This document shows, piece by piece, positions 1 to 45,736 of a stretch of 45,736 nucleotides of DNA; within the stretch, counting starts at the first letter, position 1; every line of letters starts with the position of its first letter. The notes under the pieces were generated by a model, which worked only from the letters and a program-made list of their open reading frames with translations, made no database searches and had not been told where the DNA came from. Origin of the DNA: an uncultured Pseudomonadota bacterium (GTDB lineage Bacteria; Desulfobacterota; Syntrophorhabdia; Syntrophorhabdales; Syntrophorhabdaceae); contig CALMFJ010000083.1 in NCBI GenBank assembly GCA_937862865.1, forward strand, positions 1 through 45,736, read 5' to 3'. A program made the translations under genes and the position numbers.

Positions 1-1731
1 TCGGCCGCCTTTTTCTACAGCGCCTTCGTAACGTTCTTCCCCCATGTCATAAGGTCGGCCGGCGTGTCAACCATGACATACTTCGATTCGAGCGCCGCCA
101 TTATCTCGCTTATCCTTCTTGGCAGGTACTTTGAATCAAAGGCCAAGACGAGGACGTACACGGCCATCAAACTGCTCTACGAACTCGCGCCAAAGGAGTG
201 CATCGTCCTGAAAGACGGGGTTGAGAAGCACGTGCCGACGGATTCTCTCGAGGTCGGGGACCTGGTTCTTATCCGGCCCGGGGAAAAGGTGCCCATCGAC
301 GGAACTGTTGTCGAGGGGAGCACATACGTCGACGAATCGATGATCACGGGTGAAAGCATGCCCGTCCACAAAGGGCAGGCTGACGAGGTGATAGGGGGCA
401 CCATCAACGGAAAGGGGTCTGTCACTGTCAGGGCGACACGCATCGGGTCCGACACGGTCCTCGCGAAGGTGATACGGCTTGTCGAAGAGGCCCAGTTCAC
501 GAAGGCACCCGTCCAGCGCCTCGCCGACAGGGTGGCGGGTGTTTTCGTCCCTGCGGTTATAGGAATAGGCGTTTGTGCTTTCCTGGTATGGTTCTTTTTC
601 GGCCCGGAGCCGAGGATCACAAACGCGGTCCTTTCCTTCGTGAGCGTCCTCATCATCGCGTGCCCCTGCGCGCTCGGCCTTGCCACTCCTACGGCCATAA
701 TGGTTGCAACCGGCGCGGGGGCAAGAAGGGGCATCCTCATCAAGAGTGCGGAAGCCCTCGAGCTGACCAACATGACGCGCCACGTCCTTTTTGATAAGAC
801 CGGGACCTTGACCGAAGGTAAGATCGTCCTTGTCGACCTCGTCCCCCTCGACGGCCGCACGGAAGCGCAGGTCCTCCGGATAGCCTTTAACCTCGAGCGG
901 CCCTCGGAGCATCCTTTTTCCGAAGCGTTGAGGAAAAAGATACAGGAAACGGACATCCCGTCAACTGCCGTCGATAATTTTGAGGCAGTCGCCGGAAAGG
1001 GGATCAAAGGGACGATGGACGGGATCTCTTACCGCATGGGCAACAGAGCACTTTACGAGGACGAAGGCCGTACCCTCGACGAAAAGGTAGCGCACCTCTA
1101 CGAGGAGAAAGAGAACGCGGCTGCATCGCCTGTTATTCTGTGGGATGATTCGGGCATCATAGCGCTTCTCGCCTTCAGCGATACCGTGCGGGAGGAGTCG
1201 GCCGGCGTCGTTGGCGACCTGAAGAACATGGGCATCGTGCCGGTGATGATCACGGGCGACAGCCTGAACGGAGCACGGTCGATAAGCGGGCGGGTCGGTA
1301 TCGACACGTATTTCTCCCGGGTCCTGCCCGACCGGAAGGCGTCCATCGTCGAGGATTTCAAGAAAAAAGGGGTGACCATCATGGTCGGTGACGGGATTAA
1401 TGACGCGCCGTCGCTGGCGGTCGCCGATATCGGCGTTGCCATGGGCAAAGGCACCGACATCGCTATCGAATCGGCAGACGTGGTCCTGATGAAAGGTCAC
1501 CTGTCGCGCCTCATAACCCTCATCAGGCTTTCCAAAAAAACAATCAGGGTCATTCGGCAGAACCTGTTCTGGGCGTTTATCTACAACACCCTCGGGATAC
1601 CTGTCGCTTTCGGCGCCCTGTATCCCTTCTTCGGGATAAGGCTCGAACCGATATTCGGTGCGGCCGCGATGGTCGTAAGCTCCATCTCCGTGGTCAGCAA
1701 CTCGCTGAGGCTCAGGCTTTTTAAAGATTGA
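1..1731 (+). CDS. copA: Cu+-exporting P1B-type ATPase, 3' part (5' end outside window)
   Basis: Frame 1 is open from base 1, so the gene starts upstream of the window and the GTG at 64 in the ORF track is internal. The visible part runs from the transmembrane region before the actuator domain to the C-terminus. It shows the TGES phosphatase loop, the intramembrane metal motif CPCALGLATP, the phosphorylation site DKTGTLTEG, the HP motif of P1B ATPases (SEHPFSEA) and the hinge GDGINDAP. The last helices carry YN (FIYNTLG) and MVVSS, which together with CPC form the P1B-1 signature for monovalent copper. From the family, it would pump Cu+ out of the cytoplasm through the inner membrane using ATP. 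N-terminal metal-binding domains, if present, lie outside the window. Ag+ transport is also possible. Confidence 0.93.
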   Translation, partial: SAAFFYSAFVTFFPHVIRSAGVSTMTYFDSSAAIISLILLGRYFESKAKTRTYTAIKLLYELAPKECIVLKDGVEKHVPTDSLEVGDLVLIRPGEKVPIDGTVVEGSTYVDESMITGESMPVHKGQADEVIGGTINGKGSVTVRATRIGSDTVLAKVIRLVEEAQFTKAPVQRLADRVAGVFVPAVIGIGVCAFLVWFFFGPEPRITNAVLSFVSVLIIACPCALGLATPTAIMVATGAGARRGILIKSAEALELTNMTRHVLFDKTGTLTEGKIVLVDLVPLDGRTEAQVLRIAFNLERPSEHPFSEALRKKIQETDIPSTAVDNFEAVAGKGIKGTMDGISYRMGNRALYEDEGRTLDEKVAHLYEEKENAAASPVILWDDSGIIALLAFSDTVREESAGVVGDLKNMGIVPVMITGDSLNGARSISGRVGIDTYFSRVLPDRKASIVEDFKKKGVTIMVGDGINDAPSLAVADIGVAMGKGTDIAIESADVVLMKGHLSRLITLIRLSKKTIRVIRQNLFWAFIYNTLGIPVAFGALYPFFGIRLEPIFGAAAMVVSSISVVSNSLRLRLFKD

Positions 1732-1773
1732 CGCTCCGGCTGTTTGCCGCTTTGCGAGCAAGGCCCTTGCCTC

Positions 1774-1801
1774 TTGTGCAAATGAGTGAATATGCTACAA
1801 T
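1774..1801 (+). promoter_or_regulatory. Sigma-70-like promoter with extended -10
   Basis: TTGTGC, a 16-nt spacer, then TACAAT preceded by TGC. It lies 32 nt upstream of the DUF5661-like start, which has its own strong ribosome binding site (AAAAGGGGGG). The same TGCTACAAT core occurs ahead of two other genes in the window. Confidence 0.55.
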
Positions 1802-1833
1802 CATAAGAAAAATAGAATGAAAAGGGGGGCATC

Positions 1834-2271
1834 ATGAAGATACCGGAATATATAACCAAAGACGAGGTGACGAAATTCTGCAAGGCCCTGAAGATACGGG
1901 ACTGGTCAAAATTGAAGGCCGCGAAGGTCATGCCCAAAGAGGCGAAGACCATCCTTGCCGCCGTCAACGAGACCAGGATGAACATCGATCCCGAGGAGTT
2001 CCGCAAGGGCCTCGAGGTTGAACTGGAGCACGGGATACGCTTCACGGACGCCAACATCACAAACAACCATCCCCTCGTCACGGGCAAGATCGTGATAGCC
2101 CATCTCAAGGAATCACTCGACTATTACAAGCTCCTCGAGGTCGCGGAACTCGAAGGCGACCTGCATAAGGCCATCGTGGCCGGGGACCTGAAAAAGGTCA
2201 AGAAGGAATACAAGAAACTGGCGCTGGCAAAGATTACTCTCGCGAAAACGGAAGCGGCACAGGTTAAATAA
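1834..2271 (+). CDS. DUF5661-like small helical protein
   Basis: A 145-residue, charged, predicted cytoplasmic protein with no signal peptide or membrane segment. The central part (EFRKGLEVELEHG, then TNNHPLVTGKIVIAHLKE and DYYKLL) resembles the DUF5661 family, small proteins often found in anaerobes. That assignment is from memory of the pattern and is moderate. The C-terminal 35 residues are a lysine/alanine-rich helix. The start is supported by an AAAAGGGGGG ribosome binding site and an upstream extended -10 promoter. It stands alone between the copper ATPase and a dispersed repeat. The function is unknown. Confidence 0.8.
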   Translation: MKIPEYITKDEVTKFCKALKIRDWSKLKAAKVMPKEAKTILAAVNETRMNIDPEEFRKGLEVELEHGIRFTDANITNNHPLVTGKIVIAHLKESLDYYKLLEVAELEGDLHKAIVAGDLKKVKKEYKKLALAKITLAKTEAAQVK

Positions 2272-2320
2272 AGATAGTTTCAAGTTTCATGTTTCAAACA
2301 AAAGCGTAGAACCCCCATTT

Positions 2321-2426
2321 CGTCATCCCGGCGCTTGACGCCGGGACCTGAGGTTTTGTTTTTGTTTCAGGGTTTTTAGAAGATTGAAAAGAAAAAACCT
2401 GGATTCCGGCCTTCGCCGGAATGACG
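2321..2426. repeat. Dispersed inverted repeat, family A copy 1
   Basis: The left arm begins CGTCATCCCGGCG and the right arm ends CGCCGGAATGACG. The arms are imperfect reverse complements of about 37 nt, each itself a small palindrome, separated by a T/A-rich centre. Copies 2 and 3 of the family lie at 3211 and 36348. It fills the gap between the DUF5661-like gene and the convergent TPR lipoprotein gene. The type resembles the widespread GTCATTCCGGCGAAAGCCGGAATCCAG palindromic repeats of many bacterial genomes. Confidence 0.8.
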
Positions 2427-2461
2427 GACAGGGGAGAGAAGCCGTTAGCCGCCTTATGCTC

Positions 2462-3151
2462 CTACCTGAGCATTTCCTTCAGCACGTTCAGGGCTTCATT
2501 GCTCGTCGGGTCGAGGGAGAGTGCCTTCTGTGCGTTTTCTATGGCCTCGGATATTGCGCCGCTTTTCAGGAGTGCCCGTGCGAGGCCGATGTATGCCCTG
2601 GTATTATCGGGGTTTTCCCTGATCGCATCACGAAAAACGCCGACGGCGTCACGGACATCCCCTTTACGCGCCAATCCGGTTGCTACGGCAACGAGCACCT
2701 TGGATGCGTCGTCCTTGACCTTCTTGCCCTGCGGGCTCGAGGACATGGCCTCCCGTACCAGGGTCAGCGATGACTCGAAATTACCTTTTCCCAATTCCTC
2801 GAATGCCGCGCCCATGAGCGCGTCGAGAAGGATGTCGAATATCTGGGATTTGAAATCGTCGGGTGACAAACGGTAAGCCCTGCGCAGGGGCGGCAACGCC
2901 TTGCCGTACTGCTTCATGTTCAGGTACGTCCTGCCGAGATACAACTGGGCCTCATAATAATCAGGCTCCGCTTCTGCCGCCTTCTGGAAGAAAGACAGGG
3001 CGCTTTCAAACTTCCCCTGGTCGAAAAGAACGAGCCCGGCATTGAAATCCGCCCTCACTGCCGGGCTTATCGCAACCCCCGCACAGGAAACGAGAAAGAT
3101 GGCCGCCATGGCAAGTACTGCAAGTCCGGGCAACATACCCTTGACATTCAT
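2462..3151 (-). CDS. TPR-repeat lipoprotein
   Basis: A 229-residue protein starting MNVKGMLPG, with a hydrophobic signal and a lipobox (FLVSC) that predicts lipidation at Cys22 or so. The start at 3151 is preferred over the ORF-track start at 3181 because GGAGG stands just upstream and the signal peptide then begins at the N-terminus. The rest is made of tetratricopeptide repeats, for example GLVLFDQGKFESALSFFQKA, AQLYLGRTYLNMKQYGKALP and a C-terminal pair near residues 175-225. TPR lipoproteins usually scaffold protein complexes at the outer membrane or in the periplasm. It lies downstream of the ydbH/ydbL-like pair, separated by a family A repeat, so co-transcription is possible but not shown. 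Confidence 0.88.
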   Translation of the reverse strand: MNVKGMLPGLAVLAMAAIFLVSCAGVAISPAVRADFNAGLVLFDQGKFESALSFFQKAAEAEPDYYEAQLYLGRTYLNMKQYGKALPPLRRAYRLSPDDFKSQIFDILLDALMGAAFEELGKGNFESSLTLVREAMSSSPQGKKVKDDASKVLVAVATGLARKGDVRDAVGVFRDAIRENPDNTRAYIGLARALLKSGAISEAIENAQKALSLDPTSNEALNVLKEMLR

Positions 3152-3210
3152 ACTTCCTCCACCAAATACATCCTGGGCCAATTATTGTGATTCCAGCCAT
3201 AAGGCCGTGT

Positions 3211-3316
3211 CGTCATCACGGGCTTGACCCTGGATACAAGGTTTTTTTTACACGTACAGACTTTTGATAAGACCTAAAAGAAAAACCTTGGCTTCCCGCT
3301 TTCGCGGGAATGACGA
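3211..3316. repeat. Dispersed inverted repeat, family A copy 2
   Basis: The left arm begins CGTCATCACGGGCTTGACCC and the right arm ends TTCGCGGGAATGACGA, with a T-rich and A-rich centre. The layout matches the copies at 2321 and 36348. It lies between the ydbL-like gene and the TPR lipoprotein gene. Both this copy and copy 1 are followed by a similar GCCGTT(A/C)GCCG stretch, so the duplicated unit may be longer than the inverted repeat. Confidence 0.75.
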
Positions 3317-3359
3317 CAAGGGATGGAAACCCGGGCTGCATAAGCCGTTCGCCGTAAGC

Positions 3360-3947
3360 CTATTTTTTTTGCCATCCCCCCCCGTCGTTCTGGATCCACC
3401 AGCCGGGCTGGGACTTGTCCCGCCAGGAGTTCGCGAATATCCTCTGGATCTTGGGCAATGAATCGGAGCCCAGTTTGTTCGCCCGCATGATCTCGTTGTA
3501 AAGGGCGGCCCGGTTGTTGTTCTCCGTGCCCATTACACGGTTGAGGTCCGCCTTTTCCTTCAGGTTGAGGCCCCCGGCGTCCCGCTGTTCCAGAAGACCC
3601 ATGTTGTTCTCGCCGATCGCCCCTTTGTCGTAAAAATTCTTCAGCTGCGGGTAGTTGTCCTTCATTGCCTGCTTGAGGCTCCGTATGGCGGGCGTGGAAA
3701 CGTCTATGTTGATCTGGGCATGAGCTTCCGCGGGCCCGACGAACTTCTTCAGGGAATCGAGAAGCCGGCTCTGCGTGTCCCCCTTCTTCTCTTCGGGCTG
3801 CTTCTGGTCCTTCGTCCCGCGCACATCGTCGACGATCTCGTCCGCCGCCTTCTGGATGGCCGCGGCCGGGAAATAGATATTGACAGTGACGCACGCTGCG
3901 AGCAATATCATGAAGCTCAATGCCAGGTGCCGTAATCTTCTCATCAT
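3360..3947 (-). CDS. ydbL: YdbL-family (DUF1318) lipoprotein with a YnbE-like N-terminus
   Basis: A 195-residue lipoprotein with signal MMRRLRHLALSFMILLAAC, where the Cys follows the lipobox LLAA. Immediately after the Cys comes a short hydrophobic strand (VTVNIYFPAA) and QKAADEIVDDVRG. The C-terminal half (AINIDVSTPAIRSLK, GAIGENNMGLL, AALYNEIM) is the DUF1318/YdbL fold. In E. coli, YnbE is an outer-membrane lipoprotein that pairs with the AsmA-like protein YdbH, and YdbL is a separate periplasmic chaperone-like protein. Here one lipidated polypeptide seems to carry both a strand-forming lipid-anchored segment and a YdbL domain. A ribosome binding site AAGGAGGATCAG precedes the start, and the gene follows the ydbH-like gene by 21 nt. 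The family call is firm and the dual role is inferred. Confidence 0.82.
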   Translation of the reverse strand: MMRRLRHLALSFMILLAACVTVNIYFPAAAIQKAADEIVDDVRGTKDQKQPEEKKGDTQSRLLDSLKKFVGPAEAHAQINIDVSTPAIRSLKQAMKDNYPQLKNFYDKGAIGENNMGLLEQRDAGGLNLKEKADLNRVMGTENNNRAALYNEIMRANKLGSDSLPKIQRIFANSWRDKSQPGWWIQNDGGGWQKK

Positions 3948-3968
3948 CTGATCCTCCTTTTAAGTCCC

Positions 3969-6608
3969 TTAATTGACCTTTATTGTCGGGCCGGTGCCAT
4001 CCTTGCTCTTCTGGAAGACCCTGCCGATCCTCTCCTGCATGTCCTTAAAGCTTACCACATTATGGGGGTCCCTGTTCACAACATCTATCCCGCGCAGGAA
4101 GGCCCTTCGTATCAGGTATTCCTTGCCGCCTTCGATGATCTTCCCCCGGATGTTGAAGTTGTCGTTCTCCAGCGTGCACCTGATGCCGATCCTGCTATAG
4201 GGGTATTCCTTGAAGAACTTGTTGATCCCGCTCTTGAGGATGGCGCCTATGCCGCCGCTGCCCGTGCCCAGTATCGATATGTTCTCGATGGCATCGACGG
4301 ATACCTTTTGCGACACACCTCTTCCTCTCACCGTGTCGAGATCGAAAACAAACCGGGAGGGCTGACCGTACTCCACCTCGAGGCCTTTCATGGAGCCTTC
4401 GACAACTCCCGTTATCTTCCCGATCTTTATCGTCTCCGTTATCTTCCCGAGATCTATGTTGTTGAACACGATATCGCCCCCTATCCTGCGCGAGGGGGCA
4501 AAAAGGTTTTTGGCGTACATATCGAGCACTTCGATCCTGCCGCCGAAGATATCGACAGACATTCCCCCTTCTGTCCTCAGTTCGCCGTTCTGGTAGGCGA
4601 CCATCGGAAAACGCGCCTTTACGGTACCGGGAAATGTGAAGCCGGTAAGGTCATTGAGCAGCCGGGGAAGATCGATGCCTGTCACTGTCCCGGCAAAAGA
4701 GAACCGGGGAGACCCGCCGAGCACATCTTTCGCAACGACGTCCCGGATGCGTACCGCCCCGCCGTAAAAAGGAACGGAGATCACGCCCGTCGCGATTACA
4801 TCTGTCCCCGATGCGATAACGGGTATCTTCAGCCCGGACAGGCTATATTCCCCTTTTTTGAACCCCGTGATCATGATCCAGCCGAGATCACGGCGTTCAC
4901 CACCGGAACCCGTGCCCGTTTTTCCTCCGGCGGCAAGATCAAAAGGGACGTCGGCTTCCAGGGCTTTGACATCGAGCGATAGCGCCGGAAGCCTGAACGA
5001 CGATGCCGCAAGCTTCACGTTGCCGCTTGCCTCCAGCCTTTTCTCGACAGATGCCAGTGAGACGTCCGCACTCAGGCTGCCATCCACATCGATCCCCTTA
5101 AGCGACGGCACGGTCTCGGCGAGATAATTCGACAAGAAATCTGCAACGATCCTCTTCATTGCCATATCCCGGGCATCTATGTGAAAACGCCAGCCGTCCT
5201 TGCCAAAATAGCCGTCATACGCATACCGGCCGGTGCTGAAGAGGTCGCACACCCCTTTGATGCGCGATCCCGCTTTACTGCTCGTCACAATGTCCGCATT
5301 TGCGGAAAACGCAGCGCGGTCTTTGGACAGGTCCTTATAGTACTTGCCCCAGAGATATTCCCCCGAAGAGACCCGCGACGACACCTTCAGGGATGTCTCC
5401 TTCCCCCCGCGGGGGAGCGTAAAATTCATGATGACGAGGCCGTTTATCCCCTGGGCCGCCTTTGAACCGTCCGGCGACGCAAACCCGCCTTTTTTGATAT
5501 CCATGGTGATGCTCCCCGAAAGCGACGGCGACCCGCCGGAAAGCGTGCCCGCCATGCGGCCATTGAAGGCACCCTGGCCCTGAATAGACCATTTCTTTGC
5601 CTCTTCCTGCGTCATCAGGGATTTGGCCAGCGAAAAAATGCTCGAGAAATTGAGGTCCCGCGTCTCGAGCGACGCGGATATGGGCATCGCCCCTTTGAGC
5701 TTGAGCCGCGCGGCGCCGTTCAGAGTGCCTATGCCGGGCATGGCGATCCGGACATTGTCGGAGACGAGGTCGCCGGTCTTCGTCAGGTACCGGGCACCTA
5801 TCCCGATGGCGGACTTCTTGAGAACGGCCTCCCCGGATTCCGTCAGGAACACAAACTCTCCTATATTGATATCTGACCGGGAAGTCACTATCCGGTCTTT
5901 TTCAAACTGAACGGGGATCGTTAATTTTACATTCTTCATGCCGGCCCTGCCCGCTGCGAAGGCCCCGATATCCAGTTCAAGAACGCCCTTCCCCAGCATA
6001 TCGGGAAAGATGCCGGTCAACTGCAGCCTGCCCCTGCAACTTCCCGTCACAGAGAATCCTGACTTTCCCGGTTCATTGACGCCGATGAGGCCGGTGAACG
6101 ACAGGGTCCCGCCATGTTCGGGGGAGAAATCCTTCACGGTCAGATCGATCTTTTTTAGAGATATCCGCGTGTCTGACCCTTTGAAGAGAAGCGTGAACTC
6201 CCCGTTCTCCATGGTGAGCAGCCGGACCGAAGGTATCCTCTTGATGAATGACAGGTCGGTCTCTGTCTCCTTCCTGTCGCCCACGCGTATGCGTATTTTC
6301 GCGTCCTTGAGGACGATCTTTTCGACATCACCGCGGAAAGCGCCCTGCGGCGTCGTATCCACCGTGACCCGGGAGCTGGCGAAGATAAAATTCCGGTTGC
6401 GCGTATCGGTGAGGGTGAAGCCTCTCAGGTCAGCCCTGACAAGGGGAAAAAAGGAAAATGACTCGGCGTTGATATCGTACCCGAACAGGGGAGCGCTCAG
6501 CATCGAGACCGATCGAAGGAGAAGCGGCGTTCTGGCAAGGACCGCGAGCCCTGCTGCACAAGCAGCAACGAGGATAATGATCGTCAGAACGAACCTCTTG
6601 TTCCTCAT
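3969..6608 (-). CDS. ydbH: YdbH-like AsmA-family intermembrane protein
   Basis: An 879-residue protein with one N-terminal membrane anchor (MRNKRFVLTIIILVAACAAGLAVLA) followed by a long periplasmic region of repeating beta-strands typical of the AsmA/YdbH/TamB superfamily. The C-terminal part (TVKARFPMVAYQNGEL, GGDIVFNNIDLGKIT, YPYSRIGIRCTLENDNFNIRG) matches the YdbH C-terminal domain. E. coli YdbH bridges the two membranes and helps phospholipid transport to the outer membrane together with YnbE and YdbL. The next gene, 21 nt downstream, is a YdbL-family lipoprotein, which supports the same role here. The start at 6608 replaces the upstream ORF-track start because GGAGGGGG precedes this ATG and the anchor then begins the protein. 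Confidence 0.85.
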   Translation of the reverse strand: MRNKRFVLTIIILVAACAAGLAVLARTPLLLRSVSMLSAPLFGYDINAESFSFFPLVRADLRGFTLTDTRNRNFIFASSRVTVDTTPQGAFRGDVEKIVLKDAKIRIRVGDRKETETDLSFIKRIPSVRLLTMENGEFTLLFKGSDTRISLKKIDLTVKDFSPEHGGTLSFTGLIGVNEPGKSGFSVTGSCRGRLQLTGIFPDMLGKGVLELDIGAFAAGRAGMKNVKLTIPVQFEKDRIVTSRSDINIGEFVFLTESGEAVLKKSAIGIGARYLTKTGDLVSDNVRIAMPGIGTLNGAARLKLKGAMPISASLETRDLNFSSIFSLAKSLMTQEEAKKWSIQGQGAFNGRMAGTLSGGSPSLSGSITMDIKKGGFASPDGSKAAQGINGLVIMNFTLPRGGKETSLKVSSRVSSGEYLWGKYYKDLSKDRAAFSANADIVTSSKAGSRIKGVCDLFSTGRYAYDGYFGKDGWRFHIDARDMAMKRIVADFLSNYLAETVPSLKGIDVDGSLSADVSLASVEKRLEASGNVKLAASSFRLPALSLDVKALEADVPFDLAAGGKTGTGSGGERRDLGWIMITGFKKGEYSLSGLKIPVIASGTDVIATGVISVPFYGGAVRIRDVVAKDVLGGSPRFSFAGTVTGIDLPRLLNDLTGFTFPGTVKARFPMVAYQNGELRTEGGMSVDIFGGRIEVLDMYAKNLFAPSRRIGGDIVFNNIDLGKITETIKIGKITGVVEGSMKGLEVEYGQPSRFVFDLDTVRGRGVSQKVSVDAIENISILGTGSGGIGAILKSGINKFFKEYPYSRIGIRCTLENDNFNIRGKIIEGGKEYLIRRAFLRGIDVVNRDPHNVVSFKDMQERIGRVFQKSKDGTGPTIKVN

Positions 6609-6626
6609 GGGCCCCCCTCCGGGGCG

Positions 6627-6669
6627 CGGCCTGCTGCTTAAGCAGGCCGTTTCAGCCACCTGCGGTGGC
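6627..6669. other. Two hairpins in the ydbH-like leader
   Basis: CGGCCTGCT-GCTTA-AGCAGGCCG (9-bp stem) at 6627-6649 is followed by GCCACC-TGC-GGTGGC (6-bp stem) at 6655-6669. They lie in the 163-nt divergent region between the ydbH-like and spermidine-synthase-like genes, next to the ydbH ribosome binding site. They could shape the 5' leader. No T-tract follows, so they are not obvious terminators. Confidence 0.4.
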
Positions 6670-6771
6670 AGTTCCAGGTTTCAGGCAAAAACACACATCA
6701 TCAATAAAGACCCCGTCTTCCCGGGAGAGTCTTGTCTTTCATTATTATATCCGTTATTGTACTTGAAGGCT

Positions 6772-9039
6772 ATGCCTTTGGCGCTTATTTTTTCACTGCT
6801 TGTGCTTGGTTTTTCGGGGATCGCGGCACAAACGGTCCTTATCAGGGAAAGCCTCATCATTTTTGGCGGGAACGAACTTTCCCTGGGGATCATCATAGGC
6901 GCGTGGGTCATCTGGGAGGCCCTCGGGGCGTATGCCGGGGGGCGCTTGCCGCGGACAGACGCGAAGGTGACCGGCAGCCTCATAGCCGTGAACATCCTCT
7001 TCATCCTCTTCTTCCCGGCCACCATAGCGGCGATACGGATGCTTAAGATAATGGCCGGGCTTCCGCCCGAAATGTCACTCAGCATCACTTCGATCTTTGC
7101 CTCATCCCTCGTCATCTTTCTGCCGTGCGCATTCACGCACGGCTATGCCTTCACCGCATCCTGCCGCCTCTACGAGCAGACGTCCGCAGCCCGCACTGCG
7201 TCCGCTGCCCGGGGTTATTTCTTCGAAATGGCCGGGACGGTCATCGGCGGCGCTGTCGTGAGCTATGTTCTCATAACCCGGGTCCACCCGGTCCGCACAG
7301 CTTTCCTGGTGTTCGCCATCATGTCGCTCGCGTGCCTTGCCCTCGGCGCTGGCCGCACTGCGGGACCGGGGCCGCGAAAGGCCTTTGGCGCGGCGGGCCT
7401 CGTTCTCACGGCGGCCGCCGTCATATGTATGGCCCGCGGCCTTGACACCTTTATCGAGAACCGGTCGATCGGCGCCGAATGGCACGGCCGCACCATCGTC
7501 TCCTATCAAAACTCGCCTTATCAAAACATCGTCATCACGAAAGAGCGGGAACAATACACATTTTTCACTGACGGGACACCGGCGGCGACCCTGCCCACAC
7601 CCGATATCGTCCGCATCGAGGAGATCGTGCACATACCCTGCCTGGCCCACGGGTCACCCCGGACGGTCCTTATCATCAGCGGAGGCCCCGGTGGTGTCAT
7701 CAGCGAAATGCTCAAATACCCGGTGCTGCGCCGTATCGATTATGTCGAAATAGACCCCGCGTACCTCGCTGCGATCGCACGTGTCCCCTCAAACCTCGTC
7801 AGGTCCGAGCTCAACGATAATCGTGTACGCGTACATTACACGGACGGGAGGCGCTTTGCCAGGGCAACGACGGGCCGTTACGATATCGTACTGTCCGGCG
7901 TTCCCGCTCCCCGCACGCTGCAGGCCAACAGGTTCTTCACCGCCGAGTTCTTCCGCGAGATAAGGAACATACTTGAACCGGACGGCATCTTCGTGTTCAC
8001 TCTGCCCGGCTCCCTCGCCTATTACGACAGGGAGCTCAAGGACATAAACGCCTCCATACTGCGCACGGCGGGAGAGACATTCGGGAGCATCGCGGTCGTT
8101 CCCGGTGAGGAGAACATATTCATGGCATCTGCGGCGAGGACGGCTATCGATCTCTCGCCGGACACGATGGATATGAGGCTCAAGGAGTACGCCCTGCCGC
8201 TTAAACTCATTTCGCTGCCGCATCTTTCCTACCGCCTCGACCCCGAAAAAAGGGAATGGTTCCGGTCGGCAATGAAGGGCTCTGAAGCGAAAACCAATCA
8301 TGACCTTGCACCGATGGGGCTCTGGTACGCGATAGCGTTTGACAATGCCCTCCACGATCCCTCATTGAGGCGGGCCTCTGCATTGCTCGAAAAACACGGC
8401 GTCATATTCTTCCTCGCCGTGACCGCCCTGCTCGCATCTGCCGGGTTTGCATTCCGCACACGATCGGCCGCAGTCCCCGTCTGCTTCGTGACGTTGACGA
8501 CCGGCTTTGCCGTCCTGGTACTCGAATTGCTGCTCATATTCATATACCAGGTATGGTCCGGCTACGTTTTCCACGAGATAGGAATGCTGATAACGATGCT
8601 CATGACCGGCATGGCGCTCGGAGCCCTGTCGGCAGGGAAATTCCTGGACAGGTTCGGCACCGCCCTTCGGGCATTGATGGCCGCTGAGGCGATCCTGGCC
8701 GCTGTATGTCTCGTCGTGCCGGCCATATTCCTCGCCACCGGCATGTACCTCAATCCGGGCCGGCTATCAGCCCGCCTTATGTCCCTCACACTTCTTTTCA
8801 TAGCGGGGTTCTTCGCGGGAATGGAGTACCCCGTTGCCGTGGAAGCGTACAGGAACGTACGGCCGCAACGGACGGCGGTGGGCCCCGTCTACGGGCTCGA
8901 TCTTCTCGGCGGGTTCGCCGGGGGCGTTGCCGGGGGGTTTTTCCTTTTCCCTGTCATGGGGCTCGTAAAAACGTGTATCGTTCTTTGTGCCGTCAAGGTG
9001 TGCGGGATTCTTATGCTGTCATCTCCCCGGAAAAAATAG
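6772..9039 (+). CDS. Polytopic membrane protein with a spermidine-synthase-like domain
   Basis: A 755-residue protein. Residues 1 to about 220 hold six or seven hydrophobic helices starting MPLALIFSLLVLGFSG. The middle (about 240-490) is a Rossmann domain of the polyamine aminopropyltransferase type, with SYQNSPYQNIVI, a glycine loop ISGGPGG and the acidic end of beta-2, YVEIDP. The last 200 residues are again transmembrane helices. In true spermidine synthases the motif after beta-4 carries a catalytic Asp (D-x-x-D-P). Here it reads YDIVLSGVPAP, so that residue is missing and the aminopropyl transfer reaction is doubtful. The ORF-track start at 5938 is an accidental open frame antisense to ydbH. 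ATG 6772 is chosen because the first helix begins there, although the ribosome binding site (GAAGG) is close and weak. AmmeMemoRadiSam genes follow 31 nt downstream. Confidence 0.82.
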   Translation: MPLALIFSLLVLGFSGIAAQTVLIRESLIIFGGNELSLGIIIGAWVIWEALGAYAGGRLPRTDAKVTGSLIAVNILFILFFPATIAAIRMLKIMAGLPPEMSLSITSIFASSLVIFLPCAFTHGYAFTASCRLYEQTSAARTASAARGYFFEMAGTVIGGAVVSYVLITRVHPVRTAFLVFAIMSLACLALGAGRTAGPGPRKAFGAAGLVLTAAAVICMARGLDTFIENRSIGAEWHGRTIVSYQNSPYQNIVITKEREQYTFFTDGTPAATLPTPDIVRIEEIVHIPCLAHGSPRTVLIISGGPGGVISEMLKYPVLRRIDYVEIDPAYLAAIARVPSNLVRSELNDNRVRVHYTDGRRFARATTGRYDIVLSGVPAPRTLQANRFFTAEFFREIRNILEPDGIFVFTLPGSLAYYDRELKDINASILRTAGETFGSIAVVPGEENIFMASAARTAIDLSPDTMDMRLKEYALPLKLISLPHLSYRLDPEKREWFRSAMKGSEAKTNHDLAPMGLWYAIAFDNALHDPSLRRASALLEKHGVIFFLAVTALLASAGFAFRTRSAAVPVCFVTLTTGFAVLVLELLLIFIYQVWSGYVFHEIGMLITMLMTGMALGALSAGKFLDRFGTALRALMAAEAILAAVCLVVPAIFLATGMYLNPGRLSARLMSLTLLFIAGFFAGMEYPVAVEAYRNVRPQRTAVGPVYGLDLLGGFAGGVAGGFFLFPVMGLVKTCIVLCAVKVCGILMLSSPRKK

Positions 9040-9045
9040 TATAAT
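9040..9045 (+). promoter_or_regulatory. Possible -10 element TATAAT before amrS-like gene
   Basis: A perfect TATAAT overlaps the stop codon region of the spermidine-synthase-like gene, 25 nt before the next start. The possible -35 (CTGTCA at 9016-9021, spacing 18) is poor. It may give the radical SAM gene its own transcript. Confidence 0.35.
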
Positions 9046-9070
9046 AGCAGGGAATACATAAGGTTTTACG

Positions 9071-10186
9071 ATGACGGAAAAAATGAGAAGACGGGATTTC
9101 ATAAAGATCGCCAGCCTTGCGCCCCTTATGCTCTCCCTTGATCTGCGTACAGCTTCGGGTGCGGGACCCGGGCCGGGGTACCAGGAAGCCAGGTACTACA
9201 AGAAAGGCCCCGCAAAGATCGTGGACTGCCAGCTGTGTCCCCGTCAGTGCACCCTTCCCGACGGTGAAACGGGGTTCTGCCGGGCGCGCAAGAATATCGG
9301 GGGCAGGCTCTATTCTCTCGGGTACGGGTCGCCGTGCGCGGTCCATATCGACCCCATCGAAAAGAAGCCGTTCTTCAATGTCCTTCCCCGGACATTGTCT
9401 TTGTCCCTGGCAAGCGCCGGCTGCAACCTGCGCTGCAAGTTCTGCCAGAACTGGCAGATATCGCAGGCATCGCCGCTCGATACGACCAACATGAAGATGT
9501 CCCCGGATGATGTCGTGAACGCGGCCGTGCAGAAGGGGTGCCGGAGCATAGCCTACACCTATACCGAACCGTCCAATTTTTACGAGTATATGTTCGACAT
9601 CGCGAAAATCGCCCGAAGGCGCGGCATTATCAACGTATCGCACTCGAACGGGTATATCAACCAGGCACCGCTGAAGGAGCTCTCCAGGTACATGGACGCA
9701 GTCAACATCGACCTGAAGGGCTTTTCGCCCAATTTCTATGCCACGATGTGCGAGGGTGAGCTCGACCCGGTCCTCTTATCGATCAAGACCCTCAAGCGTT
9801 CGGGGGTCTGGGTGGAGATAACAAACCTTGTCCTGCAGGGCTACAACGACGACGAGAGGATGATAACAGCAATGTGCGCCTGGGTCGGCAAAGAGGCCGG
9901 TGCCGATACGCCCGTCCACTTCTCCCGCTTCTATCCCATGTATAAACTGACCGGCGTATCGCCCACACCGCTCAGAAGCCTTGAACGCGCCCGGGAGATC
10001 GCGATCGCCTCGGGCCTCAAGTTTGCGTACATAGGAAATATTCCCGGCCATCCTGGAGAGAACACCTACTGCCCGAAATGCAAGAAGCTCCTCGTTCAAA
10101 GATCGGGTTATAATGTACTTGCCAACGTTATAAAGGACGGTAAATGCCCGGATTGCTCGACACGGATAGGGGGGATATGGAAATGA
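9071..10186 (+). CDS. amrS: AmmeMemoRadiSam system radical SAM enzyme with Tat signal
   Basis: A 371-residue protein. The N-terminus MTEKMRRRDFIKIASLAPLM has the twin-arginine motif RRDFIK followed by a hydrophobic stretch and a possible cleavage region near SGAGPG. A Cys-rich segment follows (CQLCPRQCTLPDGETGFC), then the radical SAM cluster CNLRCKFC (CX3CX2C) near residue 118. Late Cys pairs (CPKCKK, CPDC) close the protein. The family is the pyruvate formate-lyase-activase-like radical SAM protein of the AmmeMemoRadiSam system, whose reaction is unknown. Its usual partners, Memo and AMMECR1, are encoded by the next gene with a 4-nt ATGA overlap. Export of a radical SAM enzyme is unusual because SAM and reductant are cytoplasmic. 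The signal is clear in sequence, but cleavage is unproven. Confidence 0.92.
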   Translation: MTEKMRRRDFIKIASLAPLMLSLDLRTASGAGPGPGYQEARYYKKGPAKIVDCQLCPRQCTLPDGETGFCRARKNIGGRLYSLGYGSPCAVHIDPIEKKPFFNVLPRTLSLSLASAGCNLRCKFCQNWQISQASPLDTTNMKMSPDDVVNAAVQKGCRSIAYTYTEPSNFYEYMFDIAKIARRRGIINVSHSNGYINQAPLKELSRYMDAVNIDLKGFSPNFYATMCEGELDPVLLSIKTLKRSGVWVEITNLVLQGYNDDERMITAMCAWVGKEAGADTPVHFSRFYPMYKLTGVSPTPLRSLERAREIAIASGLKFAYIGNIPGHPGENTYCPKCKKLLVQRSGYNVLANVIKDGKCPDCSTRIGGIWK

Positions 10187-11664
10187 TGAGAACAAGGGAC
10201 CGCATTCAACTCCTTGCATTGTTTGTTGTCGCCTTTCTGCTTCTTTCGGGCCCTCCTGCCGATGCCGCGCAGGCGGGCGTGCATGCAAAAAAGGCGGATT
10301 TTGCCGGTTCTTTCTATCCCGCTGACCGGCATGAGCTCGAAAAGGCTGTCGACGGGTACCTTAAGGATGCCGCCTCGGCGGGGTGCACGGGCACGCCCGG
10401 CACCTTCGCGGTCATGGCCCCCCATGCGGGATACATCTATTCGGGACAGATCGCGGCATGCTCGTACGCGGCGCTCAAAGGAAAAAAGGCAAGAACGGTT
10501 ATCCTGCTCGGCTCGAGCCACCGGGCCCTTTTTGACGGCGTTGCGCTCTACCCGCAAGGAAGCTGGGAGACCCCCCTCGGCAGTCTCGCTATTGATACCG
10601 CCGCGGCAAAATCCCTTGCATCGTCCGGCGGGATCATAAAGGCCCTGCCATCCGCTTTCGACGGGGAACATTCCCTCGAGGTCCAGCTCCCCTTTCTGCA
10701 GAGAACGCTGAAGGATGTGAAGATAGTCCCGCTGCTCACGGGGCGCATCGACAAGCAGGGCGTCATTCAATTGTCCGATGCCCTGAAGGGGATCATTGCG
10801 AGGGATAAGGGCCGGACGGTGCTCGTCGTATCGTCCGACATGTCGCACTATCACACATACAGCGCGGCGAAGGCTATGGACGTGTCGACTTTAAGGCAGA
10901 TCGAAGGTCTTGCATGGGAAACACTTTATGATAAAATTGAGGGCCGGGAGAACGAACTGTGCGGTGCGCCCGCAGTGATTGCCGTCATGAAGGCAACGCA
11001 TGATATCGGCGGAGAAGCACAGGTCCTCGGTTACGCAAACTCAGGGGACACCGCCGGGGACAGGTCCCGGGTGGTCGGATACGGCTCGGTGCTTTTCGCG
11101 ACGCCCGGGCATAAAGACCTTCCGCCTCTTACGGACGCCCAGAAGAAAAAGCTCCTTTCCCTTGCCCGGAAGGCCCTCAATGAATATGTTTCCGCGAAAA
11201 CCACCCCGCACGTCGAAATGAGAGATACCCGGCTTACGGAAAGGTCGGGTGTTTTTGTCACCCTGAACAAGCACGGGCAGCTCAGGGGATGCATAGGGTA
11301 TATCAAGCCTGTCGCACCCCTTTACCGGTCCGTCATCGAGATGACCGTGGCGGCCGCATCGCGAGACACAAGGTTCCTCCCCGTGACGGAAAAAGAGGTC
11401 AGGGACATAGAGATCGAGATATCCGTGCTATCCCCCCTTAAGCTCATACGGTCACCGAATGAGATCGTGGTGGGAAAACACGGGCTTTACATGGCGAAGG
11501 GCGGCTCTTCAGGCCTTCTTTTGCCGCAGGTAGCGACACAGCACAGGTGGAACAGGGAGGAATTTCTCCGCAATACGTGTTCAAAGGCCGGGCTGCCCGA
11601 AGATGCGTGGAAGGACAAGGATACAAAGATATACATTTTTTCAGCACAGATATTCTCAGAGTAG
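10183..11664 (+). CDS. Secreted Memo-AMMECR1 fusion (AmmeMemoRadiSam proteins B and A)
   Basis: A 493-residue protein. The start at 10183 gives an ATGA overlap with the radical SAM gene and is preceded by AGGGGGGAT. The N-terminus (IQLLALFVVAFLLLSGPPADAAQA) is a Sec signal peptide. Residues 30-300 are a Memo domain, related to extradiol dioxygenases, with possible metal-binding histidines in MAPHAGYIYSGQ, GSSHRALFDG and SSDMSHYHTY, and a Cys in LCGAPAV. Residues 320-490 are an AMMECR1 domain with its hallmark LRGCIGYI. Fusion of the two, next to the radical SAM protein, is the standard layout of this uncharacterised system. The signal peptide places this version in the periplasm, in line with the Tat signal of the partner. 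Confidence 0.92.
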   Translation: MMRTRDRIQLLALFVVAFLLLSGPPADAAQAGVHAKKADFAGSFYPADRHELEKAVDGYLKDAASAGCTGTPGTFAVMAPHAGYIYSGQIAACSYAALKGKKARTVILLGSSHRALFDGVALYPQGSWETPLGSLAIDTAAAKSLASSGGIIKALPSAFDGEHSLEVQLPFLQRTLKDVKIVPLLTGRIDKQGVIQLSDALKGIIARDKGRTVLVVSSDMSHYHTYSAAKAMDVSTLRQIEGLAWETLYDKIEGRENELCGAPAVIAVMKATHDIGGEAQVLGYANSGDTAGDRSRVVGYGSVLFATPGHKDLPPLTDAQKKKLLSLARKALNEYVSAKTTPHVEMRDTRLTERSGVFVTLNKHGQLRGCIGYIKPVAPLYRSVIEMTVAAASRDTRFLPVTEKEVRDIEIEISVLSPLKLIRSPNEIVVGKHGLYMAKGGSSGLLLPQVATQHRWNREEFLRNTCSKAGLPEDAWKDKDTKIYIFSAQIFSE

Positions 11665-11694
11665 AGCGTATATGGATCGAATGAAGGAGATTGA

Positions 11695-12060
11695 ATGAAG
11701 ATCAGCTTTGTGGTACCGACCGGAGATGTTCTCAACGAGGCCAGGGACAAATTCCTCACGTCCTGCATGGGCGGCTGCTGGCATGAAACGACAGGCGAGG
11801 CCGTCCGGAGGTTTGCGTCCAGCGGGTTTATCTGCAGCAAATGCGGCATGTTTTTCACGACCCAGAACGATTATTCGATGCCCGAAGATTTTTTGAAGCT
11901 GTACCAATGGGCCAAAAACGATAGCGGCCTCGATGAATTTACAAACAGTTTCCGGCCCGCTGATTTTATGAATGAAAAAAGGGGACCGCATGCGAGAAAA
12001 GAATTCGCCGACGGCCTTTACAAAATACTTCTGGCCCGGAGGGAAGTGAACCATGTTTGA
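11695..12060 (+). CDS. Unrecognised small zinc-ribbon-like protein
   Basis: A 121-residue predicted cytoplasmic protein that I do not recognise. It carries four cysteines in a CX3C (SCMGGC) and CX2C (CSKC) arrangement separated by 18 residues, which suggests one zinc ribbon. The remainder is charged and helical (EDFLKLYQWAKN). The start has a good AAGGAGA site. The stop overlaps the start of the M29 aminopeptidase gene (ATGTTTGA), so the two are probably translated together and may act on the same substrate or as partner proteins. Confidence 0.75.
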   Translation: MKISFVVPTGDVLNEARDKFLTSCMGGCWHETTGEAVRRFASSGFICSKCGMFFTTQNDYSMPEDFLKLYQWAKNDSGLDEFTNSFRPADFMNEKRGPHARKEFADGLYKILLARREVNHV

Positions 12061-13255
12061 GAAAGAGGTGCTGGAAAAATACGCCGATGTTCTGCTGTGG
12101 GGATTGTCGACCGCCCGAAAGGGTGCGTTCAAAAAGGGCGACGTGGTCCTCATCCAGTATGACCCGGCAGCGCTTGAACTGGCCGAGACGCTCTACCGCA
12201 AGATACTGGAAAGGGGTATGTACCCTCTTTCGCGGATGGGGCTTACCAACACGATGGAGCACACCTTTTATGAAATGGCGAGCGAGCAGCAGCTCAAATT
12301 CCTGCCGCCGGGCGATAAGGAGCTGTACCGGGCCATCAACGGCCGGATCTTTCTTCGCGCACCCGCATCGCTCACATATCTGAAGGATATCGACCCGTCA
12401 CGGATAGGGAAGGTCCTCGTTTCACGCAAGCCCTTCCGGGAAATAATGGACAAGCGGGAAGAAAAAGGAGCGTACAGCTGGACGTTATGCACCTACCCGA
12501 CGGCAGGCCTTGCAAAACAGGCAAAAATGCCGCTTTCGGCGTATGCCGCGCAGATCAGGAAGGCCTGTTTCCTCGACCTTAAGGACCCCGTCCGGAAATG
12601 GGAGGCCATCCATGCACAGGCGGCCGGGATCAAGAAATGGCTGAGCGGCCTCAAGGTAAAATATTTCCGGGTTGTTTCCCGTAACATGGACCTCATCCTC
12701 ACGCCCGGTGAAAAGAGAAAGTGGGCGGGCATTTCCGGCCACAATATACCGAGCTTCGAGGTTTTCCTGTCACCGGACTTTCGCGGTACCGACGGCGTCT
12801 ATTTCGCAAACCTGCCTTCCTTTCGAAGCGGCAATTACGTCGAGGGGGTGCGCCTCGTGTTCAGGAAAGGGAAGGTCGTCGAAGCCGAGGCAAAGAAAGG
12901 TGGAGAGTTCCTGAAAAAACAGGTGGCGCTGGACAAAGGGGCCTCGCGGGTCGGTGAGTTCTCGCTCACGGACAAACGGTTTTCCCTCATCGACCGTTTT
13001 ATGGCAGACACGCTGTTCGACGAGAATTTCGGGGGCACCGACGGTAACTGCCATCTCGCGCTCGGCGCGTCATACAGCGATACGTTCAGCGGCAACCCGG
13101 CGCGTTTAACGAGAGAGATGAAGGCCCGGCTCGGTTTCAATGACTCGGCCCTGCACTGGGACCTCGTCAACACCGAACCGAAAACGGTGATTGCCCGCCT
13201 GGCGAACGGCAGGGAAATGGTCATTTATGAAAAAGGGGTTTTTCAGAACGCTTAA
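12053..13255 (+). CDS. M29-family metallo-aminopeptidase
   Basis: A 400-residue cytoplasmic enzyme of peptidase family M29 (AmpS/aminopeptidase T type), which removes N-terminal residues from peptides using two divalent metal ions. The expected ligands are visible: the Glu of NIPSFEVFLSP, the Glu of YVEGVRL, the His of CHLALGASYSDT and the HWD near residue 375. Length agrees with the family (about 370-410). The start overlaps the preceding small zinc-ribbon gene by 8 nt. The first 150 residues (ADVLLWGLSTARKGAFKKGDVVLIQ) form the family's N-terminal domain. No signal peptide is present. Confidence 0.92.
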   Translation: MFEKEVLEKYADVLLWGLSTARKGAFKKGDVVLIQYDPAALELAETLYRKILERGMYPLSRMGLTNTMEHTFYEMASEQQLKFLPPGDKELYRAINGRIFLRAPASLTYLKDIDPSRIGKVLVSRKPFREIMDKREEKGAYSWTLCTYPTAGLAKQAKMPLSAYAAQIRKACFLDLKDPVRKWEAIHAQAAGIKKWLSGLKVKYFRVVSRNMDLILTPGEKRKWAGISGHNIPSFEVFLSPDFRGTDGVYFANLPSFRSGNYVEGVRLVFRKGKVVEAEAKKGGEFLKKQVALDKGASRVGEFSLTDKRFSLIDRFMADTLFDENFGGTDGNCHLALGASYSDTFSGNPARLTREMKARLGFNDSALHWDLVNTEPKTVIARLANGREMVIYEKGVFQNA

Positions 13256-13287
13256 GATACCCGGTCCGGGACAAATATGCAATGCCA

Positions 13288-13316
13288 TTGTCCGCGCCTG
13301 TCTTCTGTGCTACAAT
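13288..13316 (+). promoter_or_regulatory. Sigma-70-like promoter with extended -10
   Basis: TTGTCC, a 17-nt spacer and TACAAT preceded by TGC, located 37 nt upstream of the Cys-rich gene at 13354. The TGCTACAAT core is identical to the promoters near 1796 and 43619. Confidence 0.65.
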
Positions 13317-13353
13317 ACCAGCCATATCGTAACCCGGAAGGTGTGTTAAACAT

Positions 13354-13740
13354 ATGGGAAAGGCAATATCGGGCAGTCTCCTGAGAATGTGGGAACTTCT
13401 CCCTGACGGGATACAGGACGCCCTTTTGCTCGCCGTCGAAAAGAACCGCAATGCCGACAGGGACAATACCGTCAATTCGTGCCCTCACTGCGGGGACCAC
13501 AATACGATGGACTGCGCCCACGTCGAGCCCATCAATGACGCCACGGTAGGCCTGTGCTGCGTCTGCGGGTACCTGTGGTGCACCGAATGCGATGCGTCCT
13601 TGATGCACGGTATAGACTGCGGCCACTGGCAGATATGCGCGGCATGCCCCGACAGGAAGGAATCCGGCTTCTGCGGCACGCCCGCCTGGGAATGCCCCCG
13701 TATAAAGGAATGGCTCAGGAAGAATCATCCGATAGTCTAG
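13354..13740 (+). CDS. Cys/His-rich zinc-binding protein of unknown function
   Basis: A 128-residue protein that I cannot assign to a named family. After an N-terminal helical part (LLRMWELLPDGIQDALLLAVEK) it contains about a dozen cysteines grouped as CPHCGDHNTMDC, CCVCGYLWCTEC, DCGHWQICAAC and WECP. This pattern suggests two or three zinc sites. The spacing looks like a ribbon followed by a cross-braced finger. It has its own promoter and stands alone before the flavodiiron gene, from which it is separated by a family C repeat. It has no signal peptide or membrane segment. Confidence 0.75.
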   Translation: MGKAISGSLLRMWELLPDGIQDALLLAVEKNRNADRDNTVNSCPHCGDHNTMDCAHVEPINDATVGLCCVCGYLWCTECDASLMHGIDCGHWQICAACPDRKESGFCGTPAWECPRIKEWLRKNHPIV

Positions 13741-13743
13741 AAC

Positions 13744-13815
13744 GGGCGATAGGCTATGGGAGAAAAATGAATTGAGGTGTTGCTTCCTTTTCCCATTGCC
13801 TATCGCCTATTGCCC
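13744..13815. repeat. Dispersed inverted repeat, family C copy 1
   Basis: Left arm GGGCGATAGGCTATGGGAGAAAA and right arm TTTTCCCATTGCCTATCGCC are imperfect reverse complements enclosing about 20 nt. A related, tighter hairpin lies at 44393. It occupies the gap between the Cys-rich gene and the flavodiiron gene and ends just before the flavodiiron ribosome binding site. Confidence 0.7.
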
Positions 13816-13839
13816 ACAGCCAGCATCAAGGAGGTTAAT

Positions 13840-15030
13840 ATGAAATTCGAAATAGCTCCGAACGTTTACTGGGTAGGTAAGATCGACTGGGAATTGAAGA
13901 AATTTCACGGGGAGGAGTATTCGACGCATCGGGGGTCATCGTACAACTCATATCTGGTCAAAGACCAGAAAATTGCCCTCATCGATACGGTGTGGGCGCC
14001 CTTTGCCAGGGAGTTCGTCGAGAACCTCCGCAGTGAGATCGACCTTGACAGCATCGATTATGTCATCGCCAACCACGCCGAGATGGACCATTCGGGGGCC
14101 CTGCCGGAACTGATGCGGGCAATTCCCGACAAGCCTGTCTTCTGCACGGCGAACGGCGTCAAATCCTTGAAAGGCCATTATCACCAGGACTGGGATTTCC
14201 GGGTCGTCAAGACGGGTGACAAGCTCGATCTCGGCACGAAGGAACTCGTGTTCGTCGAGGCGCCGATGCTGCACTGGCCCGATTCCATGATGGACTACCT
14301 CACGGGTGATGCCATCCTCTTTTCCAACGACGCCTTCGGCCAGCACTATGCGACCGAGCATATGTTCAATGACCTTGTCGTCCAGTCGGAACTTTTCGAG
14401 GAAGCGATCAAGTACTATGCGAATATACTCACGCCGTTCTCCCCCCTTGTAACGCGGAAGATAGCCGAAGTGGTCGGTCTCGGCCTCCCTCTCAACATGA
14501 TCTGCCCGAGCCACGGCATTATCTGGCGCAAGGACCCGCTGCAGATAGTTCAGCAGTACCAGGAATGGGCGGCCGATTACCAGGAAAACCAGGTCACGAT
14601 CATCTATGACACGATGTGGAACGGAACACGCAGGCTCGCCGAGGCTATGGCCAAAGGGGTAAGTTCCGGGGACCGGGATATCACGGTAAAGGTCTTCAAT
14701 ATAGCGCGAAGCGATATCAACGATGTCGTCACCGAGATATTCAAGTCGAAGGGCATCCTCCTCGGCTCTCCCACGATAAACAGGGGCATCCTCGCCGCGA
14801 TGGCCACTCTCATGGAGATGATGACGGGCCTCAAGTTCAAGAAGAAGAAAGCGGCCGCATTCGGGTGCTACGGATGGAGCGGCGAAAGCGTGAAGGTCCT
14901 GGGCGATGGGCTCGAAAAGGCCGGGTTCGAGATCGTGCAGGAGCCCTTCAAAACCCTCTGGGAGCCGGAAGACGACGCACTGAACGCCGCAATGGAATTC
15001 GGCAGGGGATTCGCGGAAAAGATAAAATGA
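13840..15030 (+). CDS. fprA: Flavodiiron protein (O2/NO reductase)
   Basis: A 396-residue two-domain enzyme. The N-terminal beta-lactamase-like domain holds the diiron ligands: H79, E81, D83 and H84 in HAEMDHSG, H145 in MLHWPDS, D164 in SNDAFGQH and H225 in CPSHGIIWR. The C-terminal flavodoxin domain starts near residue 253 (TIIYDTMWNGTRRLAEA) and binds FMN. The family reduces O2 to water or NO to N2O with electrons from rubredoxin or related donors, protecting anaerobes. The start at 13840 is set by an AAGGAGG site and homology. The ORF-track start at 13777 runs back through a repeat. No rubredoxin domain is fused and none is adjacent. Confidence 0.96.
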   Translation: MKFEIAPNVYWVGKIDWELKKFHGEEYSTHRGSSYNSYLVKDQKIALIDTVWAPFAREFVENLRSEIDLDSIDYVIANHAEMDHSGALPELMRAIPDKPVFCTANGVKSLKGHYHQDWDFRVVKTGDKLDLGTKELVFVEAPMLHWPDSMMDYLTGDAILFSNDAFGQHYATEHMFNDLVVQSELFEEAIKYYANILTPFSPLVTRKIAEVVGLGLPLNMICPSHGIIWRKDPLQIVQQYQEWAADYQENQVTIIYDTMWNGTRRLAEAMAKGVSSGDRDITVKVFNIARSDINDVVTEIFKSKGILLGSPTINRGILAAMATLMEMMTGLKFKKKKAAAFGCYGWSGESVKVLGDGLEKAGFEIVQEPFKTLWEPEDDALNAAMEFGRGFAEKIK

Positions 15031-15063
15031 AGACGGGCCATAGCCTATCTTAAGGAGATTCCT

Positions 15064-15240
15064 GTGGATAAAAAGGCGATAATGGACAAAGTGAAAGGAC
15101 AGCTGCAGGACGGGAAGATCTCATGCCGGAGGGCCCGTAAGCTTGCCGAAGATGAAGGCATTACCTGCAAGGACATGGGCGACCTGCTCAACGAGAACAA
15201 GGTCAAGATCACGGACTGCGAGCTGGGCTGCTTTACCTGA
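15064..15240 (+). CDS. 58-aa Cys-containing protein with LGCF tail (not in ORF track)
   Basis: A GTG-started ORF of 58 residues below the track's length cut-off. It has a strong TAAGGAGA site 7 nt upstream and lies 33 nt after the flavodiiron gene. The product reads VDKKAIMDKVKGQLQ at the start and ends ITDCELGCFT. Three of its four cysteines sit at ISC, ITC and TDC-ELGC. The small helical protein ending in a CxLGCF motif is a pattern I have seen in hypothetical proteins of anaerobic Desulfobacterota, but I know of no assigned function. Translation coupling with the flavodiiron gene suggests a redox or metal role, which is inference. Confidence 0.78.
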   Translation: MDKKAIMDKVKGQLQDGKISCRRARKLAEDEGITCKDMGDLLNENKVKITDCELGCFT

Positions 15241-15358
15241 CCTGCCAGGACACAAGGATCAGGACCGGCGCTGTATGCATTCGTTCACGGGTCCTTGATC
15301 TGACCGTTTCTGTCCTTTTACGCTTTTCGAAGAGAGCCCTGATGAGAGGTAATTGTCT

Positions 15359-16267
15359 ATGAACATTCTTTCCGCAATCGGCAACACGCCACTCGTGGAA
15401 TTGTGCAATATCAATCCCAACCCGAACGTAAAGGTCCTGTGTAAACTGGAGGGGTGCAACCCCGGGGGCTCGGTCAAGGACCGCCCTGCCCTTTACATGA
15501 TAACAAAGGCCGAGGAGCGGGGGGAATTAACGAAGAACAAGACGATCCTCGAACCGACATCGGGCAATACAGGGATCGCGATCGCGATGATCGGGGCGGC
15601 CAAGGGATACCATGTCGAGTTGTGCATGCCGGCGTGCGTCAGCACTGAACGGCGCATGATACTGCAGGGCCTGGGCTCCGAGGTATTTCTCACCCCGGCG
15701 AAGGAGAACATAGACGGGGCGATCCGGCAGGCCCATACGTTCCTCAGCGACGAGCCCCGAAAATACTATATGCCGAACCAGTACGAGAACCCGGACAACG
15801 TCCTCGCGCATTTTGAGACAACCGGCCCCGAAATATACCGCCAGACGAACGGCGATGTGGACTATTTTGTGGCCGGCATGGGGACAACGGGCACCCTGAT
15901 GGGCACGGGCAGCTACCTCAAATCCGTAAGGCCTTCCGTAAAGATCGTCGGCGTGGAGCCCGTGACGGGCCACACGATCCAGGGGCTCAAGAACATGACG
16001 GAGTCCATCATCCCCTCGATCTACCACCAGGACCAACTCGACATGAAGGAGATGGTTGAAGACGGCGAGGCCTTTGAATTGACAAAGCTCCTCGCACAGC
16101 GCGAAGGCATCTTCGTCGGCACGTCAAGCGGCGCAGCGGCAGCAGTCGCATTGCGGATAGCGCAGAGGATAGACCACGGGACGATCGTCGTCCTTTTCCC
16201 CGACAGGGGTGACAGGTACCTGAGCACCATGCAGTTCAGGTCGATCTGCGCAAAGTGCCCGCCTTAA
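15359..16267 (+). CDS. cysM: PLP-dependent cysteine synthase
   Basis: A 302-residue fold-type II PLP enzyme that makes L-cysteine from O-acetylserine (or a similar activated serine) and sulfide. The PLP lysine is K40 in GGSVKDRPA. The substrate loop EPTSGNTG, the phosphate-binding GMGTTGTLMGTG and the GTSSGAAA near the C-terminus are all present. The short form without the long CysK loop resembles CysM. I prefer the ATG at 15359 over the TTG at 15353 because it is better spaced from GAGAGG. The last residues (CAKCPP) contain a Cys pair. The 118-nt gap upstream holds an imperfect hairpin (GATCAGGACC and GGTCCTTGATC) that might end the flavodiiron transcript, although no clear T-tract follows. 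Confidence 0.93.
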   Translation: MNILSAIGNTPLVELCNINPNPNVKVLCKLEGCNPGGSVKDRPALYMITKAEERGELTKNKTILEPTSGNTGIAIAMIGAAKGYHVELCMPACVSTERRMILQGLGSEVFLTPAKENIDGAIRQAHTFLSDEPRKYYMPNQYENPDNVLAHFETTGPEIYRQTNGDVDYFVAGMGTTGTLMGTGSYLKSVRPSVKIVGVEPVTGHTIQGLKNMTESIIPSIYHQDQLDMKEMVEDGEAFELTKLLAQREGIFVGTSSGAAAAVALRIAQRIDHGTIVVLFPDRGDRYLSTMQFRSICAKCPP

Positions 16268-16327
16268 GTCTTTAAGGGGCATTGTTTCCTTTCTTTCCTT
16301 TCTACACCGGGGGATATTCCCTGACGG

Positions 16328-16783
16328 TCATTGCTTCGTTTTGCAGATATCGATCGCAAGCTTATTGAGGACCGATCCGGCCCGGGGCTTTTCCCACTTT
16401 TCCGTTATGGGTGTGGCGGAATACGTGTGCAGGACGGCCCCCGTGCCGCTGTAGGCTATGGAACTCTGCAGTCCGCACGTCAGCCTGTCGCATTCGCATG
16501 CATAATTGAACATGTCGTAATTCCAGGAGTCGTAGCTTTTCTTATAGGTACCCTTCCTTTTTTCCTCGTCTATCAATTCCCGGAGCTTCTCTTTTGTGTA
16601 AACGACCTTTACCCAGAAGACGATAATGCCCGTCCTGGTCCCGCTGAGGCTTTCTTTGTCGTAGTACCATTTTCCCGCATCGTCGGCGTCGAGATACGTC
16701 CAGACATCCGCTGACGCATGTATCGGGCACAGGCACAAACAAAGCGCCAGGGCCAATAAGGAAATCACGATCGTATGTCTCAA
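16328..16783 (-). CDS. Exported adhesin-E-like domain protein
   Basis: A 151-residue protein with a Sec signal (ISLLALALCLCLCPIHASA) and a mature domain starting DVWTYLDADDAGKWYYDKESL. This W-x-Y-L-D and K-W-Y-Y-D pattern followed by IIVFWVKVVYTKE resembles the surface-adhesin protein E domain, found in many small exported proteins of unknown role. Two Cys pairs (ACECDRLTC) could form disulfides. The start is preceded by AGGGGGGGAG and a good promoter. It is convergent with the cysteine synthase gene. The function cannot be stated beyond a periplasmic or surface location. Confidence 0.82.
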   Translation of the reverse strand: MRHTIVISLLALALCLCLCPIHASADVWTYLDADDAGKWYYDKESLSGTRTGIIVFWVKVVYTKEKLRELIDEEKRKGTYKKSYDSWNYDMFNYACECDRLTCGLQSSIAYSGTGAVLHTYSATPITEKWEKPRAGSVLNKLAIDICKTKQ

Positions 16784-16836
16784 TTTTCTCCCCCCCTCAA
16801 TAGAAGCAGATCTTTTTCGTTGCCCGGCTTTAAACC

Positions 16837-16865
16837 ATGATACGTTTTTGCATAAATAATATCAA
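16837..16865 (-). promoter_or_regulatory. Sigma-70 promoter for the adhesin-E-like gene
   Basis: Read on the minus strand: TTGATA, a 17-nt spacer, then TATCAT, about 53 nt upstream of the ATG at 16783. It lies in the 99-nt gap after the BrkB-family gene, so the exported protein can be transcribed independently. Confidence 0.6.
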
Positions 16866-16882
16866 GCAGGAGAACGCCCGTC

Positions 16883-18208
16883 TCAGAGGTCGCGCAACTT
16901 TGCGTCTTCCCGGCTGCCGGGCGGTCGGCTCGCCAGCCGCAGCCTGTCGTATCTTTCCCTTTCTTCGTCCGATCTTGCCGGCGGCACGTCATCGCCGGAC
17001 CTGTCGTACGCCTTGACGACATCACCGACCGTCATGTTTTCAACCGGCCTCGCCGGTTGAAATACATTCTTCCGGCCCTCGTCGACGACTTCTATGATAA
17101 ACCCCATTTCCTTAAGGCTGCCGAGGGCCCCCTCAACAAGTTTGACCGGGATCTCAAGCAAACCGGCCATACCCCTCGCATCAAGAGGGCTTTCGCCGGA
17201 TTGAAAACGCTTCACCATCAGATGAAATACCCTTACCACGAAAAATCGTCGCGTCGCGGCCCCGACCGTGGAAAGATCGGGATGCATGCCGAACGTATCG
17301 GAATACTCTGCCGCATGGGCGATCTCGGCACCGAACAGAACGATCATCCAGCTTATCTGGAGCCATCCCAGAAAGAGCGGGACGGCTGCAAAGGAGCCGT
17401 AGATCGCGCCATACCCCGAGGCGGCCCCCTGCAGCTTGAGGTACAGGAATTGAACGATCTGAAAACCTGTGCCCGCAATGATCCCCGCCAGTAGACCGGA
17501 GCGGATGGAAACCTTCGTGTTCGGCATCACTACGTAAAGCACAATGAGGAGGACCCATGTTGCCAGGTAAGGCAGAAGCTTGATAACGACGATCATCCCG
17601 GTGCTCAGAGAACCGAGGAACGATATTTCGTTCGTGATCGACTTGAGCTGGCCCGTGATAACGACAGTCGCGCTTGTCGATATGGCAAAAAGGATCGGGG
17701 CCACGACAAGTATCGACATGTAATCGGAGAATTTTCGTATGAGGGCACGCGGTTGTTTCACCTCCCAGATGCTGTTGAAGCTGTCTTCGATCCTCCCCAG
17801 GATCGATATGACCGTCCAGAGAAGGAGGACCGTCCCTATACCGGCGATAATGCCTCCCCGGGCCTGCTTCAGGAGGGAATTCGAAAAGAGTATGACCTGA
17901 TTCGCCATCTCGGGGCCAAAGTGGGCCGCGTCGGCCATCTGCAGAACATAACCCTGTATCACCCTTCGTAAGCCGAACCCCTTGGCAACGGCGAACACAA
18001 CGGCCAGAAGCGGTATGAAATTCAAGATCGAATAATAGGTCAGGACCGACGCTGTCCTCGCAGAGTCGTTGCGCCTGAAGCTCCTGAAAGCCAGAAGGGC
18101 CGTCCGCAGGGACCTGGCAGAAAGCGCGCGTATTCTGGGGAGGTCCGTGGGCCTCGTTTCCCAGATTTCTTTTTTCAGCAAACCGACAATCCGCGCAACC
18201 TGTTTCAT
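16883..18208 (-). CDS. YihY/BrkB family inner-membrane protein
   Basis: A 441-residue protein with six transmembrane helices between residues 45 and 300, including FNSIWEVKQPRALIRKFSDY and YGAIYGSFAAVPLFLGWLQISW, the typical conserved blocks of the YihY/BrkB (formerly RNase BN) family. The C-terminal 130 residues are cytoplasmic and look like a winged helix (MAGLLEIPVKLVEGALGSLKEMGFI), a common extension in this family. The biochemical function of YihY/BrkB proteins is not established. Gene neighbours (two-component genes upstream, exported protein downstream) give no clear hint. The ribosome binding site is weak. Confidence 0.9.
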   Translation of the reverse strand: MKQVARIVGLLKKEIWETRPTDLPRIRALSARSLRTALLAFRSFRRNDSARTASVLTYYSILNFIPLLAVVFAVAKGFGLRRVIQGYVLQMADAAHFGPEMANQVILFSNSLLKQARGGIIAGIGTVLLLWTVISILGRIEDSFNSIWEVKQPRALIRKFSDYMSILVVAPILFAISTSATVVITGQLKSITNEISFLGSLSTGMIVVIKLLPYLATWVLLIVLYVVMPNTKVSIRSGLLAGIIAGTGFQIVQFLYLKLQGAASGYGAIYGSFAAVPLFLGWLQISWMIVLFGAEIAHAAEYSDTFGMHPDLSTVGAATRRFFVVRVFHLMVKRFQSGESPLDARGMAGLLEIPVKLVEGALGSLKEMGFIIEVVDEGRKNVFQPARPVENMTVGDVVKAYDRSGDDVPPARSDEERERYDRLRLASRPPGSREDAKLRDL

Positions 18209-18412
18209 TTCTCATACTCTTTCATATCTCTCGGGAACAATCAACCATTTGTGGCAAAGCGTGCACCCTGCAAACGATACAGGGGCCCGGCGACGGGCGT
18301 GACGATCTGCGTTGTCCCGAGGATGGTTGCGAGCACCCGGACGCGTGTTTACGATACCGCAGTCAATGAAAGGGCTGAAGGTGCAGCCAGGATAGCGCGG
18401 AAATGGAGGCGT

Positions 18413-19828
18413 TCACTTCTTGCCCCCGGTGCCGGGGCCCTGGAAATGTTTTTTCGGGATGCCGTATTGCTCCATTTTCTTGTTGAGGGTAGGACGGGAC
18501 ATGCCGAGGGCCTTACAGGCGTTCCCGTAATGCCAGCGGTTCTCCTCGAGGGCCTCACGTATCCTGTCCTTTTCGCTTAAAATCTGACCGCTTCGCACCG
18601 CACCCCCGCCCGGAATGGCGGGAGCATCTGTTCCTTTCGCCCCCCCAATGAGCGGTGCGACCACGGAATCCAGAATGACGCTGCCCTGCGTATACATTGC
18701 CGCCCGGGTCAGGATGTTCTCGAGCTCACGGACGTTGCCCGGCCATGAATATCCGGTCATTCTCCTCAAGGCCTTCTTCTCGATCTGCGCTATCCCCTTT
18801 CCGAGATCGCGGTTTATCTTCCTGAGAACATACTCGATGATAAGGGGTATGTCCTCACTGCGGTCCCGAAGGGGCGGGACTTTGATCGACGCAACGTTGA
18901 GGCGGTAAAACAGGTCCTCCCGGAATTCCCCCTCTTTCACCATTGCCGCAAGGTCCCTGTTCGTTGCCGCTATGACGCGCGCGTTCGAGCGTATCGATCT
19001 TTCCGAGCCGACCCTCTGAAACTCTTTCTGCTGAAGGAATCTCAGGAGCTTCGTCTGCACTTCCATGGGTATCTCCCCGATCTCGTCGAGGAGGATCGTC
19101 CCCTCCGAAGCAAGTTCGAACTTGCCTTTCTTTGTTGAAATCGCCCCGGTGAAGGCGCCCTTCTCATGGCCGAAGAGCTCGCTTTCGAGGAGTGTTTCTA
19201 CGATGGCGCCGCAGTTTATCGCTATGAAAGGCTCGTCCTTGTACGGGCTGTGATAATGTATCGCCCGGGCGACGAGTTCCTTTCCCGTCCCCGTTTCGCC
19301 TTCTATGAGGACGGTGACGCGGTTTCCCGAGAGTATCCCGATGGTCTTGAAGATCTCTTTCATTTCCCGCGTCTTGCCTATGATGTCCCACTCTTCGAAA
19401 TCGCGCTCGGGACCGACACGAAGCCCGCCGGGCCGCGTCCGGGAAAGATCGACCGCCCTCTTTATCGCGGCCTCGAGATCATCGACGTCTATCGGTTTGG
19501 GGATATAATCGAACGCCCCGAACTTCATGGCGCGTATCGTCGTCTCCATGTCGTGGAAGGCCGTGACGATGATAACGTGAGGAGGGTTCTTTCTCCTCGT
19601 GATCTCCCGCAGGATATCAAGGCCGTTCATGTCGGGGAGCCGCACGTCAAGGACGATGACCCGGGGACCGGCCTCGTCGAGCATCCGCAGGCACTCCCTG
19701 CCGTTCGCGGCGCACACGATGTCATAGCCCTTTTCGGAGAGATAGACCTCGAGAAGCTCGACGGACGACGGCTCGTCATCAACGATGAGCACACGTGCGC
19801 TTTTCGTGCCCGGATCGGTCTTCGTCAT
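18413..19828 (-). CDS. NtrC-family sigma-54 response regulator
   Basis: A 471-residue regulator. The receiver domain has the acidic pair VDDEP and phospho-acceptor D61 (VLDVRLPDMNG). The AAA+ domain has Walker A GETGTGKE near 177-184 and the sigma-54 loop GAFTGA at 224-229. The C-terminus holds a Fis-type helix-turn-helix (ACKALGMSRPTLNKKMEQYGI). After phosphorylation it would activate sigma-54 promoters. It overlaps the histidine kinase gene by 4 nt (ATGA), which defines the cognate pair. No sigma-54 site is evident next to it, so its targets lie elsewhere. Confidence 0.95.
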   Translation of the reverse strand: MTKTDPGTKSARVLIVDDEPSSVELLEVYLSEKGYDIVCAANGRECLRMLDEAGPRVIVLDVRLPDMNGLDILREITRRKNPPHVIIVTAFHDMETTIRAMKFGAFDYIPKPIDVDDLEAAIKRAVDLSRTRPGGLRVGPERDFEEWDIIGKTREMKEIFKTIGILSGNRVTVLIEGETGTGKELVARAIHYHSPYKDEPFIAINCGAIVETLLESELFGHEKGAFTGAISTKKGKFELASEGTILLDEIGEIPMEVQTKLLRFLQQKEFQRVGSERSIRSNARVIAATNRDLAAMVKEGEFREDLFYRLNVASIKVPPLRDRSEDIPLIIEYVLRKINRDLGKGIAQIEKKALRRMTGYSWPGNVRELENILTRAAMYTQGSVILDSVVAPLIGGAKGTDAPAIPGGGAVRSGQILSEKDRIREALEENRWHYGNACKALGMSRPTLNKKMEQYGIPKKHFQGPGTGGKK

Positions 19829-21345
19829 AAGTCCTTCGCCGCAGGGACCGTGAAGACCACCCGCGTCCCGGCCGGTTCGACCGGCGCGATTTCGATCCTT
19901 CCCCCGTGGGCCTCGATTATCTTTTTCGCATTCGCGAGGCCGAGGCCGGTCCCCTTGGTTTTTCTCGTGAAGAACGGGTCGAATATGTACGGCATGCTCC
20001 CCGGATCGATGCCATGCCCGTTGTCCGTGATATGGACGGCGAGACCGCGGGCGCCCCTCATGCGTTTGATCGCAATGCCGATCCGTCCTTTCTTTTCTAC
20101 GGCTTCGATCGCGTTGAGGAGGAGATTGATAACGGCCTGCTCCATTTTCTCATGGTCCATACTGACGGAGGGCAGTTTGCCCGAGAATGTACGGGTGACG
20201 ACGATATCTTTTTCGAGGATCCTCGTATCTATTGCCTCGAGGCACGATGCCACGAGCTCTGCGAGCGACCCCGGCCTCAGGGAGAATTTCATCGGTTTCG
20301 CGAAATCGAGCATCTCCGACACGATCCTGTTGAGCCGGCCCACTTCCTGCGCGAGGATCTCGAGCCGCCGCTTTTCGTGGCCCTTGAAAGAATCGCTCTT
20401 GAGAAGCATCTGGATGCTCATCCGTGCGGCGGAAAGCGGGTTGCGGATCTCATGCGCCAGGCTCGTTGTTATCTCGCCGATGTGCGCGAGGTTTTCCGCT
20501 TCCCGGACCCGTTTCTCTATTTCCAGCCGCTCCGTTATGTCCCGGCAGATGCCGAGCGCGGCCTGTTTCCCCTCGTATACGGTCATGACCACTTTGTTCT
20601 CGGTGGGATAGCAGCTGCCATCCTTGTGCTTCCGGTAATAAACATAATGTTCGCGCGCCCGTCGGGCCTCTATCCTGCTCTTATACGTCTTGACAACCTC
20701 GTCGAGCGATTCAGGGGCGACGAAATCCGTGTACGGCCTCCCGATGACCTCATCCACGGTGTAGCCATGCATATAACTGAAGGCCTTGTTCGAAAAAACG
20801 ATCCTGCCGTCCTGGTTCACGAAGTAACCGTCCCGTATCTCCTCGACGAGCGTGCGGTATTTCGCCTCGGACTCGGCAAGCTCCTGTGTCCTTTCCCGGA
20901 CCTTGACCTCGAGCATCTGGGCATAATTGCGGATCTCCTTTTCCGACAGGGCCTGGAAGAAATCGCTGAAGAGGTGGATGGTATAGTCGAGGCACACCCG
21001 GATCCGGTCGATCGCGGCGATCGTTTCGGGGACGGAACCGGCCATCTCCTTAACGATACGCGGTATCGCGAGGTACCCGAACATCTCGAAGGCCTTCTGG
21101 ACCTCGGACAGGGTGAAGCCTGCCTCAAACCTGAACTTGCCTATCTCCTGGACGACCTCGTCTATCCGCGAATAATCGTTGAAAACGAGCGCATTATAGT
21201 ACGCATCGTAGGCAGCGTTGATGGTCTGGTCGTATTCCCGGATGGGGCGGCTCGAATAGCGGGGGCTCACCTCGGACCTCAGCCGGCGTTTCCACTCACC
21301 GACAATGGTGTCATGATGCCTGTCGAGGAATTCCCTGAAATCCAA
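19825..21345 (-). CDS. RsbRD-like/PAS sensor histidine kinase
   Basis: A 506-residue soluble kinase. Residues 1-130 form an all-helical domain (HHDTIVGEWKRRLRSE, YYNALVFNDYSRID, FEAGFTLSEVQKAF) like the RsbRD N-terminal sensory domain. A short coiled coil leads to a PAS domain (about 160-275). The HisKA box LAHEIRNPLSA gives phospho-acceptor H298. The ATPase domain has N-box NLLLNAIEA, DNGHGID and GTGLGLA. There is no membrane segment, so the signal is cytoplasmic. The partner is the overlapping NtrC-type regulator. Upstream is a 202-nt gap filled with family B repeats and no evident promoter. Confidence 0.94.
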   Translation of the reverse strand: MDFREFLDRHHDTIVGEWKRRLRSEVSPRYSSRPIREYDQTINAAYDAYYNALVFNDYSRIDEVVQEIGKFRFEAGFTLSEVQKAFEMFGYLAIPRIVKEMAGSVPETIAAIDRIRVCLDYTIHLFSDFFQALSEKEIRNYAQMLEVKVRERTQELAESEAKYRTLVEEIRDGYFVNQDGRIVFSNKAFSYMHGYTVDEVIGRPYTDFVAPESLDEVVKTYKSRIEARRAREHYVYYRKHKDGSCYPTENKVVMTVYEGKQAALGICRDITERLEIEKRVREAENLAHIGEITTSLAHEIRNPLSAARMSIQMLLKSDSFKGHEKRRLEILAQEVGRLNRIVSEMLDFAKPMKFSLRPGSLAELVASCLEAIDTRILEKDIVVTRTFSGKLPSVSMDHEKMEQAVINLLLNAIEAVEKKGRIGIAIKRMRGARGLAVHITDNGHGIDPGSMPYIFDPFFTRKTKGTGLGLANAKKIIEAHGGRIEIAPVEPAGTRVVFTVPAAKDL

Positions 21346-21365
21346 CGTCGTGCCCCTTTGAAAAA

Positions 21366-21504
21366 GACGTTCTGCGTTCTGCGTTCTGCGTTCTGCGTTG
21401 AAAAGCTCTCATTCTAAGGACGTTCCGCGTTCTGCGTTGAAAAACCCCCGCTTTCCTGAACAATCATCCCCCTCATTGCTTCTAACGCAGAACGCAGAAC
21501 GTCC
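21366..21504. repeat. Dispersed repeat, family B copy 1 (CGTTCTG units)
   Basis: Four tandem 7-nt CGTTCTG-like units (GACGTTCTGCGTTCTGCG onward) and a second partial arm at 21418 face an inverted arm AACGCAGAACGCAGAACGTCC at 21484-21504. The same arms occur at 36137-36291. It lies between the histidine kinase gene and the end of the long rplU operon. Confidence 0.75.
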
Positions 21505-21547
21505 TTTGATACTATCACCCCGCGCCCCTTTCGTAAAGCACATCGGT

Positions 21548-22414
21548 TCAGTCAGCCGGGGAAATGCCGAGAATCTTCCGCAGGGCGTCCTCCTGTCCGC
21601 TGTCGAGCGCTCCTCTTTCCAGTGCCATCCGGAAGGCCATTTTTGACAGGGCCAGGTATATCTCTTTGTGGAGCGGCATGCCGGACATCGCATCGAGGTG
21701 GGCCGCGACCGTTTTATCGTCCCCGCGCACGATAGGCCCCGTGAGCGCACCAATCGGCCCTTTCGCTTCGATGTTCTTCATCGTGGCGCGAATGATCGGT
21801 ATAAAAGGCTCAAAGTCTATGTTGATTTTTTTCATTATGCCCGTCCCGGTCTGCATGAGAGCGGAAACGAGGTTGCATACGAAAACGGCGGCCAGGTGGT
21901 AATAGACCTTGTCCTCGCCGGCAACAACATACACCTTCGCACCGAGGTTCTCTCCGAGAAAACGAAGTACTTCGCGCGCCCTGTCGTCACCCTCGATAAA
22001 AATACTGGTGTCGGGCAGGACATCGATGGCGCTTTCAATGTCGGGAAAGGTCTGGAGCGGGTGAAGCGACCCTACGCTGGCACCCCTCGCCTCGAGCGGC
22101 GAGAGCACGGAGGACGGGTCGGCGCCGCTCGTGTGGAAAAAGAGCTTTCCCCGCACATCCCCCGCCCTGTCGGCGACGGATCGCGCCGCCTCGCCTATGA
22201 GCCTGTCCTGCACGGCTATGACGACAACATCGCACGCATCGACTATCTCGACATTATCACGGGTGTAAAGGGTGTCCGCCCCCAGGAATTCCCGGGCCGT
22301 ATCGAGGGCCCGGGGCAAGATGTCCGCGATCCCCACAACATGGAGCCCGTTGCTTCTGAGGACATACCCCAGCGAAATGCCGACCTTGCCTGCCCCGATG
22401 ATCCCCACTTTCAT
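21548..22414 (-). CDS. Rossmann-fold DUF2520 dehydrogenase-like protein
   Basis: A 288-residue protein with an N-terminal NAD(P)-binding domain (VGIIGAGKVGISLGYVL) and a C-terminal helical dimerisation domain of the DUF2520 type (KVYYHLAAVFVCNLVSALMQTG). The fold is that of ProC and ketopantoate reductase-like enzymes. The conserved SLHPLQTFPD is typical of the family. The substrate is unknown. It is often annotated as a putative oxidoreductase. It overlaps the AsmA-like gene by 4 nt and is the last gene of the long rplU-initiated run. Confidence 0.9.
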   Translation of the reverse strand: MKVGIIGAGKVGISLGYVLRSNGLHVVGIADILPRALDTAREFLGADTLYTRDNVEIVDACDVVVIAVQDRLIGEAARSVADRAGDVRGKLFFHTSGADPSSVLSPLEARGASVGSLHPLQTFPDIESAIDVLPDTSIFIEGDDRAREVLRFLGENLGAKVYVVAGEDKVYYHLAAVFVCNLVSALMQTGTGIMKKINIDFEPFIPIIRATMKNIEAKGPIGALTGPIVRGDDKTVAAHLDAMSGMPLHKEIYLALSKMAFRMALERGALDSGQEDALRKILGISPAD

Positions 22415-25400
22415 TTGATATCGAAAACCTCCCTCGGAAAGACAAGGATATTTTTCAGGATCTCGAGTGATTTTGAGCCAACCGTCCCCACGTAGTTCGT
22501 CTTGATATCCGGATCGTCGAACGGGCCCGTAACGCTGTATGTCACATAGAGAAAGCCTTTGTTCTTGTCCTTTATGATACTGCGTAAAATGGGTATCTTG
22601 TCAATCGTCCTGTCAAGTGTGACAAGGGGTGACACCTCGAGGGTGGCATTGATGGTCTCCTTTTTCAAGTCTATATCGCCGGCGCCCGTAATGATCATCG
22701 ACTGGCTATCGAGAAGGAAGTTCTTCGTATGATAGACACCGTGGTCGATAGTAAATGCGGCGCCCATTTTCTTATATGATAACCCGTTCTTGCCGAAATC
22801 GATCTTGCCGCGTATAAGATCGTACACGTTAAGAAGTGCAAATATCTTCGACAGCAGGTTCCATCGCTTTATGACGCCGTCCCTTGAGTACACGGAGGTG
22901 TCCCCGTGCAGATTGGCCTTAAGCTCTTTCCATGTCGCGCCCTCGGACTTGAGGGTCCCGGTGATATACCCATCGCCGCTTATTTCCTGGGATGTGCCCC
23001 CCATTGCGGCAAAAAAGGTGCCCGCTTTGACACGGGTCATCCGGCCGTTCGCAAAAAGGGACGGCACAGGGCCTGACAGGTCCACCATCCCCTTGATGTC
23101 TGTGTCGCCCCCGAATACACGCAGTTTCAGGTCCGATACATTGATCTTTCTGTCCGTCATAAATGCGTTGACCTCGAGATCTCTCGCCGCGACTTTGCCC
23201 AGCGTCACGTCGCCGGCCCGGATCGATATCTTTCCGCTCGAGCGTGCAAGGGCGCTGTCTTTCCGGATGCTCCTGAGCGTAAAGTCCCCGCCGGACTTGA
23301 AGTCTTTTGAATCAAGGCGGTCCATACTGATGATCATGTCGAATTTCGGGGCCTCGAAGCCATTGACTTTCAGGGTCGCTTTCTTGAGAACGCTTGACCC
23401 GGTCATCAACCCATTGACGGCCGCATCGCACTCATATCCCCGGAAATCTGCCATAAGGTCGATATTCTTCATAACGTGAGGCATCCCCGGAAGCTTGAGG
23501 AAGCCCTTTTTCATCTGCACTGTTCCAACAACCCAGGGAAGTTTCTCTAAAGGGAACATGAGGTCCTTCACGACAAGGTCGATATTTGCAGCGCCCCCTT
23601 TCAAGTCGCCGTTGAGGTTGAAAAGCGAGGCCGCCCTGCCGGAATCTTTTGTGCGGACCGCTATTTTCGTATCGATCTTCCGGTCACCCGATATCGTGCC
23701 TGAAGCCTGAAAGTTGATGACGTCCAGATTCCCGGAAAGGTCGTCGACGGATATCTCGCCCGTCTTTTTACGCGAGAGCTTGAGCTGCACCCTGCAGGGC
23801 ACTCCCCTGGCCTTTTTGAAGTAACCGGGCGCCGTGTACGCGACATCGTCCATCGTGAAACGACCGCCCGTCGCGACCTGACTGTCGGCGACAGCGACAT
23901 GGGCGTCTACCTGGGCCCTTCCCGATACCGTCGCGGGCTTACCCGTTATGTTCCTGATGATCCCTGCATCGACGTATCCTTTGACAGAACAGCTGAGCCC
24001 CTTCGGGCCCCACCTGCCGTTTAACGCGAGACCTGTATCTTTCCCCGACACCGTTATCGTATTGAAGACCAGGTCCTGCCCGGACAGCTGGAACGGGCCG
24101 TGAACGGTGAAAGGCTGGCCTTTCCATTCGACAACGGCATTATTTATCTTTCCCGAACCACCCAGGGCAAGCGCTTTTTCACGTGAACTGTCGAGCTCGA
24201 TAGTCCCGTCGGCGGTCCCCTGTTGAATGGCAACCTCCTTGAGGTCTACAAAATAGGGTATGTGCGTGAGATCGGCGGTGTATTTTCCGGCGAGGCGCAC
24301 CCGGGACTTCTTGCTGAAAACGATCGTGCCCTTGAGGTCGTAAAATCGCGTTGCCCTGAAGGACACCCTGCCCTCCGAAAACGTCCCCTTTTCGTCCTCG
24401 ATATCGAGGTTCCCCGAGATATCCGTGAGCTGGTTGCCGTTGTACATGGCGGTGATCTGCTTCAGTTCAAGGTCCGCAGTCAGCGGGCGGTCTTTCTCGT
24501 ACGTCAATTTCTTCATCCTGAGAAAACCGTCTTTGACGTACGCCCAGATATCGTACCCGACCTCATCCATCTTTGCGTATTCTTTGACAACGCTCAAGGG
24601 GATCGAACCCGAAGTGATATCGATCCGGGCGAACGCAAAGTTCTTCATGTACGTATCGACCGTGAACGGGATGCCGGCGTATCCTGTATCATACACCTTT
24701 ATAGCGATATCGGGCCCTTTTGCGGTAATGGTCGACTTTGCCCTGACCCTGTCAACGACAAGCGGTTTTTTAAGCCATGTGTCGCGCAGGGTGAGCCTGG
24801 GCGATTCACACGTCCCCGTCAGGGTGAGGGCCCCGTCGTACAATGTGAACTCACCTTTCCCGTTTACGACACCGGCCAGGATCCGGTCGATCTTCTCAAG
24901 ACCGAAGGAGTCAACTTCTATCGACCCTTTGAACCTGTGCTTGTTCTTCTCGATAGTACTGCTTCCCACCACCCGCACCTTGCCGGCATGGTCGGGATCG
25001 CTGATAGAGGCGACAAACTTCGTCGGTTTTCTTGTGTTGATATTCTCGGCGACGATGGAACCCACAACGAACTTGCGGCCGTCGGCATTCACGATCCCGT
25101 TGCTTATTTCAAGAAGCCCGATCTTTGCCGTGACATCCCTGTTGCTCATTTTGAGCTTGCTCGTGACAGTCAGGTTGAAATCTTTCATCGATACGGTGTC
25201 AAAAAATATCCCGTTCGAAAGATACATCCTCGCGGATACGTGACCTATCTTTCCCGAAACCGGCCCTTTGAAGGAGAGGTTGCCAAGCTCGACGGACAGC
25301 GTCCCGTCGATGAAAAGAAAGTCGACCTTCTCGATCCGGACCGGAATCCCTGACCGGCTTAAGAAACCGGAGATGATCGTCGGCAGGTTCCGGGAAGCGA

Positions 25401-25461
25401 CAAAGAAAGCCGATGCGAGAAGGACGACACACAATGCGGCTATGACTGCGGCCTTTTTCAT
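22411..25461 (-). CDS. Large AsmA-family protein
   Basis: A 1016-residue protein with one N-terminal membrane anchor (AVIAALCVVLLASAFFVA) and a long periplasmic region of repeated beta-strand segments. The C-terminal block (FLLDSQSMIITGAGDIDLKK, then LEVSPLVTLDRTIDKIP and GPFDDPDIK) is the AsmA-like C-terminal domain shared with YhdP-type proteins. This superfamily forms hydrophobic grooves that carry phospholipid between the inner and outer membranes. It is the second AsmA-type protein in the window, after the ydbH-like one. It overlaps both neighbours by 4 nt and shares an operon with the LapA-LapB fusion, which supports a cell-envelope role. Confidence 0.87.
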   Translation of the reverse strand: MKKAAVIAALCVVLLASAFFVASRNLPTIISGFLSRSGIPVRIEKVDFLFIDGTLSVELGNLSFKGPVSGKIGHVSARMYLSNGIFFDTVSMKDFNLTVTSKLKMSNRDVTAKIGLLEISNGIVNADGRKFVVGSIVAENINTRKPTKFVASISDPDHAGKVRVVGSSTIEKNKHRFKGSIEVDSFGLEKIDRILAGVVNGKGEFTLYDGALTLTGTCESPRLTLRDTWLKKPLVVDRVRAKSTITAKGPDIAIKVYDTGYAGIPFTVDTYMKNFAFARIDITSGSIPLSVVKEYAKMDEVGYDIWAYVKDGFLRMKKLTYEKDRPLTADLELKQITAMYNGNQLTDISGNLDIEDEKGTFSEGRVSFRATRFYDLKGTIVFSKKSRVRLAGKYTADLTHIPYFVDLKEVAIQQGTADGTIELDSSREKALALGGSGKINNAVVEWKGQPFTVHGPFQLSGQDLVFNTITVSGKDTGLALNGRWGPKGLSCSVKGYVDAGIIRNITGKPATVSGRAQVDAHVAVADSQVATGGRFTMDDVAYTAPGYFKKARGVPCRVQLKLSRKKTGEISVDDLSGNLDVINFQASGTISGDRKIDTKIAVRTKDSGRAASLFNLNGDLKGGAANIDLVVKDLMFPLEKLPWVVGTVQMKKGFLKLPGMPHVMKNIDLMADFRGYECDAAVNGLMTGSSVLKKATLKVNGFEAPKFDMIISMDRLDSKDFKSGGDFTLRSIRKDSALARSSGKISIRAGDVTLGKVAARDLEVNAFMTDRKINVSDLKLRVFGGDTDIKGMVDLSGPVPSLFANGRMTRVKAGTFFAAMGGTSQEISGDGYITGTLKSEGATWKELKANLHGDTSVYSRDGVIKRWNLLSKIFALLNVYDLIRGKIDFGKNGLSYKKMGAAFTIDHGVYHTKNFLLDSQSMIITGAGDIDLKKETINATLEVSPLVTLDRTIDKIPILRSIIKDKNKGFLYVTYSVTGPFDDPDIKTNYVGTVGSKSLEILKNILVFPREVFDIK

Positions 25462-26153
25462 TCCGGCGTCCTCGCGAGCGCGAAAAGGAGAATATCCGAA
25501 GACCCGGCCCTGACCAGGGTCCGGGCGGCCTCAGCTGCCGTATAGCCGGTCGTGAAAAGATCATCGATAAGCAGGATCCGCCTGTCCCTGACCCTATCGG
25601 GACCCTTTACCCGGAACGCCCCCCGTACGTTCTTCCTCCGCTCGTTCCTGGAAAGGCTGAACTGGTCCCTGACGCCTTCATTCTTGAGAAGCACGGCAGG
25701 ATCCACGGGGAGGCCCGTAAGGGCCGCTATCTCGTCGGCGATGACAAAGGACTGGTTGAAGCCCCTCTCTCGAAGTCTTCTTTCCGATACCGGCACCGGT
25801 ACGACCAGGTCGACCTCCCTGTCAAGGCCGTGAAATTTATCGGATACGAGTTGCACGAGCCGCCGGCCTATCTGTTTGGAACCCTGAAATTTAAAGGCAT
25901 GGATGGCTTCCCGCACTGCCCCGTCGTACTCAAAACCAAAAAACCCGCGGCTAAACCACATCTTTGATCCGCTGCACGATGCGCACACGACAGACCGGCC
26001 CAGCCAGCGTCCGCACACGGGGCACACCTCCTCGTCCCTGACAATGCGGAACGCGGCAACGCATGTCCTGCACAGAACATCACCGTCTGCACCGCATACT
26101 CCACATGATTGGGGGTAAAAGAGACGTAAAGCTGAGTTGAGAAAACTAAGCAC
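25458..26153 (-). CDS. comF: ComF-family phosphoribosyltransferase-like protein
   Basis: A 231-residue protein. The N-terminus has two zinc-binding Cys clusters (CGVCGADGDVLCRTC and CPVCGRWL...CASC). The C-terminal domain is a phosphoribosyltransferase fold with the PRPP-binding loop ILLIDDLFTTGYTA. The motif VPVSERRLRERGFNQS is the ComF hallmark. In naturally competent bacteria ComF assists DNA uptake, but most homologues have no proven role. The track start is a TTG at 26189, which overlaps apgM by 44 nt. A GTG at 26153 gives a short 8-nt overlap and fits the family length, so I use it, with moderate confidence in that choice. Confidence 0.88.
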   Translation of the reverse strand: MLSFLNSALRLFYPQSCGVCGADGDVLCRTCVAAFRIVRDEEVCPVCGRWLGRSVVCASCSGSKMWFSRGFFGFEYDGAVREAIHAFKFQGSKQIGRRLVQLVSDKFHGLDREVDLVVPVPVSERRLRERGFNQSFVIADEIAALTGLPVDPAVLLKNEGVRDQFSLSRNERRKNVRGAFRVKGPDRVRDRRILLIDDLFTTGYTAAEAARTLVRAGSSDILLFALARTPE

Positions 26154-27342
26154 CGTACTTGTCGAGCCGCCCCCCGTGCGCGAGGGCAAGGGACATGAGG
26201 TCCTTGCTGTAAATCGTTCCTACGCTCCCGGCAAGGCAGTTTTTTTCGTGAAAGGCACGGCCGTCCGTTTCCCCGGTTTTCGTTACGATAAGGGCCGGCA
26301 CCGGATGCCAGCTGTGACCTTTCAGCGGGCACGGCGTCGAGTGGTCCCCTGTAATAACGAGGGTGTGCGGATCGAGGCCGGCTATCTCGGGAAGGAACCT
26401 GTCGACGTTCTCGATCGCCTGTACCTTTTCCTCGAAATTGCCGTCTTCGCCGGCGAGGTCCGTTTCCTTGACATGGAAGAAGAAGAACTGATAATCGTTA
26501 TAATTCTTTTTCAGGATCGAAACGGCTTCATCGTAGTTCGCCGGTTCATCCCTGACATCCATCCCGAGGACCTTCGCTATGCCGCGGTACATGGGGTACG
26601 TGGCGATGGCAAGCGCCTTCATGGCGAATTTCTCTGTGAACGGCGTGATGTCGGGCTTTAAGGAAAAACCGCGCAGAAGCGCCCCGTTCGCAACCGGCTC
26701 CGCCTTCAGAAGGACCATGACCCGCTCCATGAAGCTGTTGACAACGCGCGCGGAAAACCCGGCCTCCGGGGCCTTTGCCGACGTGTAGGTGAGCGGCTTG
26801 TTGTCTTTGTGGGGGTCCGCGTCTGTAAGTCTATCAGTGAGGTCCTTCCCTCTGAATATGACGGCGAACCGGTGGGACTTACCGGGTTTCACGATGACCT
26901 CGCAGCCTTCGACCTCTTTGATCTCCGAACTGATGAGCCCGCAGAGGCGCTCGGTCTCGGATGTGGGTATCCGGCCCGCCCTGCGGTCGGTGACGAGGCC
27001 CTCCTTGATGGTGCAAAAATTGGCACGGGCAGCGAGGTCGCCGTCCTTGAGCTTCATATTGAGCCCGAGGACCTCGAGCACCCCGCGCCCTATCTCATGG
27101 ACTTGAGGGTCATATCCGAAAAGGCTCAAATGGCCCGGGCCGCTTCCGGGGGTAATGCCGACATCGACGGGAATGATCCGGCCGAGAACGCCCCTCTGAA
27201 CAGCAAGGCCGTCCATATTGGGCTTTTTCGCCGCTTCAAGCGGGGTTTTCAGGTCAAAGGGCGGGTTGGGAATGTCCCCGAGGCCGTCCAGTATGAGAAA
27301 TATAACCTTGTTGTCGTTTTTCAGCAGCAGTTCGTCCATCAT
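26146..27342 (-). CDS. apgM: Archaeal-type cofactor-independent phosphoglycerate mutase
   Basis: A 398-residue enzyme of the alkaline phosphatase superfamily that interconverts 3- and 2-phosphoglycerate. The first metal site is LILDGLGD, the catalytic Ser lies in TPGSGPGHLSLFGYDP, and later metal ligands are in HVKETDLAGEDG and ITGDHSTPC. Its length near 400 and these motifs identify the ApgM type known mainly from archaea and anaerobes, not the 510-residue GpmI type. It overlaps the lapAB gene by 4 nt (ATGA). A central enzyme of gluconeogenesis is thus carried in a housekeeping operon. Confidence 0.93.
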   Translation of the reverse strand: MMDELLLKNDNKVIFLILDGLGDIPNPPFDLKTPLEAAKKPNMDGLAVQRGVLGRIIPVDVGITPGSGPGHLSLFGYDPQVHEIGRGVLEVLGLNMKLKDGDLAARANFCTIKEGLVTDRRAGRIPTSETERLCGLISSEIKEVEGCEVIVKPGKSHRFAVIFRGKDLTDRLTDADPHKDNKPLTYTSAKAPEAGFSARVVNSFMERVMVLLKAEPVANGALLRGFSLKPDITPFTEKFAMKALAIATYPMYRGIAKVLGMDVRDEPANYDEAVSILKKNYNDYQFFFFHVKETDLAGEDGNFEEKVQAIENVDRFLPEIAGLDPHTLVITGDHSTPCPLKGHSWHPVPALIVTKTGETDGRAFHEKNCLAGSVGTIYSKDLMSLALAHGGRLDKYGA

Positions 27343-28709
27343 GGCTCACCCCGCGTCCATTCAGCTTCTTCGTAGAGGGTGCGCAGCTCGGTCATATCGC
27401 CGTGCAGAAAGTCCTCTTTCTTGACATTTATTGTATTCCAGCTGTAGCAGCTTTCACAATAATCACTCCATTTTTCCTTGAGGGAATTGCATTTCGTGCA
27501 GACGAAAGGTATGTACACCGATTCATCCATAGGGAACGCGTTCTTGAACTCCTGGACGGCGTTTTCCAGTTCACCCCTGTGGACGTATGCCTCCGCCATC
27601 GCCCGGTGCAGCCCTTTGAAGTCCTCGCCTTCCGCCATGAGGGCATTGAGGGTGTCGATGGCCTCGTCGATCATTTCGAGCCTCAGGCACAACCGTGCGT
27701 ACAGAAACGATATCAGGTGGTCATCGGGGGAGACGTCGAGGACCCTCCGGTAGATCTTGAGGATGACTTCAGGATCGCCCCTGTCAATGTAGAGGTCCTC
27801 CATCCTCAGGAGGAACTCTATGTGGCCGGTCTTGGTGTAACCCCTGCCGTAGATCCTTCCTGCCTCGTTCGGTTTTCCCGTCTTCTTGTACGTCTCGCCA
27901 AGCAGGATATACGCGGGTATGAACCGCTTGTCCTCGCTGATGATCTCTTTGAGCTCTTCAACGATCGTTTCAGCGTTCAGCTGGAACTGGTTATTGAAAA
28001 GGCCAACCGCCTTCTGATAACGGATCCCGATAAGGCGCTTCGCCTCTTCCTCAGTCTTGACGTAGCGCCGTATCTTCTTTTCGACATCGTATGCCCCGTC
28101 CCAGTCCTTTTTCCATATATACAGCTCACGAAGAAGGCGCAGGGCGTCAAGGCTCGATTCGTTAATACGCAGGATGTCTTTCAGCAGGGCTTCATTCCGC
28201 GCATAATCCCTGGCCTTCATGTTCAATCTGACCTTCTTGAACAGGATGCTCTCCACCTTGCCCAGGCTCGCTTCGGCAAGGTCGAGGGTTTCCCGGGCTT
28301 TGTCGTAATCCTCCATTGAAACGTAGATGTCGGACAGGGCGATGTACGTCTCTTCGCGGCCCGGGTTCCTGCGTGCCAGCCTGTCGAGATGCTCTATCGC
28401 CTTCTCGCGGTCGCCCTTGAGGTCGTAATGCTTCGCCTTTTCGAGGAGTTCCAGGTACTCTTCGCTCCTGCGTTCGGCGCGTTTCGCCATCCACGAGGTC
28501 ACCACTGTTTTCAGATCGTAGAAAAAGCTGACGATGATCGATATGATCACCCCGAGACAGAAGGACGCAATGATGAACTCTGCGAGCGACAGTTCGATGG
28601 GGCGGGCCCCGCCGTAATAGAACTTTACATTCTCAGGGTTTAAGTGCGCAATATAGAAATAAAATACAAGAAACAGCGCGAGAACGAAAAAGAATATTTT
28701 ATAGCGCAT
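27339..28709 (-). CDS. lapB: LapA-LapB fusion, LPS-level control TPR protein
   Basis: A 456-residue protein. Residues 1-70 contain two transmembrane helices with the segment HLNPENVKFYYGG between them, the layout of LapA (DUF1049). TPR repeats follow from about residue 80 to 400. A rubredoxin-like metal knuckle closes the protein (FVCTKCNSLKEKWSDYCESC). E. coli LapB has one helix, TPRs and this knuckle, and it works with FtsH to degrade LpxC and so limit LPS synthesis. LapA is a separate two-helix protein encoded just upstream. Here both appear joined in one chain. It lies 4 nt from the dksA-like gene and overlaps apgM. Confidence 0.87.
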   Translation of the reverse strand: MRYKIFFFVLALFLVFYFYIAHLNPENVKFYYGGARPIELSLAEFIIASFCLGVIISIIVSFFYDLKTVVTSWMAKRAERRSEEYLELLEKAKHYDLKGDREKAIEHLDRLARRNPGREETYIALSDIYVSMEDYDKARETLDLAEASLGKVESILFKKVRLNMKARDYARNEALLKDILRINESSLDALRLLRELYIWKKDWDGAYDVEKKIRRYVKTEEEAKRLIGIRYQKAVGLFNNQFQLNAETIVEELKEIISEDKRFIPAYILLGETYKKTGKPNEAGRIYGRGYTKTGHIEFLLRMEDLYIDRGDPEVILKIYRRVLDVSPDDHLISFLYARLCLRLEMIDEAIDTLNALMAEGEDFKGLHRAMAEAYVHRGELENAVQEFKNAFPMDESVYIPFVCTKCNSLKEKWSDYCESCYSWNTINVKKEDFLHGDMTELRTLYEEAEWTRGEP

Positions 28710-28713
28710 TTCC

Positions 28714-29067
28714 TTATAACCCTTTCTCCTCCATCTGGCGCTTACAGGTTATACAATAACGTGCGACGGGATTTGCTTCAAGTCTTTTCTCACTGATCTT
28801 TTCTTCACATTCTTCACAGATGCCGTACGTACCTTTGTTGAGCTTGTCGAGCGAATTGTCGATGTCCTTCAGGATCGTGAGATCGTTGTCGCTTATGCTC
28901 ATAAGGATATCGGCATTATAGGTGTTGCTCGCTGCGTCGGCCATGTCCTGGATGCCGTCTGTGCCAAGATTATAGGAATCCTCTTTCAGTTTCTTGGCCT
29001 TGTTGAGGATATTCTCGCGCATCTTCAGCAGCCTTTTCCGGTACAACTCTATAGTCTGTTTATTCAT
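28714..29067 (-). CDS. DksA/TraR-family zinc-finger protein
   Basis: A 117-residue protein. A coiled-coil hairpin (residues 1-80) carries an acidic tip like that of DksA (QDMADAAS), and the C-terminal C4 zinc finger reads CEECEEKISEKRL...YCITC. DksA-family proteins enter the RNA polymerase secondary channel and modulate initiation, often with ppGpp. The protein is shorter than E. coli DksA (151 residues) and is closer to the short DksA/YocK type. It overlaps rsfS by 8 nt. Confidence 0.9.
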   Translation of the reverse strand: MNKQTIELYRKRLLKMRENILNKAKKLKEDSYNLGTDGIQDMADAASNTYNADILMSISDNDLTILKDIDNSLDKLNKGTYGICEECEEKISEKRLEANPVARYCITCKRQMEEKGL

Positions 29068-29434
29068 TGCCCACCTCTACACCCTTCTTTTCTTTTTTTA
29101 TCCTGTATTTTTTCGCCTCCAACCACAGGCTTTCAAGATCGTACAGTTCCCTGAGCGAGCCCAGAAAAATATGGACAATAACGCTCTGAAAATCAAGAAT
29201 AACCCACCTTCCTTCATCGTACCCTTCCGACGCGGCGGGCCGTACCTTGCTCTCTTTCATTCCTTCGCGGATCCCGTCCGCGATCGTTCTTACGTGACGC
29301 TCACTCGTCCCGCCGGCGATGACAAAGTAATCGGCAATGTCCGTAAGGCCCTCGAGGTCCATCACCACGATGTCCGCCGCTTTTTTGTCGTCTGCCAGCC
29401 TGCCGAGCGTTTCGGCCAATTCTTCCGGTTTCAT
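29060..29434 (-). CDS. rsfS: Ribosome silencing factor RsfS
   Basis: A 124-residue protein of the RsfS/Iojap family that binds ribosomal protein L14 and blocks subunit joining when nutrients are low. Typical blocks are DIVVMDLEGLTDIADYFVIAGG and WVILDFQSVIVHIF. The ATG at 29434 starts 1 nt after the nadD stop. The track's start at 29461 is a TTG inside nadD and is less likely. The nadD-rsfS order is conserved in many bacteria. Confidence 0.94.
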   Translation of the reverse strand: MKPEELAETLGRLADDKKAADIVVMDLEGLTDIADYFVIAGGTSERHVRTIADGIREGMKESKVRPAASEGYDEGRWVILDFQSVIVHIFLGSLRELYDLESLWLEAKKYRIKKEKKGVEVGNE

Positions 29435-29435
29435 G

Positions 29436-30071
29436 TCAGGACCTGTACAACCCCCTTTCAATTATGATCTTCTCGACGGAAGGAGGGACCAGGTACTTTA
29501 CGGACCTCGCGTCCTTAAGCAGCGCACGTACCTTCGTCGACGAGATGTCGATCTTTGTCACCGCGTGAAGGTATATCATTTTACCCGATTGATGCCTGTA
29601 AACATTATCGCCGTGCGCGGCAAGCCTGGCGCGCAGACGCCCGGGAAGCGCCTCAGGAATGTTCGAGCGCCCCGATGCCGGCCGCGTCATCACGATAAAG
29701 TTCGTATGGTAAAAAATCTCCTCATAATGGTACCAGGTATCGATGAGCGCGAACGCGTCGATCCCGATGATAAAATAGATATCATCAAAACGGCGCCCGA
29801 GCTTCTTGAGCGTTTCGATCGTATAGGAGACGCCGCCCCGTTTTATCTCAAGGTCGGACGCCTTAAAGAACGGGTTGCCCCTGATCGCTGCCTTGAGCAT
29901 GATAAGGCGGTCCCCCGGGAGGGCCGCACAGTTCGCATCTTTGTGGGGCGGCAGGTGGGACGGGATAAAATAGACCGTATCCAGACGGAAATCCTCCCGT
30001 ATCTCCTCCGCAACACGCAGGTGTCCCACGTGCACAGGATTGAAGGTTCCGCCAAAGACCCCTATTGCCAT
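29436..30071 (-). CDS. nadD: Nicotinate-nucleotide adenylyltransferase
   Basis: A 211-residue nucleotidyltransferase that adenylates nicotinate mononucleotide in NAD synthesis. It has the ATP-binding GGTFNPVHVGHLR (HxGH motif) and the C-terminal ISSTKVR motif. Length and motifs are standard. It lies 9 nt after proA and 1 nt before rsfS. Confidence 0.96.
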   Translation of the reverse strand: MAIGVFGGTFNPVHVGHLRVAEEIREDFRLDTVYFIPSHLPPHKDANCAALPGDRLIMLKAAIRGNPFFKASDLEIKRGGVSYTIETLKKLGRRFDDIYFIIGIDAFALIDTWYHYEEIFYHTNFIVMTRPASGRSNIPEALPGRLRARLAAHGDNVYRHQSGKMIYLHAVTKIDISSTKVRALLKDARSVKYLVPPSVEKIIIERGLYRS

Positions 30072-30080
30072 AAGGTTACC

Positions 30081-31325
30081 CTAAGTCCTTAACTGCCCGC
30101 TGCCGAACCCGATGAACTTGGTAACGGTGAGCTCTTCGAGCCCCATGGGCCCGAATGCGTGGAGCCTCGTCGTGCTTATCCCCATTTCGGCGCCGAGGCC
30201 GAGCTGAAAACCGTCGTTGAGCCGCGTCGACGCGTTGACGAGCACGAGCGAGGAGTTCACCTCGCGCAGAAATTTCCATGCCCTGTCGTAGTTGGTCGTG
30301 ATGATCGCCTCGGTGTGGCCCGAACCGTACTTCCGGATATGATCGATGGCCTCGCCCATGTCCTTCACGACCTTCACCGACAGCGTGAGGTCCAGGTATT
30401 CCGCGTACCAGTCCGCATTCGTCGCCTTCTTGACGCCTTTCAGGATCGCCGCGGTCTTTTCGCAGCCCCTGACAGTGACGCCCTGCCGCTTGAGCTCCTT
30501 CCAGACCTTCGGCAGGAACGATTTCGCGACCTTCTCGTGAACGAGGAGGGTTTCCATCGCGTTGCACGTCGCGGGCTTCTGGGCCTTCGCATTTATTGAA
30601 ACCTCTATGGCCGTTCTTTCATCGAATTCGTCATCGACATAAACATGGCACACGCCCTTGTAATGCTTGAGGACGGGTATCCGGGACCGCTCGACGATGC
30701 TGCGGATCAACGCCTCGCCGCCGCGCGGGATGACGAGGTCTATCTCCCCCTCCCGTTCGAGGAGCGAATAAATGAAATCGCGGTCGGCCGTCTCGACGAA
30801 CTGGACGGCATCGGGCGGTATGTCCGATTCCTTGAGCGTCTCGACGATCAGCCTGTACAGGGCCCTGTTCGAATGGTATGCCTCGGACCCTCCCTTCAGG
30901 ATGACGCAGTTGCCGCTTTTCAGGCACAGGGAGAATGCCTCCACGGTGACATTCGGGCGTGATTCATAGATGATCAGGATGACACCGATGGGTATCCTCA
31001 TCCTTCCGACGAGCAGGTCGTTCGGTCTCTTCCAGGTCTTGACGATCTCGCCGACCGGGTCGGGAAGGGCCGCCACATCCTTGAGGCTCCCCTGCATCTC
31101 GCGCACGATCTTGTCGTCTATCCTCAGCCGGTCGATAAGGCTTTTCGCAAGCCCTTCCTTCTCGGCCGCCCGTATGTCCTTTGCATTCTCCTCGTACAGG
31201 TAATCCTGGTGCTTCCCCAGTTTTTCGGCGAGGCTTATGAGCACCCGGTCCTTCTCACCGGTCGTGGCGTGCGCCAGGACGTCGGATGCCGCCTTCGCTT
31301 TCCGGGCAAGTTTTTCAGCTTTCAT
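30081..31325 (-). CDS. proA: Gamma-glutamyl phosphate reductase
   Basis: A 414-residue NADPH-dependent enzyme of the aldehyde dehydrogenase superfamily, second step of proline synthesis. The catalytic Cys is in KPATCNAMETLLVH. Other family blocks are IIYESRPNVTVEAF and LILKGGSEA-like (VILKGGSEAYHSN). It overlaps proB by 4 nt, and the proB product feeds it directly. Confidence 0.97.
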   Translation of the reverse strand: MKAEKLARKAKAASDVLAHATTGEKDRVLISLAEKLGKHQDYLYEENAKDIRAAEKEGLAKSLIDRLRIDDKIVREMQGSLKDVAALPDPVGEIVKTWKRPNDLLVGRMRIPIGVILIIYESRPNVTVEAFSLCLKSGNCVILKGGSEAYHSNRALYRLIVETLKESDIPPDAVQFVETADRDFIYSLLEREGEIDLVIPRGGEALIRSIVERSRIPVLKHYKGVCHVYVDDEFDERTAIEVSINAKAQKPATCNAMETLLVHEKVAKSFLPKVWKELKRQGVTVRGCEKTAAILKGVKKATNADWYAEYLDLTLSVKVVKDMGEAIDHIRKYGSGHTEAIITTNYDRAWKFLREVNSSLVLVNASTRLNDGFQLGLGAEMGISTTRLHAFGPMGLEELTVTKFIGFGSGQLRT

Positions 31326-32416
31326 ATGACCACCATGTTGTCCCTGTGCACCACTTCCTCGGTATACTTGTACCCGAGCTCCTTTTCGATGTCGTGGCTC
31401 TTCAAGCCCTTTATCCTGTCCATTTCGGACGACGAGTAGTTGGCGATCCCTTTCGCGACCATTGTCCCCGATGCGTTCTTCATCTCGATGCAGTCGCCGC
31501 TCGCGAAATGGCCGTCTATCCGGGTGACGCCCGAGGGCAGAAGGCTCTTGCCGTTCAGGACGATCGCCCGCTCAGCGCCGTCGTCGACCCACACGGTACC
31601 CTTCGCCTTGAAGGCGAATGCGGTCCACCATTTGCGCCGCGCGAGCTTAAGCCCGGGCAAAAAGAGCGTCCCGACCTCCCTGCCCGCGAGGACCTTCAGG
31701 ATGACGTCCTTCCTGCCGCCGAGGACGACCCGGGTCGGTATCCCGTACATGCCCGCCTTCTTCGCGGCCTCGAGCTTGCTTATCATGCCGCCGACGCTCT
31801 TCTCGCTTGCCGACTGTGCGGCGCTCCCCTCGATGTCCTGGTCGATTTTCCGGACGACAGGGATCATCTTCGCCTCCGGATGCCGGTTCGGGTCGCGGTC
31901 GTACAGCCCTTCCACGTCGGACAGGATGAGGAGCAGGTCGGCGGACGCTATCTGCGCGATCATGGCCGACAGGTTGTCATTATCGCCGAATTTGATCTCC
32001 GTGAACGAAAGCGCGTCGTTCTCGTTGATCACGGGAACGACACCCATCCTGAGAAGGGTATCGAGCGTATTGGTAAGGTTCAGGCACCTTGTCCTGTTCT
32101 TGATGTCCTCATGGGTCAGGAGGATCTGGCTGACCTTCATGCCCTTCTTCTCGAAGTTCTCGCGGTACATCTTCATGAGAAGGACCTGCCCGACAGATGC
32201 CAGGGCCTGCTTCTTTGCAATCTCCTTCGGCTTGCGGGTGATCCCTATGGTTTCCATGCCGCACCCGACCGCACCGCTCGACACGATGATGACCTCCGTG
32301 CCGGCATCCCTGGCCTTTTTCACCTGCCGGGCGATATCGCGTATCTTGCCGGAACTGATCTTCCTGCTGTCATCGAGAAGCACGGACGTTCCAATTTTAA
32401 TAACAACGCGATTCAT
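31322..32416 (-). CDS. proB: Glutamate 5-kinase
   Basis: A 364-residue enzyme that phosphorylates glutamate in the first step of proline synthesis. The amino-acid kinase domain (VVIKIGTSVLLDD, IIVSSGAVGCGM, FGDNDNLSAMIA) is followed from about residue 275 by a PUA domain (RIDGHFASGDCIEM). Proline feedback normally acts on the kinase domain. It abuts obg with no gap and overlaps proA. Confidence 0.97.
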   Translation of the reverse strand: MNRVVIKIGTSVLLDDSRKISSGKIRDIARQVKKARDAGTEVIIVSSGAVGCGMETIGITRKPKEIAKKQALASVGQVLLMKMYRENFEKKGMKVSQILLTHEDIKNRTRCLNLTNTLDTLLRMGVVPVINENDALSFTEIKFGDNDNLSAMIAQIASADLLLILSDVEGLYDRDPNRHPEAKMIPVVRKIDQDIEGSAAQSASEKSVGGMISKLEAAKKAGMYGIPTRVVLGGRKDVILKVLAGREVGTLFLPGLKLARRKWWTAFAFKAKGTVWVDDGAERAIVLNGKSLLPSGVTRIDGHFASGDCIEMKNASGTMVAKGIANYSSSEMDRIKGLKSHDIEKELGYKYTEEVVHRDNMVVI

Positions 32417-33463
32417 TCACAAAACCTTATCATGAATATTCTCTGCGGCACCGTCCGCGGCGAGGCCCTGTTTTAAGGATTGAATACTCCCGGAAATGGC
32501 CACCCTCAAGTCGTCGAGCCCCACCCCGGTACGGGCGCTCACGGTCACAACCTTCTCCCCGGAATGCTCGAGGTCTGCCTTGCTCCTGAGGGCCTTGTCG
32601 GCCGGCACCAGGTCGGCCTTGTTCAGGACGACAAGACGGGGCTTTGCAAGCATGGAATCCCTGTATGTCCCGAGTTCGTTCATGAGCGTCGCATAGTCCC
32701 CCTTCACGTCGTCCGAAGAAAGGTCAAGGACAATAAGGAGCGCTCCGGTTCTCTCGATGTGCTTCAAAAATGCGAGGCCAAGCCCTTTTCCCTGTGACGC
32801 GCCCTCGATAATGCCGGGGATATCGGCAATCACGAATTGCTTTTCTTCCTCTTCATCGTCGAGCACCCCGAGGCTGGGCCTTAGCGTCGTAAAAGGGTAA
32901 TCGCCGACCTTCGGCCGCGCCTGCGTGAGGCGGGTGATCAATGTCGACTTCCCCGCATTCGGGTGGCCGACGAGCCCGATATCGGCGAGAAGCTTGAGGT
33001 CGAGGTAGAGGTAGCGTTTCTCGCCCTCCTCCCCGGGGTCGAACTCGAGGGGCGCTTTGTGCGTCGGCGTGACGAACCGGGCATTCCCCCGGCCGCCCCG
33101 GCCGCCGCCGGCCGCAACATGGGACTGGCCGTCCTTGAGGACCTGAAATAACACCACTGATGCGTCACGGTCGCTGACGACCGTGCCGAGGGGCACGTTT
33201 ATTATGATGTCTCTGCCATCCCGGCCGGTCTTGTTCCTGCCCGACCCGGCCTTTCCATTTTCGGCTTTATAGGTGCGCTTGTATCTGAAATCATGGAGGC
33301 TTGCGAGGTCCTTATTGCCTGCTATGATAACGTCCCCTCCCTTTCCGCCATCACCGCCGTCAGGTCCGCCTCGCGGAACAAACTTCTCTCGTCGGAAACT
33401 TACACAGCCGCTCCCACCTCGTCCAGCTTCAACGTATATGGTCGCTTCATCAATAAACTTCAT
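32417..33463 (-). CDS. obg: Ribosome-associated GTPase Obg
   Basis: A 348-residue GTPase with the glycine-rich N-terminal Obg fold (VEAGRGGSGCVSFRREKF, GGPDGGDGGKGGDVI) and a G domain from about 160 (GHPNAGKSTLI, DIPGIIEGASQGKGLG, NKADL). It acts in large-subunit assembly and stress control. I use ATG 33463, which overlaps the rpmA stop (TGATG), in place of the TTG at 33466. No additional C-terminal domain follows the G domain, as is common outside Gammaproteobacteria. Confidence 0.97.
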   Translation of the reverse strand: MKFIDEATIYVEAGRGGSGCVSFRREKFVPRGGPDGGDGGKGGDVIIAGNKDLASLHDFRYKRTYKAENGKAGSGRNKTGRDGRDIIINVPLGTVVSDRDASVVLFQVLKDGQSHVAAGGGRGGRGNARFVTPTHKAPLEFDPGEEGEKRYLYLDLKLLADIGLVGHPNAGKSTLITRLTQARPKVGDYPFTTLRPSLGVLDDEEEEKQFVIADIPGIIEGASQGKGLGLAFLKHIERTGALLIVLDLSSDDVKGDYATLMNELGTYRDSMLAKPRLVVLNKADLVPADKALRSKADLEHSGEKVVTVSARTGVGLDDLRVAISGSIQSLKQGLAADGAAENIHDKVL

Positions 33464-33714
33464 CAAACAGGGAGAACATGCGCCCTTCTTTTGTCACCTG
33501 ATACGTCGAATTTCACGATCCCGTCGATCAAGGCAAAGAGGGTGTCGTCTTTGCCGATGCCGACATTCTGCCCGGGATGGATCTTCGTGCCGTGCTGCCT
33601 GACGATGATGCTTCCGGCCTTGATGGACTGTCCGCCGTATATCTTCACGCCGAGCCTCTGGCCCTGGCTGTCGCGTCCGTTCCGTGAGCTTCCGCCTGCC
33701 TTCTTGTGTGCCAT
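33463..33714 (-). CDS. rpmA: Ribosomal protein bL27
   Basis: An 83-residue protein starting [16 protein letters not shown], whose N-terminal tail reaches the peptidyl transferase centre. There is no N-terminal cleavable extension of the Firmicutes type. It sits 1 nt after rplU and overlaps obg by 1 nt, the usual L21-L27-Obg order. Confidence 0.98.
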
Positions 33715-33715
33715 T

Positions 33716-34033
33716 TTATGCCTCCACTACGATCTTTTCGACAAGAAGTTCCGTATAAGGCTGCCGGTGACCTTTTTTCACCTTGTAGTCTTTCCGTCTC
33801 TTGTATTTGAAGACCGTGATCTTCTTGTCCCTTCCCTGGGCAACGACCTTCCCGTCGATATATGCGCCTGAGACATAGGGGCTCCCGATGAGCGTTGCCT
33901 CTCCCGTGTTGACGGCAAGAACGTTCTCGAGCTTCACCGCGTCGCCTTCGGCACCGGCGAATTTTTCGAGCCTGACCTTCTTCCCTTCTTCGATCTTATA
34001 CTGCTTGCCGCCGTTCTCGATGATCGCGTACAT
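33716..34033 (-). CDS. rplU: Ribosomal protein bL21
   Basis: A 105-residue protein with the family start [17 protein letters not shown] and the C-terminal [22 protein letters not shown]. An AAGGAGTATCATT site precedes the ATG. It is the first gene of the long minus-strand run. Confidence 0.98.
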
Positions 34034-34073
34034 AATGATACTCCTTGCACTTAGGTTCTGAAAAAAACTACAT

Positions 34074-34103
34074 ATATTATGATAATGACGTTTAAAAAGT
34101 CAA
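34074..34103 (-). promoter_or_regulatory. Sigma-70 promoter of the rplU operon
   Basis: On the minus strand: TTGACT, then either TAATAT at 18 nt or CATAAT at 16 nt. It lies 41 nt upstream of the rplU start and is the only clear promoter found for the 13-gene run down to 21548. Confidence 0.7.
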
Positions 34104-34142
34104 TAGAAACGAGCCAGATACGCCCCTTCGGCCCCAAAAGTA

Positions 34143-34171
34143 TGGACTTTTAAAAGGCTATCCGTTATATT
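34143..34171 (+). promoter_or_regulatory. Possible promoter of tRNA-Pro (and surE)
   Basis: TATATT at 34166-34171 lies 10 nt before the first base of the tRNA, the right distance for a -10. A weak -35 (TGGACT at 34143) stands 17 nt upstream of the overlapping TTATAT. Confidence 0.4.
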
Positions 34172-34181
34172 ACATATCCAT

Positions 34182-34257
34182 CGGGGCGTAGCGCAGCATG
34201 GTTTAGCGCACCTGCTTGGGGTGCAGGAGGCCGCAGGTTCAAATCCCGTCGCCCCGA
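34182..34257 (+). tRNA. tRNA-Pro (anticodon GGG)
   Basis: A cloverleaf is visible: acceptor CGGGGCG/CGCCCCG with discriminator A, D arm GCGC/GCGC, anticodon stem CCTGC/GCAGG with loop TTGGGGT giving anticodon GGG, and T loop TTCAAAT. The C1 base is typical of tRNA-Pro. The T stem GCAGG/CCCGT contains an A-C mismatch where GCGGG would pair fully. CCA is not encoded. surE begins 29 nt downstream. Confidence 0.94.
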
Positions 34258-34285
34258 TATTTTATTTTCCAAGTACAGGTAATTC

Positions 34286-35038
34286 TTGCTTATCCTGCTT
34301 ACCAACGATGACGGCATCCACTCGAAAGGCATCCTGACGCTCGCGAAGCACCTCACACGGAAGCACGACGTCTATGTGGTAGCACCCGAGAGGGAGCGCA
34401 CGTGCGTCGCCCACGCGGTCACGCTCCACAAGCCGCTTCGGTTCCGTGAGGTTGCGGAACGCATGTACGCCTCGAACGGCACCCCGGCCGACTGCGTCCT
34501 TCTCGGCGTGAACGCCATCCTGCCGCGAAGGCCCGACTTCGTCGTGTCCGGCATAAATACCGGGCCGAACATGGGCCAGGACGTGAACTACTCGGGGACC
34601 GTCGCCGCCGCCAAGGAAGGCGCCTTTCTCGATATCCCGTCGATGGCGGTCTCGATTTGCGCACGCGGGAAGTTCCTCTTCGATGACGCCGCCGGGGTCG
34701 CCGCCGGGGTGATCGATGCGTTGTGCGAGGGGGAGGCGCCGGCCGGAACGTTTGCCAACGTCAATATTCCTAACCTTCCGCGCAGCATGCTCAAAGGTTT
34801 TTCCGTGACAAGGCTCGGCAAAAGAATATATAATGATATCGTCCACGAAAGAATCGACCCGCGAGGCGGAAAATATTACTGGATCGGCGGCAATGGTGAT
34901 AACTACGAACGCAGGCGCGGTACTGACTTCTATGCGGTCGAAAAAGGCTTCGTATCCATTACGCCCCTTGGTCTTGATATAACGAACGTACGTTCGATGA
35001 AAATCTACAAAAATCATTTCAGAAGGAGGTCCCCATGA
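34286..35038 (+). CDS. surE: 5'/3'-nucleotidase SurE
   Basis: A 250-residue stationary-phase survival nucleotidase that removes phosphate from nucleoside monophosphates. The metal-binding NDDGI stands at residues 7-11, followed by VAPERERTCVAHAVT and VSGINTGPNMGQDVNYSGTVAAA. The start codon is TTG (MLILLTNDDG), fixed by homology because family members begin two to six residues before NDDG. It lies right after the tRNA and overlaps the FBP aldolase/phosphatase gene by 4 nt. Confidence 0.95.
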   Translation: MLILLTNDDGIHSKGILTLAKHLTRKHDVYVVAPERERTCVAHAVTLHKPLRFREVAERMYASNGTPADCVLLGVNAILPRRPDFVVSGINTGPNMGQDVNYSGTVAAAKEGAFLDIPSMAVSICARGKFLFDDAAGVAAGVIDALCEGEAPAGTFANVNIPNLPRSMLKGFSVTRLGKRIYNDIVHERIDPRGGKYYWIGGNGDNYERRRGTDFYAVEKGFVSITPLGLDITNVRSMKIYKNHFRRRSP

Positions 35039-36135
35039 AGATAACGTTGTCCATCATCAAGGCTGATATCGGAAGTATCGGCGGGCATATCTGCCCCAGC
35101 AAACCGCTTATTGATAGGGTGAAAGAATTTGTCGCATCGGAGAGCAAAGACCTGGTGAGCGACTTCTTCGTAAGCCATACCGGCGACGACATCGCGATAC
35201 TTTTCGCCCATTACAACGGCGAGGGATACGAGAAACTCCACAAGCTTGCCTGGGACGCCTTTATTGCCGGCACACAGGTCGCAAAGAAACAGGGCCTCTA
35301 CGGCGCAGGCCAGGACCTCCTGAAAGATTCCTTTTCCGGCAACGTTAAAGGCATGGGCCCCGCGGTCGCTGAGATGGAATTCGAGGAACGCCCGAACGAG
35401 CCTTTCGTCATGTTCGCGGCGGACAAGACCGATCCCGGCGCATACAACCTGCCCCTTTATCTCATGTTCTGCGACCCCATGTACAACTCGGGGCTCATCC
35501 TCTCCCCGAACATGGCCAGGGGCTTCAAGTTCGCTATAATGGACGTCGCGAACACCGAGGGCGACAAAGTCATCGAGCTCGAGGCGCCCGAGGATTTGTA
35601 TGATATCGCCGCATTGCTTCGCGACAACGAGCGTTATGTCGTCGAGAAGGTTTATTCACGCGAGACGGGTGAGATCGCCGCCTCGTGCTGCACGTCGCGC
35701 CTTCACAACATTGCCGGGAAATACACCGGAAAAGACGACCCCGTCATGCTCGTCAGATGCCAGGGACCTTTCCCGGCGACAGGCGAAGTTCTTGCCCCCT
35801 TCAACATCGGCCACTACGTTGCCGGTTTCATGCGCGGCAGCCACACCGGGCCGCTCATGCCGGTCAAGATGAACTCCAGCGTTTCCTTCTTCGACGGCCC
35901 TCCCGTCGTCGCCGCGATGGGCTTCTGCGTCCACGAAGGCAAGCTCACCGACCCCGCCGACTGCTTCGATCACCCCTACTGGGATTACATCAGGACAAAC
36001 GTCTCCCGCAAAGCGACCGAAATTCGCCAGCAGGGCTTCTCCGGCGCCGCCATGCTCCCGTACAGCGAACTCGAATACGGCGGGATCGTGAAGAAGATGG
36101 AGAAGCTGGAACCGAAGTTTAAAGTGAGAAAATAA
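35035..36135 (+). CDS. fbp: Bifunctional fructose-1,6-bisphosphate aldolase/phosphatase (type V)
   Basis: A 366-residue enzyme that condenses triose phosphates to fructose-1,6-bisphosphate and dephosphorylates it to fructose-6-phosphate, making the pathway one-way toward gluconeogenesis. The start MKITLSIIKADIGSIGGH carries the family's metal-binding Asp and His. Other hallmark blocks are DAFIAGTQVAKKQGLYGAGQDLL, DKTDPGAYNLPLYLMFCDPM and RGSHTGPLMPV. This type is common in archaea and deep-branching or anaerobic autotrophic bacteria. It is translationally coupled to surE and followed by a strong terminator. Confidence 0.95.
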   Translation: MKITLSIIKADIGSIGGHICPSKPLIDRVKEFVASESKDLVSDFFVSHTGDDIAILFAHYNGEGYEKLHKLAWDAFIAGTQVAKKQGLYGAGQDLLKDSFSGNVKGMGPAVAEMEFEERPNEPFVMFAADKTDPGAYNLPLYLMFCDPMYNSGLILSPNMARGFKFAIMDVANTEGDKVIELEAPEDLYDIAALLRDNERYVVEKVYSRETGEIAASCCTSRLHNIAGKYTGKDDPVMLVRCQGPFPATGEVLAPFNIGHYVAGFMRGSHTGPLMPVKMNSSVSFFDGPPVVAAMGFCVHEGKLTDPADCFDHPYWDYIRTNVSRKATEIRQQGFSGAAMLPYSELEYGGIVKKMEKLEPKFKVRK

Positions 36136-36136
36136 A

Positions 36137-36291
36137 GAACGTTCTACGTTCCGGGTTCTGCGTTCTACGTTAGAATCTGTGGCAAAATTTGTACTTTATT
36201 GAAGGCCATGTTAAGTTATTGCCTGACTTGACATGGCCTTTTTTTTGGCTTTATGAGGTCCTTAACGTAGAACGTGGAACGCAGAACGTCG
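36137..36291. repeat. Dispersed inverted repeat, family B copy 2
   Basis: Left arm GAACGTTCTACGTTCCGGG at 36137 and right arm CTTAACGTAGAACGTGGAAC at 36261-36291 are imperfect reverse complements built from the same CGTTCTRCGTT units as at 21366. The centre holds a complete Rho-independent terminator. The right arm ends 2 nt before the truncated miaB start. Confidence 0.75.
36202..36246 (+). terminator. Rho-independent terminator after fbp
   Basis: AAGGCCATGTTAAGT pairs with ACTTGACATGGCCTT (15-bp stem, one G-T wobble, 9-nt loop) and is followed by eight T residues. It ends the surE-fbp transcript and lies inside the family B inverted repeat. Confidence 0.9.
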
Positions 36292-36293
36292 TT

Positions 36294-36455
36294 ATGAAAT
36301 TCCTGATCGAGAACTTTGGCTGTCAGATGAATGACCTCAACCTCTCTCGTCATCCCGGCGGAAGCCGGGATCCAGGGTCTTTCTTTTGGCCCTGTCGGAA
36401 AATGGAGACCGAAAATAGGAACCAGACTTTAGATCCCGGGTCAGGCCCGGGATGA
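36294..36455 (+). pseudogene. Duplicated, truncated 5' end of miaB
   Basis: ATG 36294 opens MKFLIENFGCQMND, the same start as intact miaB (MRFLIENFGCQMND at 36534). A 33-nt block (TGATCGAGAACTTTGG onward) is identical at 36304-36336 and 36544-36576, exactly 240 nt apart. After ND the copy runs into a family A repeat and stops at 36455. The first ten bases of the two copies differ at five positions. Confidence 0.88.
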
Positions 36456-36457
36456 CG
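36348..36457. repeat. Dispersed inverted repeat, family A copy 3
   Basis: Starts CGTCATCCCGGCGGAAGCCG and ends GTCAGGCCCGGGATGACG, with the same outer ends as the copies at 2321 and 3211. It lies directly after the truncated miaB start and is followed by a separate hairpin, ATCCC-TGAA-TGTCTTT/AAAGACA-CCG-GGGAT, at 36469-36501. Confidence 0.8.
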
Positions 36458-36533
36458 ATGAGGGGGATATCCCTGAATGTCTTTCAAAAGACACCGGGGA
36501 TACAAACTATGAAATTGCAGGGGCAATAGCGGT

Positions 36534-37868
36534 ATGCGCTTTTTGATCGAGAACTTTGGCTGTCAGATGAATGACCATGATATGGAGAAGATGGGGTCCG
36601 TCCTCATCGACCACGGGCATTCATTTGCGGCGGGCATCGACGATGCCGATATCGTCATCGTGAACACGTGCTGCATCCGCGAGAAGGCGGAGCAGAAATT
36701 TTACAGCCTCATGGGGAGGCTCCAGCATGTCCGCAGAAAGACGGGGCTTATCCTGGGGGTAACCGGATGCATCGCCGAGCAGGAGAAGGAAAACATCTTC
36801 GAGCGCCTGCCGTTCATAGATTTCTCACTCGGGCCGTCGAACATCCACAAGGTCGCCGAGGCGGTCGACAACGCGAAGGGAAACCTGCGGACCGGGGGCT
36901 TCGGCGACAACGCCTGCTCGCCGTCCCTTTTCATCAGGCCCCATAATACGCGGCAGGGCGTCAAGGGGTTCGTGACCATTATGAAGGGCTGCAATAATTT
37001 CTGCAGCTACTGCGTGGTGCCGTATGTCAGGGGCCGCGAAGAATCGAGGCCGGGCGCCGACGTACTGGCCGAGGTCAGAGAAATGGCCGGCCGGGGCATT
37101 GTCGAGGTCACGCTTCTCGGGCAGAATGTCAACTCCTACAATAACGGCGGCGGCGACCTCTCCTTCCCCGAGCTCCTTAAGGAGATCGACGCGATACCGG
37201 GGATCGAGCGGGTCCGTTTCGTGACGTCGCACCCCAAGGACATTTCCCGTGAGCTGATCCAATGCTTCGGAACCTTAGGGACCCTGTGCGAGTCTATCCA
37301 CCTGCCCTTTCAGTCGGGTTCGGACCGGATACTCAAGCGGATGAACAGGGGGTATACCGCGGCCGGGTATCTTGAAAAGGTCGATGCCCTGAAAGAACAG
37401 TGCCCCGGCATATCGCTCACCGCCGACTGCATCGTCGGCTTCCCGGGGGAGACGGATGAGGATTTCGAACAGACGATGCTGCTTATGGAGCGCGTGCAAT
37501 TTGACGGCATATTCTCCTTTATCTATTCCGCCCGGAAATTTACGGCCGCAGCAAAGCTGACCGGCCCTGTCCCGCCCCCGGTCGCGCACGAGAGGCTCGC
37601 CCGTTTTCAGGGGCGCCAGAGGGAGATAACCCTGGGATCCAACAAGAACATGGAAGGGAAAAAGGTGGAAGTGCTCGTCGAGGGGCCAAGCAAAAACTCT
37701 CCCGACGAACTCTCGGGAAGGACGCGGGCCGGGAAGATAGTCAATTTTAAGGGTGACCCGGACATGGTTTACAAATTAGTGGAAGTGGATATAATAAAAG
37801 GGTATGCTAATTCATTGCGGGGCAGGTGCGAAAGTGCCCCCGGAGGTAAGCAATGCTCAAGGAGATGA
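36534..37868 (+). CDS. miaB: tRNA-2-methylthio-N6-dimethylallyladenosine synthase MiaB
   Basis: A 444-residue radical SAM methylthiotransferase acting on A37 of tRNAs that read UNN codons. The N-terminal domain binds one Fe-S cluster through Cys in GCQMND, NTCCIREKAEQK and TGCIAEQE. The radical SAM motif is CNNFCSYC near residue 150, and a TRAM domain lies at about 365-432. The ribosome binding site (AGGGGC) is modest. A truncated second copy of the gene's start lies 240 nt upstream. The C-terminus overlaps the next gene by 16 nt. Confidence 0.96.
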   Translation: MRFLIENFGCQMNDHDMEKMGSVLIDHGHSFAAGIDDADIVIVNTCCIREKAEQKFYSLMGRLQHVRRKTGLILGVTGCIAEQEKENIFERLPFIDFSLGPSNIHKVAEAVDNAKGNLRTGGFGDNACSPSLFIRPHNTRQGVKGFVTIMKGCNNFCSYCVVPYVRGREESRPGADVLAEVREMAGRGIVEVTLLGQNVNSYNNGGGDLSFPELLKEIDAIPGIERVRFVTSHPKDISRELIQCFGTLGTLCESIHLPFQSGSDRILKRMNRGYTAAGYLEKVDALKEQCPGISLTADCIVGFPGETDEDFEQTMLLMERVQFDGIFSFIYSARKFTAAAKLTGPVPPPVAHERLARFQGRQREITLGSNKNMEGKKVEVLVEGPSKNSPDELSGRTRAGKIVNFKGDPDMVYKLVEVDIIKGYANSLRGRCESAPGGKQCSRR

Positions 37869-38353
37869 AGGTGGCCGGGATCACGGTTGACCCGTTCACG
37901 AATACGCCGATCGTCCTTTTGAAAGATGTGGAGGAAAAGGACGTCCTGCCGATATGGATCGGCCTTCTCGAGGCATCGAGCATCGCAACGGCCCTTGAAA
38001 ATATCGACACCCCCCGGCCCATGACACACGACCTGATAAAGAACATCCTCGACAGTCTGGGTGTGAAGGTCCTCAAGATCGAGGTCAACGACCTCAAGGA
38101 CAACACGTATTACGCGCTCATCCACATTGATGTCAATAAAGAGCGGATGGTCATCGATGCGCGCCCGAGCGACGCCATCGCGATCGCGCTGCGCACGAAT
38201 GCGCCCATCTTCGTCGAAGAAAGCGTCATCCAGCGCTCTGCCAAGGTTGACCTCACGACCGAAAAAGAGGATAAAGTAGTTTCGGAGAGCAGTGATTGGG
38301 AGGACATCCTGGAGAACCTCTCCCAGGATGACTTCGGCAAGTATAAAATGTAG
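37853..38353 (+). CDS. Bifunctional nuclease (DUF151) family protein
   Basis: A 166-residue protein of the BFN/DUF151 family. Typical blocks are LPIWIGLLEASSIATALE and IDARPSDAIAIALRTNAPIFVEE. Plant and mycobacterial relatives have reported nuclease activity, but bacterial roles are unclear. An acidic tail of about 25 residues follows the domain. A GGAGG-type site (CCGGAGGTAAGCA) lies within the end of miaB. MiaB and DUF151 genes are often neighbours. Confidence 0.92.
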   Translation: MLKEMKVAGITVDPFTNTPIVLLKDVEEKDVLPIWIGLLEASSIATALENIDTPRPMTHDLIKNILDSLGVKVLKIEVNDLKDNTYYALIHIDVNKERMVIDARPSDAIAIALRTNAPIFVEESVIQRSAKVDLTTEKEDKVVSESSDWEDILENLSQDDFGKYKM

Positions 38354-38356
38354 ATT

Positions 38357-39007
38357 ATGATCGACCTGCACACGCATACCCTGTTAAGCGACGGCGAGCT
38401 TCTGCCCATGGAGCTTGCCCGCCGGGCAAAGGTAAAAGGCTACACGATCCTTGGTATTTCAGACCATGTCGACATGACAACCATTGAAAACGTCGCGGCA
38501 TCGATCCTCAAGATACAAAAATACGCCGAACTGCACGAAGGCATCACCGTCATACCGGGCTGCGAGCTCACGCACTGCCCCGCGAGGCAGATCGGCGAGC
38601 TTACGGCGCTTGCCCGCAAGCTCGGTTTCGCATACGTTGTCGTCCACGGGGAGACCATAGCCGAACCCGTCGAAAAGGGAACGAACGCCGCCGCGATAGA
38701 GGCCGGCGTCGACATCCTCGCGCACCCGGGCCTTATTACAGAAAAAGAGGTTGAAGATGCGCGGAACAGGGGCATCCTCCTCGAGATAAGCGCCCGTAAA
38801 GGACATTCGCTGACAAACGGGCACGTTGCGCGCGTTGCCCGGTCGCTCGGCGCGAGACTGGTCCTTAATACGGATTCGCACAGCCCTTCGGACCTGATAA
38901 CCGACGAAGAAGGCATGCGTATCGTGCAAGGGGCCGGCCTTACTGTCGGCGACTTCGCGGAAATGCAGAAAAACGCCCGGGCGCTCGTGCGGAAGATAAC
39001 GGGCTGA
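38357..39007 (+). CDS. PHP-domain histidinol-phosphatase-like protein
   Basis: A 216-residue PHP phosphoesterase. Metal-binding residues are visible in MIDLHTHTLLSDGE, ISDHVD, PGCELTH, VVHGE, DILAHPG and NTDSHSPSD. The family is annotated as histidinol phosphate phosphatase domain protein. The location 5 nt before hisC, whose product is histidinol phosphate, fits a role in dephosphorylating that compound, although other phosphate substrates are possible. It starts 3 nt after the DUF151 gene. Confidence 0.88.
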   Translation: MIDLHTHTLLSDGELLPMELARRAKVKGYTILGISDHVDMTTIENVAASILKIQKYAELHEGITVIPGCELTHCPARQIGELTALARKLGFAYVVVHGETIAEPVEKGTNAAAIEAGVDILAHPGLITEKEVEDARNRGILLEISARKGHSLTNGHVARVARSLGARLVLNTDSHSPSDLITDEEGMRIVQGAGLTVGDFAEMQKNARALVRKITG

Positions 39008-39012
39008 CCCCT

Positions 39013-40077
39013 ATGAAGCTCTCCATCAGCGACAGCATAAAGAACATCCCGTACTATCCCAAGGCCCTCATGTACGGCCACGAGGAAGGATGGGTGCGCC
39101 TTTCCTCGAACGAGAACCCCTACCCGCCGTCGGAAGCGGTCCTTGAAACCATTCTGGATGCGCTTTCCGCAGTCAACCGTTATCCCGGCGGGGAGAAGGA
39201 ACTGAAGGACGATCTTGCGGCGCATTACGGGCTTGCCGGTGACAATTTCGTTATCGGCAACGGGTCGAACGAACTGATCGAGATGTCGCTGCGGGCCATG
39301 AAACACGACAGCCGGGACGGTATCATCGTCACTGAATCCTCATTCGCCTTTTACGAGATCGCCGCGAAGATCTACGGGTACACGGTAAAGAAGGTCCCCC
39401 TGAAAAACCTGACCACGGACCTCGGAGCGATCGCCCGTGCCATCGATGACCGGACGAGGATCGTCTTTCTCAACAACCCGCTCAACCCGACGGGGACCAT
39501 GTATGAGGACAGGGAATTTGATGATTTTATCCGGTCCGTTCCCCCGGATGTCCTTGTCGTCGTCGACGAAGCGTACGCGGAGTTTGCACAAAACCCTCAG
39601 TTCCCCGGGACCCTGACATATATAAAGGACTATCCTGTCCTCATCTTCAGGACTTTTTCCAAGGCCTACGGCCTCGCCGGCCTGAGGGTGGGCTACTCAA
39701 TCGGGGATGCGGACCTCGTTTCCTTCCTCGAGCGGACAAAACAGCCCTTCAGCATCAACCTCATCGCCTGCCTCGCCGCGCGGGCGGCTTTGAAGGACGA
39801 AGCCCGGCTTAAAAAGGTCCTCGATAACAGCGCTCAGGCGCGAAGTTTTTATTACGCCGAGCTTAAAGCCATGGGCCTCGAATACGTGCCTTCCGAGGCG
39901 AACTTTGTCCTCATCCGCATAGGTGACGGGGCGGAAGAGATCACCCGCAGGCTTTTCGAAAGGAAGGTCCTTGTCCGTTTCATGGGGTCCTACGGGTTTC
40001 CCGACTGCATCCGCATATCGTTCGGCACGCCGGCCGAAAACAGAAAATGTATTGAAGAGTTGAAAAAACTGACGTGA
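39013..40077 (+). CDS. hisC: Histidinol-phosphate aminotransferase
   Basis: A 354-residue fold-type I PLP enzyme that converts imidazole-acetol phosphate to histidinol phosphate. It shows LSSNENPYPPS, VFLNNPLNPTG, the PLP lysine in FRTFSKAYGLAGLRVGY and the C-terminal RISFGTPAEN. It follows the PHP phosphatase by 5 nt, giving two consecutive steps of histidine synthesis. Related aromatic aminotransferases share these motifs, but HisC is the best fit. Confidence 0.95.
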   Translation: MKLSISDSIKNIPYYPKALMYGHEEGWVRLSSNENPYPPSEAVLETILDALSAVNRYPGGEKELKDDLAAHYGLAGDNFVIGNGSNELIEMSLRAMKHDSRDGIIVTESSFAFYEIAAKIYGYTVKKVPLKNLTTDLGAIARAIDDRTRIVFLNNPLNPTGTMYEDREFDDFIRSVPPDVLVVVDEAYAEFAQNPQFPGTLTYIKDYPVLIFRTFSKAYGLAGLRVGYSIGDADLVSFLERTKQPFSINLIACLAARAALKDEARLKKVLDNSAQARSFYYAELKAMGLEYVPSEANFVLIRIGDGAEEITRRLFERKVLVRFMGSYGFPDCIRISFGTPAENRKCIEELKKLT

Positions 40078-40090
40078 CGGGGCCCGTCCC

Positions 40091-40117
40091 GGCAGGCCCC
40101 TGCCTGTTTCTTCTTTT
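40091..40117 (+). terminator. Possible terminator after hisC
   Basis: GGCAG-GCCC-CTGCC is followed by TGTTTCTTCTTTT, 13 nt after the hisC stop. The stem is short and the T-tract is interrupted. Confidence 0.4.
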
Positions 40118-40265
40118 GGATTTTTCAGAACATTATTTTTATCCGAACCTCCGTCCTTATGCAACAGGAAATCGGTCAAAGACCCTGCATGTAAGTTTTG
40201 CGGGAACTTTTTCGACGCATGCCGCGTCATACACATTACGACGCACAGATACGGCGGAGGAAAGG

Positions 40266-40487
40266 ATGAAACTGAAAAGTTTAATGATCGTGCTGCTGTT
40301 CGTGATACTCACCGGATGCGCGGTCGCCCCGGTGGACCGGTACTATGCATCGGAGCCGTACTATGCGGCGCCGTGTTGTCCTCCTCCTCCCTGCTGCAGG
40401 CCTGTGTATGGTCATGGAGGATCTTACGGCTACTACGGAGGCGGACACGGCGGTCACCGCGGGCCCGGCCCCCGGCACCACAGGTAA
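40266..40487 (+). CDS. Small Gly/Tyr/His-rich lipoprotein
   Basis: A 73-residue lipoprotein. The signal MKLKSLMIVLLFVILTGC ends in a lipobox LTGC. The mature part is very low in complexity, with paired cysteines in a proline context (APCCPPPPCCRP) and a C-terminal run rich in Gly, His and Tyr (YGYYGGGHGGHRGPGPRHHR). The His and Cys content suggests metal binding, which is inference. The start is at 40266, preceded by GGAGGAAAGG, and not at the ORF-track start of 40074. It is convergent with the GspE-like gene. Confidence 0.8.
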   Translation: MKLKSLMIVLLFVILTGCAVAPVDRYYASEPYYAAPCCPPPPCCRPVYGHGGSYGYYGGGHGGHRGPGPRHHR

Positions 40488-40499
40488 GCCATGTACCGT

Positions 40500-42512
40500 T
40501 CAGTTCCCCACAACAACCGTTCTTAACACCTCGTCAACACTGATCGCACCCTCCTTGAGGAGGATAAGACAGTAATCCTTGAGGGATATCATGCCGGCGG
40601 CGAGGGCCGAATCCCGTATCTCGAGCGTGCTCGCACCTTCTGCGATAAAGTGCCTGATATCTTCGTTGACGTTGAGGACCTCATACACGCCGACCCTGCC
40701 CTTGCTCCCGGAATTCCTGCATGCATCGCAGCCTTTCCCCCTGTACAGCGTCGTACCCCCGGGGATCCCGAGATACTCGCACGCGGCCGCATCCTGGTAT
40801 GCTTCCTTGCAGTTCGGGCAGATCTTCCTGACAAGCCTCTGGGCGACAACCCCGATGATGGACGCGGAAACCAGGAACGGCTCTATCCCCATTTCCGTCA
40901 GACGCATGAACGTGCCGGGGGCATCGTTGGCATGGAGGGTCGTGAAGACAAGGTGGCCCGTCAGTGCTGCTTCGACGGCGATCTTCGCAGTTTCCTTGTC
41001 CCTTGTTTCGCCGACGAGGATGACGTCCGGGTCCTGCCTGAGGAACGCCCTTAAGACCCGGGCGAAGTCAAGACCGATGTCGTGATTGACCTGGATCTGG
41101 TTCACACCCCGCAGATCGTATTCGATCGGGTCCTCCACGGTGGATATGTTCCTCTTCACATCGTTGATCTCCGCGAGAGAACTGTAAAGGGTCGTACTTT
41201 TGCCCGAGCCTGTCGGTCCGGTTACGTAAATAATGCCGTAGGGCTTCTTGATCATCTCCCGGACGATCCCTAGGACCGGGGGGTGCGTGATCAGTTTATC
41301 GAGACCGAGGGTCGTCTGCGTCTTGTCCAGGATCCTTGTACATATCTTTTCGCCAAATTTGGCCGGGACGGTCGATACACGGAAGTCGATGGATTTGTTC
41401 CCCATCTTGATCGTTATCCTCCCGTCCTGGGGAAGTCTGCGTTCCGTGATATCAAGTTTCGAGATGATCTTCACCCTGCTTATCAGGGGAAGCTGGATCT
41501 TTTTGGGGAGCACCATGTCTTCCTGGAGGTCGCCGTCGACCCGGTACCGGACCCTCACCTCTTTTTCCATGGGCTCGATGTGGATATCGCTGGCCCCCTT
41601 CTTCAAGGCCATGGCGATGATGCTGTTCGTCAACTTGATGATCGGGGCGCCTTCGGCCTCTTTCTCGATATCGGGGATGCCGAGGTCCTCGTCGCCGCCC
41701 TCCTCGAGAGCGAATTCCTTCAGAATGTCCGACTGGATGTGGTCCATGGAATCGACAAAGCTTTCGATATCGAGAGAATCGTCCGACTTGACCAGGGATT
41801 TGTATTCTGAATCCATGAATTTCAAAAAGTCGTCCTCGGCGACAATGACGAGGTCGAAGATCACTTTCGGGTATTTCTGCTGCACCGAGCGTTTTATCTC
41901 GTCGATGGCCGTGACATTGCGGGCATCGACGACGGCCAGCGTGATCTTTCCGTTCGTATAGGACGTGGGCAGCATCTTGTGCTTGCGCACCAGCTGTTCG
42001 GGAACGCAGGCCATGATGGCCTCGTCATGCTTGAGCGTCTGAAGGGAGACGGTCCCGGGGGATTCCCTGTTCTTCATCTCCTCGATGCGATCTGCGACGA
42101 TCCTGCTCAAGGCGATCGACAGGGACTGGTGTTCGTGAAGCAGCACGTCAAAATCGTTCTTCATGAGGACCAGTACTTTCGTGTTGCCGGTCGCCATGAC
42201 GGTCGCCGAACGGGGATTTCCCGTGAGCAGGGCCATTTCCCCGAATGCGGCCCCGTTGTTCAATGTCGTGATGGTGACGTCGAAGTCGTTGTTCTTGGGG
42301 TCCCTCTTGCGTATCTCCACCTTGCCGTCAACGATGAGGAACATGGCGTCGCCCGGCGAGCCTTCACGGACGATCGCATGATTGGGCGGGTACGACCTCT
42401 CGATCATTCTCGCGGACAGCCTTAGCAGTTCCTCGTCGGGAAGGTCGCGGAAAAAATCCGTATTCTTTAATAATTCTATCCTGTTGACACTGGGCATGTT
42501 CATTGCGGGCAT
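40500..42512 (-). CDS. GspE/PilB-type secretion ATPase with N-terminal cyclic-nucleotide domain
   Basis: A 670-residue ATPase. Residues 10-125 are a cyclic-nucleotide-binding domain (FFRDLPDEELLRLSARM, IVREGSPGDAMFLIVDGKVEI, GAAFGEMALLTGNPRSATVMA). The phosphate-binding cassette FGEMALLTGNPRSA contains the key Glu and Arg. Residues 150-260 form the GspE/MshE N-terminal domain. The ATPase domain has ASDIHIEP, Walker A GPTGSGKST, the Asp box, Walker B DPDVILVGETRD and a four-Cys zinc site (CPNC and CDAC). It would power type IV pilus or type II secretion assembly, with the extra domain as a second-messenger input. No other pilus genes are in the window. The start is supported by AAGGGAGG. Confidence 0.94.
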   Translation of the reverse strand: MPAMNMPSVNRIELLKNTDFFRDLPDEELLRLSARMIERSYPPNHAIVREGSPGDAMFLIVDGKVEIRKRDPKNNDFDVTITTLNNGAAFGEMALLTGNPRSATVMATGNTKVLVLMKNDFDVLLHEHQSLSIALSRIVADRIEEMKNRESPGTVSLQTLKHDEAIMACVPEQLVRKHKMLPTSYTNGKITLAVVDARNVTAIDEIKRSVQQKYPKVIFDLVIVAEDDFLKFMDSEYKSLVKSDDSLDIESFVDSMDHIQSDILKEFALEEGGDEDLGIPDIEKEAEGAPIIKLTNSIIAMALKKGASDIHIEPMEKEVRVRYRVDGDLQEDMVLPKKIQLPLISRVKIISKLDITERRLPQDGRITIKMGNKSIDFRVSTVPAKFGEKICTRILDKTQTTLGLDKLITHPPVLGIVREMIKKPYGIIYVTGPTGSGKSTTLYSSLAEINDVKRNISTVEDPIEYDLRGVNQIQVNHDIGLDFARVLRAFLRQDPDVILVGETRDKETAKIAVEAALTGHLVFTTLHANDAPGTFMRLTEMGIEPFLVSASIIGVVAQRLVRKICPNCKEAYQDAAACEYLGIPGGTTLYRGKGCDACRNSGSKGRVGVYEVLNVNEDIRHFIAEGASTLEIRDSALAAGMISLKDYCLILLKEGAISVDEVLRTVVVGN

Positions 42513-42533
42513 ACTGCGTACCTCCCTTACCTA

Positions 42534-42562
42534 ATAATACCGAAGTGCGGCTATTTTTTGAA
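42534..42562 (-). promoter_or_regulatory. Possible promoter of the GspE-like gene
   Basis: On the minus strand: TTCAAA, a 17-nt spacer, then TATTAT, 22 nt upstream of the start codon. Spacing is ideal, but the -35 is degenerate. Confidence 0.45.
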
Positions 42563-42607
42563 GTCCGGCGCGCACATCTCCTCTACCCCCGGCGCCGGGT
42601 TCCCGGG

Positions 42608-43264
42608 CTACCCCGCCTGCCCCTTTTTCCTTGCGATCCCGTCCAGGACACGCTGCCTTGCTTGCGGGCCCCACCCGACGATCATCTCCCCGTTCATGTC
42701 GATCGCGGGAACGGCGGTGCGACCGGTCAGCTTCCTCAATTCCGCCGCCCCTGCAGGGTCATTGGCGACATCGATCTCGGTATATGCGATCCCTTGCTGC
42801 GAAAGAAACTCTTTCGCCTGGTTTGCGTAAGGTCACCGCGATGTCATAAACAGCCTTACTTCACTTTGAGCGACCTCAGCACGCCGGGGAGGGTTTTGTT
42901 TCTTCATGAACCCATGCCCGTAATAGACGATCGCTATGCATACAAGCCCTATGACGATCACTGTCGAGACGGCCGATCTTTTCCTCCCGGCCGCGGTGCC
43001 GGGGAGCGCACTGCCGGGCCTGCGGCAGCTCGCCGGCCCCTGTGGCGGAATGTTCCTTTCGGACCAGTATTTCTTGACGATCTCGTAGGCTGAACTCACC
43101 TCTTTCAGCTTCAGCCAGGCCTCCTGCCGCGAAACCGGGTCATCGGATGATTGCGCGGCCTGGCACTTACGCACCAGTTCACGGTACTTCGCTTCTATTT
43201 CGGTTATTGACGCCGATTCGGGAATTTCCAGGACCTTGAACATCCTCCCGGTGAGTTCATCCAT
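42608..43264 (-). CDS. Predicted selenoprotein: J-like domain, TM helix, Sec-glutaredoxin
   Basis: The ORF track stops this frame at TGA 42833-42835, but the frame continues to TAG at 42608 for 74 more codons that form a glutaredoxin domain. The combined product has 218 residues. Residues 1-68 look like a J domain (MFKVLEIPESASITEIEAKYREL) without the HPD motif. A transmembrane helix spans about 99-118 (VSTVIVIGLVCIAIVYYG). Residues 134-218 are glutaredoxin-like: VRLFMTSR-U144-PYANQAKEFL, IAYTEIDV, the cis-Pro motif TAVPAIDMNGEMIVGW. The UGA falls at the first Cys of the CPYC active site, and the second is Ala. A SECIS-like hairpin follows. ATG 43264 has an AAGGAGGG site and lies 1 nt after the YkgJ-type gene. 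Membrane orientation is unclear. Confidence 0.85.
42799..42817 (-). promoter_or_regulatory. Predicted bacterial SECIS element
   Basis: On the minus strand, 15 nt after the in-frame UGA, GCGAAAGA-GTT-TCTTTCGC forms a perfect 8-bp stem with a loop starting in G. Bacterial SECIS elements are short stem-loops within the coding region just after the UGA, with a G among the first two loop bases. The loop here begins 23 nt after UGA. Confidence 0.8.
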
Positions 43265-43265
43265 T

Positions 43266-43607
43266 TCATCCCTCCTTAATGCTCCCCGCCTTTTCAAAAT
43301 ACAGGGGGCAGAGTTCCGACGAGCCCGGAACGTATTCCCGGCACACCCTGGGCCGTGTCTCATAAATTTCGCAGGAACACAACCCACCGTCACAACGCAG
43401 ATAGAAGCAATGGTCCACCTTCGTGCCCGACCTCGAAATTATCCGGTCGCCCGCCCAGAAGACACTGTTGCCGTCGAGCCTGGCGAGGATATCGGTCCGG
43501 CCTTCTTTTTCCCACCTTTCTCTGTCCCCGGTATCCGCATATGCGATCATATCCACGCTGCAGCAGGCTCCGCACCGGCGGCAGGCTATTGTGCGGGTAT
43601 CCTCCAT
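43266..43607 (-). CDS. YkgJ-family cysteine-cluster protein
   Basis: A 113-residue protein of the YkgJ/UPF0153 type, annotated as a putative zinc- or iron-chelating protein. The N-terminal cluster ACRRCGACC is the family signature (CxxCxxCC). Further cysteines occur in DHCFYLRCDGGLCSCEIYETRPRVCREY, which matches the rest of the family pattern. It is coupled to the predicted selenoprotein (stop and start 1 nt apart), so the two probably share a redox or metal task. The promoter -10 lies only 11 nt upstream of the ATG, so the mRNA may be nearly leaderless. Confidence 0.9.
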   Translation of the reverse strand: MEDTRTIACRRCGACCSVDMIAYADTGDRERWEKEGRTDILARLDGNSVFWAGDRIISRSGTKVDHCFYLRCDGGLCSCEIYETRPRVCREYVPGSSELCPLYFEKAGSIKEG

Positions 43608-43618
43608 GTCCCGTCGTT

Positions 43619-43624
43619 ATTGTA
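43619..43624 (-). promoter_or_regulatory. Extended -10 before the YkgJ-selenoprotein operon
   Basis: On the minus strand TGCTACAAT, identical to the cores at 1796 and 13311. No good -35 is seen at the expected distance. The gap to the ATG is 11 nt. Confidence 0.5.
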
Positions 43625-43753
43625 GCACTTTCGTTGCGGGCCGTGCAGAAAAATCAAGGGACGCGGGGGTATTGCCCCTGTCTTCGTCATAAAATATGCT
43701 GAGGAATTTCTGCAGGAAGAGAGTTCGGGATGGAGAGGATTCTTGCCTGTCAC

Positions 43754-43780
43754 AAAAAGAGCGGGCCCCGAAGGGCCCGC
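43754..43780 (-). terminator. Rho-independent terminator after the HU gene
   Basis: On the minus strand GCGGGCCC-TTCG-GGGCCCGC (8-bp stem with a stable TTCG tetraloop) is followed by TCTTTTTG, 10 nt after the HU stop codon. Confidence 0.93.
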
Positions 43781-43790
43781 CGGATATCAG

Positions 43791-44147
43791 TTATTTCTTT
43801 TTGGCTTTCGCTGCCGGTTTCGCCTTCGCAGCGGCTTTTTTCGCCGGGGCCTTCGCGGGCTTTGCCGCGGCCTTTCCATTGACGGCAGCCTTTAATGCCG
43901 CACCCGGGGCAAACCTCGGGACTTTCTTGGCGGCTATCTTGATCTCCTGTCCCGTCCGGGGATTTCTCCCCTTCCTCGCCTTCCGGGAACTGACAGAAAA
44001 CGTTCCGAAGCCGACAAGCGTCACTTTATCACCTTTCTTGATTGCCTGGGTTATGCTGCCGATGACAGTTTCAAATGCCTTTCCCGCCGCTGCCTTTGAT
44101 ATCTTTACTTCCTCGGCTACCTTTTCGATGATCTCTGCTTTGGTCAT
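43791..44147 (-). CDS. HU-family DNA-binding protein with H1-like tail
   Basis: A 118-residue protein. Residues 1-92 are a complete HU fold (MTKAEIIEKVAEEVKISKAAA, VGFGTFSVSSRKARKGRNPRTGQEI). The last 27 or so residues are a repetitive Ala/Lys/Pro tail (KPAKAPAKKAAAKAKPAAKAKKK) like eukaryotic histone H1 and the tails of some bacterial HU proteins. The tail should increase non-specific DNA binding and compaction. It has an AGGAAGGGG ribosome site, a likely promoter near 44250 and a strong terminator, so it is a single-gene unit. Confidence 0.93.
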   Translation of the reverse strand: MTKAEIIEKVAEEVKISKAAAGKAFETVIGSITQAIKKGDKVTLVGFGTFSVSSRKARKGRNPRTGQEIKIAAKKVPRFAPGAALKAAVNGKAAAKPAKAPAKKAAAKAKPAAKAKKK

Positions 44148-44243
44148 TTTACCCCTTCCTTATATAGAGATATATCTATGCTTATCAGGCATCGCGAAGC
44201 CGCCTGTTGCGTAAGGATCGACTCAATGTGTGGCTATAAAAAA

Positions 44244-44271
44244 TATTTATCATAGCTATTGGAAAATTCAA
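44244..44271 (-). promoter_or_regulatory. Possible HU promoter
   Basis: On the minus strand TTGAAT, a 16-nt spacer and TAAATA. It lies about 97 nt upstream of the HU start in the 310-nt divergent gap 44148-44457. The rest of that gap holds an AT-rich palindrome (AGATATATCT at 44168) near the HU start and a family C hairpin near the symporter start. Confidence 0.4.
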
Positions 44272-44392
44272 GGTTTTTCGTAAGAAAAATGACATATGGC
44301 CTTACTTTTCCCTGTATTTTTTTCGAACGTTGGTCCCGCGGCCCTTATTTGCTTGCCAAATCATGCGATTTCCACGATAATTCGGGATAATG

Positions 44393-44449
44393 CAGGCTAC
44401 AGGCGATAGGGATAATTCCCATTGCCCGTCGCCTATTGCCTGTAGCCTG
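44393..44449. repeat. Dispersed hairpin repeat, family C copy 2
   Basis: CAGGCTACAGGCGATAGG pairs with CCTATTGCCTGTAGCCTG (18 bp, one mismatch). The centre repeats the CCCATTGCCYRTCGCCTATTGCC sequence of copy 1 at 13791. It ends 8 nt before the symporter start codon and takes the place of a ribosome binding site. Confidence 0.75.
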
Positions 44450-44457
44450 GCCTTATC

Positions 44458-45693
44458 ATGAACGTTCTCAGATCATACCGTTTCTCGGTCATACTGATAG
44501 TGTCGGTGGTCCTCGGCGCCGTCATCGGGCTTATTTTCGGCAAAAGCGCGACCGCGCTGAAGCCTCTCGGCGATGTCTTTCTCAACCTTCTTTTTACGGC
44601 AATCGTTCCTCTCGTATTCTTTTCGATAGCTTCGGCGGTATCCGGTATGCCCGATATAAAGCGGCTGGGCCGGGTCCTGTCGGGCATGATCGCGGTGTTC
44701 GTCGTGACAGGGATTATCGCATCTATCATTATGGTGATCTGCGTCCAGGTCTATCCGCCCGCGCGCGGGGTCGTGATCGATTTCGGCGCAAGGGTCCAGG
44801 TCGATCATTTCAAGACATCGGAGCATATTGTCAGGGCTTTCACGGCGACCGATTTCACCGAGGTCCTTTCCAAGAAGAACATGCTTGCCCTGATCATTTT
44901 CTCGATACTTGTCGGGCTGGGAACGGCTGCGGCGGGCCAGAAAGGGAAAGTGTTTTCCAGTTTTCTCGCTTCCGGGAACGAAGTAATGATGAAGGTCATC
45001 TCCTTCATCATGTATTACGCACCCATTGGCCTGTGCGCCTATTTCGCTCATTTTATCGGCACCTACGGCTCTGACCTTCTCAACGTCTATTTCAGAGGTA
45101 TGGCCCTCTACTACCCTGTTGCCGCCCTCTACTTTTTCCTCGCGTTTTCATTATATGCTTACATAGCGGCCCAAAGGCCCGGCGTCCGGAGATTCTGGCG
45201 AAATATCATGCCGGCCAGCCTGATGGCGCTCGCCACGGGAAGCAGCATCGCCACGATACCGTGCAATCTCGATGCGGCAGACAGGATCGGCATCCCCCGG
45301 GACATAAGCGAGGTGGTCATCCCCATAGGCGCGACCATGCACATGGACGGTTCGTGCCTCGGGTCCATCCTGAAGATCGCCTTCCTTTTCGGTATTTTCA
45401 ATATGAATTTCAACGACCCCGTGACCATGCTCCTGGCCGTCGGGATCGCCATCCTCTCAGGAACGGTCATAACGGGGATACCCTCCGGCGGCGTCATAGG
45501 GGAGATACTGATACTATCCCTCTACGGCTTCCCGCTCGAAGCCCTGCCTATCCTCTCGATGATCGGAGCGCTCATCGACCCGCCCGCCACAATGATAAAC
45601 GCCGTCGGTGACAATGTCGCCAGCATGGTCATCGCACGATGGGTAAATGGGAAAGAGTGGTTTCAAAAAGACAGGCAACAGGCTATCTGTTGA
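44458..45693 (+). CDS. DAACS-family Na+/H+-coupled symporter
   Basis: A 411-residue transporter with eight helices and two re-entrant loops. HP1 and the TM7 motif are recognisable (ATGSSIATIPCN, IPIGATMHMDGS), as are HP2 (TGIPSGGVIGE) and TM8 (LIDPPATMINAVGDN). Compared with archaeal GltPh, TM8 keeps D394, T398, N401 and D405, but R397, which binds the side-chain carboxylate of aspartate, is Ala, and the NMDG motif is HMDG. The substrate is therefore likely not aspartate or glutamate; a neutral or other small substrate is possible. There is no clear Shine-Dalgarno sequence. A family C hairpin lies just upstream. Confidence 0.92.
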   Translation: MNVLRSYRFSVILIVSVVLGAVIGLIFGKSATALKPLGDVFLNLLFTAIVPLVFFSIASAVSGMPDIKRLGRVLSGMIAVFVVTGIIASIIMVICVQVYPPARGVVIDFGARVQVDHFKTSEHIVRAFTATDFTEVLSKKNMLALIIFSILVGLGTAAAGQKGKVFSSFLASGNEVMMKVISFIMYYAPIGLCAYFAHFIGTYGSDLLNVYFRGMALYYPVAALYFFLAFSLYAYIAAQRPGVRRFWRNIMPASLMALATGSSIATIPCNLDAADRIGIPRDISEVVIPIGATMHMDGSCLGSILKIAFLFGIFNMNFNDPVTMLLAVGIAILSGTVITGIPSGGVIGEILILSLYGFPLEALPILSMIGALIDPPATMINAVGDNVASMVIARWVNGKEWFQKDRQQAIC

Positions 45694-45736
45694 GTGCCAG
45701 GACATCGTGCACACTTTTTTGTGCCGGGACATCGTG
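45694..45736. repeat. Pair of 16-nt direct repeats at the window edge
   Basis: GTGCCAGGACATCGTG (45694-45709) and GTGCCGGGACATCGTG (45721-45736) differ at one base and are separated by CACACTTTTTT. The first copy starts directly after the symporter stop codon. Tandem subterminal repeats of this kind are seen at the ends of some insertion sequences. The rest lies outside the window. Confidence 0.6.

Follow-up and report, generated by a model that had tools for sequence, protein, structure and literature searches.

A predicted extracytoplasmic AmmeMemoRadiSam system and its conserved SpeE-like membrane partner

Radical-SAM enzymes are regarded as cytoplasmic, and no supply of SAM or of low-potential electrons is known outside the cytoplasm. 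A locus from an uncultured bacterium of the Syntrophorhabdaceae raises the question of whether such an enzyme can be exported all the same and, if so, what would serve it there. We analyzed contig CALMFJ010000083.1, a stretch of 45,736 nucleotides that is called the window in the following. An earlier note on this DNA had described AmrS, the radical-SAM enzyme of an AmmeMemoRadiSam system, with a Tat motif (RRRDFIK) and next to it a Memo-AMMECR1 fusion with a Sec signal peptide. It had left two ways out of the dilemma, namely SAM-independent chemistry or a Tat-like region that serves as an uncleaved membrane anchor. The coordinates, the frame and the Tat motif of AmrS are as described there. 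The cassette at 6772-11664 begins, however, with a gene for a large membrane protein directly upstream of AmrS, which the note did not mention. This protein, SpdTM, is the most informative part of the locus; the order is SpdTM, AmrS, fusion (Table 1).

Table 1. Features of the cassette in the window and of related loci. Positions without a locus name refer to the window.
Feature	Position	Strand	Remarks
SpdTM	6772..9039	+	755 aa; 14 predicted TM helices; SpeE-like domain between TM7 and TM8; PF01564; conserved partner of exported AmrS
SpdTM residues 223-540, SpeE-like domain with predicted periplasmic location	7438..8391	+	E326/D358 kept, amine-site aspartates mostly lost
AmrS, AmmeMemoRadiSam radical-SAM enzyme with Tat signal	9071..10186	+	371 aa; TIGR04337, PF04055
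Tat signal region of AmrS (MTEKMRRRDFIKIASLAPLMLSLDLRTASGA...)	9071..9172	+	RR codons 9089-9094; RRxF[ILV][KR] in 27/27 orthologues
N-terminal four Cys of AmrS, C53/C56/C60/C70	9227..9280	+	invariant in exported and cytoplasmic groups
Radical-SAM CX3CX2C motif of AmrS (C118, C122, C125)	9422..9445	+	100% (rounded) in 110 exported AmrS
C-terminal four-Cys motif of AmrS (C334, C337, C359, C362)	10070..10156	+	97-99% in exported group
Memo-AMMECR1 fusion, predicted exported (Sec signal)	10186..11664	+	TIGR04336 268 bits, TIGR04335 190 bits
Sec signal peptide of fusion (MRTRDRIQLLALFVVAFLLLSGPPADA)	10186..10266	+	
Memo domain, metal-ligand-type residues H80, H112, C259	10291..11097	+	from alignment
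AMMECR1 domain with LRGCIG	11149..11655	+	
CxxCH-branch AmrS loci	L176-L180, L206-L218, L220, L225, L100, L123		
Second-family genes overlapping a SpdTM paralogue	L236:7947-9080, L237:5094-6191, L238:5053-6126		
Second-family genes beside exported AmrS	L051:6025-7089, L053:5888-6952, L075:5270-6322		

AmrS matched TIGR04337 with 364.2 bits (cut-off 220) over model positions 2-333 of 349, and its Memo and AMMECR1 partners are found in the fusion directly downstream, which matched TIGR04336 and TIGR04335. The system resembles the cytoplasmic AmmeMemoRadiSam in that all three domains score above the curated cut-offs and the catalytic-type motifs are intact. It differs in the Tat signal on AmrS, in the fusion and predicted Sec export of Memo and AMMECR1, in the conserved SpdTM, and in that the exported AmrS proteins form a separate group with conserved residues of their own (W271, F284, R286 and W370). 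The closest solved relatives of the radical-SAM domain by sequence are pyruvate formate-lyase activating enzyme (3c8f, E 1.2e-13) and related glycyl-radical activases. Unlike these, AmrS has additional four-Cys motifs at both ends, of which the N-terminal one may hold an auxiliary cluster, and the Tat signal; we noticed no glycyl-radical enzyme beside AmrS.

The SAM-site motifs E166-P167, D214 and K216 are intact in the AmrS of the window. Together with CX3CX2C and H283 they are 96-100% conserved across the 110 exported copies, so that a degenerate AmrS could be ruled out. Of the 111 columns that are invariant in cytoplasmic AmrS, 57 stay at 90% or more in the exported copies, including the radical-SAM signature residues and both four-Cys motifs. 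Judged by its sequence, the exported AmrS is a catalytically intact enzyme, and nothing in it suggests the SAM-independent chemistry that had been considered. In the fusion, which likely starts at 10183-10186 and not at the first in-frame ATG (10144), the Memo ligand residues and LRGCIG are kept as well; in the alignment H80 and H112 are retained and C259 is nearly invariant. By motif, these three residues would correspond to H49, H81 and C244, the Fe/Cu ligands of human MEMO1 (PMC11081632). The claim of intact motifs was thus correct for both proteins.

The AmrS leader MTEKMRRRDFIKIASLAPLML... precedes a complete enzyme; homology to AmrS begins only at residue 41, and the leader is therefore an addition to it. 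The twin-arginine motif is present in every one of the 27 orthologues, which come from the genus, family and order of the source genome, and because the RR pair is invariant a wrong start codon could be ruled out. Over the same 27 proteins the mean identity to the AmrS of the window is only 34% in the h- and c-regions, compared with 75% over the first 20 residues of the core. A short h-region, which by eye contains a proline in nearly all orthologues, is unlike a stable anchor; a clear AxA cleavage site is missing in many relatives. A conserved motif of the SRRxFLK type and a host genome with TatC (two matches) are both found, as in Tat substrates. In a contrast set of 40 further AmrS regions the leader was absent from 34. 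Selection thus appears to maintain the leader as a Tat signal.

A search with an AmrS alignment gave 80 named loci; these were chosen by similarity to exported AmrS and are biased towards exported copies. The cassette genes recur often in these loci, across about 20 named phyla, and the AmrS leaders are of Tat, KR or Sec type. The exported cassette is not a local oddity but recurs in many phyla. The flank N-terminal to the h-region is more positive than the C-terminal one in Tat-type (54 to 7) and in Sec-type leaders (19 to 1). Furthermore, TatC was detected in all 16 sampled genomes with Tat-type AmrS but was not found in 15 of the 23 with Sec-type leaders (P 2.5e-5, Fisher's test, which ignores kinship; incomplete genomes are a caveat). 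This exchange suggests that export itself is conserved, rather than one pathway. A branch of 20 genes, plus L100 and L123, carries CxxCH and further histidines between the Tat signal and the AmrS core (Table 1). PF01578 cytochrome c assembly proteins were present in four of four CxxCH genomes tested and in none of two Omnitrophota without the motif. Covalent attachment of haem c happens outside the cytoplasm; hence, if these motifs bind haem c, AmrS is outside, although CxxCH can also bind other metals.

The Sec signal peptide of the fusion, which the earlier note had seen, is conserved in exported relatives, and several signal peptides of such fusions are lipoprotein-like. The expectation that exported AmrS always accompanies an exported fusion holds broadly. 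The Bacteroidota loci L107, L110 and L128 have no signal on either protein and no SpdTM nearby (the L128 start was placed by eye), in keeping with it; L085 and L098 depart from it since AmrS has no signal while that of the fusion is not missing. Taken together, several lines of sequence evidence support the export of the system, and AmrS and the fusion are very probably exported.

The contrast set allowed us to compare the neighbors of exported and cytoplasmic AmrS in regions that extend 5 kb or more to either side. Among 44 exported AmrS genes, 35 have SpdTM no more than 5 kb away, compared with none of 23 cytoplasmic ones (P 5e-11, not corrected for kinship). Memo or AMMECR1 was found near 31 of 44 exported and 3 of 23 cytoplasmic genes, and the latter three are Bacteroidota nested in the exported group. 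On a tree of the AmrS core (156 rows, quick method, unrooted) the labels exported and cytoplasmic require 5 changes, compared with 35 in shuffles, so that export clusters on the tree, and the cytoplasmic clade has no leader. SpdTM, AmrS and the fusion make up one conserved cassette, with SpdTM in 16 of 17 regions from the taxonomic order of the source genome; in the seventeenth (L041) a contig end cuts the locus and a SpdTM fragment is still present. At the level of genomes, 41 relatives encode a Tat-type radical-SAM enzyme and full-length SpdTM occurs in 39 of them, compared with 3 of 19 without such an enzyme (hand count; Fisher's test, ignoring kinship). In G005 and G012 SpdTM is at a contig end, while G034 is a real exception to the pairing; G059 lacks SpdTM although its AmrS is of Tat type, and in several genomes SpdTM is located away from AmrS.

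The source genome encodes a second AmrS, a leaderless paralogue in which the N-terminal extension is absent and which adjoins a Lon-like gene (a call made by eye), as well as a stand-alone and a divergent Memo. Because it keeps these genes, the exported set is an addition to the cytoplasmic one. The third, divergent Memo homologue (G000:C113:20067-20915) is part of a 420-aa ORF, and the ORFs measure about 400-480 aa across relatives. An 896-aa protein that looks AsmA-like by eye (3969-6659, minus strand) had no match in Pfam or NCBIfam; within the genus, six loci have it beside the cassette. Eight or nine related loci have an M29 aminopeptidase-type gene (12053-13255 in the window, PF02073) behind the cassette. 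A DUF362-type gene is found just 5' of Tat-type AmrS in L067, L093, L101, L104, L111, L113 and L170 (PF04015 confirmed for L170 and L093).

Hydropathy analysis of 56 SpdTM homologues gave a soluble domain with seven helices on either side. Lys and Arg make up 15.1% of the predicted inner loops and 6.1% of the outer ones; the difference has the same direction in all 56 homologues and also in nine additional SpdTM proteins that are not partners of AmrS. These positive-inside counts place the SpeE-like domain outside, and a periplasmic location is likely. The AF2 model has a pLDDT of 92.8 and a pTM of 0.93; DSSP drew the last two helices as one. In a Foldseek search the soluble domain resembled spermidine synthases (TMt about 0.75), and among the matches listed only this domain was matched, the transmembrane part remaining unmatched.

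SpdTM has the SpeE fold and the adenosyl site in common with spermidine synthases and membrane SpeE-like proteins (PF01564, PRK03612, NF037959). It scored 43.4 bits against NF037959, "fused MFS/spermidine synthase" (cut-off 40), and 91.6 bits against TIGR00417 (cut-off 249.55). E326 and D358, which we take to correspond to the adenosyl-binding residues of SpeE, are kept in 53 and 54 of the 56 homologues. In contrast to spermidine synthase, the amine-site and catalytic aspartates (GGGDGG, DxxDP) are mostly lost and are replaced by P306, G376 and A379 in the window, in a domain that is predicted to be periplasmic. The first catalytic Asp is kept in only 5 of 56 homologues; the position equivalent to D176 in the amine site is still D or E in 29. 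We do not claim the invariant R387 as a ligand of the SAM carboxylate, because SpeE from T. thermophilus has a nearby Arg too.

SpdTM is not confined to AmrS. In G042, G040 and G038 the gene of a SpdTM paralogue overlaps that of another radical-SAM enzyme of 357-377 aa. These enzymes form a second family of Tat type, members of which also occur beside exported AmrS (Table 1). The two members scanned matched PF04055 and had no NCBIfam match. Upstream of the overlapping pairs are two small membrane proteins, one of which matched Gate, "Nucleoside recognition", in the two loci scanned. That two exported radical-SAM families have SpdTM in common points to the supply of something required by both, and SAM would be the obvious candidate. 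On the strength of the observed association, we consider SpdTM very likely to be a functional partner of exported radical-SAM enzymes; that it supplies SAM is a tentative proposal, for which the chances are somewhat below even.

The explanation that we favor, with a probability slightly above even, is that the genes at 6772-11664 encode an extracytoplasmic AmmeMemoRadiSam system in which SpdTM binds or supplies SAM. AmrS would acquire its fold and its Fe-S cluster(s) in the cytoplasm before leaving through Tat, and the fusion would leave through Sec. Both would act beside SpdTM on the periplasmic side of the cytoplasmic membrane. The SpeE-like domain of SpdTM would bind an adenosyl ligand, most likely SAM, and the 14 helices would most likely move this ligand across the membrane or hold it for AmrS. 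SAM is not known to occur in the periplasm, and we know of no SAM transporter that is built like SpdTM. It also counts against this explanation that a Sec-type AmrS would need its clusters inserted after translocation.

The electron donors would lie in the membrane or the periplasm and vary with the lineage: a fused haem motif of the c type, NosR-like flavoproteins, or proteins that resemble CcdA/DsbD. DsbD_2 profile matches occur near 16 of 26 Sec-type loci, and matches to the NosR-like profile (DsbD_2/FMN_bind/Fer4_5 protein) near 14 of 26, partly in the same proteins, and near 4 of 7 loci with a split AmrS. The AmrS of the window has no CxxCH motif, and no electron donor was seen in the window. 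From these associations, lineage-specific donors are a possibility to which we give limited weight. NapH-, Nos- and DsbD-type proteins are part of flavinylated extracytosolic electron-transfer systems (PMC8238504). The NosR-like and DsbD_2 proteins that adjoin Sec-type and split AmrS resemble these systems, in some lineages only and not in the window. The term radical SAM was absent from the flavinylation literature that we searched, and a literature search of partial coverage returned no paper on a periplasmic, extracytoplasmic, secreted or exported radical SAM enzyme. Memo gene contexts were reportedly treated by Burroughs et al. 2019, JBC.

The main counter-evidence to export comes from seven loci (L076, L088, L096, L108, L114, L119, L124) in which AmrS is split. 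The TM segment and an EAxYY-like strand are on the preceding ORF, and the downstream ORF, which encodes the core, lacks a signal; how a leaderless core would get out is unexplained. Stop and start overlap in most of these loci, and in L076, L088 and L108 a NosR-like ORF ends in a TM helix and the N-terminal strand of AmrS. One programmed frameshift common to all is unsupported, since the frame relation varies between loci. The split genes favor the reading that the leaders are membrane anchors and that the catalytic domain remains cytoplasmic, as do the unclear cleavage sites and some Sec-type leaders that resemble uncleaved TM helices. This reading, also raised by the earlier note, fits badly with the invariant RR and the short proline-containing h-region, with the N-in/C-out charges, the CxxCH insertion behind the Tat signal, the partly lipoprotein-like signal peptides of the fusions and the Sec-type leaders in genomes without TatC. 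We consider it quite improbable.

Export without SAM chemistry is scarcely more probable. AmrS would then be an Fe-S or metal-handling protein for a periplasmic Memo. This would remove the need for SAM and low-potential electrons outside the cytoplasm, and it is in line with the extra four-Cys motifs and with the binding of Fe or Cu by human MEMO1 (PMC11081632); the near-complete conservation of the signature residues in the exported copies and the co-occurrence of a SAM-binding-like partner argue against it. It is also unlikely, if less so, that AmrS is exported pre-loaded with tightly bound SAM and its cluster for a single or a few turnovers, and that SpdTM is a periplasmic transferase acting on a product or lipid, without any supply of SAM. 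Tat is established to export folded, cofactor-loaded proteins, the SpeE-like domain has a transferase fold, and the acidic residue at the D176 position persists in about half of the homologues. However, the first catalytic Asp is lost in 51 of 56, and the pairing of SpdTM with two Tat-type radical-SAM families is easier to reconcile with a need that both share than with a common product.

If the proposed extracytoplasmic system is correct, it is a conserved one by which cells place SAM chemistry outside. A group of "membrane spermidine synthases" would gain a candidate function, and there would be a concrete setting in which to learn the role of Memo and AMMECR1, which have human relatives. 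More speculatively, there could be a class of extracytoplasmic radical-SAM machinery in many phyla, comprising at least two exported families, a membrane protein dedicated to moving SAM or presenting it on the periplasmic side, and lineage-specific haem, flavin or thiol donors.
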